DNA of 64,000 bases from Bacillota bacterium (GTDB lineage: Bacteria; Bacillota; SHA-98; UBA4971), in assembly GCA_030024085.1 (NCBI GenBank), contig JASEJE010000002.1, positions 62,001 to 126,000 of the forward strand. Reading direction: 5' to 3'. The stretch's first letter is position 1; each line of letters opens with the position of its first letter. This document shows, one piece after another, positions 1-64,000 of this stretch. The notes beneath the pieces were generated by a model. The model did not search any database. It was not told the origin of the DNA and saw nothing but the letters and a program-made list of their open reading frames with translations. The position numbers and the translations under genes were made by a program.

Positions 1-2
1 AG

Positions 3-641
3 ACGGCATTCCCGTCCTCCGAAAAGCTGCTCCCTGCTCGCGAGGCGAAGGCGCTCGGCACGGGGATATGGACGCGCGTCGTGGAGTTCGTGGTGCCCGA
101 CCGGGTTCACTATTCCTCGTCGTCCGAGGACGGAGGGATAGAGGCGTACCGCGTGGGATCGTCCATGGCATACAGGCTCACCGATCTTGAGGGACCTGGC
201 GGTGAGCCAGGTGGGGCAGGCAACGGGGGATGGGTCCGGGTGGAGCGTGCCGCGGACGTGAAGGACGAGGCGGTGCGCTCGGAGCTCGAATGGCTCGCTG
301 GAGTGACAGGGGTAGAGAGCATCCTCGATGGCGGACTGCGTGAGGTGGAGAACGTCACGAGAACCGGGGAGGAAGACGTCGAGCGCGTGCGCTGCGCCGT
401 CCTCAGCTTTGACAGCCCGACCTGGCTTGCGCGCTTTGAGGCGAGTCTCGCGGAGGCAGGGATCAACGCGAAGCCGGTGAAATACGAGATAAGGGCGTGG
501 GTGACCTCGAGGGGCGAACCGCTCATCTACAAGATCGAGGACATGTGGGTGTACCAGGAGCCGGGGTCGGGCGTCTACGAGTACACGATAAGCACGAGGG
601 TGCTCGAGCCTATCCCGGACCTTCGTATAGAGCTTCCCTGA
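3..641 (+). CDS. C-terminal part of an unrecognised protein (5' end outside window)
   Basis: The reading frame is open from the first in-frame codon at position 3 to the TGA at 639-641, so this is the last 212 residues of a longer protein whose start lies upstream. The GTG at 81 is internal to this frame and need not be a start. The visible part has no membrane segment and reads as alternating beta-type segments (VVEFVVPDRVHY, YEIRAWV, EYTISTRV), with a Gly-rich stretch around residues 65-75. The pattern of short strands plus polar loops recalls lipoprotein-type carrier or LolA/LppX-like folds, but I do not recognise a family and assign no function. It is followed by 236 nt of non-coding leader before tupA, so it need not belong to the cofactor operon. 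Confidence 0.6.
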   Translation, partial: TAFPSSEKLLPAREAKALGTGIWTRVVEFVVPDRVHYSSSSEDGGIEAYRVGSSMAYRLTDLEGPGGEPGGAGNGGWVRVERAADVKDEAVRSELEWLAGVTGVESILDGGLREVENVTRTGEEDVERVRCAVLSFDSPTWLARFEASLAEAGINAKPVKYEIRAWVTSRGEPLIYKIEDMWVYQEPGSGVYEYTISTRVLEPIPDLRIELP

Positions 642-714
642 TGGCCAGCGAAGCGTGCGGGCGTGGGGAAGCAGGGAAGGAGGCGGTTCCCGGGGTACGG
701 GTTGACAGGACATG

Positions 715-723
715 TGCTATACT
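715..723 (+). promoter_or_regulatory. Candidate extended -10 promoter for the tup/moe operon
   Basis: TGC-TATACT at 715-723 matches an extended -10 (TGn plus TATACT). A TTGACA lies at 702-707, but it is only 10 nt from the -10, too close to act as its -35; the region 17 nt upstream is GC-rich and not -35-like. If used, transcription would start near 730 and leave a leader of about 150 nt before tupA that contains two strong hairpins. Confidence 0.3.
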
Positions 724-785
724 TGAGTCAAGCTGCGAAGTTACACTCCGAGTCACGACGCCTGCACCTTTCATGGATGGCGCGT

Positions 786-866
786 GACCGGCAGCCGCGA
801 GGGGCTCGTCCTTGCGGCTCGAGGGTCTGCCGGGAAACCGGCACGCCTCCCATCATTGGAAAGGAG
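786..866 (+). promoter_or_regulatory. Structured 5' leader of tupA, possible Moco/Tuco-type riboswitch
   Basis: Two consecutive hairpins are visible just before the tupA ribosome binding site. The first pairs 794-802 with 810-818 (9 bp including G-U pairs, 7-nt loop). The second pairs TGCCGG (828-833) with CCGGCA (838-843) around a GAAA tetraloop. The AAGGAG of tupA follows at 861-866. GNRA-capped stems occur in molybdenum/tungsten cofactor riboswitches, and the downstream genes import tungstate and build that cofactor, so a ligand-responsive leader is plausible. I cannot align the core to a known riboswitch consensus by eye, so this is a structure-plus-context call. Confidence 0.28.
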
Positions 867-877
867 ATGTAAAGACC

Positions 878-1759
878 ATGTCAGGTTTCACACGTCCCCC
901 GCTTGCTCCTGCAAGACGCCGGCTTGTCCTGTTTCTGGTGATCCTGGGTATCGTCGGGACGATCCCCGGTGCTGCCGCGGCGACGCCCACAAGCCGTGAG
1001 GTTATCCTGGCCACCACCACGAGCACCCAGGACAGCGGCCTTCTGGACGTGCTCATCCCCATGTTCGAACGCAAGACCGGGTACATAGTGAAGACAATCG
1101 CCGTTGGCACCGGCCAGGCCCTCGCGCTCGGGGCGCGGGGCGAGGCCGATGTGCTCCTGTGCCACGCACCTGCGGCCGAGATGGAACTTGTACAAAGCGG
1201 GGCTGCGACAAATCGCAAGCTCGTGATGCACAACGATTTCGTGATCGTGGGCCCGGCGGGCGATCCCGCTGGCATATGCGGCCTTAAGTCGGCGGCGGAG
1301 GCTTTCAAGAAGATCGCCGCGGCGCAGGCCGTGTTCGTGTCGCGCGGCGACGACTCCGGCACCCACAAGAAGGAGAAGGAGATCTGGGCGAAGGCCGGCG
1401 TGAAGCCCGCAGGGCGCTGGTACCAGGAGGCCGGGGCCGGGATGGGGCAGACGCTCAACATCGCGTCTGAGAAAGAGGGTTACACGCTTACCGACCGGGC
1501 CACATACCTTGCGCTCAAGAAGCATCTGGGCCTCAAGATCCTCGTGCAGGGGGACGGGGCGCTCCTCAACATCTACCACGTGATGCAGGTGAACCCCGAG
1601 AAGTTCGACAAGGTGAACGGGCCGGGGGCCCTCGCTTTCGTGGACTTCATGGTGGCTGAGAGCACCCAGAAGATCATAGGTTCGTTCGGCGTCAAGGAGT
1701 ACGGCGAGCCGCTCTTCTTCGCCGACGCCGGCAAGGGCGAGAACGAGCTCGGGCGGTGA
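878..1759 (+). CDS. tupA: Tungstate ABC transporter substrate-binding protein TupA
   Basis: Extracytoplasmic binding protein that captures tungstate for the TupBC transporter. The start at 878 is chosen because AAGGAG lies at 861-866 and the product (293 aa) then begins with a positively charged N-terminus, a hydrophobic segment (LVLFLVILGIVGTIPGAAAA) and a type I signal peptidase-like AAA-A site. The mature N-terminus carries the TTTSTQDSGLL motif characteristic of the TupA/ModA-like anion-binding family, followed by GTGQALALGARGEADVLL. No lipobox cysteine is seen, which is unusual for a monoderm binding protein. It heads a co-directional run with tupB, tupC and cofactor-biosynthesis genes with gaps of 7-27 nt. 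A molybdate-preferring homologue is possible, but the motif favours tungstate. Confidence 0.9.
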   Translation: MSGFTRPPLAPARRRLVLFLVILGIVGTIPGAAAATPTSREVILATTTSTQDSGLLDVLIPMFERKTGYIVKTIAVGTGQALALGARGEADVLLCHAPAAEMELVQSGAATNRKLVMHNDFVIVGPAGDPAGICGLKSAAEAFKKIAAAQAVFVSRGDDSGTHKKEKEIWAKAGVKPAGRWYQEAGAGMGQTLNIASEKEGYTLTDRATYLALKKHLGLKILVQGDGALLNIYHVMQVNPEKFDKVNGPGALAFVDFMVAESTQKIIGSFGVKEYGEPLFFADAGKGENELGR

Positions 1760-1766
1760 GGCGCGT

Positions 1767-2465
1767 TTGGATCTTATCGTGGAAGGCGTCGTCAAAGCGT
1801 TCTGGCTTCTCGTGAAGGTAGATCGCGAGGTGGTGCGGATCACCCTGCTCACCCTGCAGGTGTCGGGGCTTGCAACCCTTATAGCTGTGGTGGTGGGGGT
1901 GCCTCTCGGGACGGCGCTTGCCCTCTCCACGTTTCGCGGGCGGCAGGTTGCGGTGAGCCTCGTGAACACCGGCATGGGCCTCCCGCCCGTGGTCGTGGGG
2001 CTGTGGGTGAGCATCGTCCTGTGGCGATACGGCCCGCTCGGGTTTCTGCGCCTCATGTATACTCCGGCCGCCATGGTGATAGCCCAGTCGGTGATAGCGA
2101 CGCCGATCGTAACCGGGTTCACGATGGCTGGGATGGGCCAGCTCGACCCGGGGGTGCGGCTGCAGATGCTCTCACTCGGGGCGTCGCGCTGGCAGCTCCT
2201 CTGGATCCTCCTACGGGAGGCGAGGCTGTCGGTGCTCGCTGCGGTGATAGCCGGGTTTGGTGGGGTGATATCGGAGATCGGCGCGTCCATGATGGTGGGC
2301 GGCAATGTCATGGGCCAGACGCGCATCCTCACCACGGCTACCGCCATGGAAGTGTCGCGCGGCCACTTCGACATGGCCATAGCGCTCAGCGTGATCCTGC
2401 TCGCGCTTGCCTATGGGATCACGTTCGGGCTCACCCATCTCCAGCAGAGGGGCAGGCACGTTTGA
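1767..2465 (+). CDS. tupB: Tungstate ABC transporter permease TupB
   Basis: Integral membrane permease of the tungstate importer, 232 aa, with about five predicted hydrophobic segments. It contains the binding-protein-dependent permease EAA-type loop around MLSLGASRWQLLWILLREAR, which contacts the ATPase TupC, followed by AVIAGFGGVISEIGASMMVGG. The start is a TTG at 1767 preceded by GGTGAGG that overlaps the tupA stop region; a GTG at 1779 is an alternative. It lies 7 nt after tupA and 27 nt before tupC, so the three are surely cotranscribed. Length and motif order are those of TupB rather than the longer ModB. Confidence 0.88.
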   Translation: MDLIVEGVVKAFWLLVKVDREVVRITLLTLQVSGLATLIAVVVGVPLGTALALSTFRGRQVAVSLVNTGMGLPPVVVGLWVSIVLWRYGPLGFLRLMYTPAAMVIAQSVIATPIVTGFTMAGMGQLDPGVRLQMLSLGASRWQLLWILLREARLSVLAAVIAGFGGVISEIGASMMVGGNVMGQTRILTTATAMEVSRGHFDMAIALSVILLALAYGITFGLTHLQQRGRHV

Positions 2466-2492
2466 GTTCGAGTTTGAGAGAGGGATGTACGC

Positions 2493-3281
2493 TTGGAAGA
2501 GGTGGTCCTGGAGCTCAAGAACGTTAAGGTGCGCCGGGGAACGAGACCGGTGCTGGACGTCCCGCACCTTGTGGTGGGGCGGGGCGAAACGCTCGCGGTG
2601 GTCGGCCCGAATGGGGCGGGCAAGAGCACGCTCCTCCAGGTGATGGCATGCCTCCTCCGACCTACCGGGGGCGAGGTCCGGGTATGCGGCGAGACGGTCG
2701 GGCGGGGGACCGACCTCGTGAGGCTGCGGCGTCGCATGGCCATGGTGCTCCAGCGCCCATACCTTCTGGATGGGACGGTGTTCGACAACGTGGCCGTGGG
2801 CCTTCGAATGCGCAGCGTCCCGCAGGACGAGGTCCGCACCAGGGTGGAGCGGGCGCTCGCAGCCTTCAGCATCGAGCACCTTGCCCGCCGGCGCGCGCGG
2901 ACGCTCTCGGGCGGCGAAAGCCAGAGGGTGAGCCTGGCGAGGGCGTTCGTGCTGGAGCCGGAGGTACTGTTCCTGGACGAACCCACAAGCTCGCTGGACA
3001 TGCCAACGCGCATGAGCCTCCTCGCCGAGCTCGGCGAGGTGGTGCGGAGGACGGGCGTTACCACGGTGTTCGTGACCCACGATGTGATCGAGATCCCGTT
3101 CCTTGCCGACAGGACCGTCGTCATGTCGGGTGGGCGCATAGCAGCCGACGGACCAGTCAGGGAGGCGCTGGGCGCTGACGTGCGCCGGGCGCTCGCGGGT
3201 CTCGCGGGGTCGGCTCGCTGGATTCTGTCTTGGGACGGTGATGGCATTGCCGCTTTTCCTGTCGCTCACGCCTCCCGATGA
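2493..3281 (+). CDS. tupC: Tungstate ABC transporter ATP-binding protein TupC
   Basis: Cytoplasmic ATPase that energises tungstate uptake. In order: Walker A GPNGAGKST (about residues 39-47), Q-loop near MVLQRPYLLDGTVFDN, ABC signature LSGGESQRVSLARA, Walker B VLFLDEPTSSLD, and the H-loop VTHD. The start is TTG at 2493 after GAGAGAGGG. The C-terminal region is short, without the TOBE domain common in ModC. The last 44 nt overlap the start of moeA at 3238, implying translational coupling between metal import and cofactor assembly. Confidence 0.88.
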   Translation: MEEVVLELKNVKVRRGTRPVLDVPHLVVGRGETLAVVGPNGAGKSTLLQVMACLLRPTGGEVRVCGETVGRGTDLVRLRRRMAMVLQRPYLLDGTVFDNVAVGLRMRSVPQDEVRTRVERALAAFSIEHLARRRARTLSGGESQRVSLARAFVLEPEVLFLDEPTSSLDMPTRMSLLAELGEVVRRTGVTTVFVTHDVIEIPFLADRTVVMSGGRIAADGPVREALGADVRRALAGLAGSARWILSWDGDGIAAFPVAHASR

Positions 3282-4476
3282 GGCCTGGCGGAGGCTGGAT
3301 GAGCACCTCGCTCCTGGGCCGCATGAGGTCGAGGTGGTAGGCCTTCTCGAGGCCTGTGGCCGGGTCCTTGCCGAGGACGTGACGTCCCCGAACGATCTGC
3401 CGGGCTTCCCCAGGTCGGCGGTGGATGGCTTTGCCGTCCGCGCCCGTGACACGTTCGGGGCGACGGAGGGCCTGCCCGCACTCCTCACCGTTGGCGGTGA
3501 GGTGTGCATGGGCGAGGAGGCCCGCTTCGTCGTCGGCCCAGGGAAGTGCGTCCGAATCGCAACCGGCGCGATGATGCCCCCGGACGCGGACGCCGTGGTC
3601 ATGGTGGAGACCACCGAGGACATGGGCGACGGGCTCATCGCCGTCACCAGGCCCGCAGCGCCGGGCGAGAATGTCGTGGGTGCCGCGGAGGACGTGGAAG
3701 GTGGCGACGTCCTGGTGCGTAAGGGCACGAGGCTGCGCCCGCAGGACATCGGGGCGCTCGCGGCTGCGGGAGTCTCCCAGGTAAGAGTGGCCCTCGGCCC
3801 AAAGGTGGCGATAATGTCCACCGGGGACGAGCTGGTGGAGGTCTCCTGTGCGCCCACCCCCGGAAAAGTGCGCGACACGAATTCATACTCACTGTACGCA
3901 GCGGCGCTTGCCGAAGGCGCGCGACCGGTGGCGGCGGGGATCATGAAGGACGACTACGATGAGATCGCCCTGGCCATGCGCGAGCAGCTTTCCTGCGCGG
4001 ACATGCTCATTGTCTCGGGCGGCAGCTCAATCGGGGCGCGGGACTTCGCCCGCGACGCCATAGACTCGCTGGGACGACCCGGGGTGCTGGTGCATGGAGT
4101 TGCAGTGCGCCCGGGCAAGCCCACCATCCTCGCGGTGGCTGACGGAAAGCCTGTGTTCGGCCTGCCTGGCCACCCGGTGTCGTGCCTGACCATCTTCAGG
4201 CTCTTCGTGGCGCCCGCCATAGCGAGGTGGATGGGGACCCGCCCGGAGCGGCGCGATGTTGAGGCGCGCCTCGGGGCAAATGTTGCATCGGTGGCCGGCC
4301 GCGAAGACTACGTCGGGGTGAGGCTCGTGCTGCGCGATGGCGCCAGATGGGCGGACCCGGTCTTCACGAAATCCGCCCTGATATCAGGGCTTGTGGCTTC
4401 CGACGGGGTCGTGAGGATCCCGGCAGACGTCGAGGGCCTGGAGAAGGGTGCCCCTGTTACCGTCGCCCTGTTCTAG
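3238..4476 (+). CDS. moeA: Molybdopterin molybdenumtransferase MoeA (stand-alone)
   Basis: Inserts molybdate or tungstate into adenylylated molybdopterin. The 412-codon frame starts at GTG 3238, with an ATG at the next codon, and overlaps tupC by 44 nt. Visible MoeA features are the SAVDGFAV motif of the N-terminal domain, ATGAMMPPDADAVV, the central MoCF-binding domain with STGDEL and SGGSSIGARDF, and the FGLPGHPVSC motif. The C-terminal beta-barrel (MoeA_C) ends in GAPVTVALF. A second, larger MoeA fused to a binding-protein domain lies downstream, and two MoeA paralogues next to a tungstate importer suggest separate handling of Mo and W. The TAG stop lies inside the left end (CTAGG) of a CTAAG-type repeat element. 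Confidence 0.9.
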   Translation: MMALPLFLSLTPPDEAWRRLDEHLAPGPHEVEVVGLLEACGRVLAEDVTSPNDLPGFPRSAVDGFAVRARDTFGATEGLPALLTVGGEVCMGEEARFVVGPGKCVRIATGAMMPPDADAVVMVETTEDMGDGLIAVTRPAAPGENVVGAAEDVEGGDVLVRKGTRLRPQDIGALAAAGVSQVRVALGPKVAIMSTGDELVEVSCAPTPGKVRDTNSYSLYAAALAEGARPVAAGIMKDDYDEIALAMREQLSCADMLIVSGGSSIGARDFARDAIDSLGRPGVLVHGVAVRPGKPTILAVADGKPVFGLPGHPVSCLTIFRLFVAPAIARWMGTRPERRDVEARLGANVASVAGREDYVGVRLVLRDGARWADPVFTKSALISGLVASDGVVRIPADVEGLEKGAPVTVALF

Positions 4477-4661
4477 GTGTGCGCCTTGCCGGGTACTGGA
4501 GGGGATTGCCGGTGTTGCACTCCGGGGACGGCGCGCTTGCGGCGCGCCTCGTTCGAATTTGGCGCTTAAGGCTGGCCAAATTCTCGACGCCCCGTCGTGC
4601 AAGCACCGGCAATCCCGGCACCGTCAAGAGAAGTGGCCCGAACTCATGGCGCCATACTCAG
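4473..4661 (+). repeat. CTAAG cloverleaf element, copy 1 (variant left arm)
   Basis: Interspersed non-coding element inserted between moeA and moeA-PBP. It begins with CTAGG, whose TAG is the moeA stop codon, and ends with GGCGCCATACTCAG. The core has an outer stem GATTGCCGGTG..CACCGGCAATC, an inner stem P2 GGCGCGC/GCGCGCC at about 4540-4558, and a stem P3 GAATTTGGC (4555-4563) pairing with GCCAAATTC (4575-4583). The right arm is of the common type, while the left arm (CCTTGCCGG..CTGGAGGGG) differs from the common GATCGCCACAAG type. The same family occurs at least a dozen times in this window. Confidence 0.85.
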
Positions 4662-4801
4662 GTGCGTACCTTGCCGATGTCTGGAGGGGGTTGCCGGTGT
4701 TGCACTCCGGGGACGGCGCCCCAAGTCAGGGCGCACTGTGCCAGGATCTGGATTGCCTGGCAACTGCCGGGGTCTCGACGCCCCTTGTGTAGTCACCTCA
4801 G
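4662..4801 (+). repeat. CTAAG cloverleaf element, copy 2 (tandem to copy 1, diverged core)
   Basis: Directly follows copy 1 and shares its left-arm type (TACCTTGCCG..CTGGAGGGGGTTGCCGGTGTTGC). The inner stems have other sequences but still pair: P2 GCGCCC/GGGCGC and P3 TGCCAGG/CCTGGCA. It ends in CACCTCAG near 4801. A second TACTGGAGGG at 4804-4813 resembles the start of yet another left arm and directly abuts the probable moeA-PBP start codon. Confidence 0.7.
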
Positions 4802-4812
4802 CGTACTGGAGG

Positions 4813-6747
4813 GTGGATACGACGAAGCGCAACGTATACCTGGAAGAGACGCCCCTCGATGAGGCGCGGTATAGGTTTTTCGAGGCGCTCGACGCCCAGG
4901 GAATCGCGCGGCCGCGGGACGGCGAGATGATCCCCGTGGACGTCCCGGCGCTCGGGCGCATCACAGCCTCACCCGTGTTCGCGCGCATCTCGTCCCCGCA
5001 TTACCATTCGTGCGCCATGGACGGCATCGCCGCGCGCGCGCAGGCGACTTTCGGCGCAAGCGAGAGGAACCCCGTCACCTTGCGCCTTGGGGAGGACGCC
5101 GCATGGGTGGATACGGGCGATCCTCTGCCTTCCGGGTTCGACGCAGTCATAATGGTCGAGGACCTCGTGGAGGTCCGCGACGATTCCGTCACGGTCATAG
5201 CTCCCGCGAAGCCCTGGCAGCACGTGCGCACGGTGGGCGAGGACATCGTCGCGACCGAGCTCGTCCTCCCCGAGAACCACTCGATCCGCCCGGCGGATCT
5301 CGGGGCCATGCTCGCGGCGGGCGTGATGGAAGTAAGCGTCCGCAAGAGGCCCAGGGTGGCCGTGATTCCTACAGGCGACGAGCTTGTCCCGCCGGGGACC
5401 AGACTCTCGCCCGGCGACATCGTGGAGTCCAACTCGAGGATCATCGGCGGCCTCGTCCACGAGTGGGGCGGGAAGCCCCTCTTCCATGAGATCGTGAGGG
5501 ACGATTGCGATGCCATCGCGAAGGCCGTGCGTGCCGCGGCGGGGGAGGCAGACGTCGTCATCGTGAACGCCGGGTCCTCGGCGGGAAGCGAGGACTACAC
5601 GAGCCACGTCGCGAGGTGTCTAGGCGAGCTCATCGTGCACGGCGTCGCCATCAAGCCCGGCAAGCCGACCATCCTCGGGATCGTCTGCGGACGGCCGTTC
5701 CTGGGGATTCCAGGGTACCCGGTGTCCGCGGCGCTTGCGTGCGAGCTTTTCCTGAGGCCGCTCTTGGCGAGGATGCTGGGGCGTCCCGTGCGCAGGTCCC
5801 CGAGGCTTGCTGCCATGGCCACGCGGCGCATCGTCTCCACGCCGGGCGTGGACGAGTTCATCAGGGTGAAAGTGGGCGAGGTGGGCGGAAAGCGCGTGGT
5901 CACGCCGCTTGCGCGAGGGGCGGGGGCGATAATGTCCCTGGTGCGGGCCGACGGCATCGTTCGCATCCCGCCCTCGGCACAGGGCGTGGAGGAGGCGTCC
6001 ACCGTCGAGGTGGAGCTTCTGCGGGATCCCGACGAGATAGCCAACACCGTGGTCGTGATTGGGAGCCACGACCTCGCTCTCGACGTGCTTGCGAGCCACC
6101 TGGCTCGCTCGTTTCCCGGCATGAACCTTTCGTCGGCGCACGTGGGGAGCATGGGCGGCATCATGGCGATCCGCAGGGGCGAGGCGCACCTCGCGGGCGT
6201 CCATCTCATCGACGAGGAGACAGGGGAGTACAACGTCCCGTACGTGAAGCGCTTCCTCGGGGCGGAGGGCTTTGCCCTGGTGAACCTCGTCCATCGCGAG
6301 CAAGGGTTCATCGTGGCGAAGGGAAACCCGAAGAGCATCGCGGGATTTGCGGATATTGCCAGGCCTGGAGTTGTGTTCGTGAACAGGCAGCGCGGGGCCG
6401 GGACCAGAATACTCCTGGACCTCGAGCTTGCAAAGCTCGGCATCGACCCTGGCAGGATCGCAGGCTATGAGCGCGAAGAGTATACTCACATGGGCGTCGC
6501 GGCGTCTGTAGCGAGCGGCGCGGCTGATGTAGGCCTCGGGATACGCAGCGCCGCGGTGGCGCTCGGCCTCGATTTCGTCCCGGCGGCGAAGGAGCGGTAC
6601 GATCTTCTCACGACAAGGGCATTCGTGGGGTCTTGGATGATGGAAAGGCTTCTTGCGGTGATGCGGTCGGAGGATTTCAAGGAAGCCGTCGCCGCGTTCG
6701 GCGGATACGACGTCTCGGACACTGGAAGGGTCGTGTGGCAGGGATGA
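4813..6747 (+). CDS. MoeA-PBP fusion: molybdopterin biosynthesis protein with C-terminal binding-protein-like domain
   Basis: A two-part protein of about 644 aa. The N-terminal two thirds is a complete MoeA (motifs SCAMDGIA, IPTGDELVPPGT, NAGSSAGSEDYT, LGIPGYPVSAAL). The last 230 residues form a PBP-like domain (GSHDLALDVLASHL, NRQRGAGTRILLD, GAADVGLGIRSAA) related to molybdate-binding domains of the ModE/TupA kind. It probably assembles or senses metal-loaded cofactor, and this fusion is common in anaerobic Bacillota. The frame is open further upstream into repeat copy 2, so the start is uncertain: GTG 4813 sits where family similarity begins, but its GGAGG is immediately adjacent. The stop overlaps moaA by ATGA. 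Confidence 0.85.
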   Translation: MDTTKRNVYLEETPLDEARYRFFEALDAQGIARPRDGEMIPVDVPALGRITASPVFARISSPHYHSCAMDGIAARAQATFGASERNPVTLRLGEDAAWVDTGDPLPSGFDAVIMVEDLVEVRDDSVTVIAPAKPWQHVRTVGEDIVATELVLPENHSIRPADLGAMLAAGVMEVSVRKRPRVAVIPTGDELVPPGTRLSPGDIVESNSRIIGGLVHEWGGKPLFHEIVRDDCDAIAKAVRAAAGEADVVIVNAGSSAGSEDYTSHVARCLGELIVHGVAIKPGKPTILGIVCGRPFLGIPGYPVSAALACELFLRPLLARMLGRPVRRSPRLAAMATRRIVSTPGVDEFIRVKVGEVGGKRVVTPLARGAGAIMSLVRADGIVRIPPSAQGVEEASTVEVELLRDPDEIANTVVVIGSHDLALDVLASHLARSFPGMNLSSAHVGSMGGIMAIRRGEAHLAGVHLIDEETGEYNVPYVKRFLGAEGFALVNLVHREQGFIVAKGNPKSIAGFADIARPGVVFVNRQRGAGTRILLDLELAKLGIDPGRIAGYEREEYTHMGVAASVASGAADVGLGIRSAAVALGLDFVPAAKERYDLLTTRAFVGSWMMERLLAVMRSEDFKEAVAAFGGYDVSDTGRVVWQG

Positions 6748-7754
6748 CAGGGCTTTGCGACAGGTTCGGGCGCAGGATCACCTACCTCCGCGTGTCCGTG
6801 ACGGACAAGTGCAACCTCCGGTGCGTGTACTGTATGCCTGAAGAGGGCGTCGTGCCCCGGTCGCATGACGAGATACTGAGAGTCGAGGAGATCGTTCGCG
6901 TGGTTCGCGTTGCGACAGCCCTCGGCATCGACAAGATCAGGATCACTGGCGGGGAGCCTCTGGTGAGAAAGGGCATCATCGATCTTGTGAGGATGGTCGC
7001 CGCGCTTCCAGGCGTGCGGGACCTCTCCATGACCACCAACGCCACGCTCCTCATGCGATACGCCCGCGACCTCGCAAAGGCCGGGCTTCGGCGGGTGAAC
7101 ATCAGCCTCGACACGCTGCGTCCCGATGTCTACGCGAAGATCACGCGGCGCGGCGACATCCGGGCGGCGCTCGAGGGGATAGCCGCCGCCGAGGTTGCAG
7201 GGCTTCGCCCGCTCAGGCTGAACGCCGTGGTCGTGCGCGGCATGAACGATGGCGAGATCGAGGACCTCGCCAGGCTCACGCTGACGCATGCGTGGGACGT
7301 GAGGTTCATCGAGTTCATGCCTTTCTGGGGGAACGGCGGGAGTCTCGGGCCGTGGCAGGTGGTTCCCATCGAGGAGATAAGGAGGAGGGTGGTCGATCTC
7401 GGGCCGGAACCCTGCAGCGCGTGTCAGCCCCCGGGCGGGGCCGGCCCTGCGACTTACCTGCGGCTTCCGGGCGCCATGGGGCGGGTGGGCTTCATATCCA
7501 GGGAGGGCGATGGCTTCTGCGTGCGATGTAACAGGCTGCGTCTCACTGCCGATGGCAAGCTCCTGCCGTGCCTTCTGGCCGGCCTGGAGCTGGACCTGCG
7601 GGGCGCGCTCCGGGGCGGCGCCAGCGACGATGATATCGCGGCGCTCATCCGCAAGGCCGTGGCATTGAAGCCCGAGAGCGGGGCCGTGCGCGACGATGGC
7701 GGCGCGTGTTCTCGGCGGGGCGTGCCGCCGCCGCTATCAGACATCGGCGGGTAG
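6744..7754 (+). CDS. moaA: GTP 3',8-cyclase MoaA
   Basis: Radical SAM enzyme performing the first step of molybdopterin synthesis, conversion of GTP to the cyclic intermediate used by MoaC. The start ATG 6744 overlaps the previous stop (ATGA) and gives 336 aa. The N-terminal radical-SAM cluster is C23-x3-C27-x2-C30, followed by the GGEPL SAM-binding motif. The second [4Fe-4S] cluster near residue 260 has the pattern CxxC then C thirteen residues later (GFCVRCNRLRLT, then LLPC). The protein ends in the Gly-Gly needed for MoaA activity. It is 71 nt from moaC. Confidence 0.95.
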   Translation: MTGLCDRFGRRITYLRVSVTDKCNLRCVYCMPEEGVVPRSHDEILRVEEIVRVVRVATALGIDKIRITGGEPLVRKGIIDLVRMVAALPGVRDLSMTTNATLLMRYARDLAKAGLRRVNISLDTLRPDVYAKITRRGDIRAALEGIAAAEVAGLRPLRLNAVVVRGMNDGEIEDLARLTLTHAWDVRFIEFMPFWGNGGSLGPWQVVPIEEIRRRVVDLGPEPCSACQPPGGAGPATYLRLPGAMGRVGFISREGDGFCVRCNRLRLTADGKLLPCLLAGLELDLRGALRGGASDDDIAALIRKAVALKPESGAVRDDGGACSRRGVPPPLSDIGG

Positions 7755-7825
7755 GGCAAGACACAGGGCGCGGCTGCGTGCAGCCTCAGCTTCGTGTGGT
7801 ATGGGCTTGAGGGGGCGGTGGGTAC

Positions 7826-8347
7826 ATGAACATGAACGAAGGAGTGTCAGGCGGGGGCCTGACGCACCTTGACGAGGCGGGCAAAGCCCGCATGGTGGAC
7901 GTGACCGGTAAGCCCGACACCGCGCGCGAGGCGCGGGCGAGGTGCAGGATCGCGATGGCCCCTGAAACCCTGGCGATGGCAGAGAGGGGCGAGGGGCCGA
8001 AAGGGGACGTTTTCGGCGTCGCAAGGGTGGCCGCGGTGATGGCCGCGAAGAACGCGTCCTGTCTCATCCCGATGTGCCATCCCATTCCCATAACCGGGGT
8101 TGACGTGGCCTTCAAGACCGATACCGCCGCCGGGACCGTCGACGTCCAGGTCACAGTGCGCACGTTCGGGAAGACGGGCGCCGAGATGGAGGCGCTCACC
8201 GGCGCGTGCGTGGCCGCGCTCACCATCTACGACATGTGCAAGGCCGTGGACCGGTCCATGGTGATAGGCGACGTGCGGCTCGTGCGCAAATCCGGCGGCA
8301 AGAGCGGCGAGTTCGTGCGGGAGGGGGAGGACCCGTGGGAGGAGTAG
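7826..8347 (+). CDS. moaC: Cyclic pyranopterin monophosphate synthase MoaC
   Basis: Converts the MoaA product to cyclic pyranopterin monophosphate. The 173-aa length is typical. Diagnostic motifs are RMVDVTGK near the N-terminus, LIPMCHPIPITG, EMEALTGACVAALTIYDM and CKAVD, which form the active site at the dimer interface. ATG 7826 is preceded by GGGGGCGGTGG; the second Met at 7832 is also possible. The last 13 nt overlap the start of the MOSC-MogA gene. moaD, moaE and mobA are not in the window, so the pathway must be completed elsewhere. Confidence 0.94.
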   Translation: MNMNEGVSGGGLTHLDEAGKARMVDVTGKPDTAREARARCRIAMAPETLAMAERGEGPKGDVFGVARVAAVMAAKNASCLIPMCHPIPITGVDVAFKTDTAAGTVDVQVTVRTFGKTGAEMEALTGACVAALTIYDMCKAVDRSMVIGDVRLVRKSGGKSGEFVREGEDPWEE

Positions 8348-9261
8348 TCGTTGCGGTTTGCGTGAGTGAGACGAAGGGCGTGAGCAAGCGCGACGTCGGT
8401 CGGGCGAGGCTGGTGGAGGGGCACGGCCTGGAAGGCGACGCCCACGCAGGTCCGTGGCACAGGCAGGTGAGCCTCCTTGCCGAGGAGAGCATTGGGAAAA
8501 TGCGGGCGAAGGGCATTGACGTCGGTGCCGGAGCATTCGCCGAGAACATCACGACGCGCGGCATCGACCTTTGTCACCTGCCCGTGGGCACGCGCCTCGA
8601 AGTGGGTTGTGAGGTGGTGCTGGAGATCACCCAGATTGGCAAGGAGTGCCACAGCGGCTGTGCCATCTTCAGGCAGGTCGGGGAGTGCGTGATGCCGCGG
8701 GAGGGCGTATTCGCCAAAGTGGTGCGCGGGGGAGAGATCGGGCGGGGAGATGAGATAAGGGTGAAGACGCCGGTTCTGTTCGCTATCCTGACAGTGAGCG
8801 ACAAGGGGTCGCGGGGTGAGAGGCGAGATGAAAGCGGAGACGTGATCGAGCGCATGGCATCGGGCCTGGGCAGAGTGGTGGAGCGACGCATCGTGCCCGA
8901 TGAGTACGACATGATCGTGGAGGAGTTACGGCGCATGTCCGACAAGCTCGGGGTCGACGTCGTCCTGACCACCGGCGGCACGGGCTTCAGCCCCCGCGAC
9001 ATCACGCCAGAGGCTACGAGGTCCGTCATCGACAGGCTGGTCCCCGGCATTCCCGAGGCGATGCGCGCGGCGGGCCTCGGCAAGACACCCCACGCAATGC
9101 TGAGCAGGGCCGCGGCCGGGATTCGCCGTAAGACCCTCATCGTGAACCTGCCCGGGAGCCCGAAGGGTGTTGAGGAGTGTCTGTCCGTGGTGCTTCCGGC
9201 CATCCCCCACGCCGTGGAGACCCTGCGTGGGGTGGCGGTCGAATGCGCCCGCGCCGACTGA
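8335..9261 (+). CDS. MOSC domain - MogA/MoaB fusion protein
   Basis: Bifunctional 308-aa protein. Residues 1-145 form a MOSC domain (GLEGDAHAG, WHRQVSLLAEESI, GKECHSGCAIF), linked in other proteins to sulfurated Mo cofactor handling. Residues 150-308 form a MogA/MoaB-type molybdopterin adenylyltransferase domain (ILTVSDKGSRGERRDESG, LTTGGTGFSPRD, NLPGSPKGVEE). The start GTG 8335 is chosen because GAGGGGGAGG ends at 8330 and the MOSC fold begins right there; it overlaps the moaC end by 13 nt. The adenylylated cofactor it makes is the substrate for the two MoeA proteins upstream, so the operon covers late cofactor assembly and metal supply. Confidence 0.9.
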   Translation: MGGVVVAVCVSETKGVSKRDVGRARLVEGHGLEGDAHAGPWHRQVSLLAEESIGKMRAKGIDVGAGAFAENITTRGIDLCHLPVGTRLEVGCEVVLEITQIGKECHSGCAIFRQVGECVMPREGVFAKVVRGGEIGRGDEIRVKTPVLFAILTVSDKGSRGERRDESGDVIERMASGLGRVVERRIVPDEYDMIVEELRRMSDKLGVDVVLTTGGTGFSPRDITPEATRSVIDRLVPGIPEAMRAAGLGKTPHAMLSRAAAGIRRKTLIVNLPGSPKGVEECLSVVLPAIPHAVETLRGVAVECARAD

Positions 9262-9283
9262 GCGCGGCAGCGCGGCCTGATGC

Positions 9284-9312
9284 TTGTCCCTGGAATGCTG
9301 AGGTTGTATAAT
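9284..9312 (+). promoter_or_regulatory. Sigma-A-type promoter for hpt-guaA
   Basis: TTGTCC (9284-9289), 17-nt spacer, TATAAT (9307-9312). Predicted start of transcription is near 9319, leaving a leader of about 87 nt before the GTG of hpt. It separates purine genes from the cofactor operon. Confidence 0.65.
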
Positions 9313-9405
9313 GTGTACGTTCTTTCCGCCGGTGCCCCGGCTGTCCCGACCAGGGGCCAGGCGGCCGGGACGAGCTTTTGGAACATGCGGGAGGCGGAGG
9401 AATTG

Positions 9406-9938
<533 letters not shown>

Positions 9939-9942
<4 letters not shown>

Positions 9943-11468
9943 TAGCCATCCTTGACTTCGGCTCACAATACAGCATGCTCATCGCCCGCAAGGTGCGCGA
10001 GCTTTCAGTGTACTGCGAGATCCTTCCGCATGATACGTCCGCGTCGCATCTCGCGGCGCTGAAGCCAGAGGGCATCATCCTTTCGGGCGGGCCATCGAGC
10101 GTGTACGAGGAGAACGCGCCCGGCTGCGACCGGCGGGTATTCGAAATGGGCGTCCCGGTGCTTGGGATATGCTACGGGATGCAGCTCATGGCGCATGTCC
10201 TTGGGGGAGACGTGACTCCCTCCGGCCTTCGCGAGTATGGCAAGACCACGGTCTTCGTGGACGACCCGTCCGACCTTTTTGCCGGGATGGGCGCCAGCTT
10301 CACGTCGTGGATGAGCCACCAGGACCGCGTGAACGCGCCCCCGCCAGGCTTCGACCTCATCGCTCACACCACGAGCACCCCTGCTGCCGCCATGCGCGAC
10401 CGAGGACGCAAGCTTTACGCACTGCAGTTCCATCCTGAGGTGGTCCACACCGAGCGCGGCAAGGAGATCCTTGCGAACTTCCTGTTCAAGGTGTGCGGTT
10501 GCGAGCGATCGTGGACCCCTGGAAGGTTTGTCGACGATCAGGTGGACCGCATCCGGCAGGAGGTGGGCGACGGGCGCGCCGTCGCCGCGCTTTCAGGCGG
10601 GGTGGATTCGTCTGTGGCCTCTGTTCTGGTGCACCGGGCGATGGGCGACAGGCTCACCTGCGTCTTCGTGGACACGGGCCTGCTCCGGAAGGGCGAACCC
10701 GACCAGGTGCGCGCGACGTTCGGCGAGCATTTCCAGATGAACCTGCGCACCGTTGATGCGCGCGAGAGGTTTTGCGCGGCGCTGCGAGGGGTCGTCGACC
10801 CCGAGGAGAAGCGGAAGAGAATCGGGCGCGAATTCATCGACGTGTTCGAGGAGGAGGCCCGGCTCTGCGGCGATGTTGACTTCCTGGTGCAGGGCACGCT
10901 GTATCCCGACGTCATCGAGAGCGCAGGGTCGCGCCTCGGCCCTGCGGCGAAGATCAAGTCTCATCACAATGTGGGCGGACTTCCCGAGACCATGAGGCTG
11001 CGGCTCATAGAGCCCTTGCGCTATCTCTTCAAGGACGAGGTCCGGGCCATCGGGCGCGACCTGGGGATACCGGCATCGATACTCGAACGGCATCCTTTCC
11101 CTGGACCGGGGCTCGCTGTACGGATCGTTGGAGAGGTTACCCCGGAGAGCCTCGAGATCGTGCGTGAAGCAGACGCCGTCGTCGAGGAGGAGACGAGGGC
11201 AGCGGGGCTGTACACCGACCTGTGGCAGGCGTTTGCGGTCCTCCTGGACGTGCGGAGCGTGGGGGTGATGGGCGACATGCGCACCTATGAGCGACCCATC
11301 GTCATCCGCGCCGTGACGAGCGAGGACGGCATGACGTGCGACTGGGCGCGCCTTCCCCACGAGGTGCTGGAGAGGATCTCCACGCGCATCGTGAACGAGG
11401 TCAAGGGTGTGAATCGCGTGGTGTATGACATAAGCACGAAGCCGCCGGCCACGATCGAGTGGGAGTAG
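9939..11468 (+). CDS. guaA: GMP synthase (glutamine-hydrolysing)
   Basis: Makes GMP from XMP, ATP and glutamine. The 509-aa protein has an N-terminal class I glutamine amidotransferase (nucleophile C78 in GICYGMQ, HPEV near residue 165), the ATP pyrophosphatase P-loop LSGGVDSS near residue 218, and the C-terminal dimerisation domain ending [10 protein letters not shown], as in essentially all bacterial GuaA. ATG 9939 overlaps the hpt stop. A repeat element follows 15 nt downstream, and the purine permease gene is convergent at 11901. Confidence 0.97.
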
Positions 11469-11482
11469 CGTTCCCGTACGCC

Positions 11483-11645
11483 CTGAGTAGATCGCCGCAA
11501 GTCTGCGCTGCTCTTCAGCGCGCAGGTCCTCGCCAGGGCTGCCGGTGTTGCACTCGGGGACGGCGCCCCAAGCGGGGCGCGCTTGGCCAAAATCCGGCCT
11601 GTCGGGCGGGTGGCCGGATTTTGACACCCCTCGTGCCGCACCGTG
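11483..11645 (+). repeat. CTAAG cloverleaf element, copy 3 (second core type)
   Basis: Starts CTGAGTAGATCGCCGCAAG with the common left arm including the GCGCTG..CAGCGC hairpin. The core has P2 GCGCCCC/GGGGCGC and an 11-bp perfect P3 AAAATCCGGCC (11589-11599) with GGCCGGATTTT (11612-11622). The right arm is missing or replaced after GACACCCCTCGTGC. Inner stems differ completely in sequence from copy 1 while keeping pairing. Confidence 0.8.
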
Positions 11646-11664
11646 TGTCTGCACGTCGAGTGAT

Positions 11665-11704
11665 AAGGCCCCTGCGGAGCCTCAGTAGCTACCGCAAGGG
11701 CCTT
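11665..11704. terminator. Intergenic hairpin between convergent guaA and permease genes
   Basis: AAGGCCC (11665-11671) pairs with GGGCCTT (11698-11704), and inside it GCGG (11674-11677) pairs with CCGC (11692-11695). It lies in the 432-bp gap between two genes reading towards each other, where a bidirectional terminator would be expected, but there is no clear T-tract on either side. The rest of the gap (11705-11900) shows nothing I can support. Confidence 0.25.
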
Positions 11705-11900
11705 GTAGTCTGCAGAGCGTCCTTCGGATGCCGGGTGGATCACCTCAGACTGCCGCCTTGCCGCGCGCCGACGTGCTCCAGGTTGCGGGCCTCGCGCCTC
11801 TCCAACAGATCTCGAAGGATTCCATCGCAGGGGCCTCGCCAGACGTAGCTGCAGTCGAAACGGCAGGCGCCTTTCCGCCGGGCCCGCTTCGTCCTCGGCA

Positions 11901-13247
11901 TCAGGTCATGAGCGGCAGGATGAATCTGATGACGAAGAGCACCGCCAGCACCCACATGGTCGCGCTGATCTGCTTTGCCCTGCCCGCCAGCAGCTTGATG
12001 ATGACGTACCCGAGGACCCCGAATACGAGCCCTTCCGCTATGCTGTATGCGAACGGCATCATGGCGATGGCGAGGAACGCCGGGATCGCCTCGGTGAAGT
12101 CAGTGAAGTCTATCTTCATGACCGGCTCCATCATGAAGATGCCCACGATTATGAGAGCCGGCGCCGTGGCCGCGGCGGGAATCAGCTTCACGAGCGGCGC
12201 GAAGAACAGCGACAACAGGAACAGCACCGCGACCGTGACCGCCGTGAGGCCCGTGCGGCCGCCCTCGGCGACTCCCGATGCGCTCTCGATGTAGGTGGTC
12301 ACCGTGCTGGTGCCGAAGACCGCCCCACCGATGGTGCCCACCGCGTCTGCAAGGAGGGCCTGGTCGGCTCTGGGCAGCTCGCCCTTTTCGTTCAAGAAGC
12401 CTGCCTTTGTGGAGACGCCTATGAGCGTGCCTGCTGTGTCGAAGAGGTCAACGAAGGTGAAGGTGAAGACCACGGTTATGAGACCCACGTCCAGCAGGCC
12501 CCGGAAGTCCATCTGGAGGAAGGTCGGGGCGAGGCTGGGCGGGGCGCCGACAATGCTCGCAAGGCTCGTCGGCGTGGGGTTCAGCTTGAATACCATCCCC
12601 ACGACCGTGGTAATGAGGATGCCGAGGAGCAGCGACCCCTTGACGCGTCGCGAAATGAGAAGCCCCATCACAGCTAGACCGAAGAGGGAGAGGAGCACGT
12701 TGGGAGACGTTATGGTTCCGAGGCTCACGAGTGTAGCCGGATTCTTCACGATTATGCCGGCCTCCTGCATTCCTATGAACGCGATGAACAGGCCGATGCC
12801 AACGCTCACTGCAAGCTTGAGGGTCATCGGCACACCGTTGATGATGGCTTTTCGAACCGGGAGGAGCGTTAGTATCAGGAAGATCACGCCGTCAACGAAC
12901 ACTGCGGCAAGGGCTGTTTGCCAGCTTATGCCCATTCCGAGGACGACCGTGAATGCGAAGAAGGCGTTCAAGCCCATTCCCGGCGCCATCGCAAACGGAT
13001 AGTTTGCGTAGAACGCCATGATGAGGGTGCCTAGAGCGGTGCCGAGGATGGTCGCGACCATCACGGCCCCGACGTCCATGCCCGTGTTGCCCAGGATGGA
13101 AGGGTTGACAATGATGATGTAGGCCATGGTCATGAACGTCGTGATGCCCGCTATGATCTCGGTTCTCACGTTGGTCCCGTTCTCTTTCAGGTGGAACACG
13201 CTTTCAAGGAGCCCGCCATCTGCACTCTGCGACTTCACCTGTGCCAT
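11901..13247 (-). CDS. AzgA-type adenine/guanine/hypoxanthine permease (NCS2 superfamily)
   Basis: Membrane purine-base importer, 448 aa, with about 12-14 hydrophobic segments. The N-terminal GITTFMTMAYIIIVNPSIL, the FAMAPGMGLNAFF loop and the later FVDLFDTAGTLIGVS and TYIESASGVAEGGRTGL segments are hallmarks of the AzgA/PbuG branch (purine bases) rather than the UraA/xanthine branch. AGGAGG precedes the ATG by 8 nt on the minus strand. It reads towards guaA, so base uptake and hpt/guaA salvage are neighbours but separate transcripts. I saw no purine riboswitch in the 450 bp upstream. Confidence 0.9.
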   Translation of the reverse strand: MAQVKSQSADGGLLESVFHLKENGTNVRTEIIAGITTFMTMAYIIIVNPSILGNTGMDVGAVMVATILGTALGTLIMAFYANYPFAMAPGMGLNAFFAFTVVLGMGISWQTALAAVFVDGVIFLILTLLPVRKAIINGVPMTLKLAVSVGIGLFIAFIGMQEAGIIVKNPATLVSLGTITSPNVLLSLFGLAVMGLLISRRVKGSLLLGILITTVVGMVFKLNPTPTSLASIVGAPPSLAPTFLQMDFRGLLDVGLITVVFTFTFVDLFDTAGTLIGVSTKAGFLNEKGELPRADQALLADAVGTIGGAVFGTSTVTTYIESASGVAEGGRTGLTAVTVAVLFLLSLFFAPLVKLIPAAATAPALIIVGIFMMEPVMKIDFTDFTEAIPAFLAIAMMPFAYSIAEGLVFGVLGYVIIKLLAGRAKQISATMWVLAVLFVIRFILPLMT

Positions 13248-13701
13248 GCCGAAACCTCCTCACGTTCTGACATCCTCCGAGTGTGAGCCCAGAGATGTCT
13301 GCTGTTCCTCCAAGTGTCGTCGGTGCTGCGCCATAGTTGCGCTCGTTGCGCTCCTGGGGCGGTGTGCTGGGTGCGAGCCTCCCTGGGATCTGGCCTTCGA
13401 GCTTGCCGAGTCCGAATAGTGGAGCAGCGCGGACTCAAGCCACCTGGAACGCACCGGACGACTGGCACAGACCAGTGAGTGTACACTTGGACGCATAACA
13501 TGCGAGTCATAAGTGTGCCTGATGCGTACCTGATCGTGCTCCGTAGCGTCAGAGATCCGTTGAGTTTGCTTTCTTTTGCCTCCCCCGGGACCTCCCTCCC
13601 TTCTCGCTCGATCCGCCGCGACCCGGAACCCAAGCCGCTGGCATGTCCTCTTTCTGGCATTTCGACGCGTCTATGGAAAAACCTCCTCAGTCAGGACGGC
13701 C
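13248..13701. other. 454-bp gap between permease start and aminotransferase stop
   Basis: The gap must hold the promoter of the minus-strand permease and the end of the minus-strand aminotransferase. I see no confident -35/-10 pair, no purine riboswitch core and no T-tract terminator. Short open frames on both strands have no Shine-Dalgarno support or recognisable protein character. Confidence 0.4.
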
Positions 13702-14898
13702 TCAGCGGCCCGACGGCCGCCCGGCGCCGACGGATGTTGCAAGGGCGGATATGACGTGATCGAGGTCGTCCTTCGTGAGCGCAGGGTGCACGGGAAGCGA
13801 GAGGACGCGCCGGTAGGCCCACTCCGTCACGGGGCACGACGCGGCTGCGGCACTGAAGCGGTCCGCGAGGGCGGGCTGGGCGTAGATCGGCTCCGGGTAG
13901 TGGACACCGGTTTCCACGCCGGTCGCCTTCAGAGCCGACGCGATCTCGTCGCGGTTACGGCCAGCCTTCTCCTCGTCCACGGTCACGGTATACTGATGAA
14001 AAACGTGCGTCACGTGCGGCGCGACGTAAGGAGGCGTTATGCCCGGAAGCGCCGACAGCGCGGAGCTGAGGTGCGCTGCGTTTTCGCGCCGGGCGCGCGA
14101 GAAGTCGTCTATGAGGCCGATCTGCGTCCGCCCGATGGCTGCGGCCACCTCGGTCATGCGGTAGTTGAAGCCGACCATCGTGTGGTGGTACTTGCTCTCC
14201 TGGCCGATGTTGCGCAGGCGGCAGATCTTCGCGGCCAGGTCGTCACTTGCGGTCGTTACGAAGCCGCCTTCCATCGTGTGGAGGTTCTTCGTGGCGTAGG
14301 TGCTGAAGCAGGTTACATCGCCTATCGTTCCGATCTTCTTGCCCCGGTACTCGGCGCCGATGGCCTGCGCCGCGTCCTCCACGATGAAGAGGCCGTGGCG
14401 CTCGGCGATTGACCGGATGGCGTCCATCTCTGCGGGCTGGCCATAGAGATGCACCGGCTCGATGCCCACAGTGCGCGGGTTTATCCTTTCCTCGATAGAG
14501 GCAGGGTCGATGTTGAACGTCCTGGGGTCGATGTCCGCGAAAATCGGGGTTGCGCCGCAATACATGATGGCGTAGGCCGACGAAGCGAAGCTGAAAGGCG
14601 TCGTGATGACTTCGTCCCCGGCGCTGATCCCGAGCGCCAGAAACGCCAGGTGCAGTGCGGCGGTGCCGCTACCGACGGCGATCACGTGTTTTGCGCCCAG
14701 GTACTCGCGAAGACGCTCCTCGAAGTCCTCGACCATCCGTCCCTGAATGAGCATTCCCGACCGCAGCACCGAGAGCACAGTCTCCTCTATCTCCGGCCCG
14801 TGGTAGGGCTTCGCCATGGGGACCCGCCGGAATCCCGGGTTCATTGCAGCTACGCCATTTCCACCATCATTGCCGTGCGATTCGCGCTCTGACTCCAT
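13702..14898 (-). CDS. DegT/DnrJ/EryC1/StrS-family PLP aminotransferase
   Basis: PLP-dependent sugar aminotransferase-like enzyme, 398 aa. The fold-type I features are the GSGTAALHLA phosphate-binding region, the VEDAAQA Asp that contacts the pyridine nitrogen, and FSTYATKNLHTMEGG containing the Schiff-base Lys. These place it in the family that aminates keto sugars for cell-surface glycans or secondary metabolites. AGGAGAG precedes the ATG at 14898. No other sugar-nucleotide genes are nearby, so the substrate is unknown, and a regulatory role cannot be excluded. The first 18 residues are a polar tail before the conserved domain. Confidence 0.88.
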   Translation of the reverse strand: MESERESHGNDGGNGVAAMNPGFRRVPMAKPYHGPEIEETVLSVLRSGMLIQGRMVEDFEERLREYLGAKHVIAVGSGTAALHLAFLALGISAGDEVITTPFSFASSAYAIMYCGATPIFADIDPRTFNIDPASIEERINPRTVGIEPVHLYGQPAEMDAIRSIAERHGLFIVEDAAQAIGAEYRGKKIGTIGDVTCFSTYATKNLHTMEGGFVTTASDDLAAKICRLRNIGQESKYHHTMVGFNYRMTEVAAAIGRTQIGLIDDFSRARRENAAHLSSALSALPGITPPYVAPHVTHVFHQYTVTVDEEKAGRNRDEIASALKATGVETGVHYPEPIYAQPALADRFSAAAASCPVTEWAYRRVLSLPVHPALTKDDLDHVISALATSVGAGRPSGR

Positions 14899-14959
14899 CG
14901 TATCTCTCCTCGTGTGACAGCTCTTACCGGGTTGTTGCGCGAGGCCGCTCTTGCGGTGT

Positions 14960-15171
14960 GCTAACTAGATCGCCACAAGCTCGCGCTGCTTTTCAGCGCG
15001 CAGGTCCTCGCCAGGGTTGCCGGTGTTGCGCTCCGGGGACGGCGCGTGCGGTGAGATGCGTTCGAATTTGGCGCTCAAGGCTAGCCAAATTCCAGGCGCC
15101 CCGCCCTGGCAAGCACCGGCAACCCCAACACCGTCAGGAAAAGTGGCGCAAACTTATGGCGCCATACTTAG
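14960..15171 (+). repeat. CTAAG cloverleaf element, copy 4 (full length)
   Basis: 212-bp complete copy running from CTAACTAGATCGCC to GGCGCCATACTTAG. Terminal inverted repeats of about 33 bp match at roughly 24 positions. The left arm holds the hairpin GCGCTG..CAGCGC and the right arm TGGCGC..GCGCCA. The core outer stem is GGTTGCCGGTG/CACCGGCAACC. P3 is GAATTTGGC (15064-15072) with GCCAAATTC (15084-15092). The following 276 bp to tldD (15172-15447) show no gene; a TAGAAT at 15367-15372 lacks a matching -35. Confidence 0.88.
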
Positions 15172-15447
15172 TCGCGAGGCCCTGCCGCGCTGCTGGGGTT
15201 GCAGGGTGGAATCCCGGCCTTCTGACGGCCTCTATCTCTGTATTCTTTACACACGACAGAGCATATTCTGCGCATGACCTGGATCTCCTGCCTCTTGTGA
15301 GCGCGACGCCGTCGCGTCCGTCCTGGAAAATCCGTCCTCGGAGTGGAGGGATACGGTGACGTCGTGTAGAATACCCAACAACATGCCAGGGGATCACGCG
15401 GCCGACTGAGGACGCCACCTGAAGACGTATCGGAGGGGGGACGCATC

Positions 15448-16899
15448 TTGCGGGACGTGCCGGAACTCAAAGATGCCCTCGATCTCGCGGTGGCGAGAGG
15501 GGCGAGCTATGCCGACATCAGGGTGGTGAGAAGACGACAGGAATCGCTGTCCGTCAAGAACGGGACGGTCGAGGGCGTGTCCATGAGCGAAGACGCAGGC
15601 TTCGGCGTGAGGGTTCTCGTGAACGGCGCCTGGGGGTTTGCGTCCAGCTCGAAGCTGGACCTTGACGAGGCCCTGCGGGTTGCGGGCGACGCGGTCAGGA
15701 TAGCGCGGGCAAGCGGTGCTGTCAAGCAGCGCGACGTCAGGCTGGCGCCTGTAGAGCCTGTTACCGGATCGCACGCGACGCCGTGCAAGGTGGACCCGTT
15801 CGAGGTCCCGGTGGACGAGAAGATCCAGGTCCTCCTCGACGCTGACAGACTGGCGCGCGAGGATGAGAGGGTCAGGGTTTCCACGGCCTCGATGGGCTTC
15901 TTCGAGGAAGAGAAGACCTTCATGTCGACGGAAGGCGCGAGGATCGAGCAGAAGAGGGTGGAAAGCGGCGCCGGCCTCTCGGCGGTGGCCGTCGGCCAGG
16001 GAGAGGTGCAGAGGCGGTCTTACCCGGCGGCGTTCGGGGGCGACTTCGCGTGCGCCGGGTATGAGTTCGTGGAGGCGCTCGACCTTCCGGGCCATGCGGA
16101 GCAGGTGGGCAGGGAGGCTGGAGAACTTCTCGAGGCCCCGCAGTGCCCGTCCGTGACCACCACCGTGATCGTGGGAACCAACCAGATGGCCCTGCAGATA
16201 CACGAGTCCTGCGGGCATCCGTCGGAACTCGACAGGGTGCTTGGCACCGAGGCGAGCTACGCGGGCACGAGCTTCCTGACCCCCGAGAAACGAGGCAAGT
16301 TCAGGTACGGGTCCGAGCTTGTGAGCATCACGGCGGACGCGACGATCCCGGGGGGCCTTGGCAGCTTCGGGTACGATGACGAGGGTGTGCCTGCCCAGCG
16401 GACGCCGCTCGTGGACGGGGGCATATTCGCGAATTACCTGACGTCGCGGGAGACGGCGACAAGGTTTGGCGAAATGAGCGGCGGGACCATGCGTGCCGAC
16501 GGCCCGCACCGGATGCCGATAATCAGGATGACCAACATCAACCTCGAGCCCGGCGATTGGACGCTCGAGGAGATGATCCGCGACACGAAGGAAGGCATCT
16601 TCCTCGACACGAACAAGAGCTGGAGCATTGACGACAAGCGCCTCAATTTCCAGTTCGGCACGGAGGTGGGTTACCTCATCAAGGACGGCGCCATCGCCGG
16701 GATGGTGAAGAACCCGACCTACACGGGGATCACGCCGGAGTTCTGGGGTGGCTGCGATGCCGTCGCAGGCAGGGACGAATGGCACCTCTGGGGCATTCCC
16801 AGTTGCGGCAAGGGCGAGCCGATGCAGGTGGCGCACGTCGGCCACGGCTCGGCGCCTGCGAGATTCCGTAACGTGAGGGTAGGTGTTGGGAAATGGTAG
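15448..16899 (+). CDS. tldD: TldD family metalloprotease
   Basis: Subunit of the TldD/TldE zinc protease that trims unstructured or leader peptides in the cytosol. The 483-aa product carries the zinc-binding HESCGH in LQIHESCGHPSELD near residue 250 and the C-terminal GYLIKDGAIAGMVKNPTYTG typical of the family. The start is TTG 15448 with GGAGGGG upstream. The partner gene overlaps by 7 nt, as usual for this heterodimer. No RiPP precursor or other modification gene is visible next to it, so a general proteolytic role is more likely than a dedicated bacteriocin role. Confidence 0.92.
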   Translation: MRDVPELKDALDLAVARGASYADIRVVRRRQESLSVKNGTVEGVSMSEDAGFGVRVLVNGAWGFASSSKLDLDEALRVAGDAVRIARASGAVKQRDVRLAPVEPVTGSHATPCKVDPFEVPVDEKIQVLLDADRLAREDERVRVSTASMGFFEEEKTFMSTEGARIEQKRVESGAGLSAVAVGQGEVQRRSYPAAFGGDFACAGYEFVEALDLPGHAEQVGREAGELLEAPQCPSVTTTVIVGTNQMALQIHESCGHPSELDRVLGTEASYAGTSFLTPEKRGKFRYGSELVSITADATIPGGLGSFGYDDEGVPAQRTPLVDGGIFANYLTSRETATRFGEMSGGTMRADGPHRMPIIRMTNINLEPGDWTLEEMIRDTKEGIFLDTNKSWSIDDKRLNFQFGTEVGYLIKDGAIAGMVKNPTYTGITPEFWGGCDAVAGRDEWHLWGIPSCGKGEPMQVAHVGHGSAPARFRNVRVGVGKW

Positions 16900-18254
16900 G
16901 CGCGAAGGGCAAGGCCTTGCGGAGCAGGGACCATGCACGGGTGGCCGATATCGTGCTGAATACGTCCAGGGCCGACCAGGTCGAGGTGGCCGTCGAGACG
17001 GCTGACACTTACCTCACGCGGTTTGCCAATTCCGAAATCCACCAGAATACCGGTGAACACACGACGGAAGTGGTGGTGAGATCGGTATTCGGCCAAAAGG
17101 TGGGAGTGGCTTCCACCACCAGCCTCGACCGGGGGGCGGTGGAGGAGACGGTGAGGCGGGCCGAGGATATCGCGAAGCTGCAGCCTGAGAACCCCGGGTT
17201 CCCGGGGCTGCCGGGGCCGGCCGAGTATGGGGCGGCCGATGGGTACTGCGAAGAGACGGCGGCATGCTCGCCCGAACAGCGGGCGGCGGGGGTGGCCGAG
17301 ATCTGCGGGCTTGCGGTCAAGAACGGGCTTGTAGCTTCGGGGTCGTTCTCCACGGCTGCGCGCGAGGCGATGGTCGCAAACTCGCGTGGGCTTCTCGCCG
17401 AGATGCGGTTCACCCGTGCGAACCTCCTCACGGTGGCCATGTCTACGACGGGTTCGGGTTACGGGGAGCAGTTCTCGGTGTGCGTGGGCGATATAGACCC
17501 GCGCCAGGTGGCCGAGGAGGCGGTGGAGGGGTGCCTCGCCGACGCCGAGCCAGGGGATGTCGAGCCAGGCGAGTATGAGGCCATCTTCGAGGAGTACGCG
17601 GTGGCAGACATGATCCAGATGCTCGCCTACATGGGGCTTGGCGCGCTGGCGTTCCAGGAAGGCCGCAGCTTCATGTCGGGTAACATCGGGCAGAAGATAA
17701 CCGGCGGCAACATCACAATCTGGGATGACGGGCTCGACCCGGCGGGGGTGCCGCTGCCTTTCGACGTTGAGGGCGTGCCCAAGCAGAAGGTGGTACTCAT
17801 CGAGGGGGGCGTCGCGCGGGGTGTCGTGTACGACTCGTACACGGCGGCGCGGGAGGGGAAGCAGTCCACAGGCCATGCCATATCGCCTCTGCCTTCGGCC
17901 GGGCCTTTCGCCGTCAACCTCTTCATGGCGGGAGGCGACTCCAGCCTGGAGGAGATGATTGCCGCCACGAAGCGCGGCATCTATGTGAAGCGACTCCATT
18001 ACACGAACCCCGTCCATCCGGTGAAGTCGCTCCTGACGGGCATGACCAGGGACGGCACGTTCCTTGTGGAGAACGGCAGGATCGTGCGGCCCGTGAAGAA
18101 CCTTCGCTTCACCGAGAGCATCCTCGGCGCGCTGGGGTCGGCGGAACTCGTCTCAAGGGAGACGAAGCTCCTGCCCCTCTACTCGCTGGGCGGCGTGAGG
18201 GCCCCGGCAGTGAAGGTGAATAGGTTCACCTTCACGGGTGTTACCGAGTACTAA
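16893..18254 (+). CDS. tldE: TldE/PmbA family protein
   Basis: Partner of TldD, 453 aa. It shares the fold (FANSEIHQNTGEH near the N-terminus, KITGGNITIWDDG in the middle) but lacks the HExxxH motif, as TldE/PmbA proteins do; it forms the heterodimeric cavity that admits extended peptides. ATG 16893 overlaps the tldD end by 7 nt, so the two are translationally coupled. It ends 70 nt before a decayed gene on the other strand. Confidence 0.9.
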   Translation: MVGAKGKALRSRDHARVADIVLNTSRADQVEVAVETADTYLTRFANSEIHQNTGEHTTEVVVRSVFGQKVGVASTTSLDRGAVEETVRRAEDIAKLQPENPGFPGLPGPAEYGAADGYCEETAACSPEQRAAGVAEICGLAVKNGLVASGSFSTAAREAMVANSRGLLAEMRFTRANLLTVAMSTTGSGYGEQFSVCVGDIDPRQVAEEAVEGCLADAEPGDVEPGEYEAIFEEYAVADMIQMLAYMGLGALAFQEGRSFMSGNIGQKITGGNITIWDDGLDPAGVPLPFDVEGVPKQKVVLIEGGVARGVVYDSYTAAREGKQSTGHAISPLPSAGPFAVNLFMAGGDSSLEEMIAATKRGIYVKRLHYTNPVHPVKSLLTGMTRDGTFLVENGRIVRPVKNLRFTESILGALGSAELVSRETKLLPLYSLGGVRAPAVKVNRFTFTGVTEY

Positions 18255-18324
18255 GGGTACCGCCGTTCGTTGCGCACGGAGGCGCGAACGTGGTGTAACC
18301 GGAGTTCGGCGTCTGGGAGGGAAT

Positions 18325-18763
18325 TCAGGGCGGGCCGATCTGGTAGAGTCTGAGATCCTCGGTCTTGATATCATCAGGGGGCACGAGTCGGTAGTGACGT
18401 TCAGAGGCGATCCTGACCTGGCTGTCCTGCTGGACGAACTCAAAGAGAGCAATGTGGTTGCTACTGATAAACTGGGCTCCGATCGGTCGGCAGATCAAAT
18501 CAGGGAGCCTGAACTGACACATTGCGAAGTCCTGCTCGACCTGAACGACACTCAGCACGTCGCTACCGCCCTTTGCCTGGACAGGGAATACATAGTGCGC
18601 GCCTCGCCGATCCAAGCCGACATACACTTCGTCGGTCTCCAATTGGCCGAGGCCCGGTCAGAGCATCATCTCGCTCCCAATCGATTGCTCGTTCGCCTTC
18701 GCGGTACTTGGATTCGAAAACCCACTCGATGATCCTGCTGTACGTAGTGTCTCTATCGCTCAC
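18325..18763 (-). pseudogene. Decayed gene, endonuclease-like protein with internal deletion and frameshift
   Basis: Two protein-like pieces on the minus strand are in different frames. The 5' piece (from GTG 18763, preceded by GGGAGGG) reads SDRDTTYSRIIEWVFESKY then REGERAIDWERDD. The 3' piece (18642 to 18325) reads ETDEVYVGLDRRG, YVFPVQAKGG, VVQVEQDFAMC, LICRPIGAQF. The FPVQAKGG core with upstream acidic residues looks like a restriction-endonuclease-like (PD-(D/E)xK) active site, and I recall similar full-length proteins of about 250-300 aa. The middle is missing here, so it is almost certainly non-functional. A repeat element follows directly upstream. Confidence 0.55.
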
Positions 18764-18788
18764 TGAGGCGCCCTCCCTCACGACGATC

Positions 18789-18941
18789 CTAAGTGTGGCG
18801 CCATAAGTCTGCGGCATCTTAATTCGAACGCATCTCACCGCACGCGCCGTCCCCGGAGGGCAACACCGGCAACCCTGGACGCAACCCTGGCGAGGACCTG
18901 CGCGCTGAAAAGTAGCGCGAATCTGTGGCGATCTACTGTAG
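18789..18941 (-). repeat. CTAAG cloverleaf element, copy 5 (inverted, core deleted)
   Basis: 153 bp from CTAAGTGTGGCGCCATAAG to GTGGCGATCTACTGTAG, in reverse orientation. The outer terminal arms are intact, but most of one side of the core and P3 are lost; the break is at CATCTT/AATTCG near 18820. A short GCAACCCTGG duplication is visible. It lies between the decayed endonuclease-like gene and pgk. Confidence 0.8.
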
Positions 18942-18958
18942 ACCCTGCGAAGGGGTGA

Positions 18959-20149
18959 ATGAGTGTGGCAAAGGCTACCGTGAGAGATGTTGACGTGAGG
19001 GGGAAGCGCGTGCTCGTCAGGGTGGACTTCAACGTCCCGACGAACGCCGAGCGCGAGATCACCGACGACACCCGCATCAGGGCGGCGCTGCCGACGATAA
19101 GGTACCTCATCGACCACGGCGCGAAGGTCATCCTGGCGTCCCACCTGGGGAGGCCCAAGGGCAAGCCTGTGGACGAGTTCAGGATGGACCCGGTCGCGAA
19201 AAGGCTCTCGGAGCTTCTCGGAAAGCCTGTGCGCAAGCTGGATGAGTGCGTGGGCGACGAGGTCAGGGCCGGGGTCAGCGGGATGAAGGACGGGGACGTG
19301 GTGCTCCTCGAGAACCTCAGGTTCCACGCGGAGGAGGAGGCGAACGACGAGGGGTTTGCGAGGTCCCTCGCCGAGCTTGCCGAGATATACGTGAACGACG
19401 CATTCGGGACGGCCCATCGCGCTCATGCGTCCACGGCCGGAGTGGCCAGGTTCCTGCCTGCGGTCGCAGGCTTCCTCATGGAGAAGGAGATCGAGGTTAT
19501 GGGCAAGGCCCTCGCGGACCCTGAAAGGCCATTCGCGGCCATCCTGGGCGGGGCCAAGGTCAAGGACAAGGTGGGCGTGGTCAAGAACCTCCTCGACAAG
19601 GTGGATACGCTCATGATCGGCGGCGGCATGGCATACACGTTCCTGAAGGCCAAGGGCCTCGAGGTGGGCCAGTCCATCCTGGAGGCCGACAAGATCGACC
19701 TTGCGAACGAACTCATGGAGAAGGCAAGGGCGAGGGGCGTGAGGTTCATGCTCCCGTCCGACGTGGTGGTGGCGGACCGGTTCGCCGAGGACGCGGAGAC
19801 GAGGGTCGTGCCTGTGGACAAGATCCCGCCTGACTGGCAGGCCCTTGACATCGGTCCCCGGACGGTCGCGGAGTTCGGCCGCGCTGTGGCGGGGGCGAAG
19901 ACGGTGGTATGGAACGGCCCGATGGGCGTCTTCGAGATGAAGCCGTTCGCCGAGGGAACACGGGGCGTCGCGAAGGCGCTTGCCGAGTCGAAGGCCGTCA
20001 CGATAGTCGGCGGCGGCGACTCCGCGGCGGCGCTCGAGGAGATGGGCTTCGCTGACAAGGTGACCCACGTTTCCACCGGAGGCGGGGCGTCGCTCGAATT
20101 CCTCGAGGGCAGGGAGCTGCCGGGCGTAGCGGTGCTTAAGGACAAATAG
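18959..20149 (+). CDS. pgk: Phosphoglycerate kinase
   Basis: Glycolytic enzyme making ATP from 1,3-bisphosphoglycerate, 396 aa, normal length. Signature segments are RVDFNVP near residue 20, [24 protein letters not shown], the [10 protein letters not shown] hinge region, WNGPMGVFE and the nucleotide-binding GGGDSAAA, with the C-terminal [22 protein letters not shown] lies just upstream of ATG 18959. It is followed by tpiA after about 110 nt. The usual partner gapA is not upstream; its place is taken by a pseudogene and a repeat element. Confidence 0.97.
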
Positions 20150-20261
20150 GCAAGGTCAGGCCTGCCAGCCAGCGAGAGGCCCGGCGGCGAGCAGTCCCAA
20201 CTGCGAACCCGAAAGCCACCGGACGCCCGTCGGCCGGCATGGGAATGTGGAGGTGAGGTGC

Positions 20262-21023
20262 TTGCGGCGGCGGATAATAGCAGGCAACTGGAAGATGAAC
20301 AAGACCCGCGACGAGGCCGTGGATCTGGTCGGGGATCTCAAGGAATCGCTGGCAGACGTGGGAGACGTGGGAGACGTGGAGGTCGTGGTCTGCCCCCCGT
20401 TCACAGCGCTCGACGCGGTACGGGAGGCTCTACGCGGCAGCAACATCGAGATCGGCGCGCAGAACATGCACTGGGAGGACGAAGGGGCGTTCACGGGCGA
20501 GATATCTCCTCTCATGTTGAAGAACCTCGGGTGCGTGTACGTCATCCTGGGCCACTCTGAGCGGAGGACCTACTTCGGTGAGACGGACGAGTCTGTGAAC
20601 AGGAAGGTCAAATCGGCCATGTCAAATGGCCTCCTTCCCATAGTCTGCGTCGGCGAGACGCTCGAGGAGCGTGAGGCAGGCAAGACCGAGGCGGTCGTGG
20701 TCCGCCAGACCAAAGCCGCCCTTGCAGGGGTGAAAACGAATGGGGCAGAGAGGATAGTCATGGCGTACGAGCCGGTCTGGGCGATCGGCACGGGCCGCAC
20801 CGCCTCGGCCGACGAAGCCAACAGGGTGATCCGAATCATCAGGCAGGCTGTGGCCGAGGTGTTCAACGAGCGGATCGCGCAGGAGGTTCGCATCCAGTAT
20901 GGCGGCAGCGTGAAGCCACAGAACATCGCCGACTTCCTCGGGCAGCCCGAGATCGACGGCGCCCTCGTCGGCGGCGCGAGCCTCGATGCAGCCAGCTTCG
21001 CCGCCATCGTCAAGCCCAGGTGA
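20262..21023 (+). CDS. tpiA: Triose-phosphate isomerase
   Basis: Interconverts dihydroxyacetone phosphate and glyceraldehyde 3-phosphate. Catalytic residues are visible as the Lys in AGNWKMN, His in ILGHSERR and Glu in AYEPVWAIGTG, with the phosphate-gripping YGGSVKP. Start TTG 20262 is preferred over the earlier GTG 20247 because GGAGGTGA (20250-20257) precedes it; this gives 253 aa. An in-frame tandem triplication of a 9-bp unit (GGAGACGTG) around 20358-20380 gives the sequence DVGDVGDVE after the first helix, a small insertion not needed for the fold. Confidence 0.96.
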   Translation: MRRRIIAGNWKMNKTRDEAVDLVGDLKESLADVGDVGDVEVVVCPPFTALDAVREALRGSNIEIGAQNMHWEDEGAFTGEISPLMLKNLGCVYVILGHSERRTYFGETDESVNRKVKSAMSNGLLPIVCVGETLEEREAGKTEAVVVRQTKAALAGVKTNGAERIVMAYEPVWAIGTGRTASADEANRVIRIIRQAVAEVFNERIAQEVRIQYGGSVKPQNIADFLGQPEIDGALVGGASLDAASFAAIVKPR

Positions 21024-21041
21024 AGAGGCAGAAAAGCGCCC

Positions 21042-21175
21042 GACTTCGGGAGGGGCTCGCGGTGTTGCACTCGGGGACGGCGCCCCGGGCGGGGCGCGCT
21101 TCGCCAAAACCCGGCCCGTCCGGCCAGTGGCCGGATTTCGACACCCCTTGTGCAATCACCGCAAGCCCTGCAGCC
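21042..21175 (+). repeat. CTAAG cloverleaf element, copy 6 (second core type, arms lost)
   Basis: Core matching copy 3: GGTGTTGCACTCGGGGACGGCG, then P2 GCGCCCC/GGGGCGC and P3 AAACCCGGCC (21107-21116) with GGCCGGATTT (21129-21138, one mismatch). The left part resembles the TTCGGGAGGGG arm and there is no clear terminal CTAAG. It sits between tpiA and eno, where gpmI is found in many Bacillota. An 11-bp tandem duplication GCCACGTGTGA (21228-21249) follows just before eno. Confidence 0.75.
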
Positions 21176-21238
21176 ACTGGAAAGCGGAGAGGATTAACGA
21201 ACCATCACCTGGAGGAACAGGGCGCAAGCCACGTGTGA

Positions 21239-22766
<1,528 letters not shown>

Positions 22767-22821
22767 GGAGGCCGTGAGTGGCGGTCGGAGCGGTCTCGCG
22801 GTTCCGCGGTTCCGCGAGTGC

Positions 22822-22850
22822 TTGCCACCTACCGGGCGATGTGCTAAAAT
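22822..22850 (+). promoter_or_regulatory. Sigma-A-type promoter for secG
   Basis: TTGCCA (22822-22827), 17-nt spacer, TAAAAT (22845-22850), about 57 nt upstream of the secG start. It is the only good promoter in the gap after repeat copy 7 and probably also drives hppA. Confidence 0.65.
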
Positions 22851-22907
22851 GGGTTTTGGTTCGTTCCGGGGCATCCTGTAAGCCAGCGTCATGGGAGGTG
22901 GCAGGCT

Positions 22908-23129
22908 TTGCGAACGGTACTCATAGTGTTTCAGTTCATCGTGTCCATAGCGCTCATCGTCGTCGTTCTGCTCCAGTCCAGCAAGGGCGAGGGGCTCGGG
23001 TCGATCGGCGGGGGCGGTCAGCTGTTCTTCGCGAAGAACAAGGGCTGGGAGGACCTCTTGAGCAAGATAACCACTGTTGTGGCGGTGGTCTTTCTGGCTT
23101 CGTCTGTGTTGCTCACCGTTGTGAGGTAG
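22908..23129 (+). CDS. secG: Protein translocase subunit SecG
   Basis: Small subunit of the SecYEG channel, 73 aa. It has two transmembrane segments (residues about 3-22 and 52-72) joined by the Gly-rich cytosolic loop SSKGEGLGSIGGGGQLFF, the hallmark of SecG. Start TTG 22908 follows GGGAGGTGG. In many Bacillota secG follows eno, as here, although a repeat element has come between them. Confidence 0.93.
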   Translation: MRTVLIVFQFIVSIALIVVVLLQSSKGEGLGSIGGGGQLFFAKNKGWEDLLSKITTVVAVVFLASSVLLTVVR

Positions 23130-23250
23130 GTCTGTGCCCCGTGCTGCGCGAAGGCCGGGGCTTTGTTTTCCTCGAGGCGCATAGCGGCGCACGTTGTGGG
23201 AGCGTGTGATGCGGCAGAGATGATGGAATTCGTCGAGAGGTGAACTGAAA

Positions 23251-25293
23251 ATGCCGGTCGTTAGCACGTCGTCCATCCTGTACGCGACACTTGCAGGGGC
23301 CCTTGCCCTGGCGTTCGTCGGTTATCTCGTTTCGAGCGTCCTCGCGAGGGATCCCGGCAACGCAACGATGAAGGAGCTTTCCGGCGCCATCCACGAAGGC
23401 GCCATGGCGTTCTTGAAGCGCGAATACAGCATGGTATTCGTGTTCCTTGCGATAGTCTTCGTCATACTCGCAATCGGCATAAGCCCATACAGCGCCATAG
23501 CATTCGTGCTCGGGGCGGGCGCATCGATTTCCGCGGGCTTCGTGGGAATGCAGATATCGACCCGGGCCAACGCCAGAACCGCCCAGGCGGCCACGAAGGG
23601 GTTCAACAACGCCCTCCAGGTTGCGTTCCCTGGCGGCGCCGTGATGGGGATGTACGTGGTGGGGATCGGTCTCTTCGCGTTGTCCCTCGTGTACTACATA
23701 TTCTCCAGGCTGCCAGGGCTTGACATGTTCTCCGCCACCGGGCTTGTGGCGGGTTTCAGCATGGGCGCGAGCTTCGTGGCGCTTTTTGCCAGGGTGGGCG
23801 GAGGCATTTACACGAAGGCGGCCGATGTCGGGGCCGACCTCGTGGGCAAGGTGGAGAAGGGTATCCCTGAAGACGACCCGCGAAACCCCGCAGTCATCGC
23901 AGACCTCGTTGGCGACAACGTCGGAGACGTCGCCGGGATGGGTGCAGACCTCTACGAATCCTATGTCGGCTCCATAGTGTCGGCCATGGTGATCGCCGCC
24001 GCCACGTTCCCGAGCGTCGAGGCGAAGTTCAAGGGCATCATATTCGCGCTCGCACTCGCGGCGATCGGCATCGTGGCTTCGATCATCGGCACTTTCTTCG
24101 TCAGAACCAGTGAGACCGGCGGCGACCCCGGAGGCGCTCTTCGCAAGGGCACGTTCGCCAGCGCGGCGCTGGTCGTCATCGGCACTTTCTTCCTCAGTCG
24201 CTACTACTACGGTGAACTCGGGGTGTTCTGGGCCGCGCTCTTCGGCCTCCTCTCGGGCGTGGTCATCGGGCAGGTGGCCGAGATGTATACATCCGGCAAG
24301 GCCGTCGCGGGGCTTGCGAAGACATGCCTCACCGGCCCTGCGACGAACATCATCGGCGGGTTCGCGCTCAGCATGAGGAGCACCGTGCTCCCGCTGCTGT
24401 TCGTGGCTATCGCGATCCTTGTGGCGTTCTCGGCAGCGGGGTTCTATGGGATAGCCGTGGCAGCCCTCGGGATGCTCTCGATTGCGGGCATGACGGTGTC
24501 GGTCGACGCTTACGGACCCATATCCGACAACGCGGGCGGCATCGCCGAGATGGCGCACATGCCCCCCGAGGTCCGCAAGATCACAGACTCCCTCGACGCT
24601 GCGGGCAATACGACTGCCGCCATAGCGAAGGGATTCGCCATCGGCTCTGCGGCCCTGACCGCGCTTGCGCTGTTCTTCGCGTATATCCAGGCTGCGGGGC
24701 TATCCATCATGGACTTGCTCAACGCGAGAGTAGTGGCGGGCGTGTTCATCGGCGCCATGGTCCCGTACATCTTCGCGGCAGGCACCATGGAGGCCGTCGG
24801 GCGCTCTGCGTTCAAGGTGGTCGAGGAGGTCCGCAGGCAGTTCAAGGAGATCCCTGGCCTCATGGAAGGCAAGGCGCGCGCGGAGTACGCGAGGTGTGTC
24901 GACATAACCACGGCCGGGGCGCTTCGTGAGATGGTAGCGCCCGGCTTGCTGGCGGTGGGCATTCCGCTTGCCGTCGGGGTACTCCTCGGCGTTGAGACCC
25001 TTGGGGGGCTTCTCGCGGGCGCGCTTGCGACCGGCGTTCCGCTGGCCATTCAGCTTGCGAACGCGGGCGGCGCCTGGGACAACGCGAAGAAGTACATCGA
25101 AGCCGGAAACCTGGGAGGCAAGGGCACACCCGTTCATGCGGCCGCAGTCATCGGAGACACCGTCGGCGACCCGTTCAAAGACACCGCGGCCCCAGCCATG
25201 AACATTCTCCTCAAGCTGATGACCGTGGTGTCCCTTGTATTCGCGCCGCTCATCATCAAGCTGAACGCGCTCCTGATGGGGCTGTTTAGCTGA
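23251..25293 (+). CDS. hppA: Membrane-bound ion-pumping pyrophosphatase (HppA)
   Basis: Integral membrane enzyme of 680 aa and about 15-16 membrane segments that couples pyrophosphate hydrolysis to export of H+ and/or Na+. The PPi-binding acidic motif [20 protein letters not shown] and [17 protein letters not shown] are intact near residues 190-237, and the C-terminal [16 protein letters not shown] motif is present. The [10 protein letters not shown] segment near residue 452 has Ala where potassium-independent enzymes have Lys, which by family knowledge predicts a K+-dependent pump. Na+ versus H+ specificity is not decidable by eye. It probably recovers energy from biosynthetic PPi in an energy-limited anaerobe. 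Confidence 0.96.
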
Positions 25294-25437
25294 TTTAGCC
25301 GGCATTTCCAGGCCGCGGTCACAGGGAACCCGAGGTAAGCATGAGCGGCTTCGCCCCGGAGGCGGGCGGGAGCCTCCCGGACAGGCCGCCGGCGGAGCAC
25401 GGCAAGAGGACTATACACGTATGTGGGGATGGTGTGC

Positions 25438-25468
25438 GAAGAAGTGCACGGGTTCCGTGCACTTCTTC
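25438..25468. repeat. Perfect 14-bp palindrome (hairpin)
   Basis: GAAGAAGTGCACGG (25438-25451), loop GTT, CCGTGCACTTCTTC (25455-25468): a perfect stem with a three-base loop in the 347-bp gap between hppA and the HD gene. It lacks a T-tract, so it is not a standard terminator in either direction. It could be an operator or a cruciform-forming site. GAAGTGCACG recurs at 25631-25640, immediately before the start of the HD gene. Confidence 0.7.
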
Positions 25469-25521
25469 AGCACCTTCATGGGATGAGCTCGACTCGACGT
25501 TTCCGTTCGCCGCGCCGGCGC

Positions 25522-25549
25522 GAAGACCGAAGATCGAAGACTGAAGACC
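25522..25549 (+). repeat. Four 7-bp tandem repeats (GAAGAYY)
   Basis: GAAGACC, GAAGATC, GAAGACT, GAAGACC follow one another without interruption. The array is non-coding and short, lying about 90 nt upstream of the HD-domain gene. Confidence 0.7.
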
Positions 25550-25640
25550 GATGAGCTTGTGTCAGGGGTGGGAAAGGCATGAGACGACGACCCGGACGCG
25601 AGATCTCGGGATCACTGGACAAAGGAGAGAGAAGTGCACG

Positions 25641-26195
25641 ATGATGGACCGACAGCAGGCGTTGGAACTCGTGAAGAAGAACGTGAGGACGAGGAACCTC
25701 ATCAAGCACATGCTCGCAACGGAGGCAGTCATGAAGGCTCTTGCGGCGCGCTTTGGCGAGGACGAGGAGAAGTGGGCGCTCGCGGGGCTCCTCCACGACA
25801 TCGACTATGATGAGACGGCCCACGACCCCGACCGCCACAGCCTCGTAGGTGGCGAGATGCTATCGAAACTGGGACTATCGGAGGATCTCGTGCATGCAGT
25901 CAAGGCTCACAACGAGGCGCATGGGCTTGTGCGGGAGACCCGTCTCGATAAGGCGCTTTACGCGGTTGACCCGCTCACCGGGCTCTTGGTAGCGGCGGCT
26001 TTGATCCATCCAGAGAAGAAGCTCTCTGCGATCGATGTCGGCTTCGTGATGAACAGGTTCAAGGAGTCATCGTTCGCACGGGGGGCCAACCGCGATCAGA
26101 TCAGGACTTGCTCCGAGCTGGGGCTGTCGCTCGAGGAGTTCATCGGCATCGGCCTCGGGGCCATGCAGGCGATCTCGCAGGAACTTGGCCTATAG
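25641..26195 (+). CDS. HD-domain (HDIG) predicted phosphohydrolase
   Basis: Cytosolic metal-dependent phosphohydrolase-like protein of 184 aa. The HD signature is visible as the early His (KHMLATEAVMKAL), the HD pair in LAGLLHDIDYD, and the later His in DRHSLVGGEML. Single-domain proteins of this kind are annotated as HDIG-domain proteins and are often nucleotidases or cyclic-dinucleotide related, but no substrate can be named here. Start ATG 25641 is chosen over an upstream extension because AAAGGAG lies at 25621-25627 and the conserved region begins right after; the second Met at 25644 is equivalent. It stands alone between hppA and smpB. Confidence 0.8.
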   Translation: MMDRQQALELVKKNVRTRNLIKHMLATEAVMKALAARFGEDEEKWALAGLLHDIDYDETAHDPDRHSLVGGEMLSKLGLSEDLVHAVKAHNEAHGLVRETRLDKALYAVDPLTGLLVAAALIHPEKKLSAIDVGFVMNRFKESSFARGANRDQIRTCSELGLSLEEFIGIGLGAMQAISQELGL

Positions 26196-26396
26196 AAGGA
26201 CTGCACAGGCGGTCGATCACTGATTCCCGGGAGTGCCCTCTCGTGGTGTGCCAAGGCGACGGTCATGCTCGTGGTGGAGGCCCTGCGAGGGGCAGCGGAT
26301 ACGGGAGGCTCCCGGTACGCCGTCGGTCAACAGCCGGCCGCGCCACCACAGCCCGCTCCTTGCCCTCCCGCGTCGCGCCTCGCGTGGCGGCGTCGC

Positions 26397-26425
26397 TTGA
26401 ATGCGACGCGCCGCCATGGTATAAT
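26397..26425 (+). promoter_or_regulatory. Sigma-A-type promoter for smpB
   Basis: TTGAAT (26397-26402), 17-nt spacer, TATAAT (26420-26425). The predicted start site near 26432 would leave a leader of only about 14 nt containing GGTGAGG. It is among the closest matches to consensus in the window. The 200 nt upstream, back to the HD gene, show nothing else I can support. Confidence 0.72.
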
Positions 26426-26445
26426 TGGCGTGCAGGTGAGGGGCT

Positions 26446-26907
26446 TTGTCAGAAGGACAGAAGATCGTAGCCACGAATCGTAAGGCGTATCACGACTATC
26501 ATATACACGAGACGTACGAAGTGGGGATCGCCCTCACCGGCACCGAGATCCAGTCGGTAAGGCGCGGGATGGTGAGCCTCCGCGATAGCTTCGCGAGGGT
26601 GGAGGGCGGCGACGTACTGCTCTACAACATGAACATAAGCCCGTACGAGCACGGCAACAGGTTCAACCACGAGCCCCTCCGCACGCGCAGGCTGCTCCTG
26701 CACAAAGAGGAGATTCGCAGGCTCACAGGCAAGACCCAGGAGCGCGGCTTCACGCTCGTGCCGCTCAGGGTCTACCTGAAGAGGGGCCTCGCCAAAGTGG
26801 AGCTGGCGCTGGCCAAGGGCAAGAAACTCTATGACAAGCGTGAGGACATCGCAAGGCGCGATCTCGCACGCGAGGCGGACCGTGCGATTAAGGAGAGAAC
26901 GCGCTAG
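26446..26907 (+). CDS. smpB: SsrA-binding protein SmpB
   Basis: RNA-binding partner of tmRNA in rescue of stalled ribosomes, 153 aa. Family motifs [41 protein letters not shown] and the C-terminal tail [11 protein letters not shown] are present; the tail inserts into the empty mRNA channel. Start TTG 26446 is preceded by GGTGAGG about 5 nt away. The tmRNA gene starts 66 nt downstream, the usual pairing. Confidence 0.96.
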
Positions 26908-26973
26908 CCGCGCGAGGCGCGCCGACCGACGGGTAGCGCCTCGAAGTCGTGAAACGCGGGTTTTGAAGTTTGT

Positions 26974-27326
26974 GGGGGCGTTACGGTTTCGACGGGGAGC
27001 TGTGACGACAGGGGTAGCGAGCCGAGATCCCGCCGACCTCGTTAAACGGTGGAACGCACGATAAGTGCCAACAACGAATACGCTTACGCTGCGTAACTAA
27101 CGCAGCCGTCCAACCCGGGCTTGGCCTGGGAGACCGGTGCGGGCGTCATCTAAACCAGGATGCTCTCGCCCCAATTCTCGGAGGGGCGGGCCAAGATCAT
27201 CGAGATAGTCCTGTGGGGAGCCGGCGCGGGGGCGCCTCCGGGGCGAAACCAAATCCCACGCTACGCTCGTAGAAGCTCCTCGAGTTGCCTCTTCGGACGC
27301 GGGTTCGACTCCCGCCGCCTCCACCA
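26974..27326 (+). ncRNA. ssrA: Transfer-messenger RNA (tmRNA)
   Basis: The 5' end GGGGGCG pairs with CGCCTCC before the 3' CCA (27324-27326), forming the tRNA-like acceptor stem. The 5' segment GTTTCGACGGGG and the T-arm GGGTTCGACTCCC are typical. The tag frame runs from GCC (27067) to TAA (27094-27096) and encodes ANNEYAYAA, preceded by ATAAGT. The tag ends YAA rather than the common LAA. A hairpin (27337-27362, GGCG..GCCTG/CAGGC..CGCC with a 2-nt bulge) follows but has no T-tract. Confidence 0.95.
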
Positions 27327-27520
27327 GTCTTGTGCGGGCGGTGCCTGACGCCGCAGGCCGCCTCTGCCCGATCACAGCAGGCCGTCAGCCCTTTGACGTA
27401 CGTCTCCGCGAGATGGTTCCAGGTGAGATCGTCGGGCGGGAGCGGCGTAGTCCGGGCCGCCTTTCCGTAATCCCCAGACGTTCCTTCAAGGCGCTTTGCA
27501 GGATTTGAGAGAAGTTCATC

Positions 27521-27574
27521 CCCTCCGTCTTCCTTGAGTAGCTTGATTACCTCCCTCGATGAATATGACCTCAT
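27521..27574 (-). pseudogene. N-terminal remnant of a HicA-type toxin gene
   Basis: From ATG 27574 (preceded by GGGGGGAG) the minus-strand frame reads MRSYSSREVIKLLKEDGG, which matches the start of HicA mRNA-interferase toxins. The rest of HicA, including the catalytic His region, is absent: the frame continues as unrelated sequence into the antisense of ssrA. No HicB antitoxin is seen. The scar sits beside the 3' end of ssrA, a known integration hot spot. Confidence 0.5.
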
Positions 27575-27597
27575 CCCCGCTCCCCCCTTGCAATTGG

Positions 27598-27621
27598 ATC
27601 ATAATGCGTATCATGATGCGC
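27598..27621. promoter_or_regulatory. Candidate operator upstream of the hicA remnant
   Basis: ATCATAATGCGT (27598-27609) is directly followed by ATCATGATGCGC (27610-27621), a 12-bp imperfect direct repeat. The second half is also part of a 16-bp near-palindrome GCGTATCATGATGCGC (27606-27621, one mismatched pair). The position, 24 nt upstream of the truncated hicA start, fits an autoregulatory operator left from a toxin-antitoxin unit. Confidence 0.35.
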
Positions 27622-27772
27622 GTCAGGGGGTCACTCGCCCCACTGCCCGTGTGACCGACGAGGCCGAGAGGAAGAGTGTCACCTGCCGTTGGTTGAACAT
27701 ATGATATCGTGACCGCAGGTCGACTCGCAGGTCACGGTGTGCCGTAAACGGTAGTCCGGGGGGGTAGATGGC

Positions 27773-27907
27773 ATGGCAGAGATCACCAAGCCCAAGCCCG
27801 AATGGGGATGGGGGGGCGGCTTCGACTGGTGGTGGATCATAATCATCGCCATCATAGTAATAGTCCCGTTCTTCTTCATCTTCTTCCTTTTCCCATTCGG
27901 CAAGTAA
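27773..27907 (+). CDS. Small Trp-rich single-pass membrane protein
   Basis: A 44-aa frame from ATG 27773, preceded by a G-rich stretch (GGGGGG about 10 nt upstream). It begins MAEITKPKPEWGWGGGFDWW, then has an unbroken hydrophobic segment of about 22 residues (IIIIAIIVIVPFFFIFFLF) and ends PFGK. The charge pattern and low complexity are those of a real membrane peptide rather than a chance frame. It resembles in style the tiny Gly/Trp-rich sporulation or coat-associated peptides of Bacillota (YjcZ-like), but I cannot assign it to a family. CATATGATA at 27698-27706 fits the CATAnnnTA -10 of sporulation sigma factors. A repeat element starts two bases after its stop. Confidence 0.55.
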   Translation: MAEITKPKPEWGWGGGFDWWWIIIIAIIVIVPFFFIFFLFPFGK

Positions 27908-27908
27908 G

Positions 27909-28033
27909 CTAAGCGAGAGCGCAGAAATGCTCCTGACTCTTGGGAGGGGTTGCCGGTGACTCAAAGAGAGCGCAACACCGGCAACCCCAACACCGTCAGG
28001 AGAAGTGGCGCAAGCTTACGGCGCCATACTTGG
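27909..28033 (+). repeat. CTAAG cloverleaf element, copy 8 (collapsed core)
   Basis: From CTAAGCGAGAGCG to GGCGCCATACTTGG. The core is reduced to the outer stem GGTTGCCGGTG/CACCGGCAACC around 17 nt, without P2 and P3, while the right arm CCCAACACCGTCAGG..GTGGCGCAAG is intact. The left arm is of the TTGGGAGGGG type. From here to the GH31 gene (28034-28216) nothing further is supported. Confidence 0.78.
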
Positions 28034-28216
28034 TACACATTTCGCAGGTTGGCCGGAACAGGCCAGCTACAGTATGTGTGGCTCTCTCGACGCGAGAGGA
28101 GGGTCAACTGAAGGCGTGTGGGCCGAAACATAGGCTTGGTCGTTTGCAAGCCTGCATCTCGCCGTCACATCGAGCGGTACCGCCGCAGCCGGCGGGGCAC
28201 GCGGCGGTGCCTGCTT

Positions 28217-30838
28217 TCACGCCTGGGCCTGGTGGGGTACTGTCGTCGGCCATACCACTGTAAGCTGCACATCCCTCGTGGTTCCGTGTACACCCACATA
28301 CAGGTGGTGCTTCTCCGCATCGAAAAAGCAGGCGCGCTGTCCGCCGACGACAGCGGCCGAGTCTGCCGCCCCGGGCACGGGTGCGCCGTCTACGAGCACC
28401 TCCGCGGGACGCGCCTGGCATCCCCAGACCCTGATCACGCCGACGGGAAGCGCGCAGGGGTAGCGCTCGTCGCGTGCGTTCATCGTTACCTGCAACACGG
28501 TGCGGGGACGCGTCGGCGCTGCTGCCACTGCCGCCGACAACGTTGCTGTTGCTGTTGGTGTTGCTGTTGGTGTTGCCGCTGCCGTCGCTGTTACCGTCGC
28601 TGCCTCGTTGATCGAGGGCTTCCGGCCCTCCCCGTCCGCCTGGGTCAGCGTGTACGCTATATCCACGAATCCGTACGCACCCGCTGCATGGTCCGTGGTC
28701 TCGCCGTCGTCCACGTATAGTTCGAACCTTCGCTCGGGGACGGCCGCGGAGGGGTAGATGTCGACGACCTCCAGCGCCTGGGGGATCTCGCCGACGAAGT
28801 TCATCGCCCTGCCGTAAGGGACGATGGCGCCCTCACGATAGAACACGGGGATCCGATCAAGAGGGGCGTCGGCCAACACGCAGCGCCCGCCGCGCACTTT
28901 CTCGCCCGTATGAAAGTCGATCCACTCGCCCTCCGGTAGGTACACTTTGCGGCATGAGGCGTGCGGCTGGTAAACGGGGGCAACGAGGATATCGCGTCCC
29001 AGCATGAACTGGTCGAAGGCCGCGTGCGCCCGTTCGTCTCCTGGAAACTCCAGAATCATCGCCCGCATGGCGGGCACGCCCTCCATTGACGACTGCCACA
29101 TCAGCGTGTAGATATACGGCAGGAGCCTGTATCTCAACTTGATGTAGTCGCGGCACACCGACTCGTATGGTTCGCCCAGCGCGTAGGGCTCCTGCGACCG
29201 GCTTCCGAGCGCGCTGTGGTTGCGGAACAGCGGGGTGAACGTCCCAAGCTGCGTCCATCTCGCGACGAGTTCAGGGTTGCTGTCGCCGATGAAGCCTCCG
29301 ACGTCGGTCCCGACGAACGAGACTCCGGACATCCCGAGGTTCAGGCACATGGGCACGGCCATCATGAGGTGCTCCCACCAGCTGGAGTTGTCACCTGTCC
29401 AGATACAGGCGTGGCGCTGGATCCCGGCGCATCCGGCCCTGCTGATGACGAACGGGCGCACGCCCGGAAGAAGGTCGCGGAACGCCTGGCACGTCGCCTC
29501 GCTCATGAGATTGCCGTACGCGTTGTGGACTTGCGCGTGTGGCATCTCCTCGCCCGGCTCTCCGTGCAGCGCCTGCCCGGGCATGGTCTTCGTCGGGGTG
29601 TCGAAGCAGGAGGGCTCGTTCATGTCGTTCCACACCCCGCGCACTCCCGCGTCGAAGAGGGCCCTGTGCTGCGCGGCCCACCATGCCCGCACCCTCTCGC
29701 GGGCGAAGTCGGGGAAGGACACGGGTCCGGGCCACACGCTCGCCACGAACCTCTTCCCACCTGGCAGCATCACGAAACAGTCTTCATCCACGCCCTCCCG
29801 GTACACCTCGTAGTCTGGGTCGACCTTTACGCCAGGATCGACGATGGTGACCACCTTATAGCCCATGGCGGACAGTCGCTTCGCGAGGCCGGAGGGGTCG
29901 GGAAACCCGTCCGGATCGAACGTGAACACGCGAAAACCGCGCATGTAATGGATGTCCAGGTATATCGCGTCGCAGGGGATGCCGCGCTCCCTGAACCTGC
30001 GCGCGACCTCCTCGACCTGCTCCTGTGGACGGTAGCTGAACCGCGACTGATGGTAACCAAGGGCCCACAGGGGTGGGAGGCTCATGCGACCGGTAAGCTC
30101 GGTGTACCGCCGCAGGATGGCCTTTGCCTCGGGCCCTGCGAAGAAGTAGTAGTCCAGGACTTTCTCATCAGTGGCGAACAGATACTCATCGTGCGAGGAC
30201 TTGCCCATGTCGAAGAAGCACCGCGCGGCGCTGTCGAGGAGAATGCCGTACGCCTGCCCATGCGAGACCCCAATGAAGAACGGAATGGACACGTACATCG
30301 AGTCGGTCGCCGGCGTGTGGGGGTTCACATCCGTGTTCCACAGGGTCATCGCCGAGCCACGCTTGTCGAGGAAGCCGGTGCGCTCCCCGAACCCGTAGAA
30401 GTGTTCGGCGGGCTCGAGGGCTTTGGTGCACCCCGCCCCGGGGCCCCGCCAGCCCATGCCGAACGTCGGACTCTCCACGCATATGGGCGTCCCATCCGGC
30501 CGGAGGAAATCGATCTGGAGAGGCGCCTTCTTCACTCTAGCAAGCACAACAGCGGTTGCCAGGGTAGCCCCATCCGGGCGCTCCTCGATGCTGACCGGCA
30601 CCTGGGGCCAGTCATGCTTCGCCACGGCGAACGACCGGCGCGCGCGGCCAAGCCCATCGTCTCCTCGCGCGTTGTTGCGGCTGCGGCGCGCATCCGGGGT
30701 CATCCGGACGCGCACGAGGTCGTCGGCGACGATCCTCACCTCGACGGTGGCATTATCCAGCTCGAGCACGATCCCGCCTGCGTCTTGCCGACACGTTTTC
30801 GCTGACCCTACCGGTGTGAGATGCTCTGCCAAGGTCAT
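28217..30838 (-). CDS. Glycoside hydrolase family 31 alpha-glucosidase-like enzyme
   Basis: Retaining alpha-glycosidase of 873 aa. The catalytic domain contains the nucleophile Asp in GVWNDMNEPSCF near residue 404 and the acid/base Asp in ACIWTGDNSSWWEH, with WQSSMEGVPAMR following. The N-terminal beta-sandwich (GFGERTGFLDKRG) and C-terminal beta-domain are present. There is no signal peptide, so it acts on imported oligosaccharides in the cytosol. A low-complexity Ala/Thr/Pro segment of about 35 residues interrupts the C-terminal domain, encoded by GTTGCT/GTTGGT-type hexamer repeats at about 28520-28620. ATG 30838 has a GGGGGG-type Shine-Dalgarno. It has no sugar-transport neighbours. Confidence 0.9.
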   Translation of the reverse strand: MTLAEHLTPVGSAKTCRQDAGGIVLELDNATVEVRIVADDLVRVRMTPDARRSRNNARGDDGLGRARRSFAVAKHDWPQVPVSIEERPDGATLATAVVLARVKKAPLQIDFLRPDGTPICVESPTFGMGWRGPGAGCTKALEPAEHFYGFGERTGFLDKRGSAMTLWNTDVNPHTPATDSMYVSIPFFIGVSHGQAYGILLDSAARCFFDMGKSSHDEYLFATDEKVLDYYFFAGPEAKAILRRYTELTGRMSLPPLWALGYHQSRFSYRPQEQVEEVARRFRERGIPCDAIYLDIHYMRGFRVFTFDPDGFPDPSGLAKRLSAMGYKVVTIVDPGVKVDPDYEVYREGVDEDCFVMLPGGKRFVASVWPGPVSFPDFARERVRAWWAAQHRALFDAGVRGVWNDMNEPSCFDTPTKTMPGQALHGEPGEEMPHAQVHNAYGNLMSEATCQAFRDLLPGVRPFVISRAGCAGIQRHACIWTGDNSSWWEHLMMAVPMCLNLGMSGVSFVGTDVGGFIGDSNPELVARWTQLGTFTPLFRNHSALGSRSQEPYALGEPYESVCRDYIKLRYRLLPYIYTLMWQSSMEGVPAMRAMILEFPGDERAHAAFDQFMLGRDILVAPVYQPHASCRKVYLPEGEWIDFHTGEKVRGGRCVLADAPLDRIPVFYREGAIVPYGRAMNFVGEIPQALEVVDIYPSAAVPERRFELYVDDGETTDHAAGAYGFVDIAYTLTQADGEGRKPSINEAATVTATAAATPTATPTATATLSAAVAAAPTRPRTVLQVTMNARDERYPCALPVGVIRVWGCQARPAEVLVDGAPVPGAADSAAVVGGQRACFFDAEKHHLYVGVHGTTRDVQLTVVWPTTVPHQAQA

Positions 30839-31036
30839 CTAGCCCCCCATCCAGATTGGCTATGGTCCAGCAAGAGCCTGGAGCATGGCCGACGTAAGGC
30901 GCGGACGCTGCCCCGGGCACAGGCGCTCGCGCAACAGTCGCATGATTCTCCAAGACCTGGGGGATTCCTGCTCTGACCAGTGACTTCCGTGCGGACGCCG
31001 CCGAAGCGTGCCGCGGCGCATCTGCCGCGGCGCATC

Positions 31037-31065
31037 TTCATTTTCGGCACCGGCAGGCGTATAAT
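31037..31065 (+). promoter_or_regulatory. Promoter upstream of aspA
   Basis: TTCATT (31037-31042), 17-nt spacer, TATAAT (31060-31065). It lies in the 343-bp gap between the divergent GH31 gene and aspA. The -35 is weak and the -10 perfect. The rest of the gap shows no gene and no clear promoter for GH31. Confidence 0.5.
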
Positions 31066-31181
31066 CGGAGTGGCCCCACCTCTCCCGTGCCCCGCTCTGG
31101 CTGCGCGAGCCGGCCTCGGGGGTGTGGGGTTGGGGTGAGGCCGGCGCATGACGACGAACCTGTGATAAGGGGTGTTGGATA

Positions 31182-32747
31182 GTGGGTGTGGCCGGTGATG
31201 TCGGATTCATCCCGTTGGACGGCGATCCGGGCGCGGAGGGGCACGGCTTGCCGACCGAGGGGAGAACGCGCGTGGAGAAGGACCTGCTCGGAACGCGCGA
31301 GGTCCCTGAGGATGCGTATTACGGGATACAGACCCTGCGCAGTGCTGAGAACTTCCAGATCACGGGCCTCCGGATGCATCCTGCGCTTGTGAGGGCCTTC
31401 GCGATGGTGAAGAAGGCGGCGGCCCTCGCCAACATGCGCATGGGATACCTGCAAGAGGATGTAGCCCGCGCCATAGTGCAGGCGGCCGATGAGGTCATCG
31501 CGGGAGGGCTCCGGGAGGAGTTCATCGTCGACGCGATACAGGGCGGCGCCGGCACGTCCATGAACATGAACGTCAACGAGGTGCTGGCCAACCGCGCCGT
31601 CGAGATCCTGGGTGGCAGGAAGGGCCAGTACGAAATGGTGCACCCGCTCACCCACGTGAACATGTCGCAATCCACGAACGACGTGTTCCCCACGGCTGCC
31701 AAGCTTGCCATGCTGCAGCAGATCAACCCGGCGATAAAGGCCCTGAACAGGCTCGTGCACGCACTCCGCGAGAAGTCGGAGGAGTTCCGGGACGTCATCA
31801 AGATGGGCCGCACGCACCTGCAGGACGCGGTCCCGATCACCCTCGGCCAGGAGTTCGGCGCCTACGCCGGCGCCGTCAAGCGCGACCTCGAGCGCATCGG
31901 GCGCAGCGCCGACGGCCTTCTCGCGATCAACATGGGTGCGACGGCGGTCGGGACGGGCCTCAACGCTGACCCGGAGTACATGAGGCTCGTCGTGGAGGAG
32001 CTCGAGAACACGACCGGGTACGCGCTTCGGCTTGCGGAGAACCTCGTGGACGCCACGCAGAACGTGGACCTGTTCACCGATGTCTCGTCCTCCGTCAAGA
32101 TGTGCGCAATCACGCTGTCGAAGATCGCAAACGACCTTCGGCTTCTGGCCTCCGGGCCATTCGCCGGCCTCAAGGAGATCAACCTGCCTCCCGTTCAGCC
32201 GGGGTCGTCCATAATGCCGGGCAAGGTGAACCCGGTTATCGCCGAGGCCGTGAACCAGGCCGCGTTCCAGATAATCGGCAACGACGTGACGATAACGCTT
32301 GCGGCACAGGCGGGCCAGCTCGAGCTCAACGTGTTTGAGCCCGTGCTCGTCTTCAACCTGCTCCAGTCGATAGACATACTCAAGAACGTCGTGAACATGT
32401 TCGTGGACAGGTGCGTGACGGGGATCACCGCCAACGAGGACAGGTGCCGCGCCGTGGTGGAGAACAACGTGGGCATCCTCACGGCCCTGAACCCGTACCT
32501 GAGCTATGACGTGGTCTCTGCCATCGCCAAGGAGGCTCTGGCGTCGGGCAAGCCGGTGAGGGACCTCGTCCTGCAGACCGGTCTTCTGACCGAGGAAGAG
32601 CTCGGCCTCATCCTGAGCCCGGAACAGATGACCCGTCCGGGCATCGCGGGGGCGAGGAAGCTCCGCGAGAAGCTGCTTGCCCTCGGCAGAAAGGAAACGA
32701 CGGGCGGCGCCCGGGGCGCGGATGTTCTGGAGGCAGAGGACCGCTGA
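31182..32747 (+). CDS. aspA: Aspartate ammonia-lyase
   Basis: Cleaves aspartate to fumarate and ammonia. It belongs to the fumarase/aspartase superfamily: the signature GSSIMPGKVNP is near residue 343, with MSQSTNDVFPTA and MGRTHLQDAVPITLGQE before it. RVEKDLLGTREVPEDAYYGIQT at the start and QAAFQIIGNDVTIT after the signature favour aspartase over fumarase. The frame from GTG 31182 (521 aa) has an N-terminal extension of about 25 residues; GTG 31272, with GAGGGGAG before it, is an alternative start that trims it. Asp/fumarate conversion could feed anaerobic fumarate metabolism. It converges with a polysaccharide deacetylase gene. Confidence 0.88.
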   Translation: MGVAGDVGFIPLDGDPGAEGHGLPTEGRTRVEKDLLGTREVPEDAYYGIQTLRSAENFQITGLRMHPALVRAFAMVKKAAALANMRMGYLQEDVARAIVQAADEVIAGGLREEFIVDAIQGGAGTSMNMNVNEVLANRAVEILGGRKGQYEMVHPLTHVNMSQSTNDVFPTAAKLAMLQQINPAIKALNRLVHALREKSEEFRDVIKMGRTHLQDAVPITLGQEFGAYAGAVKRDLERIGRSADGLLAINMGATAVGTGLNADPEYMRLVVEELENTTGYALRLAENLVDATQNVDLFTDVSSSVKMCAITLSKIANDLRLLASGPFAGLKEINLPPVQPGSSIMPGKVNPVIAEAVNQAAFQIIGNDVTITLAAQAGQLELNVFEPVLVFNLLQSIDILKNVVNMFVDRCVTGITANEDRCRAVVENNVGILTALNPYLSYDVVSAIAKEALASGKPVRDLVLQTGLLTEEELGLILSPEQMTRPGIAGARKLREKLLALGRKETTGGARGADVLEAEDR

Positions 32748-32801
32748 CTCCAGTGACTCCAGGCAGATGCCCGGGCACGGCACAGGCATCCTCGTGGGGC
32801 G

Positions 32802-33857
32802 TCAGGCGATCGGTGGCGCCTGGCCTGGGGACACGCCGGGAGATGGTGCCGGGCCGGGCGCCGCTGCCTCAGGCGGAGTCGGACCCGGCGTGGGCGCTGG
32901 TGCAGGCACGGGCGCGGGCGCTGGTGACGACGGGGCCGGTGTCGGCGTCGGCGTCGGGGAGCGTGGCGCCGGAGACCCCGGTCCCGGCCCTGGAGGCGCA
33001 GCCGGGGCAGGAACAGGGGCTGACACGGGCCTCTTGAGGGCCTTGCCCTGGCGCGCGATCTCGTCGAGGACCTCCGGCACGGTCAGAAACCGGTATCCCT
33101 GGTCCTTGAGGGTCCTGACTATCTCAGGCAGCGCTTCGAGGGTCCCGGTGAGGTCTTCCTCCGGCCCTCCCGACGAGTGGTGCAGGACTATCGCGCCGCT
33201 CTTGAGAGCGGGCACGACGTTCTTGATGATCTGTTCCTTCGGCAGGCCCCACCAGTCCAGCGAGTCGATGGTCCAGAGCACGACCTTGAAACCCTCCCGT
33301 CCGACCGCTTCCACGGCGGGCGGGTCGAGCGCGCCGTACGGTGGTCGCACGACTGCGGGCGCCTGGCCGACAAGCCGCTTGAAGACGCCCTGCGCCTTTC
33401 GAAGGTCCAGCAACACCTGCCACGGCGCCATCCGCGACATGTTGGAGTGGAAATACGTGTGGTTGCCGATGGCATGCCCCTCGTTGACGATGCGCGCGAC
33501 CACCTCCGGATGCTTCTCCGCGGCCTGTCCGATGAGGAAGAAAGTGGCCCGTACCCCATGTCTGGCGAGGATATCAAGGATCTTCGGGGTGTAGGTGTTG
33601 TCAGGTCCATCATCGAACGTTATGGCGACGGCCGGTGTGTCAGGAGTCCATTGCCTTACCACGACGTCGGGAAACAGCTTCACAAGGTCCTGCGGTTCAG
33701 GTGTCCTGTTCTGCTTCTCTGTGCCGTCGGCAAAGCGCGGGAGAGCGGCTTCTCCTAACACCCTCGACTGCAGTATGGTATCGAGGGTCCGGGGCCTTGC
33801 AACCATGACTGCAAGGGCGACGAGCGCGCCGATGGCGATGTACCCGATGTTTCTCAA
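32802..33857 (-). CDS. Membrane-anchored polysaccharide deacetylase (NodB domain) with Pro-rich tail
   Basis: Extracytoplasmic deacetylase of cell-wall glycans, 351 aa. Start TTG 33857 is chosen because GAGGGGGG lies 7 nt upstream and the protein then begins with a membrane anchor (NIGYIAIGALVALAVMVA). The NodB domain has TFDDGPD (catalytic Asp and metal Asp), the metal His pair in GNHTYFHSNMSR, RPPYGA, WTIDSLDWWG and the late His in IVLHHSS, all intact. The last 75 residues are Pro/Ala/Thr-rich PxP repeats, probably spanning the wall. A second, PdaB-like deacetylase is at 45338. Confidence 0.88.
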   Translation of the reverse strand: MRNIGYIAIGALVALAVMVARPRTLDTILQSRVLGEAALPRFADGTEKQNRTPEPQDLVKLFPDVVVRQWTPDTPAVAITFDDGPDNTYTPKILDILARHGVRATFFLIGQAAEKHPEVVARIVNEGHAIGNHTYFHSNMSRMAPWQVLLDLRKAQGVFKRLVGQAPAVVRPPYGALDPPAVEAVGREGFKVVLWTIDSLDWWGLPKEQIIKNVVPALKSGAIVLHHSSGGPEEDLTGTLEALPEIVRTLKDQGYRFLTVPEVLDEIARQGKALKRPVSAPVPAPAAPPGPGPGSPAPRSPTPTPTPAPSSPAPAPVPAPAPTPGPTPPEAAAPGPAPSPGVSPGQAPPIA

Positions 33858-34048
33858 GACCGATACCCCCCTCGTGGTGTTCCCCCGGTTATTATCCCCC
33901 GTCAGGGCAGGTAGGCGCACAGGCGGACGGCGCTTACTCAGTTTTCGTTCAGAACACCGACCTGCTCTCATGGTGGAGGAAGCTTGCGGGTTTGCGTAGA
34001 GGCGAGAGATGTGAGGAACGTGATCATCGAGGTAAACGACGTCTGGAA

Positions 34049-34094
34049 GGTCTGCACGCTGAGAAATAGCGCGGATTTGTGGCGATCTACTTAG
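34049..34094 (-). repeat. CTAAG cloverleaf element fragment, copy 9 (inverted left end only)
   Basis: On the minus strand this reads CTAAGTAGATCGCCACAAAT then a CGCT..AGCG hairpin, that is, the common left arm without core or right arm. The TAA within its CTAAG is the stop codon of the P-type ATPase gene (34093-34091). The rest of the gap to the deacetylase (33858-34048) shows no further feature. Confidence 0.75.
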
Positions 34095-36100
34095 CTCGGG
34101 CGCTGGCTGCAGCCTCCGAAATCCAGCCGGAGGATGCGCGCGGAGTTCAGGGTAGCGAGCAGCGCCACGCCGACATCCGCGAATACGGCCTCCCACATGG
34201 TGGCGACGCCGATGGCCCCCAGCAGAATGAATGCTCCTTTCACGCCGAGGGCCAGGGCGATGTTTTGCACGACCACTGCGCGCGTGCCTCGCGCCATGCG
34301 AACCGCTGTGACCAGCCTCGACGGCATGTCGTCCATGAGCACGATGTCTGCGGCCTCGATGGCGGCGTCCCTGCCGAGGCCCCCCATGGCTATTCCCACG
34401 TCGGCGCGGGCGATCACGGGGGCGTCATTGATCCCATCGCCCACGAACGCGAGTTTCCGCCCGTCGCGTCCGGCCATGGCTGACTCGATCTCCTCAAGCC
34501 TCGCCACCTTTTCCTCTGGGAGCAGCTCGGCGAAGTATGAGTCCATGCCGATGCGTTCGGCAACCTCTCTCGCCACGGCCTCGTCGTCCCCCGTGAGCAT
34601 GATCGCCTGTTTGACCCCGAGCTTCTTGAGGGATGCGATAGCCTCCGCGGCGTCCGGCTTCACTTCATCGGAGATGATGATGTAGCCGGCGAACACCCTG
34701 TTCACCGCCACGTATACGACCGTGCCCCGGAGGTCGCAGGAGTCGTGGTCGATGTTCTCCCTGTGCATGAGCCTGTCGTTGCCGGCGATGATCTCTTTGC
34801 CGTCCACGATGGCCTTCACACCATGCCCCGAGATCTCCTGGTAGTCTCGCACCAGGTCGGCCTGCACCGGCCGGCCGTAGGCCTCGAGGATGGACTTCGC
34901 TATCGGGTGGGCGGAGTTCGTTTCTGCAACGGCTGCAAGCTCGAGCAGATCCTCCCTGGAATAGCCATTCCGGACTTGCGTCCCGGTGACGCGAAACACA
35001 CCTTTTGTGAGCGTGCCTGTCTTGTCGAAGACCACGGTGTGCAGCGAGGTGAGAGCGTCGAGAAAGTTTGCTCCTTTCACCAGGATGCCATGCCTTGACG
35101 CGCCGCCTATGCCCCCGAAGTAGCCCAAGGGGACAGAGATGACGAGAGCGCACGGGCACGAGACGACCAGCAGCACCAGGGCGCGATGCACCCATGTAGC
35201 GAACGTGGCCCCCGGCACGATGAGCGGTGGCACGACCGCGACCCCTAGTGCCGCCAGCGTGACCGCAGGGGTGTAATAGCGGGCGAACCTGGTTATGAAC
35301 TGCTCGGTCGGGGCCTTACGTGCTGCGGCGTTCTCCACGAGGTTCAATATCCTGGACACAGCGGATTCGGCGGACTTTCTCTCGACGCGAACGTCGAGCG
35401 CACCGCCCTGGTTCACCATGCCGGCAAGCACCTTCTCCCCAGGTCGCACTCTGCGGGGGGTTGGCTCTCCCGTCAGCGCCGACGTGCCCACGAACGAGGT
35501 CCCCTCGATGACCTCGCCGTCGAGGGGGATCCGCTCTCCGGGCCTTACCAGCACGATCTGGCCGATCTCGACATCCTCGGGCCGGACGGCCTCGACCTTC
35601 TCGCCGACCCTGACGTTGGCGACGTCGGGACGGATATCGAGGAGCGCCCCGATGGCCCGGCGCGATCGGCCGACAGCGCCGTCCTGCAAGATCTCGCCCA
35701 CGGCATAGAAGAGCATTACGGCCACAGCCTCCGGCAACTGATGGATGAGGATGGCTCCAAGGGTTGCCACCGTCATGAGGAACGTCTCATCGAAGACCTC
35801 GCCGCGCACGAGATTACGCACGGCAGTGCGGACCACCCTTGCACCGACCAGGAGATACGCGGCGAGGAACACCGGGTACTCAATCAGGCGGTATACGCTG
35901 TGATGCAGCGCCTGCTCGGTCACGAGGCCGATGATGAGAAGCGCCCCCGACGCTACAGTCGCTCCGAGCTGTCTTCTGATGCCGTCTTCGCGTTCCCCGG
36001 CTTCCTGTGCTGCACGCTGGGCGTCGCGGCCCGGCCCGTCAGATTCGTCGTGTCCACCTGGCGCCCTGCAAGCACGGCATGTCTCCTCTGATACGTCCAT
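34091..36100 (-). CDS. Heavy-metal P1B-type ATPase (Zn/Cd/Pb exporter, CadA/ZntA-like)
   Basis: ATP-driven export of soft divalent metals across the cytoplasmic membrane. In order: TSALTGEPTP actuator motif, the CPC metal site in VSCPCALVISVPLG, phosphorylation site DKTGTLT, HP motif in SAHPIAKS, and GDGINDAPVIARADVG. CPC plus the SmtB-type regulator upstream indicates Zn/Cd/Pb specificity. Start ATG 36100 follows GAGAGGAAAG, giving 669 aa; an open extension to 36199 lacks support. The N-terminus has only a CRAC pair in a polar stretch, not a full GMTCxxC metal-binding domain. The stop codon is provided by repeat copy 9. Confidence 0.93.
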   Translation of the reverse strand: MDVSEETCRACRAPGGHDESDGPGRDAQRAAQEAGEREDGIRRQLGATVASGALLIIGLVTEQALHHSVYRLIEYPVFLAAYLLVGARVVRTAVRNLVRGEVFDETFLMTVATLGAILIHQLPEAVAVMLFYAVGEILQDGAVGRSRRAIGALLDIRPDVANVRVGEKVEAVRPEDVEIGQIVLVRPGERIPLDGEVIEGTSFVGTSALTGEPTPRRVRPGEKVLAGMVNQGGALDVRVERKSAESAVSRILNLVENAAARKAPTEQFITRFARYYTPAVTLAALGVAVVPPLIVPGATFATWVHRALVLLVVSCPCALVISVPLGYFGGIGGASRHGILVKGANFLDALTSLHTVVFDKTGTLTKGVFRVTGTQVRNGYSREDLLELAAVAETNSAHPIAKSILEAYGRPVQADLVRDYQEISGHGVKAIVDGKEIIAGNDRLMHRENIDHDSCDLRGTVVYVAVNRVFAGYIIISDEVKPDAAEAIASLKKLGVKQAIMLTGDDEAVAREVAERIGMDSYFAELLPEEKVARLEEIESAMAGRDGRKLAFVGDGINDAPVIARADVGIAMGGLGRDAAIEAADIVLMDDMPSRLVTAVRMARGTRAVVVQNIALALGVKGAFILLGAIGVATMWEAVFADVGVALLATLNSARILRLDFGGCSQRPS

Positions 36101-36238
36101 TTCCGTCTTTCCTCTCTTTCCCCCTCGCGTCAGCACGGGCTCACGCCGGCATGGGCAGCCAGACGTGAGTTCGGAAGCGAACTCCCTCAAAGCCGGCACG
36201 GCCTTGCGAATCTGCGGTGGGCCTACTGTGCCCGCATG

Positions 36239-36589
36239 CTACCTGTCTTCCGCGAAGTGCTCCTGGGCCTGGCGGATCATGTTCACGATGTGCTCGTCGT
36301 CCAGCGAGTAGCACACCGTCTTGCCTTCGCGCCGGTACTTGACGAGGCGCAGGGCGCGAAGGAGCCTCAGGTGGTGCGATACAGCGGGGAGACTCATGTC
36401 GAGGATCGCGGCGAGATCGCACACGCACAGCTCCTCCAGGGACAGCAGGTAAAGGATCTTCGTCCGGGTCTCATCGCCCAGGGCCTTGAATATCTCTGAA
36501 AGGCCGGCTACCTCCAGGAGCCTGTCCTTCAGCCTTGCGGTCCTGCTACCCGAGGGCGTGAACACGTCGCAGACGTCGTTGGTCGGCAT
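36239..36589 (-). CDS. ArsR/SmtB-family metal-sensing repressor
   Basis: Winged-helix repressor of 116 aa that leaves DNA on binding metal. It has the alpha-3 ELCVCDLA motif of CadC/SmtB sensors, the recognition helix SLPAVSHHLRLLRALRLV, and a full alpha-5 site of pattern D-x-H-x10-H-x2-E (DDEHIVNMIRQAQEHFAE), so it could sense Cd/Pb via Cys and Zn via alpha-5. It is co-oriented with the metal ATPase 138 nt downstream and surely regulates it. A strong promoter and a candidate operator lie about 400 nt upstream, beyond repeat copy 10. Confidence 0.93.
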   Translation of the reverse strand: MPTNDVCDVFTPSGSRTARLKDRLLEVAGLSEIFKALGDETRTKILYLLSLEELCVCDLAAILDMSLPAVSHHLRLLRALRLVKYRREGKTVCYSLDDEHIVNMIRQAQEHFAEDR

Positions 36590-36767
36590 AGCGTTGCCTC
36601 CTCACTGCAACAGGGCGGTCTGGCCGGGTGGGGGTCGAGAGACCGCTACCGCTTCCCCTGACCGAGCGCCTGGGGCCCCTGTCAAGGCCCCGTCACGCAA
36701 AGGCCTGTCCCCGGCTGGCTATCGAGTCGGCACGGGTCTACTGACCCACGCCGGGCACCTGACCTAA

Positions 36768-36962
36768 CCAAGTGTGGGTTCAGAAACCACCGTCACTTTT
36801 CCAGGGTTGCCGGTGTTGCCCTCCGGGGACGGCGCGCTTGCGGCGCGCCTCGTTCGAATTTGGCGCTCAAGGCTAGCCGAATTCCAGGCGCCCCGCCCTA
36901 GCAAGCACCGGCAACCCGGAATCTTCTCCCAAACCGGCATGGATTTCTGAACGCACACTTAG
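36768..36962 (+). repeat. CTAAG cloverleaf element, copy 10 (third arm type)
   Basis: Standard core (GGTTGCCGGTGTTGC..GCAAGCACCGGCAACC with P2 GGCGCGC/GCGCGCC and P3 GAATTTGGC/GCCGAATTC, one G-T pair) but with different ends. The left end AAGTGTGGGTTCAGAAACC matches the inverted right end CTAAGTGTGCGTTCAGAAATCC. It therefore has its own matched pair of terminal repeats. It lies between the arsR start and the minus-strand promoter at 36993-37022. The 178 nt between arsR and this copy show no feature. Confidence 0.82.
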
Positions 36963-36965
36963 TAC

Positions 36966-36979
36966 TGTTCAATTGAGCA
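36966..36979. promoter_or_regulatory. Candidate ArsR/SmtB operator
   Basis: TGTTCAATTGAGCA is a 14-bp palindrome with one mismatched pair, in an AT-rich island, at about +7 to +20 of the predicted minus-strand transcript. The position and character suit an SmtB-type repressor site, though the exact consensus is not fixed by eye. Confidence 0.4.
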
Positions 36980-36992
36980 ACTGTTTAATTAT

Positions 36993-37022
36993 AGTATAAC
37001 TTGTGCCGCGGTCGGGCGTCAA
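36993..37022 (-). promoter_or_regulatory. Sigma-A-type promoter for arsR-ATPase (minus strand)
   Basis: On the minus strand TTGACG (37022-37017), 18-nt spacer, TATACT (36998-36993). The transcript would run through the operator and the whole of repeat copy 10 before reaching arsR, a leader of about 400 nt. Confidence 0.6.
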
Positions 37023-37087
37023 TGTCGCGTCTCAGGACGTCGCGTTCTCGGGGATGCCACGCTTCAGGGGATTGCGCAGGCGGGGTC

Positions 37088-37116
37088 TTGGCAGGACAGA
37101 GCATGCGGGGTATAAT
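37088..37116 (+). promoter_or_regulatory. Sigma-A-type promoter for marR-MATE
   Basis: TTGGCA (37088-37093), 17-nt spacer, TATAAT (37111-37116). Transcription would start near 37123, 66 nt before the marR start. Confidence 0.68.
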
Positions 37117-37188
37117 ATTCCGTGGCACGTAAGATTGGGGACACGAAACATACCATCGGGACCGCGTGAAGGAAAGGAGGCGGGATCG

Positions 37189-37668
37189 GTGGGCGCATCC
37201 GGCGATAGCCCCGATTCGTGTGACAAAGGCACTCCGGCCTCACACGTGGACGAAGTGGAGATGCTCCTTGCACGCATCGAGCACCTCATGAGGACTCAGG
37301 GCAGGGCTGAGCTCGCGGACCTTGGCGTCACGAGGGACCAGTTTCATGCCTTGCTTGCGCTGTGCGGAGCTGAACTGACCATGAGCGAACTCGGAGAGCG
37401 GCTTGGCGTTAGCTGCAGCACCGTCACCGACCTTGTGGACCGCATGGAGCGGGCGGGCCTTGCCGAACGCATTCGCGACGAGGGTGACCGAAGGGTCGTG
37501 CGTGCGAGGATCACGAACGCCGGGAAGCTCGTGCTGAATAGGGTCCGTGCGAGACGCCGGCAATACCTCGGGTGCGTGCTGGGGGCCATGACCGAGGAAG
37601 AACAGTCCACTCTCCGCGACCTGCTTACGAGGGTGCACTCGCTCCTGGCATCCCAGTCAGGGCCATGA
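37189..37668 (+). CDS. MarR-family transcriptional regulator
   Basis: Winged-helix regulator of 159 aa. The recognition helix region MSELGERLGVSCSTVTDLVDRMERAGL and the wing RDEGDRRVVRARIT are typical MarR. Start GTG 37189 is chosen because AAAGGAGG (37173-37180) is 8 nt upstream and the promoter at 37088-37116 excludes the longer frame from 37003. The MATE efflux gene follows 94 nt downstream, so it is likely an autoregulated drug-responsive switch. Confidence 0.9.
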   Translation: MGASGDSPDSCDKGTPASHVDEVEMLLARIEHLMRTQGRAELADLGVTRDQFHALLALCGAELTMSELGERLGVSCSTVTDLVDRMERAGLAERIRDEGDRRVVRARITNAGKLVLNRVRARRRQYLGCVLGAMTEEEQSTLRDLLTRVHSLLASQSGP

Positions 37669-37762
37669 CTCTTCCCACCCAGACTGAGCCTTCCTGCGAC
37701 CCCTTCCCCTCGGGCTATCACGATACCGGGCGATGTCGATGCGATGAAGGTGATCTGACGGC

Positions 37763-39148
37763 ATGAGCGATGTGGAAGATGTTGATGTTGAACTACGGGT
37801 GACTCCCGCGTTCCAGCTCGACTCGGCCCCGGCGGTAAGACGACGTGTTCTCGATCTTGCTGGGCCGGCCCTCGTGGAGATGCTCCTCGTTACCCTTGTG
37901 GGCATGGCGGATATGATAATGGTGGGCAGGATAGGGCCTGCGGCCATCGCTGCGGTCGGGCTCACCAACCAGCCGGTCTTCTTCGCCACGGCGGTGTTCA
38001 TGGCTCTCAACGTCGGCACCACCGCGGTCATAGCCCGCGCCATCGGGGCAGACGAGAAGCCGGTAGCCGATGACGCTCTGAGGCAAAGCTTCATGCTCAC
38101 CACCATCATGGGGATAGGTGTGAGCGTGCTCGGGCTGGCGTTCGCGCGGGACGTGATGGTGCTGATGGGCGCCGAGGAGGACGTCATCCCCCTTGGCGTG
38201 GCCTACATGCAGATAGTCGCGGCCGGCGCGGTTTTCATGCTCCTGACCATGAGCGTTGCTGCGGCGCTCCGCGGCGCAGGAGACACGATGACACCGATGA
38301 AGGTCAACGCTTTCTGCAACATCCTCAATGTCTTCGGAAACTACGTCCTGATTTACGGCAAGCTGGGATTCCCGAGGATGGGCGTTGCCGGGGCGGCGCT
38401 CTCGACCAGCATATCCAGGGCGATCGCGTTCGTCCTCATCATGCGGGTGGTGACCGGCGGCAAGTTCATCCTCCACCTCTCGGGGCCGCTGCGGTTCGAT
38501 TTCCCGCTCATCCGCCGCATCGTCAACATCGGCATCCCTGCAGCTGTCGAGCAGCTCATCCTCCGCGGCGGGCAGCTTGCTTACCTCAGAATCGTTGCGG
38601 GGTTCGGGACGGCCGTCGTGGCGTCTCACCAGATCGCCATGAACATCCTGGGGCTTTCATTCATGCCCGGCCAGGCGTTCGCCGTGGCGGCGACGACGCT
38701 CGTGGGCCAGGGCCTCGGTGCACACAGGGCGGACCTCGCAGAGAAGGGGGCGCTCGAGACGCGCCGCATCGGCATGATGATCTCCGGGTTCATGGCGTTC
38801 GTGTTCATCCTGTTCGGCAGGTATATCGCCATGCTGTACTCGAACGACCCCACGGTTGTGGCGAAGACCGGCGTGGTCTTGAGGATAATCGGACTCGTGC
38901 AGCCGGCGCAGTCCACCCAATTCATCCTGGCAGGAGGTCTGCGCGGGGCCGGTGACACCAAGTGGCCGCTTTACTCCACTGCAATAGGTATCTGGGGTTT
39001 CAGGGTCGCCCTGGGGTACGTGCTCGCCGTCACCCTCGACATGGAGCTTGTAGGAGCGTGGATCGCCATGGCGATCGACCAGATAGTGCGCTCGGGCATC
39101 ATCCTGTTCCGGTTCCGCAGCGGCAGGTGGAAGCTGGCGAAGGTGTAG
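37763..39148 (+). CDS. MATE-family multidrug efflux transporter
   Basis: Integral membrane antiporter of 461 aa with about twelve membrane segments in two related halves. The LVGMADMIMVGRIGP segment of the first half and its counterpart in the second half (FGTAVVASHQIAMNIL) are typical of the NorM/DinF superfamily. It is expected to expel cationic drugs using Na+ or H+. It is paired with the MarR regulator upstream. It converges with the UbiB gene, with 90 nt between them and no clear terminator. Confidence 0.9.
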   Translation: MSDVEDVDVELRVTPAFQLDSAPAVRRRVLDLAGPALVEMLLVTLVGMADMIMVGRIGPAAIAAVGLTNQPVFFATAVFMALNVGTTAVIARAIGADEKPVADDALRQSFMLTTIMGIGVSVLGLAFARDVMVLMGAEEDVIPLGVAYMQIVAAGAVFMLLTMSVAAALRGAGDTMTPMKVNAFCNILNVFGNYVLIYGKLGFPRMGVAGAALSTSISRAIAFVLIMRVVTGGKFILHLSGPLRFDFPLIRRIVNIGIPAAVEQLILRGGQLAYLRIVAGFGTAVVASHQIAMNILGLSFMPGQAFAVAATTLVGQGLGAHRADLAEKGALETRRIGMMISGFMAFVFILFGRYIAMLYSNDPTVVAKTGVVLRIIGLVQPAQSTQFILAGGLRGAGDTKWPLYSTAIGIWGFRVALGYVLAVTLDMELVGAWIAMAIDQIVRSGIILFRFRSGRWKLAKV

Positions 39149-39238
39149 CGGTGCAGCACGGTCCCGGGTCGCCACGACGTTGCTACCTGGGCTCCGACCA
39201 GGGTTCCGGCCAGGGTTCGCGTCGAGGCTGCGCTCAAG

Positions 39239-40924
39239 TTAGAACCTTCCAGTCCTGACGATCGAAACGAGGAGCCATGCTCCGAATACGAGGGCGATGA
39301 TGAAACCGACTTCCGCCAGGGGCAGGCGCCAGAACACGACCGTGGGCGTAGCCCGCACCACGAGAGATGTGCCCACTATGATGCTGGCCAGCACGATGCT
39401 CATGGCGAGGCGGTTCACCAGCACTGCCAGGCCTCGAAGGAAGCGCTCGCCTCCTTCCAGCTCCCACCTCACCTTGAGCTGTCCTCCGGTGGCCATGTCG
39501 AGGATTGTCCCGAGCTTTCCGGGCAGCCTGGCGGCGAAGTCCAGGTACTCCGCGGCGGACCTGCGAAGTCCCTTCATCACCGATGCAGGCTTCAGCCTCT
39601 CGCGGACAAGACGCCGCGCGAAGGGCTGGGCCACCTCCACGAGGTTCAGAGGCGGATATACGTGCCTCGCGGTGCCTTCAACGGTGGCAAGGGCCTTCAT
39701 GACAAGCGAGAAGTCGGCCCTCACCTTTATGTCGTGCTTGAGAGCAACGTCCAGCACGTCCTTGGAAAGGTCCCGGATGCTGATCTGGGACAGCGGTACG
39801 CCATAATACCGCCGGAGCAGGACATCCACATCCCGCGTGAGAGACCTGACGTCGATATCTCGAGGTGCTATCCCCAGATTCAACAGAACGGCGACCAGGC
39901 GCGGGGCGGACCTTGCGGCGACGGCCGTGAAGAAGGCGCCGAACTGGGCTTTGAGGTCGTCGCCTACCTCGCCCACCATTCCGAAGTCCATGAGGCCCAC
40001 ATTGCCCGCGGGGGTTACGATCACGTTTCCGGGATGCAGGTCGGCGTGGAAGAAGCCGTGCACGAGGATTTGCCGCAGGATGGTGTCCACGAGAGTTCTG
40101 GCCACCGCTGCTCTGTCGATGTACGGGGCTTTCTCGCCGTCCACCTGGGCCACCTCGGTCAGCTTCGTCCCGTGGAGGCGTTCCATGGTGAGGACGCGCC
40201 GTGTCGTGTAGTCCCAAAAGACCTCTGGCACCACGATACGCGGGTCCAGCCTGAGGTTGCGGGCGAAGCGGTCGGCGTTGGCAGCCTCCACCGTGTAGTC
40301 CAGCTCTCGAGTGAGGGCGCCCGCGATCTCGTCCACGATATCGACGAGGTTGTACACTCTCGCGAGACGCAGCCTAAGCCTGCGGCTGGCGAGAACGGCG
40401 AGCTCCTTCAGGATCTCCAGGTCCAGCCGGATGGCCTCCTCGACGCCCGGGCGCTGGACCTTGACGACCACCTCTTCGCCCGTCTTCAGAACGGCGTTGT
40501 GGACCTGTCCCAGCGAAGCTGCAGCCACCGGTTCAGGCTCGAACCTCTCGAAGACCTCGCTCGGCCGCCCGCCGAGTTCGGCGGCGATGATGGCTTCAGC
40601 TTCGGCGGTGCCGAAAGGCGGGGCCTTGTCCTGCAGCTTCTCCAGCTCCGCCGCGAGGCCCGGCGGCACCATGTCAGGCCTCGTGCTCAGGATCTGGCCG
40701 ATCTTGATGAACGTGGGGCCGAGTTCCTCCAGCGCCCGGCGCACGCGTTCCCACCTCGAGAGTCGGTACACGTCAGGATGGGCCAGGCCCTTCCTGTGCC
40801 CGGGCGCCCGGCGCCTGCCGGCCTGCCCCAGCATGTCGGCGACGAAGCCGAACCCGTATTTCGCCGCCACGCGCGCTATCTCACGGTAACGCACGAGGTG
40901 GGCGTAGCCGCGGCGGATGTGCAT
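39239..40924 (-). CDS. ABC1/UbiB-family atypical kinase
   Basis: Membrane-associated atypical kinase/ATPase of the ABC1/ADCK/UbiB family, 561 aa. It has the N-terminal KxGQ motif (K74-I-G-Q77 in FIKIGQILSTRPD), the Ala-rich nucleotide loop VAAASLGQVH, the catalytic-loop-like FHADLHPGN and the metal-binding LMDFGMVG. Two transmembrane segments end the protein. In ubiquinone-lacking anaerobes its role is unclear and may be lipid or isoprenoid related. The ATG at 40924 lies 14 nt after the phasin-like gene, with which it is cotranscribed. Confidence 0.9.
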   Translation of the reverse strand: MHIRRGYAHLVRYREIARVAAKYGFGFVADMLGQAGRRRAPGHRKGLAHPDVYRLSRWERVRRALEELGPTFIKIGQILSTRPDMVPPGLAAELEKLQDKAPPFGTAEAEAIIAAELGGRPSEVFERFEPEPVAAASLGQVHNAVLKTGEEVVVKVQRPGVEEAIRLDLEILKELAVLASRRLRLRLARVYNLVDIVDEIAGALTRELDYTVEAANADRFARNLRLDPRIVVPEVFWDYTTRRVLTMERLHGTKLTEVAQVDGEKAPYIDRAAVARTLVDTILRQILVHGFFHADLHPGNVIVTPAGNVGLMDFGMVGEVGDDLKAQFGAFFTAVAARSAPRLVAVLLNLGIAPRDIDVRSLTRDVDVLLRRYYGVPLSQISIRDLSKDVLDVALKHDIKVRADFSLVMKALATVEGTARHVYPPLNLVEVAQPFARRLVRERLKPASVMKGLRRSAAEYLDFAARLPGKLGTILDMATGGQLKVRWELEGGERFLRGLAVLVNRLAMSIVLASIIVGTSLVVRATPTVVFWRLPLAEVGFIIALVFGAWLLVSIVRTGRF

Positions 40925-40938
40925 GGGTCGTCACGCGG

Positions 40939-41214
40939 CTACTGGCGGAGCCGCACCTCGAGATCCTGGAGATCCTTCTTGGTGGCAAGCCCCATCTCAT
41001 CCACGAGCTTCTGCAGCTCGCCGCGGATAGTCTCTGTGAGACGCGCGCGCCCCTCCTCGCCCTTCTTCGTCAGATCCGACACCAGCCTCTCGGCTTCGGC
41101 CCTGCCGATCTCGCCACGCTTCACGCACTCGTCCACGGTCTTCTGGATCTTCTCTTTCGTCAGGATGACTGCGCCAAGTCCGAAGTCGATTATCTTGCTC
41201 ATCGTGTCAAGCAC
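40939..41214 (-). CDS. Phasin-like / PHA-granule-associated coiled-coil protein
   Basis: A 91-aa, highly charged helical protein with a short amphipathic N-terminus (MSKIIDFGLGAVILTKEKI) and a long coiled-coil-like rest, as in the PhaF/phasin-superfamily proteins that precede UbiB genes in Bacillota. AGGAGGTG sits immediately before GTG 41223, too close to use it; GTG 41214 has proper spacing and is taken as the start. With UbiB downstream, a role at a membrane or lipid surface is likelier than true PHA storage. It has its own promoter. Confidence 0.75.
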   Translation of the reverse strand: MLDTMSKIIDFGLGAVILTKEKIQKTVDECVKRGEIGRAEAERLVSDLTKKGEEGRARLTETIRGELQKLVDEMGLATKKDLQDLEVRLRQ

Positions 41215-41258
41215 CGCCGACACCTCCTGTTCTTTGCGATGCGGTCTACGTGCCCGTC

Positions 41259-41286
41259 ACTATATTACCACATGCGGCCCTGTCAT
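41259..41286 (-). promoter_or_regulatory. Promoter for phasin-like/ubiB operon
   Basis: On the minus strand ATGACA (41286-41281), 16-nt spacer, TATAGT (41264-41259), in a local AT-rich stretch, about 40 nt upstream of the start. Confidence 0.55.
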
Positions 41287-41853
41287 TAACACTTCATTTT
41301 AACATCACGCCATCTCGGGACTCATCCCTTCTACTGTACCCCGCTGAGCCGCCCGGCCACTCGCCAGCCTGTCTGCCTGCCCATGCTGTTCGTCTGCTGC
41401 CTCGCTGCCCGACAACACGCTGCCCGCCGATGCTTGACAACCGCGTGATGCGGGCGTAAGCTGAACCGGGGAGGGAACTTCGGCGAGTGGCTCCACGCAG
41501 GCTATGTCGAGGCGCAAGAAGGGAGATGATGAAGGTGGACGCAGACCCTGGGAGTAGTAGCGTCAATACGAGAGCGCACGCGGCGCCACCCGGTGCGCGG
41601 TGTCCGTCTTCGTCGTTTCCCAGAGCAGGGTAAGCTTGGCGTGGATCATGCGCCCCTGACCTCGTCGGGATGACGGGTCGGGGGCATTTTCGTGCGTAGC
41701 ACACGTAGCATATCCAGAGATCATGCTGCCCCTCTGGTCGGTACAGGTACACCGGCCCCGGCGGCGCGCCGCTGCGTCGAACTGCGGGCGCTCCTGCCAC
41801 TTCTGGCAGGCTGCATGTGTAGCCATGACGATGCCGAAAAGGAGGGGATACCA
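41287..41853. other. 567-bp gap upstream of mgtE
   Basis: No convincing gene. A short frame at 41527-41634 (35 codons after AAGAAGGGAG) has no membrane or domain character. I looked for a Mg2+ (M-box) riboswitch before mgtE and could not find its conserved core; CAGAGATC..GCTGCCC at 41714-41735 is too little. GC content is lower near 41265-41300 because of the divergent promoter. Confidence 0.4.
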
Positions 41854-43203
41854 GTGGCGATCGAACTCACGAAGAGCGTGGAGGATTTCCTGACCGAAAA
41901 GAACTACATAGGCCTGAAGCGAACCCTCGAAAAGCACCACCCCTCTGAGATCGCCAGGGTCCTGGAGGAGCTACCCCCGGAATCCACCGGGTTCGTGTTC
42001 AGGCTCCTTCCCAAGGACCTTGCCATCGAAGTGTTCGACTTCATGGATGTCGAAAGAAAGCAAGTGCTTCTGCATTCCTTGAGCGGCGACATGGTCGCGA
42101 CTCTCCTGAACGAGATGAGCCCAGATGACCGGACTGAGCTCTTCGAGGAACTCCCGGCCAAGGTGGTGAAGAAGTATCTCTCGCTCCTGTCCGAAAGCGA
42201 GCGCCACGTAGCCCACATGCTCCTGGGCTACAAGGAGGAGTCGGCCGGGCGGCTCATGACCACAGACTTCGTCGACCTGAAGGAGGACCAGACCGTCGAT
42301 GAAGCCCTGGCGCACGTCCGCAAGACAGCCACCGACAAGGAGACCATATACCACCTTTACGTGATATCCCGTGACAGGCGGCTCGTGGGTGGGCTTTCTC
42401 TCAAGCAGCTCATGCTGGCCCCTGGTGACAAGCTTGTCCGCGACATCATGCACCCCGACGTGGTGAGGGTGTCCACCGACACCGATCAGGAGGAGGTCGC
42501 CCGCGTCTTCGAGGAATACGGGTTCATCGCCGTGCCCGTGGTGGACAGGGAGGGCCGCCTCGTGGGGATCATCACGCATGACGATGTCCTCGACGTTGTG
42601 CGAGAAGAGGACACCGAGGACATTCACATAATGGGTGGCCTCGCCGCTCCTGAGGAAGAGTACTTCAGAATGAGCCTCGGCCATAGCGTGAGAAAGAGGG
42701 TGGGGTGGCTCGGCCTTCTCATCCTTCTCGAGAGCTTCTCCAGCAACATCCTCAAAGTCTACTCGGCCTCCCTCGAGACCGTGGTGGCGCTCGCATTCTT
42801 CATACCCATGCTCATTGACACCGGCGGCAATACGGGTACCCAGTCTGCGACGCTTGTGATCCGGGGGATCGCCACAGGGGAGATCGAGCTTCGCCAGGGG
42901 CTCAAGGTGCTTCTCAGGGAGTGTGCAACCGGCCTTGTGCTGGGGGTTTTACTCGGGGCGTTTGCTTACGTGAGGGCATACCTCACGCAAAGAGATGCGC
43001 GCATCGGCATAGTCGTGGGGCTCTCGCTACTCGTGGTGATCATCATCTCAAACATCGCCGGCGCTTTCCTGCCCCTGGCGGCCAAGCGGCTACGCTTCGA
43101 CCCGGCGGTGATGGCCGGGCCGTTCATCACGACCATCGTTGACGTGGTGGGCCTCATCGTTTACTTCGAGGTCGCCCGCCTGGTGATCGGCATAAGCGGC
43201 TGA
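41854..43203 (+). CDS. mgtE: Magnesium transporter MgtE
   Basis: Mg2+ channel of 449 aa. The order is the N-terminal superhelical domain (HHPSEIARVLEELPPE repeats), two CBS domains (RLMTTDFVDL.. and DIMHPDVVRVSTD..VVDREGRLVGIIT), and five transmembrane helices with the selectivity motif IDTGGNTGTQSATL. Start GTG 41854 follows AAGGAGGGG; the open extension from 41692 is not needed. The N and CBS domains sense cytosolic Mg2+ and close the pore. It converges with the beta-CASP nuclease gene, 17 nt away. Confidence 0.95.
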   Translation: MAIELTKSVEDFLTEKNYIGLKRTLEKHHPSEIARVLEELPPESTGFVFRLLPKDLAIEVFDFMDVERKQVLLHSLSGDMVATLLNEMSPDDRTELFEELPAKVVKKYLSLLSESERHVAHMLLGYKEESAGRLMTTDFVDLKEDQTVDEALAHVRKTATDKETIYHLYVISRDRRLVGGLSLKQLMLAPGDKLVRDIMHPDVVRVSTDTDQEEVARVFEEYGFIAVPVVDREGRLVGIITHDDVLDVVREEDTEDIHIMGGLAAPEEEYFRMSLGHSVRKRVGWLGLLILLESFSSNILKVYSASLETVVALAFFIPMLIDTGGNTGTQSATLVIRGIATGEIELRQGLKVLLRECATGLVLGVLLGAFAYVRAYLTQRDARIGIVVGLSLLVVIIISNIAGAFLPLAAKRLRFDPAVMAGPFITTIVDVVGLIVYFEVARLVIGISG

Positions 43204-43220
43204 CCGGTTCAGAAGGAGTG

Positions 43221-44882
43221 TCATGCCGTGCGGTCCTGCTGGGCGAGGTTTTTCATCATCGATGTGAGCCTTGCGATATCGTCGCGCGACATCCGGAGGG
43301 CGGCTGGGTCCTTGACTGCCTCCCGCTGGTCCAGCGCCTTCCGAAGCGCGGCGTAGGCCCGGTCGAGTTCCTTGCGGGCGGCCTTGAGAGAGGCTGCCTG
43401 ACCGGATGCTTCCATCTCGCCCGGCCTGGTCGGCCCGGCCGTCCCGACCGTGGTCTCGCCGCTTGCAAGGTCCACGCTGTCCCCTCTCTGCGGAACTCCC
43501 ACCCATGTGCCCAGGGCTTCCCTCAGGGTCGCCGCGAACGCCTCGGCCGACTCGCTCTCCCCGTGCACCACGAACACCCTCCGGGGCTTGCTGCGAAGGC
43601 TCTTCACCCAGTAGAGCAGCGCGTCGCGGTCGGCATGGGCCGAGTAGCCATCGATAGACTCTATGGCGGCCCTCACTGCCACCTCCTCGTTGAATATCCT
43701 CACCTTCGTCGCTCCCTCCTGGAGGCGCCGGCCGAGCGTTCCCCGGGCCTGGAAGCCCACGAAGAGCACCGTGCACTCCGGCCTCCAGAGGTTGTGCTTC
43801 AGGTGGTGCTTGATCCGGCCGAAGTCGCACATCCCGCTGGCGGAGATGATCACGGCCCCGCTCGTGATCTCGTTGAGGGCGCGGGACTCCTCGACGGTCT
43901 GCACGTACTGAAGGCCGGGAAAGTCGAACGGATCGCCGCCCGCCTCGATGAGAGCGGTGGTCTCGAGGTCGAACTCGCTCCGGTATCTATCGAATACTTC
44001 CGTTGCGGACACCGCCATGGGGCTGTCGATGAACACCTTGACGGGCGGGATCTCGCGCCTGTGGGCGAGGGTGGCGATGTCGTACACGACGTCCTGGGTG
44101 CGTGCCACGGCGAACGCCGGTATGATCACGTTGCCGCGCCTGGCCCACGTATCGCTGATGACCTTCTTGAGCTTCTCCATGCTGCCCATGCGGTCTTCGT
44201 GAACGCGGTCTCCGTAGGTGGACTCGACAACGAGGAAATCAGCGTCGGAAACGAACTCGGGGTCCTTGATTATCGGCTGGTTCACGTTGCCGAGGTCGCC
44301 TGAGAAGACGATCTTGGGCCCGGCCGGGGTGGAGACCCGACCGGAGGCGGACGCGGATGGATTCAGGTAGACCTCGATTATGGCGGAGCCGAGGATGTGT
44401 CCGGCATGCCGGAATCTCGCCGTCACGTCCGGGGCAAGGCTCACCATCTGCCCGAAGGGAACGGTCTCGAAGCACGAGAGGCTTCTTGCGGCATCATCCA
44501 CGGTGTAGAGGGGCTCGAACGGCACCTCGCCGGCGCGGCGGGCCTTTCGCTGCTGCCAGCCAGCCTCTAGTTCCTGGATATGCGCGCTATCGAGGAGCAT
44601 TATCTTGGAGAGGTCGATCGTGGCGGCGGTGGCGTATACCCTGCCCTTGAACCCCTGCCGCGCGAGGCGGGGGATGAGGCCGCTGTGGTCGATGTGTGCG
44701 TGAGTGAGCAGGACGAAATCCAGGTGCGACGGGTCGAACGGGAAGGGAAGGCGATTGAGTCTGTTAAGTTCGTCATCCCCCTGAAACATCCCGCAGTCCA
44801 CGATGAACCTCGTGTCCCCTGTTTCAACATAATGGCACGACCCTGTGACCGTGCGTGTAGCTCCCACGAACTCGAGTTTCAT
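43221..44882 (-). CDS. Beta-CASP metallo-beta-lactamase-fold ribonuclease (CPSF73-like)
   Basis: Predicted zinc-dependent RNase of 553 aa. The metallo-beta-lactamase motif H61-A-H63-I-D65-H66 is intact, followed by HAGHILGSA and FSGDLGNVNQPI. The beta-CASP region includes IPAFAVARTQDVVY and VIISASGMCDFGRIKHHL, and the late SIDGYSAHADRD and FVVHGE. This is the CPSF73/YSH1-like bacterial group rather than RNase J. The C-terminal 100 residues add a helical tail (ELDRAYAALRKALDQREAV). ATG 44882 begins with the family-typical MKLEFVGATRTVTGSC. Confidence 0.93.
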   Translation of the reverse strand: MKLEFVGATRTVTGSCHYVETGDTRFIVDCGMFQGDDELNRLNRLPFPFDPSHLDFVLLTHAHIDHSGLIPRLARQGFKGRVYATAATIDLSKIMLLDSAHIQELEAGWQQRKARRAGEVPFEPLYTVDDAARSLSCFETVPFGQMVSLAPDVTARFRHAGHILGSAIIEVYLNPSASASGRVSTPAGPKIVFSGDLGNVNQPIIKDPEFVSDADFLVVESTYGDRVHEDRMGSMEKLKKVISDTWARRGNVIIPAFAVARTQDVVYDIATLAHRREIPPVKVFIDSPMAVSATEVFDRYRSEFDLETTALIEAGGDPFDFPGLQYVQTVEESRALNEITSGAVIISASGMCDFGRIKHHLKHNLWRPECTVLFVGFQARGTLGRRLQEGATKVRIFNEEVAVRAAIESIDGYSAHADRDALLYWVKSLRSKPRRVFVVHGESESAEAFAATLREALGTWVGVPQRGDSVDLASGETTVGTAGPTRPGEMEASGQAASLKAARKELDRAYAALRKALDQREAVKDPAALRMSRDDIARLTSMMKNLAQQDRTA

Positions 44883-44977
44883 AAGGCAGGCGCTTCTCCT
44901 CTCTGCATACTCTTTATATACTTCCCGGTCCGCCCGCCGAAATCCTGCCGAAGACCTTCTATATCCTGCTACACCTG

Positions 44978-45188
44978 CTAAGTGGATCGCCAGGAATTCG
45001 CGCTGCTTTTCAGCGCGCAGGTGCTCTCCAGGGTTGCCGGTGTTGCACGCCGGGGACGGCGCGTGCGGTGAGATGCGTTCGAATTTGGCACTTAAGGCTA
45101 GCCAAATTCCAGGCGCCCCGCCCTAGCAAGCACCGGCAACCTCAACACCCTCAGGAAAAGTGGCGAAAACTTATGGCGCCATACTTAG
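44978..45188 (+). repeat. CTAAG cloverleaf element, copy 11 (full length, 211 bp)
   Basis: Complete copy from CTAAGTGGATCGCC to GGCGCCATACTTAG, nearly identical in plan to copy 4: left-arm hairpin GCGCTG..CAGCGC, outer stem GGTTGCCGGTG/CACCGGCAACC, P3 GAATTTGGC/GCCAAATTC. It lies between two divergently oriented genes. Confidence 0.9.
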
Positions 45189-45337
45189 GTCGGGCCGTAT
45201 CTCGGTCTGGCCAGCGCCCGGAGCGCGTGGTCCGGGGGCACGGGGCGTCGTCCGGCGCGCCCAGAATAGGCCGGCTTGCTTCAACATACCATTTCTCAGG
45301 GGACCCCATTTCAGGTCCGGAAACCGGGGGTGTCGGC

Positions 45338-46117
45338 ATGCTGGTGATAACCAGGAGGACGGTCATGCTCGTGGGGGCGTGCGCCGTGTGTCTCATACTT
45401 GCCATCGGGTTTCTTGCGGGACGTAGCGTGGATCGGGCCGGCGACCGGTACGTTCCGGTGACTGAGTCCATTCTCGTGCTTCCGAGGACTACCATGCCCA
45501 TATTCTATGTCAAGACGGAAGAGCCTGCCCTCACGCTTACCTTCGACATCAGCTGGGGGCACGAGACAGCCCCGCGAGTGCTCGAGATCCTCCGCGAGAA
45601 GAACGTAAAGGCCACGTTTTTCCTCTCAGGACCATGGGCCCGGAGGCACCAGGAGATCGTACAAGAGATCGTGAGAGCGGGCCATGAAGTGGGCAGCCAC
45701 GGGGACGCCCATGTCAACCTGAGCCGCTACGAGCGGGACGCGGTGGAGGAGAACATCAGGACTGCCCATGAGGACTTGCTGAACGCGGCGGGACGGGTTG
45801 CGCCGTTCTTCCGTCCCCCCAACGGCGACTACGACGACCTGGTGGTGGAGACCGCGAAGGCGTACGGGTACGAGACTGTAATATGGGCGGTCGACTCTCT
45901 CGACTGGAAGAATCCGGGCGCGGACTACATGGTGGACCGGGTGCTGAAGCGCGCATTCAAAGGCGCCATCATCCTCATGCACGCGAGCGATTCCAGCAAG
46001 CAGATCCACGAGGCTCTGCCCCGCGTGATCGACGGCCTGCGCGAGAAGGGCTACAGGATTATGCCGCTTTCGGAGCTGTTGGATCTCGGGGAGCCTGCAC
46101 GGGACGATCCGAGGTAG
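45338..46117 (+). CDS. PdaB-like polysaccharide deacetylase
   Basis: Membrane-anchored NodB-domain protein of 259 aa. The N-terminal anchor (VMLVGACAVCLILAIGFLAG) is followed by the LTFDISWGHETAPRVLEIL motif, in which the usual TFDDG is TFDIS, as in PdaB/YbaN-type sporulation deacetylases, then ATFFLSGPWARRH, the metal His pair in VGSHGDAHVNLS and RPPNGDYDDLV. By family it modifies cortex or wall peptidoglycan in the developing spore. Start ATG 45338 with CCGGGGG upstream fits the anchor; the longer frame runs through repeat copy 11. Confidence 0.88.
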   Translation: MLVITRRTVMLVGACAVCLILAIGFLAGRSVDRAGDRYVPVTESILVLPRTTMPIFYVKTEEPALTLTFDISWGHETAPRVLEILREKNVKATFFLSGPWARRHQEIVQEIVRAGHEVGSHGDAHVNLSRYERDAVEENIRTAHEDLLNAAGRVAPFFRPPNGDYDDLVVETAKAYGYETVIWAVDSLDWKNPGADYMVDRVLKRAFKGAIILMHASDSSKQIHEALPRVIDGLREKGYRIMPLSELLDLGEPARDDPR

Positions 46118-46147
46118 CGAGACACCGTGTCTGGGCAGGTTCAACTG

Positions 46148-46513
46148 TCAGTGGGGCGGTGAATAGCGGCAGAGGATCCCGATGTTGGTGTAGCCAGTGC
46201 ACTTCTCCACGCCTGGAAAGGTCCGCACTATGCGAAAGTCGAACCGGCGGAAGCCCTTTGACGCGATGATGTTCTCTATGACCACGTCGGCCACCTTCAC
46301 CGGACGCTGGCCGCCGATGAATATGACCTCCGCGGGCGTGCCAGGGCCTATCCGTCCGGAGTTTATGTCAACCAGCACGTCGTAGGAGATCTCGCACGGC
46401 CGGTAAGCGAGATGGTACATGCTGCCGGCACCCAGGGTCCTAAGGTTATCCGCGCTCCACTGGATCTTGACCACCATCTGGAGCATCTTTGGGCGTGGAG
46501 CGTCGCTCTCCAT
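46148..46513 (-). CDS. Conserved-looking hypothetical protein (121 aa)
   Basis: Minus-strand frame with AGGAGG 8 nt before ATG 46513, so it is expressed. The product is soluble, without signal peptide or membrane segment: IQWSADNLRTLG, AYRPCEISYDVLVDINSGR, then GGQRPVKVADVVIENI and FPGVEKCTGYTNIGILCRY. Two C-terminal cysteines are present. The pattern suggests a compact alpha/beta domain; I do not recognise a family and infer no function. It is convergent with the PdaB-like gene and separated from fapA by a repeat element. Confidence 0.6.
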   Translation of the reverse strand: MESDAPRPKMLQMVVKIQWSADNLRTLGAGSMYHLAYRPCEISYDVLVDINSGRIGPGTPAEVIFIGGQRPVKVADVVIENIIASKGFRRFDFRIVRTFPGVEKCTGYTNIGILCRYSPPH

Positions 46514-46535
46514 GAGAGGTGCCTCCTGCCTCGGC

Positions 46536-46746
46536 CTGAGTATGGCGCCATAAGTTTGCGCCATGTTCCCTGACAGTGTTGGGGTTGCCGGTGCTTGCTA
46601 GGGCGGGGCGCCTGGAATTTGGCTGGCCTTAAGCGCCAAATTCGAACGCATCTCACCGCACGCGCCGTCCCCGGAGGGCAACACCGGTAACCCTGGACAG
46701 GACTCGCCCGCTGAGAAGTAGCGCGAACTTGTGGTGATCCACTTAG
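46536..46746 (-). repeat. CTAAG cloverleaf element, copy 12 (inverted, full length, 211 bp)
   Basis: Reverse-orientation complete copy from CTGAGTATGGCGCCATAAG to GTGGTGATCCACTTAG, the same length as copy 11. It keeps the GAATTTGGC/GCCAAATTC P3 and the outer stem. It lies between two divergent genes. From 46747 to the fapA start no gene is supported. Confidence 0.9.
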
Positions 46747-46980
46747 TCACCCGGAGTTGTCCAGCGGCCGCCTGCGACATGTGCGGCGGCAAGGGGGGCT
46801 TCCAATATACGATATGATCCTTCTCGACCCGGCGTGAGAAAACTCGTGCAGTCTTCCTCCGTGCGGTCACCAGAACCCACGCTCAAGGTCATGCCCGGTC
46901 CCACGCCTGCTGGTCGCCCCTTCCGCCCCATGAAGGAAAGCCAGAGTGGATGTTTAACTTAACAGCGGGGGGTGTTGAGC

Positions 46981-48885
46981 ATGCCAGGGGGCGACGCGTT
47001 AGGCTCTGGAAGGCGCGGTTTCGTGCTGAGAGCATGGCGAAGAAGGGGCTCCGCAGAGGACCAGCCGGTTCAGGCCCCCTGTGAGGCCCACGTGGATGGG
47101 GACGAAAATGAAGAAGGAACGGCGGAAGTGAAAGACGGGCGCATCGTGGTTCATGGTCCTACGGGAAGCGGCGCGCCCGCGACGATTGTCCCGTGCACCG
47201 GGGTCGTTGTACAGGTGAACGGAAAGGAATTGCTCGAACCGTGCGCGGTCACCGGGGACGATACGATTGTGGTGGTGGAGGGGCCGGCACAGGAGGTCGC
47301 GCCACCGGGGGTCGAAATCACGGTCAGCCCTGACAGGTTGAGAGCCGAGGTCAAGGTGTTCCCGAGAAGGCTTGTCGAGCCCTGCTTACGCGATCAGGCG
47401 CCACAGACTACACTCCATCTTGCTGTGGATACGCGGGAGATCGTCGAAAATGTCGTCACCCCGGAAGACGTGCAGGCAGCACTCAACAGGGAAGGCATAG
47501 TGCTCGGAGTGGATAGAGCGGCCGTGGAGGCCGCTGCGGCCTCTGCCGACGGACTTCCCCGCGTGGTTGCGAATGGGGTTCCCCCCGTAGAGGGCTGCGA
47601 TGGTTTCGTGGAGTGCCTGGTCGAACTGGAGCCTGTTCCTGTGGTCTGGTCGGAAGAAGCGGACAAGGTGAACTACTGGGAGCGTTATCATTTCCCTGCG
47701 GTGCACGCCGGCGATGAGCTTGCGGTGTTGCATCCCCCTATCCCGGGCACGCCGGGCCGGGCGGTCACGGGCGAGACTATCCACCCCCGGCAGGTCAGGG
47801 AGGGCGCCCTTCGCGCGGGCGAGGGCGCGGTGCTGTCCGAGAACGGCACCAAGGCGCTCGCTGCTCGTGACGGAAAACCCGTGGTGCGGGGGACCCTCGA
47901 GAAGCACATCGAAGTCTCGCCGGTCATGGTGTACCAGGGAGATGTGGGGCTGGCTTCCGGGCATGTGAGGTTTGACGGTGATGTGGTCGTGCGGGGAGAT
48001 GTCCTGGAAGGCGCACGTATCGAAGTGACCGGCAGTGTGACGGTGCTTGGTTACGCCGCCGGCGCTGTGATTCAGGCCGGCGGTGCCGTGAAGATCAAAG
48101 GGTCGGCTGTCAACTGCCGCATCCGGGCTGGCGGGGTCCTGGGGCTGTGTGGTCGGCTGAGGCCGGTTCTGGAGACGATCGGCGGTATCGTGGGTTTCGT
48201 GGAGGCTGTAATCCAGGCACAAATGGTGTCGGGCCCGGGCGGAGCACCGCCCGAAGCCAGGCGCGAGACAGAGGGGCTTGCCGACGTGGTCCGTCTGAAG
48301 ATGCGTGAGCTGGATAAACTTGCAAGGTCCGTCCGCGCGCTCGTCAGGGAGGCAGCGGTCGAGATTCCTCCGGAGATTGCAGACGCTGTCTCCTCGCTGG
48401 CGAGAGTGGCAGGGTCGCTGTCCGGGTCCGGCACGATGGAGTTGCCGACAGTTGGTGACTTGCGTGAGTTGGGATCCCACGTGAGCACCGTGTCCGGGTG
48501 GGTCGAGAGCGCACCCGCCTCCGAGATCGGGATCGTCCTGGGGTACGCTCAGAACAGCGTGCTGGAGTCGGGGGGCGATATTCTGATCACGGGGAAAGGT
48601 TGTTACAACTGCAGCCTCACCGCCACCGAAGGTATCCGGGTGAAAGGGAACGTCCGCGGCGGAGAAACATACGCAGTAAAGAGGGTCCAGGCCGGAAGCG
48701 TCGGGACTCCGGGCCAATTGCCCTGCTCTTCAGCCATAAGGGTTTCTGCGAGCGGGCAGGTTCGTGCGGGAGTGGTCTATCCCGGTACGACCATCCAGGT
48801 GGGCGCGCAGTTGTTCATGTTCGACTCCACTCGTCTCGATGTCAGGGCGCACCTGGACGACCAGGGGGACCTGGTTATCAGGTGA
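46981..48885 (+). CDS. FapA-like DUF342 protein
   Basis: Cytoplasmic protein of the DUF342 family, 634 aa from ATG 46981 (GGGGGG upstream; GTG 46972 is an alternative). The first 300 residues contain the FapA N-terminal fold (DRLRAEVKVFPR, GIVLGVDRAAV, LHPPIPGTPGRAVTGE). The middle is a right-handed beta-helix of short repeats (VRFDGDVVVRGDV, IEVTGSVTVLGYA, GGAVKIKGSAVNC). A helical segment follows, and a second beta-helix ends the protein. Family members are linked to polymer or surface regulation and motility in Bacillota and Gammaproteobacteria. It shares direction with the large regulator 91 nt downstream. Confidence 0.85.
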   Translation: MPGGDALGSGRRGFVLRAWRRRGSAEDQPVQAPCEAHVDGDENEEGTAEVKDGRIVVHGPTGSGAPATIVPCTGVVVQVNGKELLEPCAVTGDDTIVVVEGPAQEVAPPGVEITVSPDRLRAEVKVFPRRLVEPCLRDQAPQTTLHLAVDTREIVENVVTPEDVQAALNREGIVLGVDRAAVEAAAASADGLPRVVANGVPPVEGCDGFVECLVELEPVPVVWSEEADKVNYWERYHFPAVHAGDELAVLHPPIPGTPGRAVTGETIHPRQVREGALRAGEGAVLSENGTKALAARDGKPVVRGTLEKHIEVSPVMVYQGDVGLASGHVRFDGDVVVRGDVLEGARIEVTGSVTVLGYAAGAVIQAGGAVKIKGSAVNCRIRAGGVLGLCGRLRPVLETIGGIVGFVEAVIQAQMVSGPGGAPPEARRETEGLADVVRLKMRELDKLARSVRALVREAAVEIPPEIADAVSSLARVAGSLSGSGTMELPTVGDLRELGSHVSTVSGWVESAPASEIGIVLGYAQNSVLESGGDILITGKGCYNCSLTATEGIRVKGNVRGGETYAVKRVQAGSVGTPGQLPCSSAIRVSASGQVRAGVVYPGTTIQVGAQLFMFDSTRLDVRAHLDDQGDLVIR

Positions 48886-48976
48886 CAGGCAGTCCGTCAG
48901 CCGGTCATCAGGTAGCTTGTGGCCAGCTTGTGGCCAGGAGGAGCGAGTGGGGGAGGGGGGAAGGAGAACGTCGGCT

Positions 48977-51900
48977 ATGGCTTACGAGTCGCAGGTGGTC
49001 AGGACGAAGTTCCTTCCACCGGTGCCGCGCAAGGAACTGCTCAAGCGTCCGAGGCTGGAGGGAATGTTCCGGGAGATCGGGACTCACCCCGTCACCATAC
49101 TGCAGGCCGGTCCGGGTTACGGAAAGAGCACGAGTCTGGCAGTGTACCTGAAGGATCATCACGTGCCCTCTTTCTGGTACACGGTCGGTGAGACTGACTC
49201 CGATCCCCATGCTTTCGTGGTCCACCTTGTGTGGGCCATACGCACCGTGCGCCCGGCGGTCGGCGGCCGCGCCCTGGACATCCTGGGGGCCGAACACGAC
49301 CGATCCGCGTGGCTTGGTGCCGTGGATTCGCTGGCCAACGACATCCTCGATGAGGTCGGAGATGAGTCTGTCCTCGTCATAGACGATTACCACTTGGCGG
49401 CGAAGGCGCCGAGCGTGAACGAGATAGTGGAGCACTTCGTGTCGACGATGCCTCCGATTCTTCACGTGGTGCTCTCCACGAGAAAAAGGCCGTCGTTCGA
49501 AGCGCTTGCCAGGTGGCGGGTCAAGGGAGAGGTCCTCAAGATCTCCGAGAAAGACCTCGCGTTTACGAGTGACGAGGTGCGCGATCTGTTCTCAGGGCCG
49601 TATCAGTACGATCTGACCCCCGAGCAGGTCAGGACCATTGCTGAGCATACCGAAGGGTGGATAATCGCCCTCGAGATGATCTGGCACGGCCTCCGGGATG
49701 GTTCGACACTGCAGGACCTCTGGACGAGACCCCCGGGCTCCCTGCAGGGCGTGTTTGACTACCTCGCCGCGGAGGTTCTTCAGAAGCAGGACGACCACAT
49801 AAAGGAGTTCCTCTGCACGGTGTCGCTCCTGGAGGAACTCGAGCCGGAAGCATGCAACCACATCTCGGGCAGAGACGACAGCGTTGAAATACTGGAACGG
49901 CTGTCGGAAAGCGGCCTGTTCGTGTATTCCACGGGTGGCGGGACTTACAGGTTTCACCACCTTCTCAGGGAGTTCCTGCGCAGGCTCTATAGAAAGGACG
50001 CTCTACGCTGGGCCGCCGCCAACGCAAAAGCCGCGCAGTTTTACGCCGGCTGCAGGCGATACACGCTCGCCGTCGCACACCTCATTGCCGCTGGGGATTT
50101 CCACGGGGCGGCTCGGCTTCTTGGCACCATCGCCCCGGACCTGATTCAATCGGGTAGGTTCGACGGTCTTGCCGCATGGATAGGTGAACTGCCCGGGCCT
50201 GTGCTGGAAGCCCACCCCGACCTGCTCCTGCGGCGCGCTGACGTCTACCGGCTCGCAAGCGGCTATGAGGATGCCCTGGCATGGTACAGCATGGCTGACG
50301 AGATATTCGAGAGGAGAGGCGACAGGGCGGGGAGGAGCAAGGCACTCAAGGGCAAGGCTATGGTGTACCTGGACACGGTGCAGCCCGCGAGGAGCGACGC
50401 CCTTCTCAGGGAGGCGTTCCGGATGCTCCCGCCGGGCGACAGGTGGGAGCGGGCGAGCCTTCTCAGGATGATGGCGGAGAACAAGACCAACCAGGGCCAG
50501 CTTTCGACGGCCGTGAAGTATGCGCAGGCCGCCGAGCGGCTCATCCACCATGCGATGGAGGACGAGCTGGACATAAGGGTTCAGCTTCGCACAGGCAGGC
50601 TGTCTGCGGCTCTCGCCTCCTTGAAGCGCAAGGCGGGGGAGGAGAGGGAGGGTCTCCGTCCCCCCCGTTCTCACCGGGAGACCCAGTTGCTGCTCTCGCT
50701 CATTTACTCGCTGATCGGTGAGGGCGAGCTGGCGACGAAGTGCGCGGATGCCGGAATCCAGCTCGGCAGGGATCTCAAGTCGCCGTTTGTCGAGGCCGTG
50801 GGCTACATGCGGCTTGGCCATGCCCGGCAGGTTACATCCGCCGCATCCGGCCCTGACGCCGAGACCTGCTACCGGAAGGCGCTCGACATCGTGGACGAGA
50901 TCAGGGTGACGCGCGGCAGGGCTGAGCCTCTCATGGGCCTGGCGCTTCTCCACGCGGCTTCGGGAGATGTGGCAGGGGCCGAGCGGTCGGCGTCGGAGGC
51001 GCTGGAGATATGCAGGATCGCGGGGGACGAATGGCTCGCAGGGTTCGTGGAGCTTGGCATGGGGGCCGGGCTCGCTTCGGGCGGCGACAACGACAGGGCG
51101 CGCCGGTGGCTCGAGGCGGCCAGGAAGACCTTCGGACGATGCGGTGACATATACTGCGCCACCGTCTGCGACCTCTGGCTCGCAGTGCTTGCCATCAGAA
51201 GACGGGACGAGCCCGCGCTCCGGGAGGGCCTGGAGGGTCTCATCAGAGCTATCCGCACACATAGCTATGAGTTCCTGTTCACGAGGAAGACGCTTTTCGG
51301 CCCGAGAGACCCCGGCGTCCTGGGGCCGCTTCTCGTGGCGGCCAGGCGCTATGGGCTGGATCGTGACCACCTGGCCTGGCTCGAGGCTGCGATGGGCCTG
51401 CCGGAGGTGGGGTTCCACCCCGGGTACACGCTGCATGTCCGGACACTCGGTCCTTTCAGGGTCTATCGCGGGAGGGAGGAGGTCTCGTCCCGCGAGTGGC
51501 AGCGTGAGAAGGCCAAGACCCTCTTCCAACTCCTGCTGGTGCACAGGAAGGGCTTTCTCCACAGGGACCAGATCCTCGAGATCCTCTGGCCCGGCCTCGA
51601 CCCCGGTGTCGCGTCCAGCCATTTCAAGGTCGCGCTCAACGCGATGTTGAACACGATTGAACCCGGAAGGCCGGCGCGCCTTAGCCCGTACTACGTTCGC
51701 CGGGAAGGACCGCTCTATGGACTCAACCCTGTCTCAGGGTGCTGGGTGGACGCGGACGAATTCGAAAGCCTCGTGGAAAAGGGGACGAGATTGGAGGCCG
51801 CCGACGCCACTGGAGCGTGCGATGTCTTGAGAAGCGCTCTTCAGCTCTACCAGGGTGATTTCCTGCAAGACTGCCTGTACGAGGACTGGGCGAGCGTCGA

Positions 51901-52198
51901 GCGGGAAAGGCTCTTCGCCACATACCTGCGGGCGGCGCAGAGGTTCGCCGAACTTCTCCTCGGCAAGGACGAGGTCGACGAGTGTGTCCATGTTTGCGAG
52001 CAGATCCTGGCCAGGGACCCGTGCTGGGAGGAAGCATACAGGCTACTCATGAAATGCTATCTTGCCAGGCGCAACCGCGCGATGGCCGTCCGCACCTACG
52101 AAAGGTGTGCCACCGCCTTGCACGCGGAGATGGGCGTGTACCCTGCTCCGGAAACCTCCAGGCTGCTCGAGAGGGCCAGGCTCCTTGCTGCACTGTAG
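48977..52198 (+). CDS. MalT/SARP-type transcriptional activator (ATPase - TPR - winged helix - BTAD)
   Basis: Large 1073-aa signal-transducing activator. The N-terminus is a STAND ATPase as in MalT (Walker A GPGYGKST at 45-52, Walker B SVLVIDDYHL near 130). Residues about 350-800 are helical TPR-like repeats for ligand or protein sensing. From about residue 815 comes an OmpR-type winged helix (VRTLGPFRVYRGREEVSSRE, LFQLLLVHRKGFLHRDQILE) plus a bacterial transcriptional activator domain (EFESLVEKG.., DPCWEEAYRLLMKCYLARR), so DNA is bound in SARP fashion. Start ATG 48977 follows AAGGAG; the upstream open frame overlaps fapA. It most likely controls the operon starting at fabG, where SARP-type 11-bp repeats are found. 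Confidence 0.9.
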   Translation: MAYESQVVRTKFLPPVPRKELLKRPRLEGMFREIGTHPVTILQAGPGYGKSTSLAVYLKDHHVPSFWYTVGETDSDPHAFVVHLVWAIRTVRPAVGGRALDILGAEHDRSAWLGAVDSLANDILDEVGDESVLVIDDYHLAAKAPSVNEIVEHFVSTMPPILHVVLSTRKRPSFEALARWRVKGEVLKISEKDLAFTSDEVRDLFSGPYQYDLTPEQVRTIAEHTEGWIIALEMIWHGLRDGSTLQDLWTRPPGSLQGVFDYLAAEVLQKQDDHIKEFLCTVSLLEELEPEACNHISGRDDSVEILERLSESGLFVYSTGGGTYRFHHLLREFLRRLYRKDALRWAAANAKAAQFYAGCRRYTLAVAHLIAAGDFHGAARLLGTIAPDLIQSGRFDGLAAWIGELPGPVLEAHPDLLLRRADVYRLASGYEDALAWYSMADEIFERRGDRAGRSKALKGKAMVYLDTVQPARSDALLREAFRMLPPGDRWERASLLRMMAENKTNQGQLSTAVKYAQAAERLIHHAMEDELDIRVQLRTGRLSAALASLKRKAGEEREGLRPPRSHRETQLLLSLIYSLIGEGELATKCADAGIQLGRDLKSPFVEAVGYMRLGHARQVTSAASGPDAETCYRKALDIVDEIRVTRGRAEPLMGLALLHAASGDVAGAERSASEALEICRIAGDEWLAGFVELGMGAGLASGGDNDRARRWLEAARKTFGRCGDIYCATVCDLWLAVLAIRRRDEPALREGLEGLIRAIRTHSYEFLFTRKTLFGPRDPGVLGPLLVAARRYGLDRDHLAWLEAAMGLPEVGFHPGYTLHVRTLGPFRVYRGREEVSSREWQREKAKTLFQLLLVHRKGFLHRDQILEILWPGLDPGVASSHFKVALNAMLNTIEPGRPARLSPYYVRREGPLYGLNPVSGCWVDADEFESLVEKGTRLEAADATGACDVLRSALQLYQGDFLQDCLYEDWASVERERLFATYLRAAQRFAELLLGKDEVDECVHVCEQILARDPCWEEAYRLLMKCYLARRNRAMAVRTYERCATALHAEMGVYPAPETSRLLERARLLAAL

Positions 52199-52256
52199 AC
52201 GCAGGTCCGCAGGCGGGCAGCGCTTTGGAGCGTGCTCGCGGCTGCCCGTGTTGCAC

Positions 52257-52357
52257 CTGAGTAGATCGCCACAAACTCGCGCTACCGTTCAGCGCGCAGG
52301 TCCTCGCCAGGGTTGCCGGTGTTGCGCTCCGGGGATGGCGCGTGCGGTGAGACGCGT
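52257..52357 (+). repeat. CTAAG cloverleaf element, copy 13 (right half missing)
   Basis: Left arm CTGAGTAGATCGCCACAAAC with the GCGCT..AGCGC hairpin and the left side of the outer stem (GGTTGCCGGTGTTGCGCTCCGGGGATGGCGC), broken off after GTGAGACGCGT. The CTGTAAC direct repeats begin exactly at the break. Confidence 0.8.
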
Positions 52358-52401
52358 CTGTAACACCTCTGTAACCTCTCTGTAACACCTCTGGATACGA
52401 T
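52358..52401 (+). promoter_or_regulatory. Tandem 11-bp-spaced direct repeats, predicted SARP operator and promoter
   Basis: CTGTAAC occurs at 52358, 52369 and 52380, exactly 11 bp apart, with a weaker CTGGATAC at 52391. SARP activators bind heptamer direct repeats with 11-bp spacing just upstream of a -10. TACGAT at 52396-52401 is a plausible -10, 9 nt after the third heptamer, and there is no -35 at the right place. The site lies between a SARP-type gene and a co-directional metabolic operon. The remainder to fabG (52402-52583) shows no other feature. Confidence 0.55.
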
Positions 52402-52583
52402 CAAGATGGTTCCATTGAGGCCGGAGCGGACAACCCATGTACACGTGAGCACAGGAGAGATCCGGCCGGGCGCATCCCGAACGTCGCCGGCGGGACGTTG
52501 CCGGGAGGCCCGGCGTCCGGCCTTTCCGCTGCTGCGGCACCGCTCCGGCGCTCCGGCGACACCATCAAGGGAGGCGGCTGCTT

Positions 52584-53324
52584 GTGAGGTTGAAGGACAG
52601 GGTCGCTATCATCACTGGTTCCGGGAGAGGGCTTGGGAAAGAGGCGGCGGCTCTATTCGCAAGGGAAGGCGCGAAAGTGGTGGTGTGTGACATCAACGGG
52701 GATTCGGCGAAGGCAACCGCCCGCGAGATTCAGGAGGGCGGGGGCGCCGCCGTCGCCGTGCGAGTTGACGTGACGTGCCCCGAGAGCGTGAAATCCATGG
52801 TGGACGCTGCCATGAAGACGTTCGGCAGAATCGATGTGCTGGTCAACAACGCGGGGATCACGGCGGATGCGCTCCTCGTGAAGATGACTGACGAGCAGTG
52901 GGGCAGGGTGATCGACGTGAACCTCAAGGGAGTGTTCAACTGCACGCGGGCGGTCGCTCCGATAATGATAGAGCAGGGCCGCGGTAAGATAGTCAACACC
53001 TCGTCGGTGGTGGGGGTTTACGGGAACATCGGCCAGACGAACTACATAGCCTCCAAGGCCGCCATCATCGGTATGACCAAAGGGTGGGCAAAAGAGCTCG
53101 GGCGCAAAGGCATCTGCGTGAATGCCGTCGCCCCGGGCTTTACTATGACAGACATGATGGCGACGGTGCCTGAGAAGATCCTCACCTCCATCAAGGAGAA
53201 GACGCCCCTTGGGCGGCTCGGGGAGCCGAGGGACATCGCATATGCATACCTGTATCTCTCGTCCGACGAGGCGGACTTCGTGAACGGGGCGGTCTTGCAG
53301 GTTGACGGCGGACTCGTGCTCTGA
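52584..53324 (+). CDS. fabG: 3-oxoacyl-(ACP/CoA) reductase, FabG-type SDR
   Basis: NAD(P)H-dependent short-chain dehydrogenase of 246 aa. Rossmann motif TGSGRGLG (11-18), NNAG (88-91), and the catalytic Ser140/141, Tyr154 and Lys158 (YIASK) are intact. Start GTG 52584 follows GGGAGG. It opens an operon with CoA-transferase and thiolase genes, so it more likely oxidises or reduces 3-hydroxyacyl-CoA (PhaB-like) than serves fatty-acid synthesis. No fab cluster is present. Confidence 0.9.
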   Translation: MRLKDRVAIITGSGRGLGKEAAALFAREGAKVVVCDINGDSAKATAREIQEGGGAAVAVRVDVTCPESVKSMVDAAMKTFGRIDVLVNNAGITADALLVKMTDEQWGRVIDVNLKGVFNCTRAVAPIMIEQGRGKIVNTSSVVGVYGNIGQTNYIASKAAIIGMTKGWAKELGRKGICVNAVAPGFTMTDMMATVPEKILTSIKEKTPLGRLGEPRDIAYAYLYLSSDEADFVNGAVLQVDGGLVL

Positions 53325-53473
53325 CGGAGCAACCCTGCGAGTGTGCTTTCCGGCAAGCTCTCGATTGCCGGCCCTCTCTCAGGATGGGTGAGGACCCTGG
53401 CCTTTGCTCGCGAGGGACAGCGCTGGGATCCTCTGAAAGACAAGAGGGCGTGGCGTTTGCAGGAGGGATCGCG

Positions 53474-54766
53474 TTGAACCCGAAGGAGATTTACCGTGAG
53501 AAACTCATCACCATCGAAGAGGCAGTTGCAAAGGTGGAGTCGGGTCAATCCATAGTGGTGGCCATGTGCGCGGCGGAGCCTCCGGGTCTTCTTGGAGCGA
53601 TCTCGTCACGCGGGGATGAGCTGGAAAACGTGACGATCATGTCGTGCCTTCTCATGAGGGACTATGACTTCCTGAAGCCGGAGATGAAGGGTCACTTCCT
53701 CAACGAAGCCTGGTATTACGGGCCGCATTCCTATAGGGCGCATCCCGGCGGCACCGTGACGTTCATGCCCAATCACCTCCACGAGTGCGCCCTCAAGAAA
53801 CGAGAGATAGACCCGCCCGACATCTTTTGGGGCACGGCCACGCCCATGGACAGGAACGGCTACATGTCCCTTTCCCTAAGCCTTACCTACGAAAAGCCGC
53901 TCATCAACGTCGCAAAGATGGTCGTGCTCGAGATAAACGAGAACCTCCCGCGCACCCTGGGCGACACGCAGATACACATCTCCCAGGTCGATTACGTGGT
54001 TGAGAACACGGTGCCCCTGGTGGAGGTCGAGCCGATCATCCCCACGGATGTCGAGATGGAGATCGGGCGAAACGTCGCCAGCCTGATCGAGGACGGGAGC
54101 ACCATCCAGCTGGGGATAGGTGGAATTCCCAACGCTGTCGCCAGGGCTCTCGAGCACAAGCACGATCTCGGAGTCCACACTGAGATGCTCACCGACGGCA
54201 TGGTGGACCTCTTCCACGCGGGCGTGGTGACGGGGCGCAGGAAAACCCTCTGGCCTGAGAAGATGGTGGGCTGCTTCGCCATGGGAACGAAGAAGCTCTA
54301 CGATTTCATCGACGATAACCTCGGCGTGGAGGTCCACGGCGGTTATGTCACGAACGACCCTTACGTGATCGCCAGGAACCATAAGATGGTCAGCATCAAC
54401 ACGACCATGCAAGTGGATCTCACAGGCCAGGCCAACTCCGAGACCATCGGCACGAAGCAGTACAGCGGGACAGGCGGGGCCGTGAATACCTGCATGGGAG
54501 CGCAGATGTCCCCCGGAGGGAAGTCGATTCTTGCGCTACGGTCGACGGCGAAGAACGGCACCATTTCCACGATCGTGCCGTGCTTCAGGGAAGGCCAGGC
54601 CGTGACGATCCACCGGGCTGACGTGGACTACGTGGTCACGGAGCACGGGATCGCGCGGCTCAAGGCGAGAAACATCAGGCAGCGGGTGGAGGCCCTCATA
54701 AGCATCGCACATCCGGATTTCCGCGACTGGCTGAGGTCAGAGGCCAGGGCGCTGCAGTACATCTGA
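53474..54766 (+). CDS. Acetyl-CoA hydrolase/4-hydroxybutyrate CoA-transferase family protein
   Basis: Transfers CoA between acetyl-CoA and a short carboxylate. 430 aa from TTG 53474, chosen for AGGAGGGAT 7 nt upstream. The family motifs are PDIFWGTATPMDRNGYMSLS, IQLGIGGIPNAVARAL and VHTEMLTDG (the covalent Glu near residue 236), then GTGGAVNTCMGAQMSPGGKS and VVTEHGIARLK. It belongs to the Cat1/AbfT class I-like fold; the true acceptor (acetate, propionate, 3- or 4-hydroxybutyrate, others) is not decidable. In this operon it is the likely activation step for the compound released or imported. Confidence 0.88.
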   Translation: MNPKEIYREKLITIEEAVAKVESGQSIVVAMCAAEPPGLLGAISSRGDELENVTIMSCLLMRDYDFLKPEMKGHFLNEAWYYGPHSYRAHPGGTVTFMPNHLHECALKKREIDPPDIFWGTATPMDRNGYMSLSLSLTYEKPLINVAKMVVLEINENLPRTLGDTQIHISQVDYVVENTVPLVEVEPIIPTDVEMEIGRNVASLIEDGSTIQLGIGGIPNAVARALEHKHDLGVHTEMLTDGMVDLFHAGVVTGRRKTLWPEKMVGCFAMGTKKLYDFIDDNLGVEVHGGYVTNDPYVIARNHKMVSINTTMQVDLTGQANSETIGTKQYSGTGGAVNTCMGAQMSPGGKSILALRSTAKNGTISTIVPCFREGQAVTIHRADVDYVVTEHGIARLKARNIRQRVEALISIAHPDFRDWLRSEARALQYI

Positions 54767-54836
54767 TGAGTGCGGGCCTGTCGGTCCATAGCGACCCGGC
54801 GATGGCCGCCGGGCAGTCAGCTCGAGGCCGGGGTCT

Positions 54837-54963
54837 GCACGACGGGGCGCCGGAGATTCAGCCGGTCTGGGCGCTGAATCCCGCGGGGCGCGCCGCGACC
54901 GCGCCGTCCTTGGGCGGTTGCACCACGCCATCCTCGGCAGGCGACACCAGCAACCGCCGGCAA
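54837..54963 (-). repeat. CTAAG cloverleaf element, copy 14 (inverted core, diverged)
   Basis: Reads GCACGACGGGGCGC, then P3 GATTCAGC (54855-54862) with GCTGAATC (54873-54880), then P2 GGCGCG/CGCGCC and CCGTCC..GGTTGCA. This is the same order as inverted copy 7 but with a different P3 sequence that is again fully complementary. Arms are absent. It lies in the gap between the CoA-transferase and the KASIII-like gene, which otherwise holds nothing. Confidence 0.6.
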
Positions 54964-55057
54964 GGCAGCGGGCGTCAACCAGTTTGCACTCGGTGACATG
55001 CCTGGCGGGAGTCCCAGGCACGTCAACCGCAGCATGCCGTCACTGGAGGGAAGTCTG

Positions 55058-56062
55058 ATGAAAAGGTACGCCACGATAATCGGCACCGGACAGTATCTCC
55101 CCGAGATCGAGGTCAGCAACGAGGTCATGGCCGAGCGGATCGACAAGGCCTCGCCCGGCCTGGGTGCGGTCATCGGCAAGTTCCAGAAGAGCACGGGCAT
55201 AAGGCGGCGCTGGTACTCCCCGCGCGACTGGGCCACGTCAGATCTGGCGGTGCGCGCGGCGCAGGAAGCGCTGAGAGACGCCGGGGTCAGGCCCGGGCAG
55301 ATCGATATGATCCTGGTCGGCACCGATAGCCCTGATTACATCACGCCTGCCACATCCGTCGTGGTCCAGCACAAGCTGGGTGCGGCGGGCGCGGGCACCT
55401 TCGACATAGGATGCGCGTGCGCGTCGTTTCCGACGGCTGTCGCAACGGCGGCGGGGCTGGTCGAGGCCAACCCGTGGATGAATTACATCCTGGTGATAGG
55501 GGCCTATATGATGAGCAAGCTCGCGGACCCTGCCGATGTGACCTCGTTCTTCTATGGAGACGGAGCGGGGGCGGCTGTGCTCGGTGTCGACTCGAAGCCA
55601 GGGTTCATCACCTCGGCCTATCTTGCGGACGGGTCGTATCACAAGCACTGGGGCATCTACTCGGGCGGCACCTTCGAGCCTGCGAGCGTCGAGTCGGTGG
55701 AGGCCGGTCGCACGAGGGTGCGCCTCACGCAGCCGTACCCTCCCGAAGTCAATCACGAGGGCTGGCCGAAGGTCGTCAGGAGCCTGGCGGAACGCGGCGG
55801 GTTCGCACTGGAGGACATCGACATGGCCATATTCACTCAGGTGAGGCTGCCGTCCATAATGCTCGTCATGGAGACCCTCGGTCTTCCCATGGAGAAAACG
55901 CACTGGATCATGGAGGACTGCGGATACACGGGCTCTGCCTGCATCCCCATGTGCCTCGATAATGCCATAAGAAAAGGCAAGATCAGATCCGGCGACCTCG
56001 TGGTTCTGGTGGGATCGGGCGTGGGCTACAACCAGGCCGGCGTGGCGCTCCGGATGAGGTGA
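55058..56062 (+). CDS. KASIII-like (FabH-superfamily) protein lacking the canonical His and Asn
   Basis: Thiolase-fold protein of 334 aa, start ATG 55058 after GGAGGGA. The nucleophile region FDIGCACASF aligns to the FabH xACSGF motif with C121 as catalytic Cys. The usual FIPHQAN is FTQVRLPS and the usual GNTSAAS is GYTGSACIP, so the catalytic His and Asn of decarboxylating condensation are missing. A non-decarboxylating reaction (acyl transfer, HMG-CoA-synthase-like or thiolytic), or a partner role with the adjacent thiolase, is more likely than fatty-acid initiation. It lies 24 nt before the thiolase gene. Confidence 0.8.
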   Translation: MKRYATIIGTGQYLPEIEVSNEVMAERIDKASPGLGAVIGKFQKSTGIRRRWYSPRDWATSDLAVRAAQEALRDAGVRPGQIDMILVGTDSPDYITPATSVVVQHKLGAAGAGTFDIGCACASFPTAVATAAGLVEANPWMNYILVIGAYMMSKLADPADVTSFFYGDGAGAAVLGVDSKPGFITSAYLADGSYHKHWGIYSGGTFEPASVESVEAGRTRVRLTQPYPPEVNHEGWPKVVRSLAERGGFALEDIDMAIFTQVRLPSIMLVMETLGLPMEKTHWIMEDCGYTGSACIPMCLDNAIRKGKIRSGDLVVLVGSGVGYNQAGVALRMR

Positions 56063-56086
56063 CGTCGTAAGAGGGAGGGACGACTC

Positions 56087-57271
56087 GTGAGACAGGCTGT
56101 GATTGCGAGTGCGGTCAGGACGGCGATAGGGACGTTCGGGGGGACCCTGGCGGACATCCCCGCGGGGGAACTCGGCGCTGTGGTGATCGGTGAGGCGCTC
56201 TGGCGCGCGAGGGTGGAGCCGGCCGACGTCGACGAGATCGTCATGGGTAACGTGCTCCAGGCGGGCCAGGGCCAGAACCCGGCCAGGCAGGCCGCCATCC
56301 GGGCGGGCATACCGGTCAGGGTGCCGTCGATGACCGTCAACAAGGTGTGCGGGTCCGGCCTCAAGGCCGTGGTGCTTGCAGCCCAGGCCGTGATGCTTGG
56401 CGACGCCGATGTGATCGTGGCAGGTGGCATGGAGAACATGAGCGAGGCCCCGTACCTCCTCGCCAAGGCGCGCACGGGCTACCGCATGGGCCACGGCGAA
56501 CTCATCGATAGCATGATAAGGGACGGCCTATGGTGCGCCATCACCGACGTTCACATGGGCATAACCGCGGAGAACCTCGCGGAAAAGTACGGTATTTCCA
56601 GGCAGGAGCAGGACGAGTTCGCCCTCCGCAGCCAGCAGAGGGCGGAACTGGCCGTCGCGGAGGGCACGTTCGACGAGGAGATCGTCCCTATCGAGGTCCC
56701 AAAGAGGAAGGGCGAGGTCGCGAGGTTTACCCGCGATGAGCATCCCCGCTTCGGCACCACCATGGAGAAGCTCGCTGCACTCAAGCCCGCTTTCAAGAAA
56801 GACGGCACGGTCACCGCAGGAAACGCTTCGGGCATAAACGACGGCGCTGCGGCTGTGGTGGTCATGTCGGAGGACAAGGCCGCCTCGCTCGGCATCGAGC
56901 CTATGGCAGCCATCAGGAGCTATGCGTCGGCGGGAGTGGAGCCGTCGGAGATGGGGCTCGGGCCTGTGCCCGCCACCCGCAAGGCCCTGGCGAAGGCGGA
57001 CCTCACTCTCGAACAGATGGACCTCATCGAAGCGAACGAGGCCTTCGCGGCGCAGTCCCTTGCCGTCGGCCGTGAGCTTGGCTGGGCCCCGGAGAGAGTC
57101 AACGTGAACGGCGGCGCCATTGCGCTCGGACATCCCATCGGCGCAAGCGGGGCGCGCATCCTCGTGACCCTGCTGTACGAGATGAAGAGGCGCGGGGCCA
57201 GGCTCGGCCTTGCCACCCTCTGCATCGGCGGCGGCATGGGAATGGCCGCCATTGTCGAAAGAGACCGATGA
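56087..57271 (+). CDS. Acetyl-CoA acetyltransferase (thiolase)
   Basis: Biosynthetic or degradative thiolase interconverting acetoacetyl-CoA and two acetyl-CoA, 394 aa. Acyl-accepting C88 in [10 protein letters not shown], His in [13 protein letters not shown] and the second Cys in [10 protein letters not shown] are intact, as is GGMENMS. Start GTG 56087 follows GAGGGAGGG. The chain length and [12 protein letters not shown] favour the acetyl-CoA C-acetyltransferase class (AtoB/PhaA/Thl). With FabG and the CoA-transferase it completes a route between a 3-hydroxyacyl/acetoacetyl compound and acetyl-CoA. Confidence 0.93.
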
Positions 57272-57296
57272 GCGCCGACTTGCGGCGATCTACTCA
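57272..57296 (-). repeat. Solo terminal arm of the CTAAG element, copy 15
   Basis: GCGCCGACTTGCGGCGATCTACTCAG matches the inverted left end (GCGCGAACTTGTGGCGATCTACTTAG) of the family with no core. It fills the space between the thiolase stop and the Shine-Dalgarno of the hydrolase. Confidence 0.6.
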
Positions 57297-57313
57297 GGAG
57301 GAGGCGATGTACC

Positions 57314-58360
57314 GTGGCGACCCTTGCTGGCATCGATCCGTGTTACGTACAGACGCCCCGGCTGCGGTTCCATGTCCTGACCCGGGGGTCCGGCGACGGT
57401 GAACCCGTGCTCTTCCTCCACGGGAACGCGTCGTCGTCCACGTTTTGGGAAGAAGTCATGCTCGCGCTGCCGGAAAGATACCGTGCGATCGCCCCGGACA
57501 TGCGGGGCTATGGGCTCTCCGAGCTCAAGCCTGCCGATGCCATCCGCGGGGCGTGCGACTGGTCCGACGACCTCGACAGCCTGGCAGGCGCCCTGGACCT
57601 CGGCGAATTCCACCTTGTAGGCTGGTCGCTCGGAGGCGGCTGGGCCATGCAGTATCTCCTCGACCATCCTGAGCGGGTGAAGACTCTGACGCTGGTGGCG
57701 CCTGTCTCCCCCTATGGTTTCAGCGGCACCAAGGGTGCGGACGGCGCGCCCTGCTGGCCTGATTTCGCAGGGTCCGGAGCCGGAGGCGTCAGCCCGGACT
57801 TCCCACGGATGCTGCGGGAGAAGGTCCGGGACAGCGGAGACGACCCGATGCTCCCCCGAAACGTCATGAACGCGTTCTACTGGAAGCCTCCGTTCCGGTC
57901 CAGCCGTGAAGAGGATCTCCTCACATCGATGCTATCGACGGCCGTGAGCGAGGGCAATTATCCCGGCGACTTCGTCCCCTCTTCCAACTGGCCGGGGTTC
58001 GCGCCCGGCACGCGGGGGGTGCTGAACGCTTTTTCCCCGAAATACTTCAACGTCAGCGGAGTCGCGGACATAGAACCCAAGCCGCCCGTGCTATGGGTGC
58101 ACGGAGCCGACGACCAGATAGTATCCGACACTTCCGTCTGGGACGTGGGCTACCTGGGACAGATCGGCCTCATCCCCGGGTGGCCCGGCAATGAGGTGTT
58201 TCCCGCCCAACCCATGATCAGGCAAACCCGCGCGGTCCTGGAACGATACCAGAGCCGCGGAGGCTCCTATCAGGAAACGGTGTTCGAGAGCTGCGGCCAT
58301 TCGCCGCATGTAGAGAAGCTGGAGCAGTTTGTATCAGTCCTGCTCAAGCATATTGCGTGA
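57314..58360 (+). CDS. Alpha/beta-fold hydrolase
   Basis: Esterase or hydrolase of 348 aa with a complete triad: Ser in GWSLGGGW, Asp in [10 protein letters not shown], His in CGHSPHVE, plus the oxyanion [11 protein letters not shown] roughly 120-residue cap domain lies between strands 6 and 7. Start GTG 57314 has AGGAGGCGATG upstream. No signal peptide is seen, so it acts in the cytosol. In context it may release the acid that the CoA-transferase activates, for example from an ester or hydroxyacid oligomer; a thioesterase is also possible. Confidence 0.85.
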
Positions 58361-58383
58361 CTTGCGGACGGGAGAGCGTGGAG

Positions 58384-58584
58384 ATGGCGCCAGAGACCGT
58401 GATTGCGTCCTTTGTGGTAAGGTTCGTGAAACCTGCAGACGGAGCCGTGGCGCGTCGTGACCGACCGGACGGCGGCGGCCTGCGGATCGTGGTACGGCAG
58501 GTGCAGAGCGGGTACGAGCGGCGATTCGCAAGGATAGACGATGCGATGGAGTTCATCCGCGATGAGATAGCCCTGCTCGAGTAG
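58384..58584 (+). CDS. Small hypothetical protein (66 aa)
   Basis: Starts ATG 58384 after GGGAGAGCGTGGAG, 23 nt after the hydrolase and 17 nt before livH, so it is clearly in the operon. The product is soluble, basic in the middle (VARRDRPDGGGLRIVVRQV) and helical at the end (IDDAMEFIRDEIALLE). The beta-strands IASFVVRFV and LRIVVRQV with a terminal helix suggest a small alpha/beta domain, with no recognised family. Confidence 0.65.
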   Translation: MAPETVIASFVVRFVKPADGAVARRDRPDGGGLRIVVRQVQSGYERRFARIDDAMEFIRDEIALLE

Positions 58585-58601
58585 AGACCGGGGGTGGTGC
58601 T

Positions 58602-59471
58602 GTGCTGGCTCAGCAGATCGTGAGCGGGCTCGCGGCGGGGTGCCTGTACGCCCTGGCTGCGCTGGGGCTCGTCCTGATCTACCGTACCATGGACATCGTG
58701 AACTTCGCCCACGGCGAGATGGCCATGGTCTCGACGTTCGTGGCCCACACCCTGCTTGCCCGCGTCGGCCTGCCGTACGTGGCGGCGGCCGTCGGAGCGC
58801 TCGCTTTTTCCGCGCTATTCGGGATGCTGGTCGAGCGCGTGTTCCTCCGGCCCATCCAGAACGGGCCGCTCATCAGCATGATGATAATGACCCTCGGCCT
58901 GTTCATGGTGTTCAACGGCGCAGCCGGGTGGATCTGGGGGTTCGACCCGGTGAGCTTCCCGTACGCCGTGAGAGGGCGGCCCGTCGTCGTGAGCGGTCTC
59001 ATCATGACCCGTGACAGCCTTCTCGTGCTGGGCGTGACCCTCGTGATGGCCCTCGGTCTCTACCTCGTGCTCAGGCTCACGCTGGCTGGGATAGCCATCA
59101 GGGCCACGAGCCAGAACGCCGGGGCGGCGAGGCTCATGGGCGTGCCGGTGCCCCGGGTCTATTCGCTCACGTGGGGGATAAGCTCGGTGCTGGGCGCGGT
59201 GGCAGGGATCCTCATCGCTCCTACGACGTTCCTGAGCCCCAACATGATGGCTGAGGTGCAGATCAAGGCGTTCACCGCCGCGGTGCTGGGCGGGTTCTCG
59301 AGCCTCCCGGGAGCGGTGGTGGGAGGCCTTCTCCTTGGCGTGCTCGAGAACATCGTGGCAGGGTACATTTCGACGCAGCTCAAGAGCACGTTCGCTTTCG
59401 CCCTGATAGTCGCGGTGCTCTGCATCCGCCCGAGCGGAATACTGGGGACGCCTCCCAGGAGGAAGGTGTAA
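58602..59471 (+). CDS. livH: Branched-chain amino acid-type ABC transporter permease LivH
   Basis: First permease of a HAAT-family importer, 289 aa with about eight membrane segments. Typical N-terminal GLAAGCLYALAALGLVLIYRTMDIVNFAHGEM is present (shown in pieces: YALAALGLVLIYR, NFAHGEM) and the late LGGFSSLPGAVVGGLLLGVLEN. Start GTG 58602. It sits 17 nt after the small ORF and 5 nt before livM. HAAT systems also carry short carboxylates, urea and aromatic acids, so the substrate need not be an amino acid in this operon. Confidence 0.92.
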   Translation: MLAQQIVSGLAAGCLYALAALGLVLIYRTMDIVNFAHGEMAMVSTFVAHTLLARVGLPYVAAAVGALAFSALFGMLVERVFLRPIQNGPLISMMIMTLGLFMVFNGAAGWIWGFDPVSFPYAVRGRPVVVSGLIMTRDSLLVLGVTLVMALGLYLVLRLTLAGIAIRATSQNAGAARLMGVPVPRVYSLTWGISSVLGAVAGILIAPTTFLSPNMMAEVQIKAFTAAVLGGFSSLPGAVVGGLLLGVLENIVAGYISTQLKSTFAFALIVAVLCIRPSGILGTPPRRKV

Positions 59472-59476
59472 GCGCA

Positions 59477-60526
59477 GTGAACGCATCCAACAACGATGCG
59501 GCCAGCCCCACCATTATCCGCCGCGCGGTCTCCGCCATATCGTCTCCCGGCGGCCGTCTTGCCTCAGGGGGGATCGTCCTGGTCCTCCTGCCGCTCGTGA
59601 CCGTGGCGCTGGACAGGGCCTACGTCGTGTACCTGTACGACCTCGTGATGGTATACGTCATCGTCGCGCTGGGGCTCAACATACTGACTGGTTTCACGGG
59701 GCAGATATCCATCGGTCACGCCGGGTTCATGGCGATCGGCGCATACGCGTCGGCCATCCTCACCGGCCGCCTGGGTCTGCCCTTCGTGATGGCCATGCCC
59801 CTTGCCGCCCTCCTCACCGCGGCCATCGGTTTCTGCCTGGGCATCCCCGCGCTCCGGCTGCACGGGCATTACCTTGCCATAGCGACCCTCGGGTTCGGGG
59901 TGGCGGTGAGCCAGTTGTCCGCCGTGTGGGAGGGCTTTACCGGTGGTTATCAGGGAATGAAGGTCCCGGTCGCCTCGATCCTGGGTCTGGGCTTCAACTC
60001 CGACCTACGGTACTACTACCTGGCCCTGGCCGTCACCTGGCTCATGCTGGCGGCCGCCCGGAACATCCTCCGGACCAGGCCAGGGAGGGCCCTCATGGCG
60101 GTGCGCGATAGCGAAGTGGCGGCCCAGGCCATGGGCGTCAACCTTGCCAAATACAAGACGGCCTCTTTCGCCGCGAGTGCGTTCTATGCGGGCATCGCCG
60201 GCAGCCTGTACGCTCACCTCGTCAAGTTCATAAGCCCGTTCGACTTCAACCTGGGGGTATCTCTCACGCTCCTTGCGTCGATAGTCGTGGGCGGTCTCGG
60301 CAGCGTGACCGGATCCGTGCTGGGGGCGGTCTTCATGACCCTCCTTCCGCACGTTTTCAGCCGGGTCAAGAACCTGCCGCTCGTTCTCACCGGAGTCTCG
60401 CTTATCGTCGTGGTCCTGTTCCTGCCGCATGGCCTCGTGAGCCTGCCGTGGCGCCTGAAGCAGGCGGCAGCGAGAATGAGGACGAGAATGGGGATGAGGG
60501 GGGCGACGAGACGTGGCACTGCTTGA
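59477..60526 (+). CDS. livM: Branched-chain amino acid-type ABC transporter permease LivM
   Basis: Second permease, 349 aa and about ten membrane segments. Family features are LGLNILTGFTGQISIGHAGF (within one membrane region), the Gln-rich AVRDSEVAAQAMGVNLAKYK loop that contacts the ATPase, and VGGLGSVTGSVLGAVF. Start GTG 59477. The end overlaps livG by 14 nt. The C-terminus is a basic tail (RMRTRMGMRGATRR). Confidence 0.92.
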   Translation: MNASNNDAASPTIIRRAVSAISSPGGRLASGGIVLVLLPLVTVALDRAYVVYLYDLVMVYVIVALGLNILTGFTGQISIGHAGFMAIGAYASAILTGRLGLPFVMAMPLAALLTAAIGFCLGIPALRLHGHYLAIATLGFGVAVSQLSAVWEGFTGGYQGMKVPVASILGLGFNSDLRYYYLALAVTWLMLAAARNILRTRPGRALMAVRDSEVAAQAMGVNLAKYKTASFAASAFYAGIAGSLYAHLVKFISPFDFNLGVSLTLLASIVVGGLGSVTGSVLGAVFMTLLPHVFSRVKNLPLVLTGVSLIVVVLFLPHGLVSLPWRLKQAAARMRTRMGMRGATRRGTA

Positions 60527-61292
60527 GATCCAGGGCGTGACCGTCAGGTTCGGCGGTCTCGTGGCCGTGAACGACCTTGGCTTCGCCGTGGAAGACGGGG
60601 CCATCCACGGCCTCATCGGTCCGAACGGGGCGGGGAAGAGCACGGTGTTCAACTGCATCAGCAGGTTCATAAGGCCCGACGCGGGTGTCATCCGGTTCTC
60701 CGGCAAGGAGCTTGCCTGCGAACCCCACGAGGTCATCCTGCGGGGCATCGCCAGGACATTTCAGAACGTTGAGCTTTTCCGGGGCCAGACCGTCATCGAC
60801 AACGTACTCCTCGGCCTGCACGCCGCGGGCACCGTGGACATCCTCCGCGGGGCGCTGCGGGGCCGCGGCGCCCGCGCGGAGGAGGCACGCCTGCGGACGA
60901 GGGCAGCAGAGGTCCTGGATACGCTTGGCATCACCGGCTATGCGCCGGGCCTTGCCTGCGGCCTGCCGTATGGCGTCCAGAAGCTGGTGGAGCTGGCGCG
61001 GGCGCTCGTGTCGAGGCCGCGGCTTCTCCTTCTCGACGAGCCCGTGGCGGGGATGAACTCTGCGGAGCGGGTGGACCTGGCGAAGACCATCAGGAGAATA
61101 AGGGACGAACTCGGGGTCACGGTCCTTCTGGTCGAACACGACATGTCCATAGTAATGGGGCTTTGCGACATGATCACGGTCATGAACTTCGGCAGCAAGA
61201 TCGCCGAAGGGACACCTCATGAGGTCCAGCACGATCCGCGGGTCATCGAGGCCTACCTCGGGGAGGATGCCGAAAATGCTCCGGCTTGTTGA
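60513..61292 (+). CDS. livG: Branched-chain amino acid-type ABC transporter ATPase LivG
   Basis: ATP-binding subunit of 259 aa. Walker A GPNGAGKST, the LivG-type signature LPYGVQKLVELARAL, Walker B LLLLDEPVAGMN and the H-loop in LLVEHDMSIVM are in order. LivG-type ends with the VEAYLGED segment. It overlaps livM by 14 nt and livF by 17 nt, indicating tight coupling. Confidence 0.93.
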   Translation: MALLEIQGVTVRFGGLVAVNDLGFAVEDGAIHGLIGPNGAGKSTVFNCISRFIRPDAGVIRFSGKELACEPHEVILRGIARTFQNVELFRGQTVIDNVLLGLHAAGTVDILRGALRGRGARAEEARLRTRAAEVLDTLGITGYAPGLACGLPYGVQKLVELARALVSRPRLLLLDEPVAGMNSAERVDLAKTIRRIRDELGVTVLLVEHDMSIVMGLCDMITVMNFGSKIAEGTPHEVQHDPRVIEAYLGEDAENAPAC

Positions 61293-61986
61293 CGTTGACG
61301 TCTACTACGGCATGGTTCTTGCGTTGCAACAGGTTTCCATCGAGGTGCCCGAAGGGGAGATCGTGGCGCTCCTTGGGGCGAACGGTGCCGGGAAGACCAC
61401 CACCCTGCGGGCGATATCCGGCGTGGTGCGGCCGAGGAGCGGCAGGATCGAATTCGTGGGCGAGCGCATCGACGGCTCGGCGCCGGAGCGCATCGTGTCG
61501 ATGGGGATCGTGCAGGCGCCGGAAGGCCGCCAGGTCTTCCCTGAGCTATCGGTGAAGGAGAACCTTCTCATCGGGACCTACGCGCGGCGCGACCGCAGGG
61601 CCGTCCCGGGCGACTTCGACCGGGTGTACGCCCACTTCCCGGTCCTTAGGGAGCGGGAGGGTCAGGCGGCGGGCACCCTCTCCGGCGGAGAGCAGCAGAT
61701 GCTCGCCATAGGGCGCGCCCTCATGGCCCGCCCAAAGGTACTCCTTCTCGACGAGCCATCCCTCGGGCTTGCTCCGCTCGTGACCAGGCAGATATTCGAC
61801 ATCATAAGGGCCCTCAATGCGGAAGGGACGACCATCCTGCTCGTTGAGCAGAATGCCCGGCTTGCGCTGGGCGTCTCGACCCGCGCTTACATCCTCGAGG
61901 CCGGGCGCATCGTCCTCTCGGGTCCGAGTGAAGGCCTTCTCAAGAGCGAGGAGGTGAGGCGCTCATATCTGGGCACCGGGGCTTGA
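61276..61986 (+). CDS. livF: Branched-chain amino acid-type ABC transporter ATPase LivF
   Basis: Second ATPase, 236 aa. Walker A GANGAGKTT, signature LSGGEQQMLAIGRAL, Walker B VLLLDEPSLGLAP and H-loop LLVEQNARLAL. Start ATG 61276 is chosen because GGGAGG (61261-61266) is 9 nt upstream and the conserved LRLVDVDVYYG begins there; ATG 61267 is directly adjacent to the GGGAGG. Followed 43 nt later by the binding protein. Confidence 0.92.
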   Translation: MLRLVDVDVYYGMVLALQQVSIEVPEGEIVALLGANGAGKTTTLRAISGVVRPRSGRIEFVGERIDGSAPERIVSMGIVQAPEGRQVFPELSVKENLLIGTYARRDRRAVPGDFDRVYAHFPVLREREGQAAGTLSGGEQQMLAIGRALMARPKVLLLDEPSLGLAPLVTRQIFDIIRALNAEGTTILLVEQNARLALGVSTRAYILEAGRIVLSGPSEGLLKSEEVRRSYLGTGA

Positions 61987-62029
61987 AAGTCGCGCACATG
62001 CAGTCCAAATCTGAGGAGGGGAAGACGAT

Positions 62030-63232
62030 ATGAGAAGGTTCACGCTGATTGTGGGAGTGTGCCTTGTGGCGGTCCTGATGGCCAGCCTCGCGGGTGTGCC
62101 CGCGGCGGGCCAGGTGCCCGGCGTTACCGCTGACCAGGTGCTCATCGGGGCATTCCAGGACCAGTCGGGGCCGGCTGCTGTGGTCGGGATCAACATGCGC
62201 AAGGGAATGGAGGCTTACCTCAACTGGCTGAACGCCCAGGGCGGGGTGAACGGGCGCAAGATCAAGCTTATCGTGGAGGACGACGGGTTCCAGGCCTCAC
62301 GGAGCATCGCCGCGGTCAAGAAACTGGTGGAGCAGGACAGGGTGTTCGCGCTCGTGGGCACGCTCGGGACCCCCGGGGTGGTCGCCACCATCGACTACAT
62401 CATGGAGAAGCAGGTGCCCTCGGTGTATCAGGGAACCGGCGTGAGCATTCTGGCTTTCCCCGCGAAGAAGTACTTCTTCCCGGTGCAGCCCAACTATATC
62501 AGTGAGGGACGCATCATAGCCCAGTACGTCGTGGAGAACCTGAAGATGAAGAGGGTCGCCGTCGCTTGCGAACAGACCGACATCGGCTCTGAGGGCCTGC
62601 GGGGCGTGAAGGAGCAGCTTGCCCAGTACAAGATGGAGCCGGTGGCCGTCGTCAACTTCGGCGCTGCCGACGTGGACTTCAGCTCCCAGGTGCTCAAGCT
62701 CATCCAGGTGAAGCCGGATGCGGTGGTCATCTACTCGACGATCAAGCCCTGCGCAGGCTTCCTGAAACAGGCTGCCACGATGGGGCTCACCGCGCAGTTC
62801 CTGACGACCTACGTGAACGCTGACCCGGTCCAGATGCCCAACCTTGCCGGCGAGGCTTGCATCGGGCTCATCGCCCCTGGCTGGGTGCCCGTTCTGGGCA
62901 CCGATCCGGATTCCCAGAAGTATCTGGAGATCTACCAGAAGAGCTTCCCGAACGAGATGCCGAGCGCCTTTGCGGCCGCAGGATTCATCGCCGCGGAGGT
63001 CTTCTCTGAGGGCCTCAAGCGAGCTGGCAGGGACGTCACCCGTGACAAGCTCGTCACCGCCCTCGAGACTCTCGACGACTGGCATGGCGTAATGGCGAAG
63101 GGGATAACCTATACGCCGGAGTGGCGGTCAGGCAAGACCTCAATGTACTTCATGAGGTTCGAGAAGGCGAAATTCGAGGAGGGATCGGTGAAAGTCATAT
63201 CCGACTGGGTGAAGCTCAAGATCCGACGATGA
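62030..63232 (+). CDS. livK: Branched-chain amino acid-type ABC transporter substrate-binding protein
   Basis: Extracytoplasmic binding protein of 400 aa of the LivJ/LivK fold. The signal peptide (FTLIVGVCLVAVLMASLAG, then VPAAGQ) has a type I cleavage site and no lipobox; the Cys at residue 11 is mid-helix. The mature part starts GVTADQVLIGAFQDQSGP and has two lobes. Residues such as VGTLGTPGVVATIDY form the ligand cleft; the usual Ser/Thr motifs for amino acids are altered, so the ligand is uncertain. The gene ends the operon, and tandem repeats follow immediately. Confidence 0.88.
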   Translation: MRRFTLIVGVCLVAVLMASLAGVPAAGQVPGVTADQVLIGAFQDQSGPAAVVGINMRKGMEAYLNWLNAQGGVNGRKIKLIVEDDGFQASRSIAAVKKLVEQDRVFALVGTLGTPGVVATIDYIMEKQVPSVYQGTGVSILAFPAKKYFFPVQPNYISEGRIIAQYVVENLKMKRVAVACEQTDIGSEGLRGVKEQLAQYKMEPVAVVNFGAADVDFSSQVLKLIQVKPDAVVIYSTIKPCAGFLKQAATMGLTAQFLTTYVNADPVQMPNLAGEACIGLIAPGWVPVLGTDPDSQKYLEIYQKSFPNEMPSAFAAAGFIAAEVFSEGLKRAGRDVTRDKLVTALETLDDWHGVMAKGITYTPEWRSGKTSMYFMRFEKAKFEEGSVKVISDWVKLKIRR

Positions 63233-63358
63233 GCCGTTCCGTTCCCTTTCGTTCTGCTGTAACGGCGGACTATTGGCTGCGTGGCGCCGGGTGCTTCGCG
63301 TACCCGGCTCTTTCTATTGCTTACATGGTAGTGCAGTCACTTGAGCCGACGGCTGACG

Positions 63359-63752
63359 TACGTCACGGGTCCCTCCGGAGCCGTTCCCTACTTCACGCTT
63401 GAGAGCGATCCACTGATGTACATCACTGATCCGGGCCTTACCCGTTCTCTACGTCACACATGCAAGGGGGAGGACGACGCACGTCACTCGTCAGGCTCTG
63501 CCCGTTCCGTGCATCACGCATCCACGCCGAATCGGTGACGTACATCATCGTTGTCGCTTGGCGGGTCCCCTGCGTCACGGATCCTCCACGAATCGTTCCC
63601 CACATCGCTCGTCGAAGCGGGACGGGTGATGTACATCACGGGTCCCTCCTCAACCGTGCCATGCGCCACGCTTGAGAACCATCCAGTGACGCGCATCACC
63701 TGTTCGGCTCTCACCCGTTCCCCACATCAGGGGTCGAAGTGACAGATCCCCA
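63359..63752. repeat. Thirteen-copy tandem array with strict 30/30/31-bp period
   Basis: Copies of YACRTCAC-type sequence start at 63359, 63389, 63419, 63450, 63480, 63510, 63541, 63571, 63601, 63632, 63662, 63692 and 63723: spacings 30, 30, 31 repeated four times. Every other copy near the left reads as the palindrome TGAYGTACRTCA. Segments 273 bp apart (63359 and 63632) are strongly alike, so three repeats form a 91-bp higher-order unit. The period is not a multiple of three and no frame is conserved, so it is not coding. The 126 nt between livK and the array show no other feature. Confidence 0.8.
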
Positions 63753-63822
63753 AATCCGCAAATCCGCAAATCCGCAAATCCGCAAGTCCGCAAGTCCGCA
63801 AGTCCGCAAGTCCGCAAATCAC
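63751..63822. repeat. 8-bp tandem repeat tract
   Basis: Four copies of CAAATCCG (63751-63782) are followed by four copies of CAAGTCCG (63783-63814) and one decayed CAAATCAC (63815-63822). It begins where the 30-bp array ends and stops 4 nt before a promoter. Confidence 0.85.
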
Positions 63823-63825
63823 GCA

Positions 63826-63854
63826 TTGCGAGCCGGGGCATGCCATAGTATAAT
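63826..63854 (+). promoter_or_regulatory. Sigma-A-type promoter at the window end
   Basis: TTGCGA (63826-63831), 17-nt spacer, TATAAT (63849-63854). It drives transcription to the right, out of the window, immediately downstream of the 8-bp tract. Confidence 0.65.
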
Positions 63855-63974
63855 TGTTGTGGCGTGCTAGCCGGAGCGGACTATCCGTGGTAGTCGCCGC
63901 ATGCAGGCGTATGACGCTTGTGAAATACGGCACATACCAGGGGGGATGCATGTAGGAGGGATATAGGGGCGGTT

Positions 63975-64000
63975 GTGAAAAGTATCACTTTCACAAGTTC
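63975..64000 (+). CDS. Possible start of a gene running out of the window
   Basis: GTG 63975 with AGGGG 7 nt upstream opens a frame (VKSITFTS) that is still open at the window end, 120 nt after a good promoter. Too short for any assignment; an alternative is that the start lies beyond the window. Confidence 0.2.

Follow-up and report, generated by a model that had tools for sequence, protein, structure and literature searches.

A predicted SARP-type operator linking a MalT-like STAND regulator to an acyl-CoA-type operon in an uncultured Bacillota bacterium

Introduction

What is the function of an array of CTGTAAC direct repeats that lies between a large regulatory gene and an operon on the same strand, in a bacterium outside the Actinobacteria? 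The array was found in a stretch of 64,000 nucleotides of a Bacillota genome (hereafter the window), and the initial annotation of this stretch had proposed that regulator, site and operon form a unit of the SARP type. To our knowledge, nearly all known SARP operators come from Streptomyces antibiotic clusters. A literature search of limited scope found no SARP operator described in Bacillota, an absence that is not proof. Here we compared the locus with the rest of the source genome (G000, 3.1 Mb), with related genomes and with known regulatory systems. The features of the locus are listed in Table 1.

Table 1. Features of the regulator, its putative operator and the downstream operon (window coordinates).
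Feature	Position	Strand	Evidence
Regulator: N-terminal MalT-like STAND ATPase (P-loop GPGYGKST), TPR middle, C-terminal SARP module	48977..52198	+	Pfam, NCBIfam, PDB, AlphaFold
Candidate operator: three CTGTAAC direct repeats (52358-52364, 52369-52375, 52380-52386)	52358..52386	+	Repeat scans; conserved at 10 further promoters
-10-like hexamer TACGAT	52396..52401	+	9 nt past third heptamer; TANNNT equivalent in 11/11 promoters
SDR (FabG / acetoacetyl-CoA reductase-like), first operon gene	52584..53324	+	ORF list, Pfam, NCBIfam
Acetyl-CoA hydrolase/transferase-family CoA-transferase, butyryl-CoA:acetate-like, below equivalog cut-off	53384..54766	+	Profiles; conserved part from near 53459
KAS III (FabH-like) condensing enzyme	54998..56062	+	Pfam, NCBIfam
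Thiolase (acetyl-CoA C-acetyltransferase-like)	56087..57271	+	Pfam, NCBIfam
Alpha/beta hydrolase	57314..58360	+	Pfam
LivH, LivM, LivG, LivF, LivK-like ABC transporter genes	58602..63232	+	ORFs; names by sequence resemblance

Results

A single array in front of a promoter without a -35

Three exact copies of CTGTAAC start at positions 52358, 52369 and 52380 of the plus strand with a period of 11 bp, as the initial annotation had described. Its further observations that a -10-like TACGAT follows the third copy and that a -35 is missing also held: no sigma-70-type -35/-10 pair was found in 52190-52600, and no terminator was found in the same interval. The proposed weaker fourth copy did not hold. 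The sequence in question, CTGGATA (52391-52397), has 4/7 letters of the heptamer, overlaps the -10 and lacks conservation across promoters, and true fourth repeats lie on the upstream side of the array, in three related genomes (G160, G234, and G186).

With up to two mismatches allowed, 0.06 heptamer pairs at 11 bp were expected by chance per 64 kb, compared to two found in the window, which overlap each other and have zero mismatches each. A sequence-blind scan of window positions 50-64 kb for any three 7-bp repeats at 11 bp ranked the array first with a score of 7/7, while the maximum in shuffled sequences was 5. The initial annotation had also suggested searching the genome for other arrays. 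In G000, a triple array with up to three mismatches was found solely at 52358-52386, and the sole other match of the pair scan (up to two mismatches) was C27:6713, with two mismatches. On the pair expectation, the uniqueness in the genome and the shuffle scan together, we reject a chance origin of the array.

In SARP operators, direct repeats have a period of 11 or 22 bp, and the last of them lies about 8 bp from the -10 and replaces or overlaps the -35. The array has three repeats at 11 bp, with the same period in all 11 promoters that carry it, and ends 9 nt before the -10 in genus g1 and 10 nt before it in the other genomes. Depending on the assumed end of the repeat, this gap is 1-2 nt above the textbook value of 8.

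A C-terminal SARP module on a MalT-like protein

The gene upstream of the array had been read as encoding a winged helix and a BTAD domain together with a STAND ATPase, and our analyses agreed. In the 1073-aa product, a SARP module with a winged helix (about aa 819-910) followed by BTAD (aa 924-1065) was recognized. The Pfam search returned BTAD (3e-24) and TPR, and no match to Pfam Trans_reg_C. The NCBIfam AfsR profile matched aa 818-1066, under the family cut-off, and a search of the C-terminal 269 aa against PDB retrieved AfsR (E 8e-07) in an alignment spanning both winged helix and BTAD. The AlphaFold model of the C-terminal module had a mean pLDDT of 90, and its best PDB folds in Foldseek were AfsR in a transcription complex (E 1e-11, TM 0.77) and EmbR (TM 0.81). 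The predicted protein thus has the order typical of SARPs, an OmpR-type winged helix and then BTAD.

MalT of E. coli is a STAND activator with an N-terminal STAND ATPase, TPR and a terminal LuxR-type helix-turn-helix. The NCBIfam MalT profile matched the regulator at aa 8-524 (9e-63), with 212 bits against a family cut-off of 537, and this match covers only a part of the full-length profile, which includes the LuxR helix-turn-helix. The SARP module lies not at the N terminus, where it is found in the Streptomyces SARPs AfsR and PimR (PMC10936776, PMC5930380), but at aa 819-1065. The protein also differs from a cluster-situated antibiotic activator of Actinobacteria, since its host is a member of the Bacillota and the neighbouring genes are an acyl-CoA-type operon and a Liv transporter. 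A manual reading of the PDB alignment showed that the base-contacting residues T88 and R92 of AfsR are replaced by V and A in the regulator, and the DNA specificity of AfsR is therefore not transferable to it.

The predicted target operon

The enzymes encoded downstream of the array (Table 1) suggest a short pathway for acyl-CoAs or beta-keto acids, together with an uptake system. The Liv genes are probably the distal part of the operon; their order was kept in three related loci (L037, L097, and L098). The alpha/beta hydrolase gene was not found beside the thiolase in G001, L072 or L097. In G002 (L038:15793-17028), KAS III and a downstream gene, sited beyond livK in G001, form one in-frame fusion, and the thiolase and Liv genes are absent, possibly through a deletion.

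The array is conserved with the operon and the regulator

Orthologues of the regulator were identified in two congeneric species (83 and 76% identity), in family f63 (UBA5389, THP_Bin_8 and others; about 60-65%, with 43% for G092) and in a third family, f73, as a fragment in G127 (48%). The array was found at 11 promoters in 10 genomes from three families (G000, G001, G002, G160, G234, G186, G210, G280, G127, and two in G092), and every one of the 11 arrays precedes all or part of the SDR/CoA-transferase/KAS III operon. The operons of G257 and G324 were left out of this count; their contigs break off at the operon start or shortly before it. The initial annotation had stated that its proposal would fail if orthologous operons kept the regulator and lacked the repeat. 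The opposite was observed, with the array present in 9/9 genomes that have the regulator and in which the operon promoter could be read, even where regulator identity drops to 43-48%.

In an alignment in register, the heptamers of any two of the 11 promoters were 67-100% identical, compared to 11-46% for the upstream flanks and mostly 12-46% for the downstream flanks, which were higher only in two close pairs. Flank identity was typically about 25%, close to the background level. The heptamer consensus was nTGTAAC, and G3, A6 and C7 were invariant in 33/33 repeats. A phylum-wide pattern search also gave unassigned hits in low-GC genomes (L080, L085, and L090-L093). A second, weaker array (CTGCAAC, CCGTAAC, CTGTAAC) was seen near a contig end in G160 (C105, L099:8258-8286).

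The regulator gene adjoins the array in the window, G001, G002, G160 and G234, and where regulator and operon are apart, the array is found in front of the operon. In G186, about 19 kb of one contig separate the regulator from the operon, which has kept the array; in G280, regulator and operon are on separate contigs and the array is at the operon. The operon of G092 is split into an SDR piece that adjoins the regulator on C46 and a CoA-transferase/KAS III piece on C3, and both pieces are preceded by a separate array and -10. In G210, the array was present and the regulator was not found in an assembly that is 84% complete.

In the sister species G003 and G004, regulator, array and operon are all gone together, with deletion junctions common to both. 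In the scar (L039:9211-9372 and L040:5189-5337), 81 bp from the regulator gene (codons 606-632) are followed by 71 bp from the end of livK, and these segments are 86-92% identical to the window, while the rest of the module is gone. The scar of G004 lies directly after a FapA-like gene. At 18 CoA-transferase loci without the regulator in their flanks (about 48-65% identity), no array was found upstream; the best of them scored 14/18 and the others were at shuffle level, compared to 16-18 of 18 for the array-bearing loci. The co-occurrence of regulator and array is not independent evidence, because one lineage or transfer history is common to both. The distant or split operons, the joint losses and the array-free loci are thus strong lines of evidence that are linked by common ancestry.

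Paralogues and a second repeat word

A STAND-BTAD paralogue in G000 (C62, L042:7268-10798) is 44% identical to a regulator in the sister genus. About 190 bp upstream of its start, three TGACCAA-like words occur at 11 bp (L042:7081-7109), with a divergent VWA-domain gene on their far side. The TGACCAA word is conserved in a sister genus and recurs upstream of C62 relatives in G007, G009, G010 and G011 (L016, L017, L024, and L025), with weaker repeats in G007 and G010. No arrays were found near the C63-type paralogues (L041, L043, and L044). If confirmed, the TGACCAA case would mean that the word read differs between members of the family while the geometry is shared. We tentatively suggest a STAND family with a C-terminal SARP module in which each paralogue may read its own 7-bp word at 11 bp (CTGTAAC, TGACCAA), an idea to which we give slightly less than an even chance.

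Discussion

Proposed reading

The array, its conservation and its tie to the operon were observed directly, and the SARP fold was predicted by modelling. We consider it highly probable that the array is the operator through which the neighbouring regulator acts. The proposal of a SARP-type regulator-site-target unit in a non-actinobacterium is supported by the conservation, the operon tie and the predicted fold, and the array is most likely a SARP-type activator operator, read in a primary metabolism of Bacillota by a C-terminal SARP module on a MalT-like STAND protein.

MalT activity depends on inducer and ATP. In the mechanism that we consider most likely, the STAND/TPR part of the regulator would likewise sense a pathway metabolite together with ATP and then oligomerise. 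Its C-terminal SARP modules would bind the array, aligned head to tail with one module for each heptamer. They would all occupy the same face of the helix, immediately before the -10, and would hold sigma region 4 in lieu of the missing -35. The outcome would be activation of the SDR, CoA-transferase, KAS III, thiolase and Liv operon. The SARP modules of AfsR sit next to each other on their 11-bp repeats, where they touch both sigma region 4 and RNA polymerase (PMC10936776), and similar contacts would, by analogy, explain the missing -35. Since the operon enzymes suggest an acyl-CoA or beta-keto-acid pathway with uptake, a substrate or product of this pathway is, at a guess, the likely inducer.

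Alternative readings

The array could be the site of the regulator and serve repression instead, or mainly looping or autoregulation. The site abuts the -10, and activation is argued by analogy; however, the missing -35, the constant gap of 9-10 nt between the site and the -10 across all genomes and the SARP fold match activators (PMC10936776). The array also lies on the operon side and not at the regulator's own promoter, and we regard a repressing, looping or autoregulatory site as unlikely.

Response regulators of the OmpR type could also read such words. WalR (YycF) controls many genes in known Bacillota. The letters of the array, TGTAAC-N5-TGTAAC, fit the WalR consensus TGTWAH-N5-TGTWAH (PMC9210968), and the gene block upstream of the array in G186 and G210 is a two-component system. 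Moreover, G287, which is without a homologue of the regulator, has a similar array (L100:8354-8410; TTTTAAC-CTGTAAC-CTGTAAC, 10 nt, TATGAT) before a response-regulator/kinase operon of walRK-like order. However, a triple TGTWAH scan of G000 (up to one mismatch) revealed no further site except a Pho-box-like one, the array neighbour in the window, G001, G002, G160 and G234 is the SARP-type regulator and not a response regulator, and the joint loss of array and regulator in G003 and G004 counts against WalR. A site of WalR or of another OmpR-type response regulator is rather improbable, although not negligibly so, since the G287 array, in a genome without a SARP-type regulator, indicates that words of this kind are available to OmpR-type proteins.

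A Pho box bound by the phosphate response regulator PhoP/PhoB would have the same 11-bp architecture. Pho boxes of E. coli are CTGTCAT-type 7-mers with an 11-bp period just upstream of the -10 (PMC4415409), and a PhoP-PhoR-PstB-PhoU-like cluster is present on contig C20 of G000. However, the likely Pho box of G000, between the phoR-like and pstB-like genes, is a different word, TTAACA-N5-TTAACA (gene sense). In G160 and G257, comparable TTAACA repeats come after what appears to be the equivalent gene end. The pst cluster has no CTGTAAC array scoring at least 16/21 and the whole genome has a single array, so the motif is not shared with the phosphate genes of the same genome. We consider a Pho box very improbable, and both the Pho-box and the WalR-box readings are weaker than that of a SARP operator. 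The TTAACA direct repeats at 11 bp (L137, G000 C20:2695-2722; L124; L126) are the probable Pho box of these bacteria.

An origin of the array by chance or as a by-product of dispersed repeats has practically no standing: an incomplete dispersed-repeat copy is located immediately 5' of it in G000 (about 52307-52347) and a fuller copy in G002, but the array is unique in the genome while the dispersed repeat is not, and its conservation beyond that of its flanks, together with this uniqueness, excludes it as part of such a repeat. Dispersed repeats of roughly 100-190 bp occur in the window at 4506-4618, 11536-11636, 15011-15125, 21060-21171, 22585-22709, 36770-36962, 45027-45141 and 46582-46697, and also in related genomes.

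Significance and comparison with known systems

A SARP-type operator would make the locus a complete predicted regulator-site-target unit in an uncultured member of the Bacillota, for an apparent acyl-CoA metabolism and its dedicated transporter. The operator is short and testable, and the SARP module appears to have been transplanted onto a MalT-like sensor. Helix and heptamer, co-varying across genomes, offer paired cases in which to study how the SARP winged helix selects its recognition sequence, and paralogue-specific words, if true, would amount to a SARP code for primary metabolism outside Actinobacteria.

Compared to known systems, the regulator resembles MalT in the order of N-terminal STAND ATPase and TPR, with the profile match noted above, but that match is below the family cut-off and the SARP module takes the position of the LuxR-type helix-turn-helix. 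The boxes of PhoB/PhoP and WalR are likewise 11-bp direct repeats read by head-to-tail OmpR-type winged helices, but these proteins are response regulators with many targets, whereas here we found one site per genome (two in G092) and one operon.

PimR and other Streptomyces SARP-LALs also combine a SARP module with a LuxR-family large ATP-binding part and use three 7-bp direct repeats with 4-nt spacers (PMC5930380); PimR requires a minimum of two heptamers and performs best when three are present (PMC5930380). In PimR (PMC5930380), however, the SARP module is N-terminal and not C-terminal, the heptamer is CGGCAAG and not nTGTAAC, and the operator does not overlap the -35, while the array here lies 9-10 nt from the -10. 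PimR has one target, a regulator gene of antibiotic synthesis (PMC5930380), compared to an acyl-CoA/transport operon in Bacillota.

AfsR at the afsS promoter shares the combination of winged helix and BTAD with NTPase and TPR, and the 11-bp direct repeats that replace a good -35 beside the -10 (PMC10936776; PDB 8hvr, 8k60). The domain order of AfsR (PMC10936776) is SARP (N-terminal)-NOD-TPR, in contrast to STAND-TPR-SARP in the window, and its repeats are CGTT(T/C)ATCGNN instead of CTGTAAC. AfsR acts globally and undergoes phosphorylation by Ser/Thr kinases (PMC10936776), unlike the predicted one-operon regulator described here.
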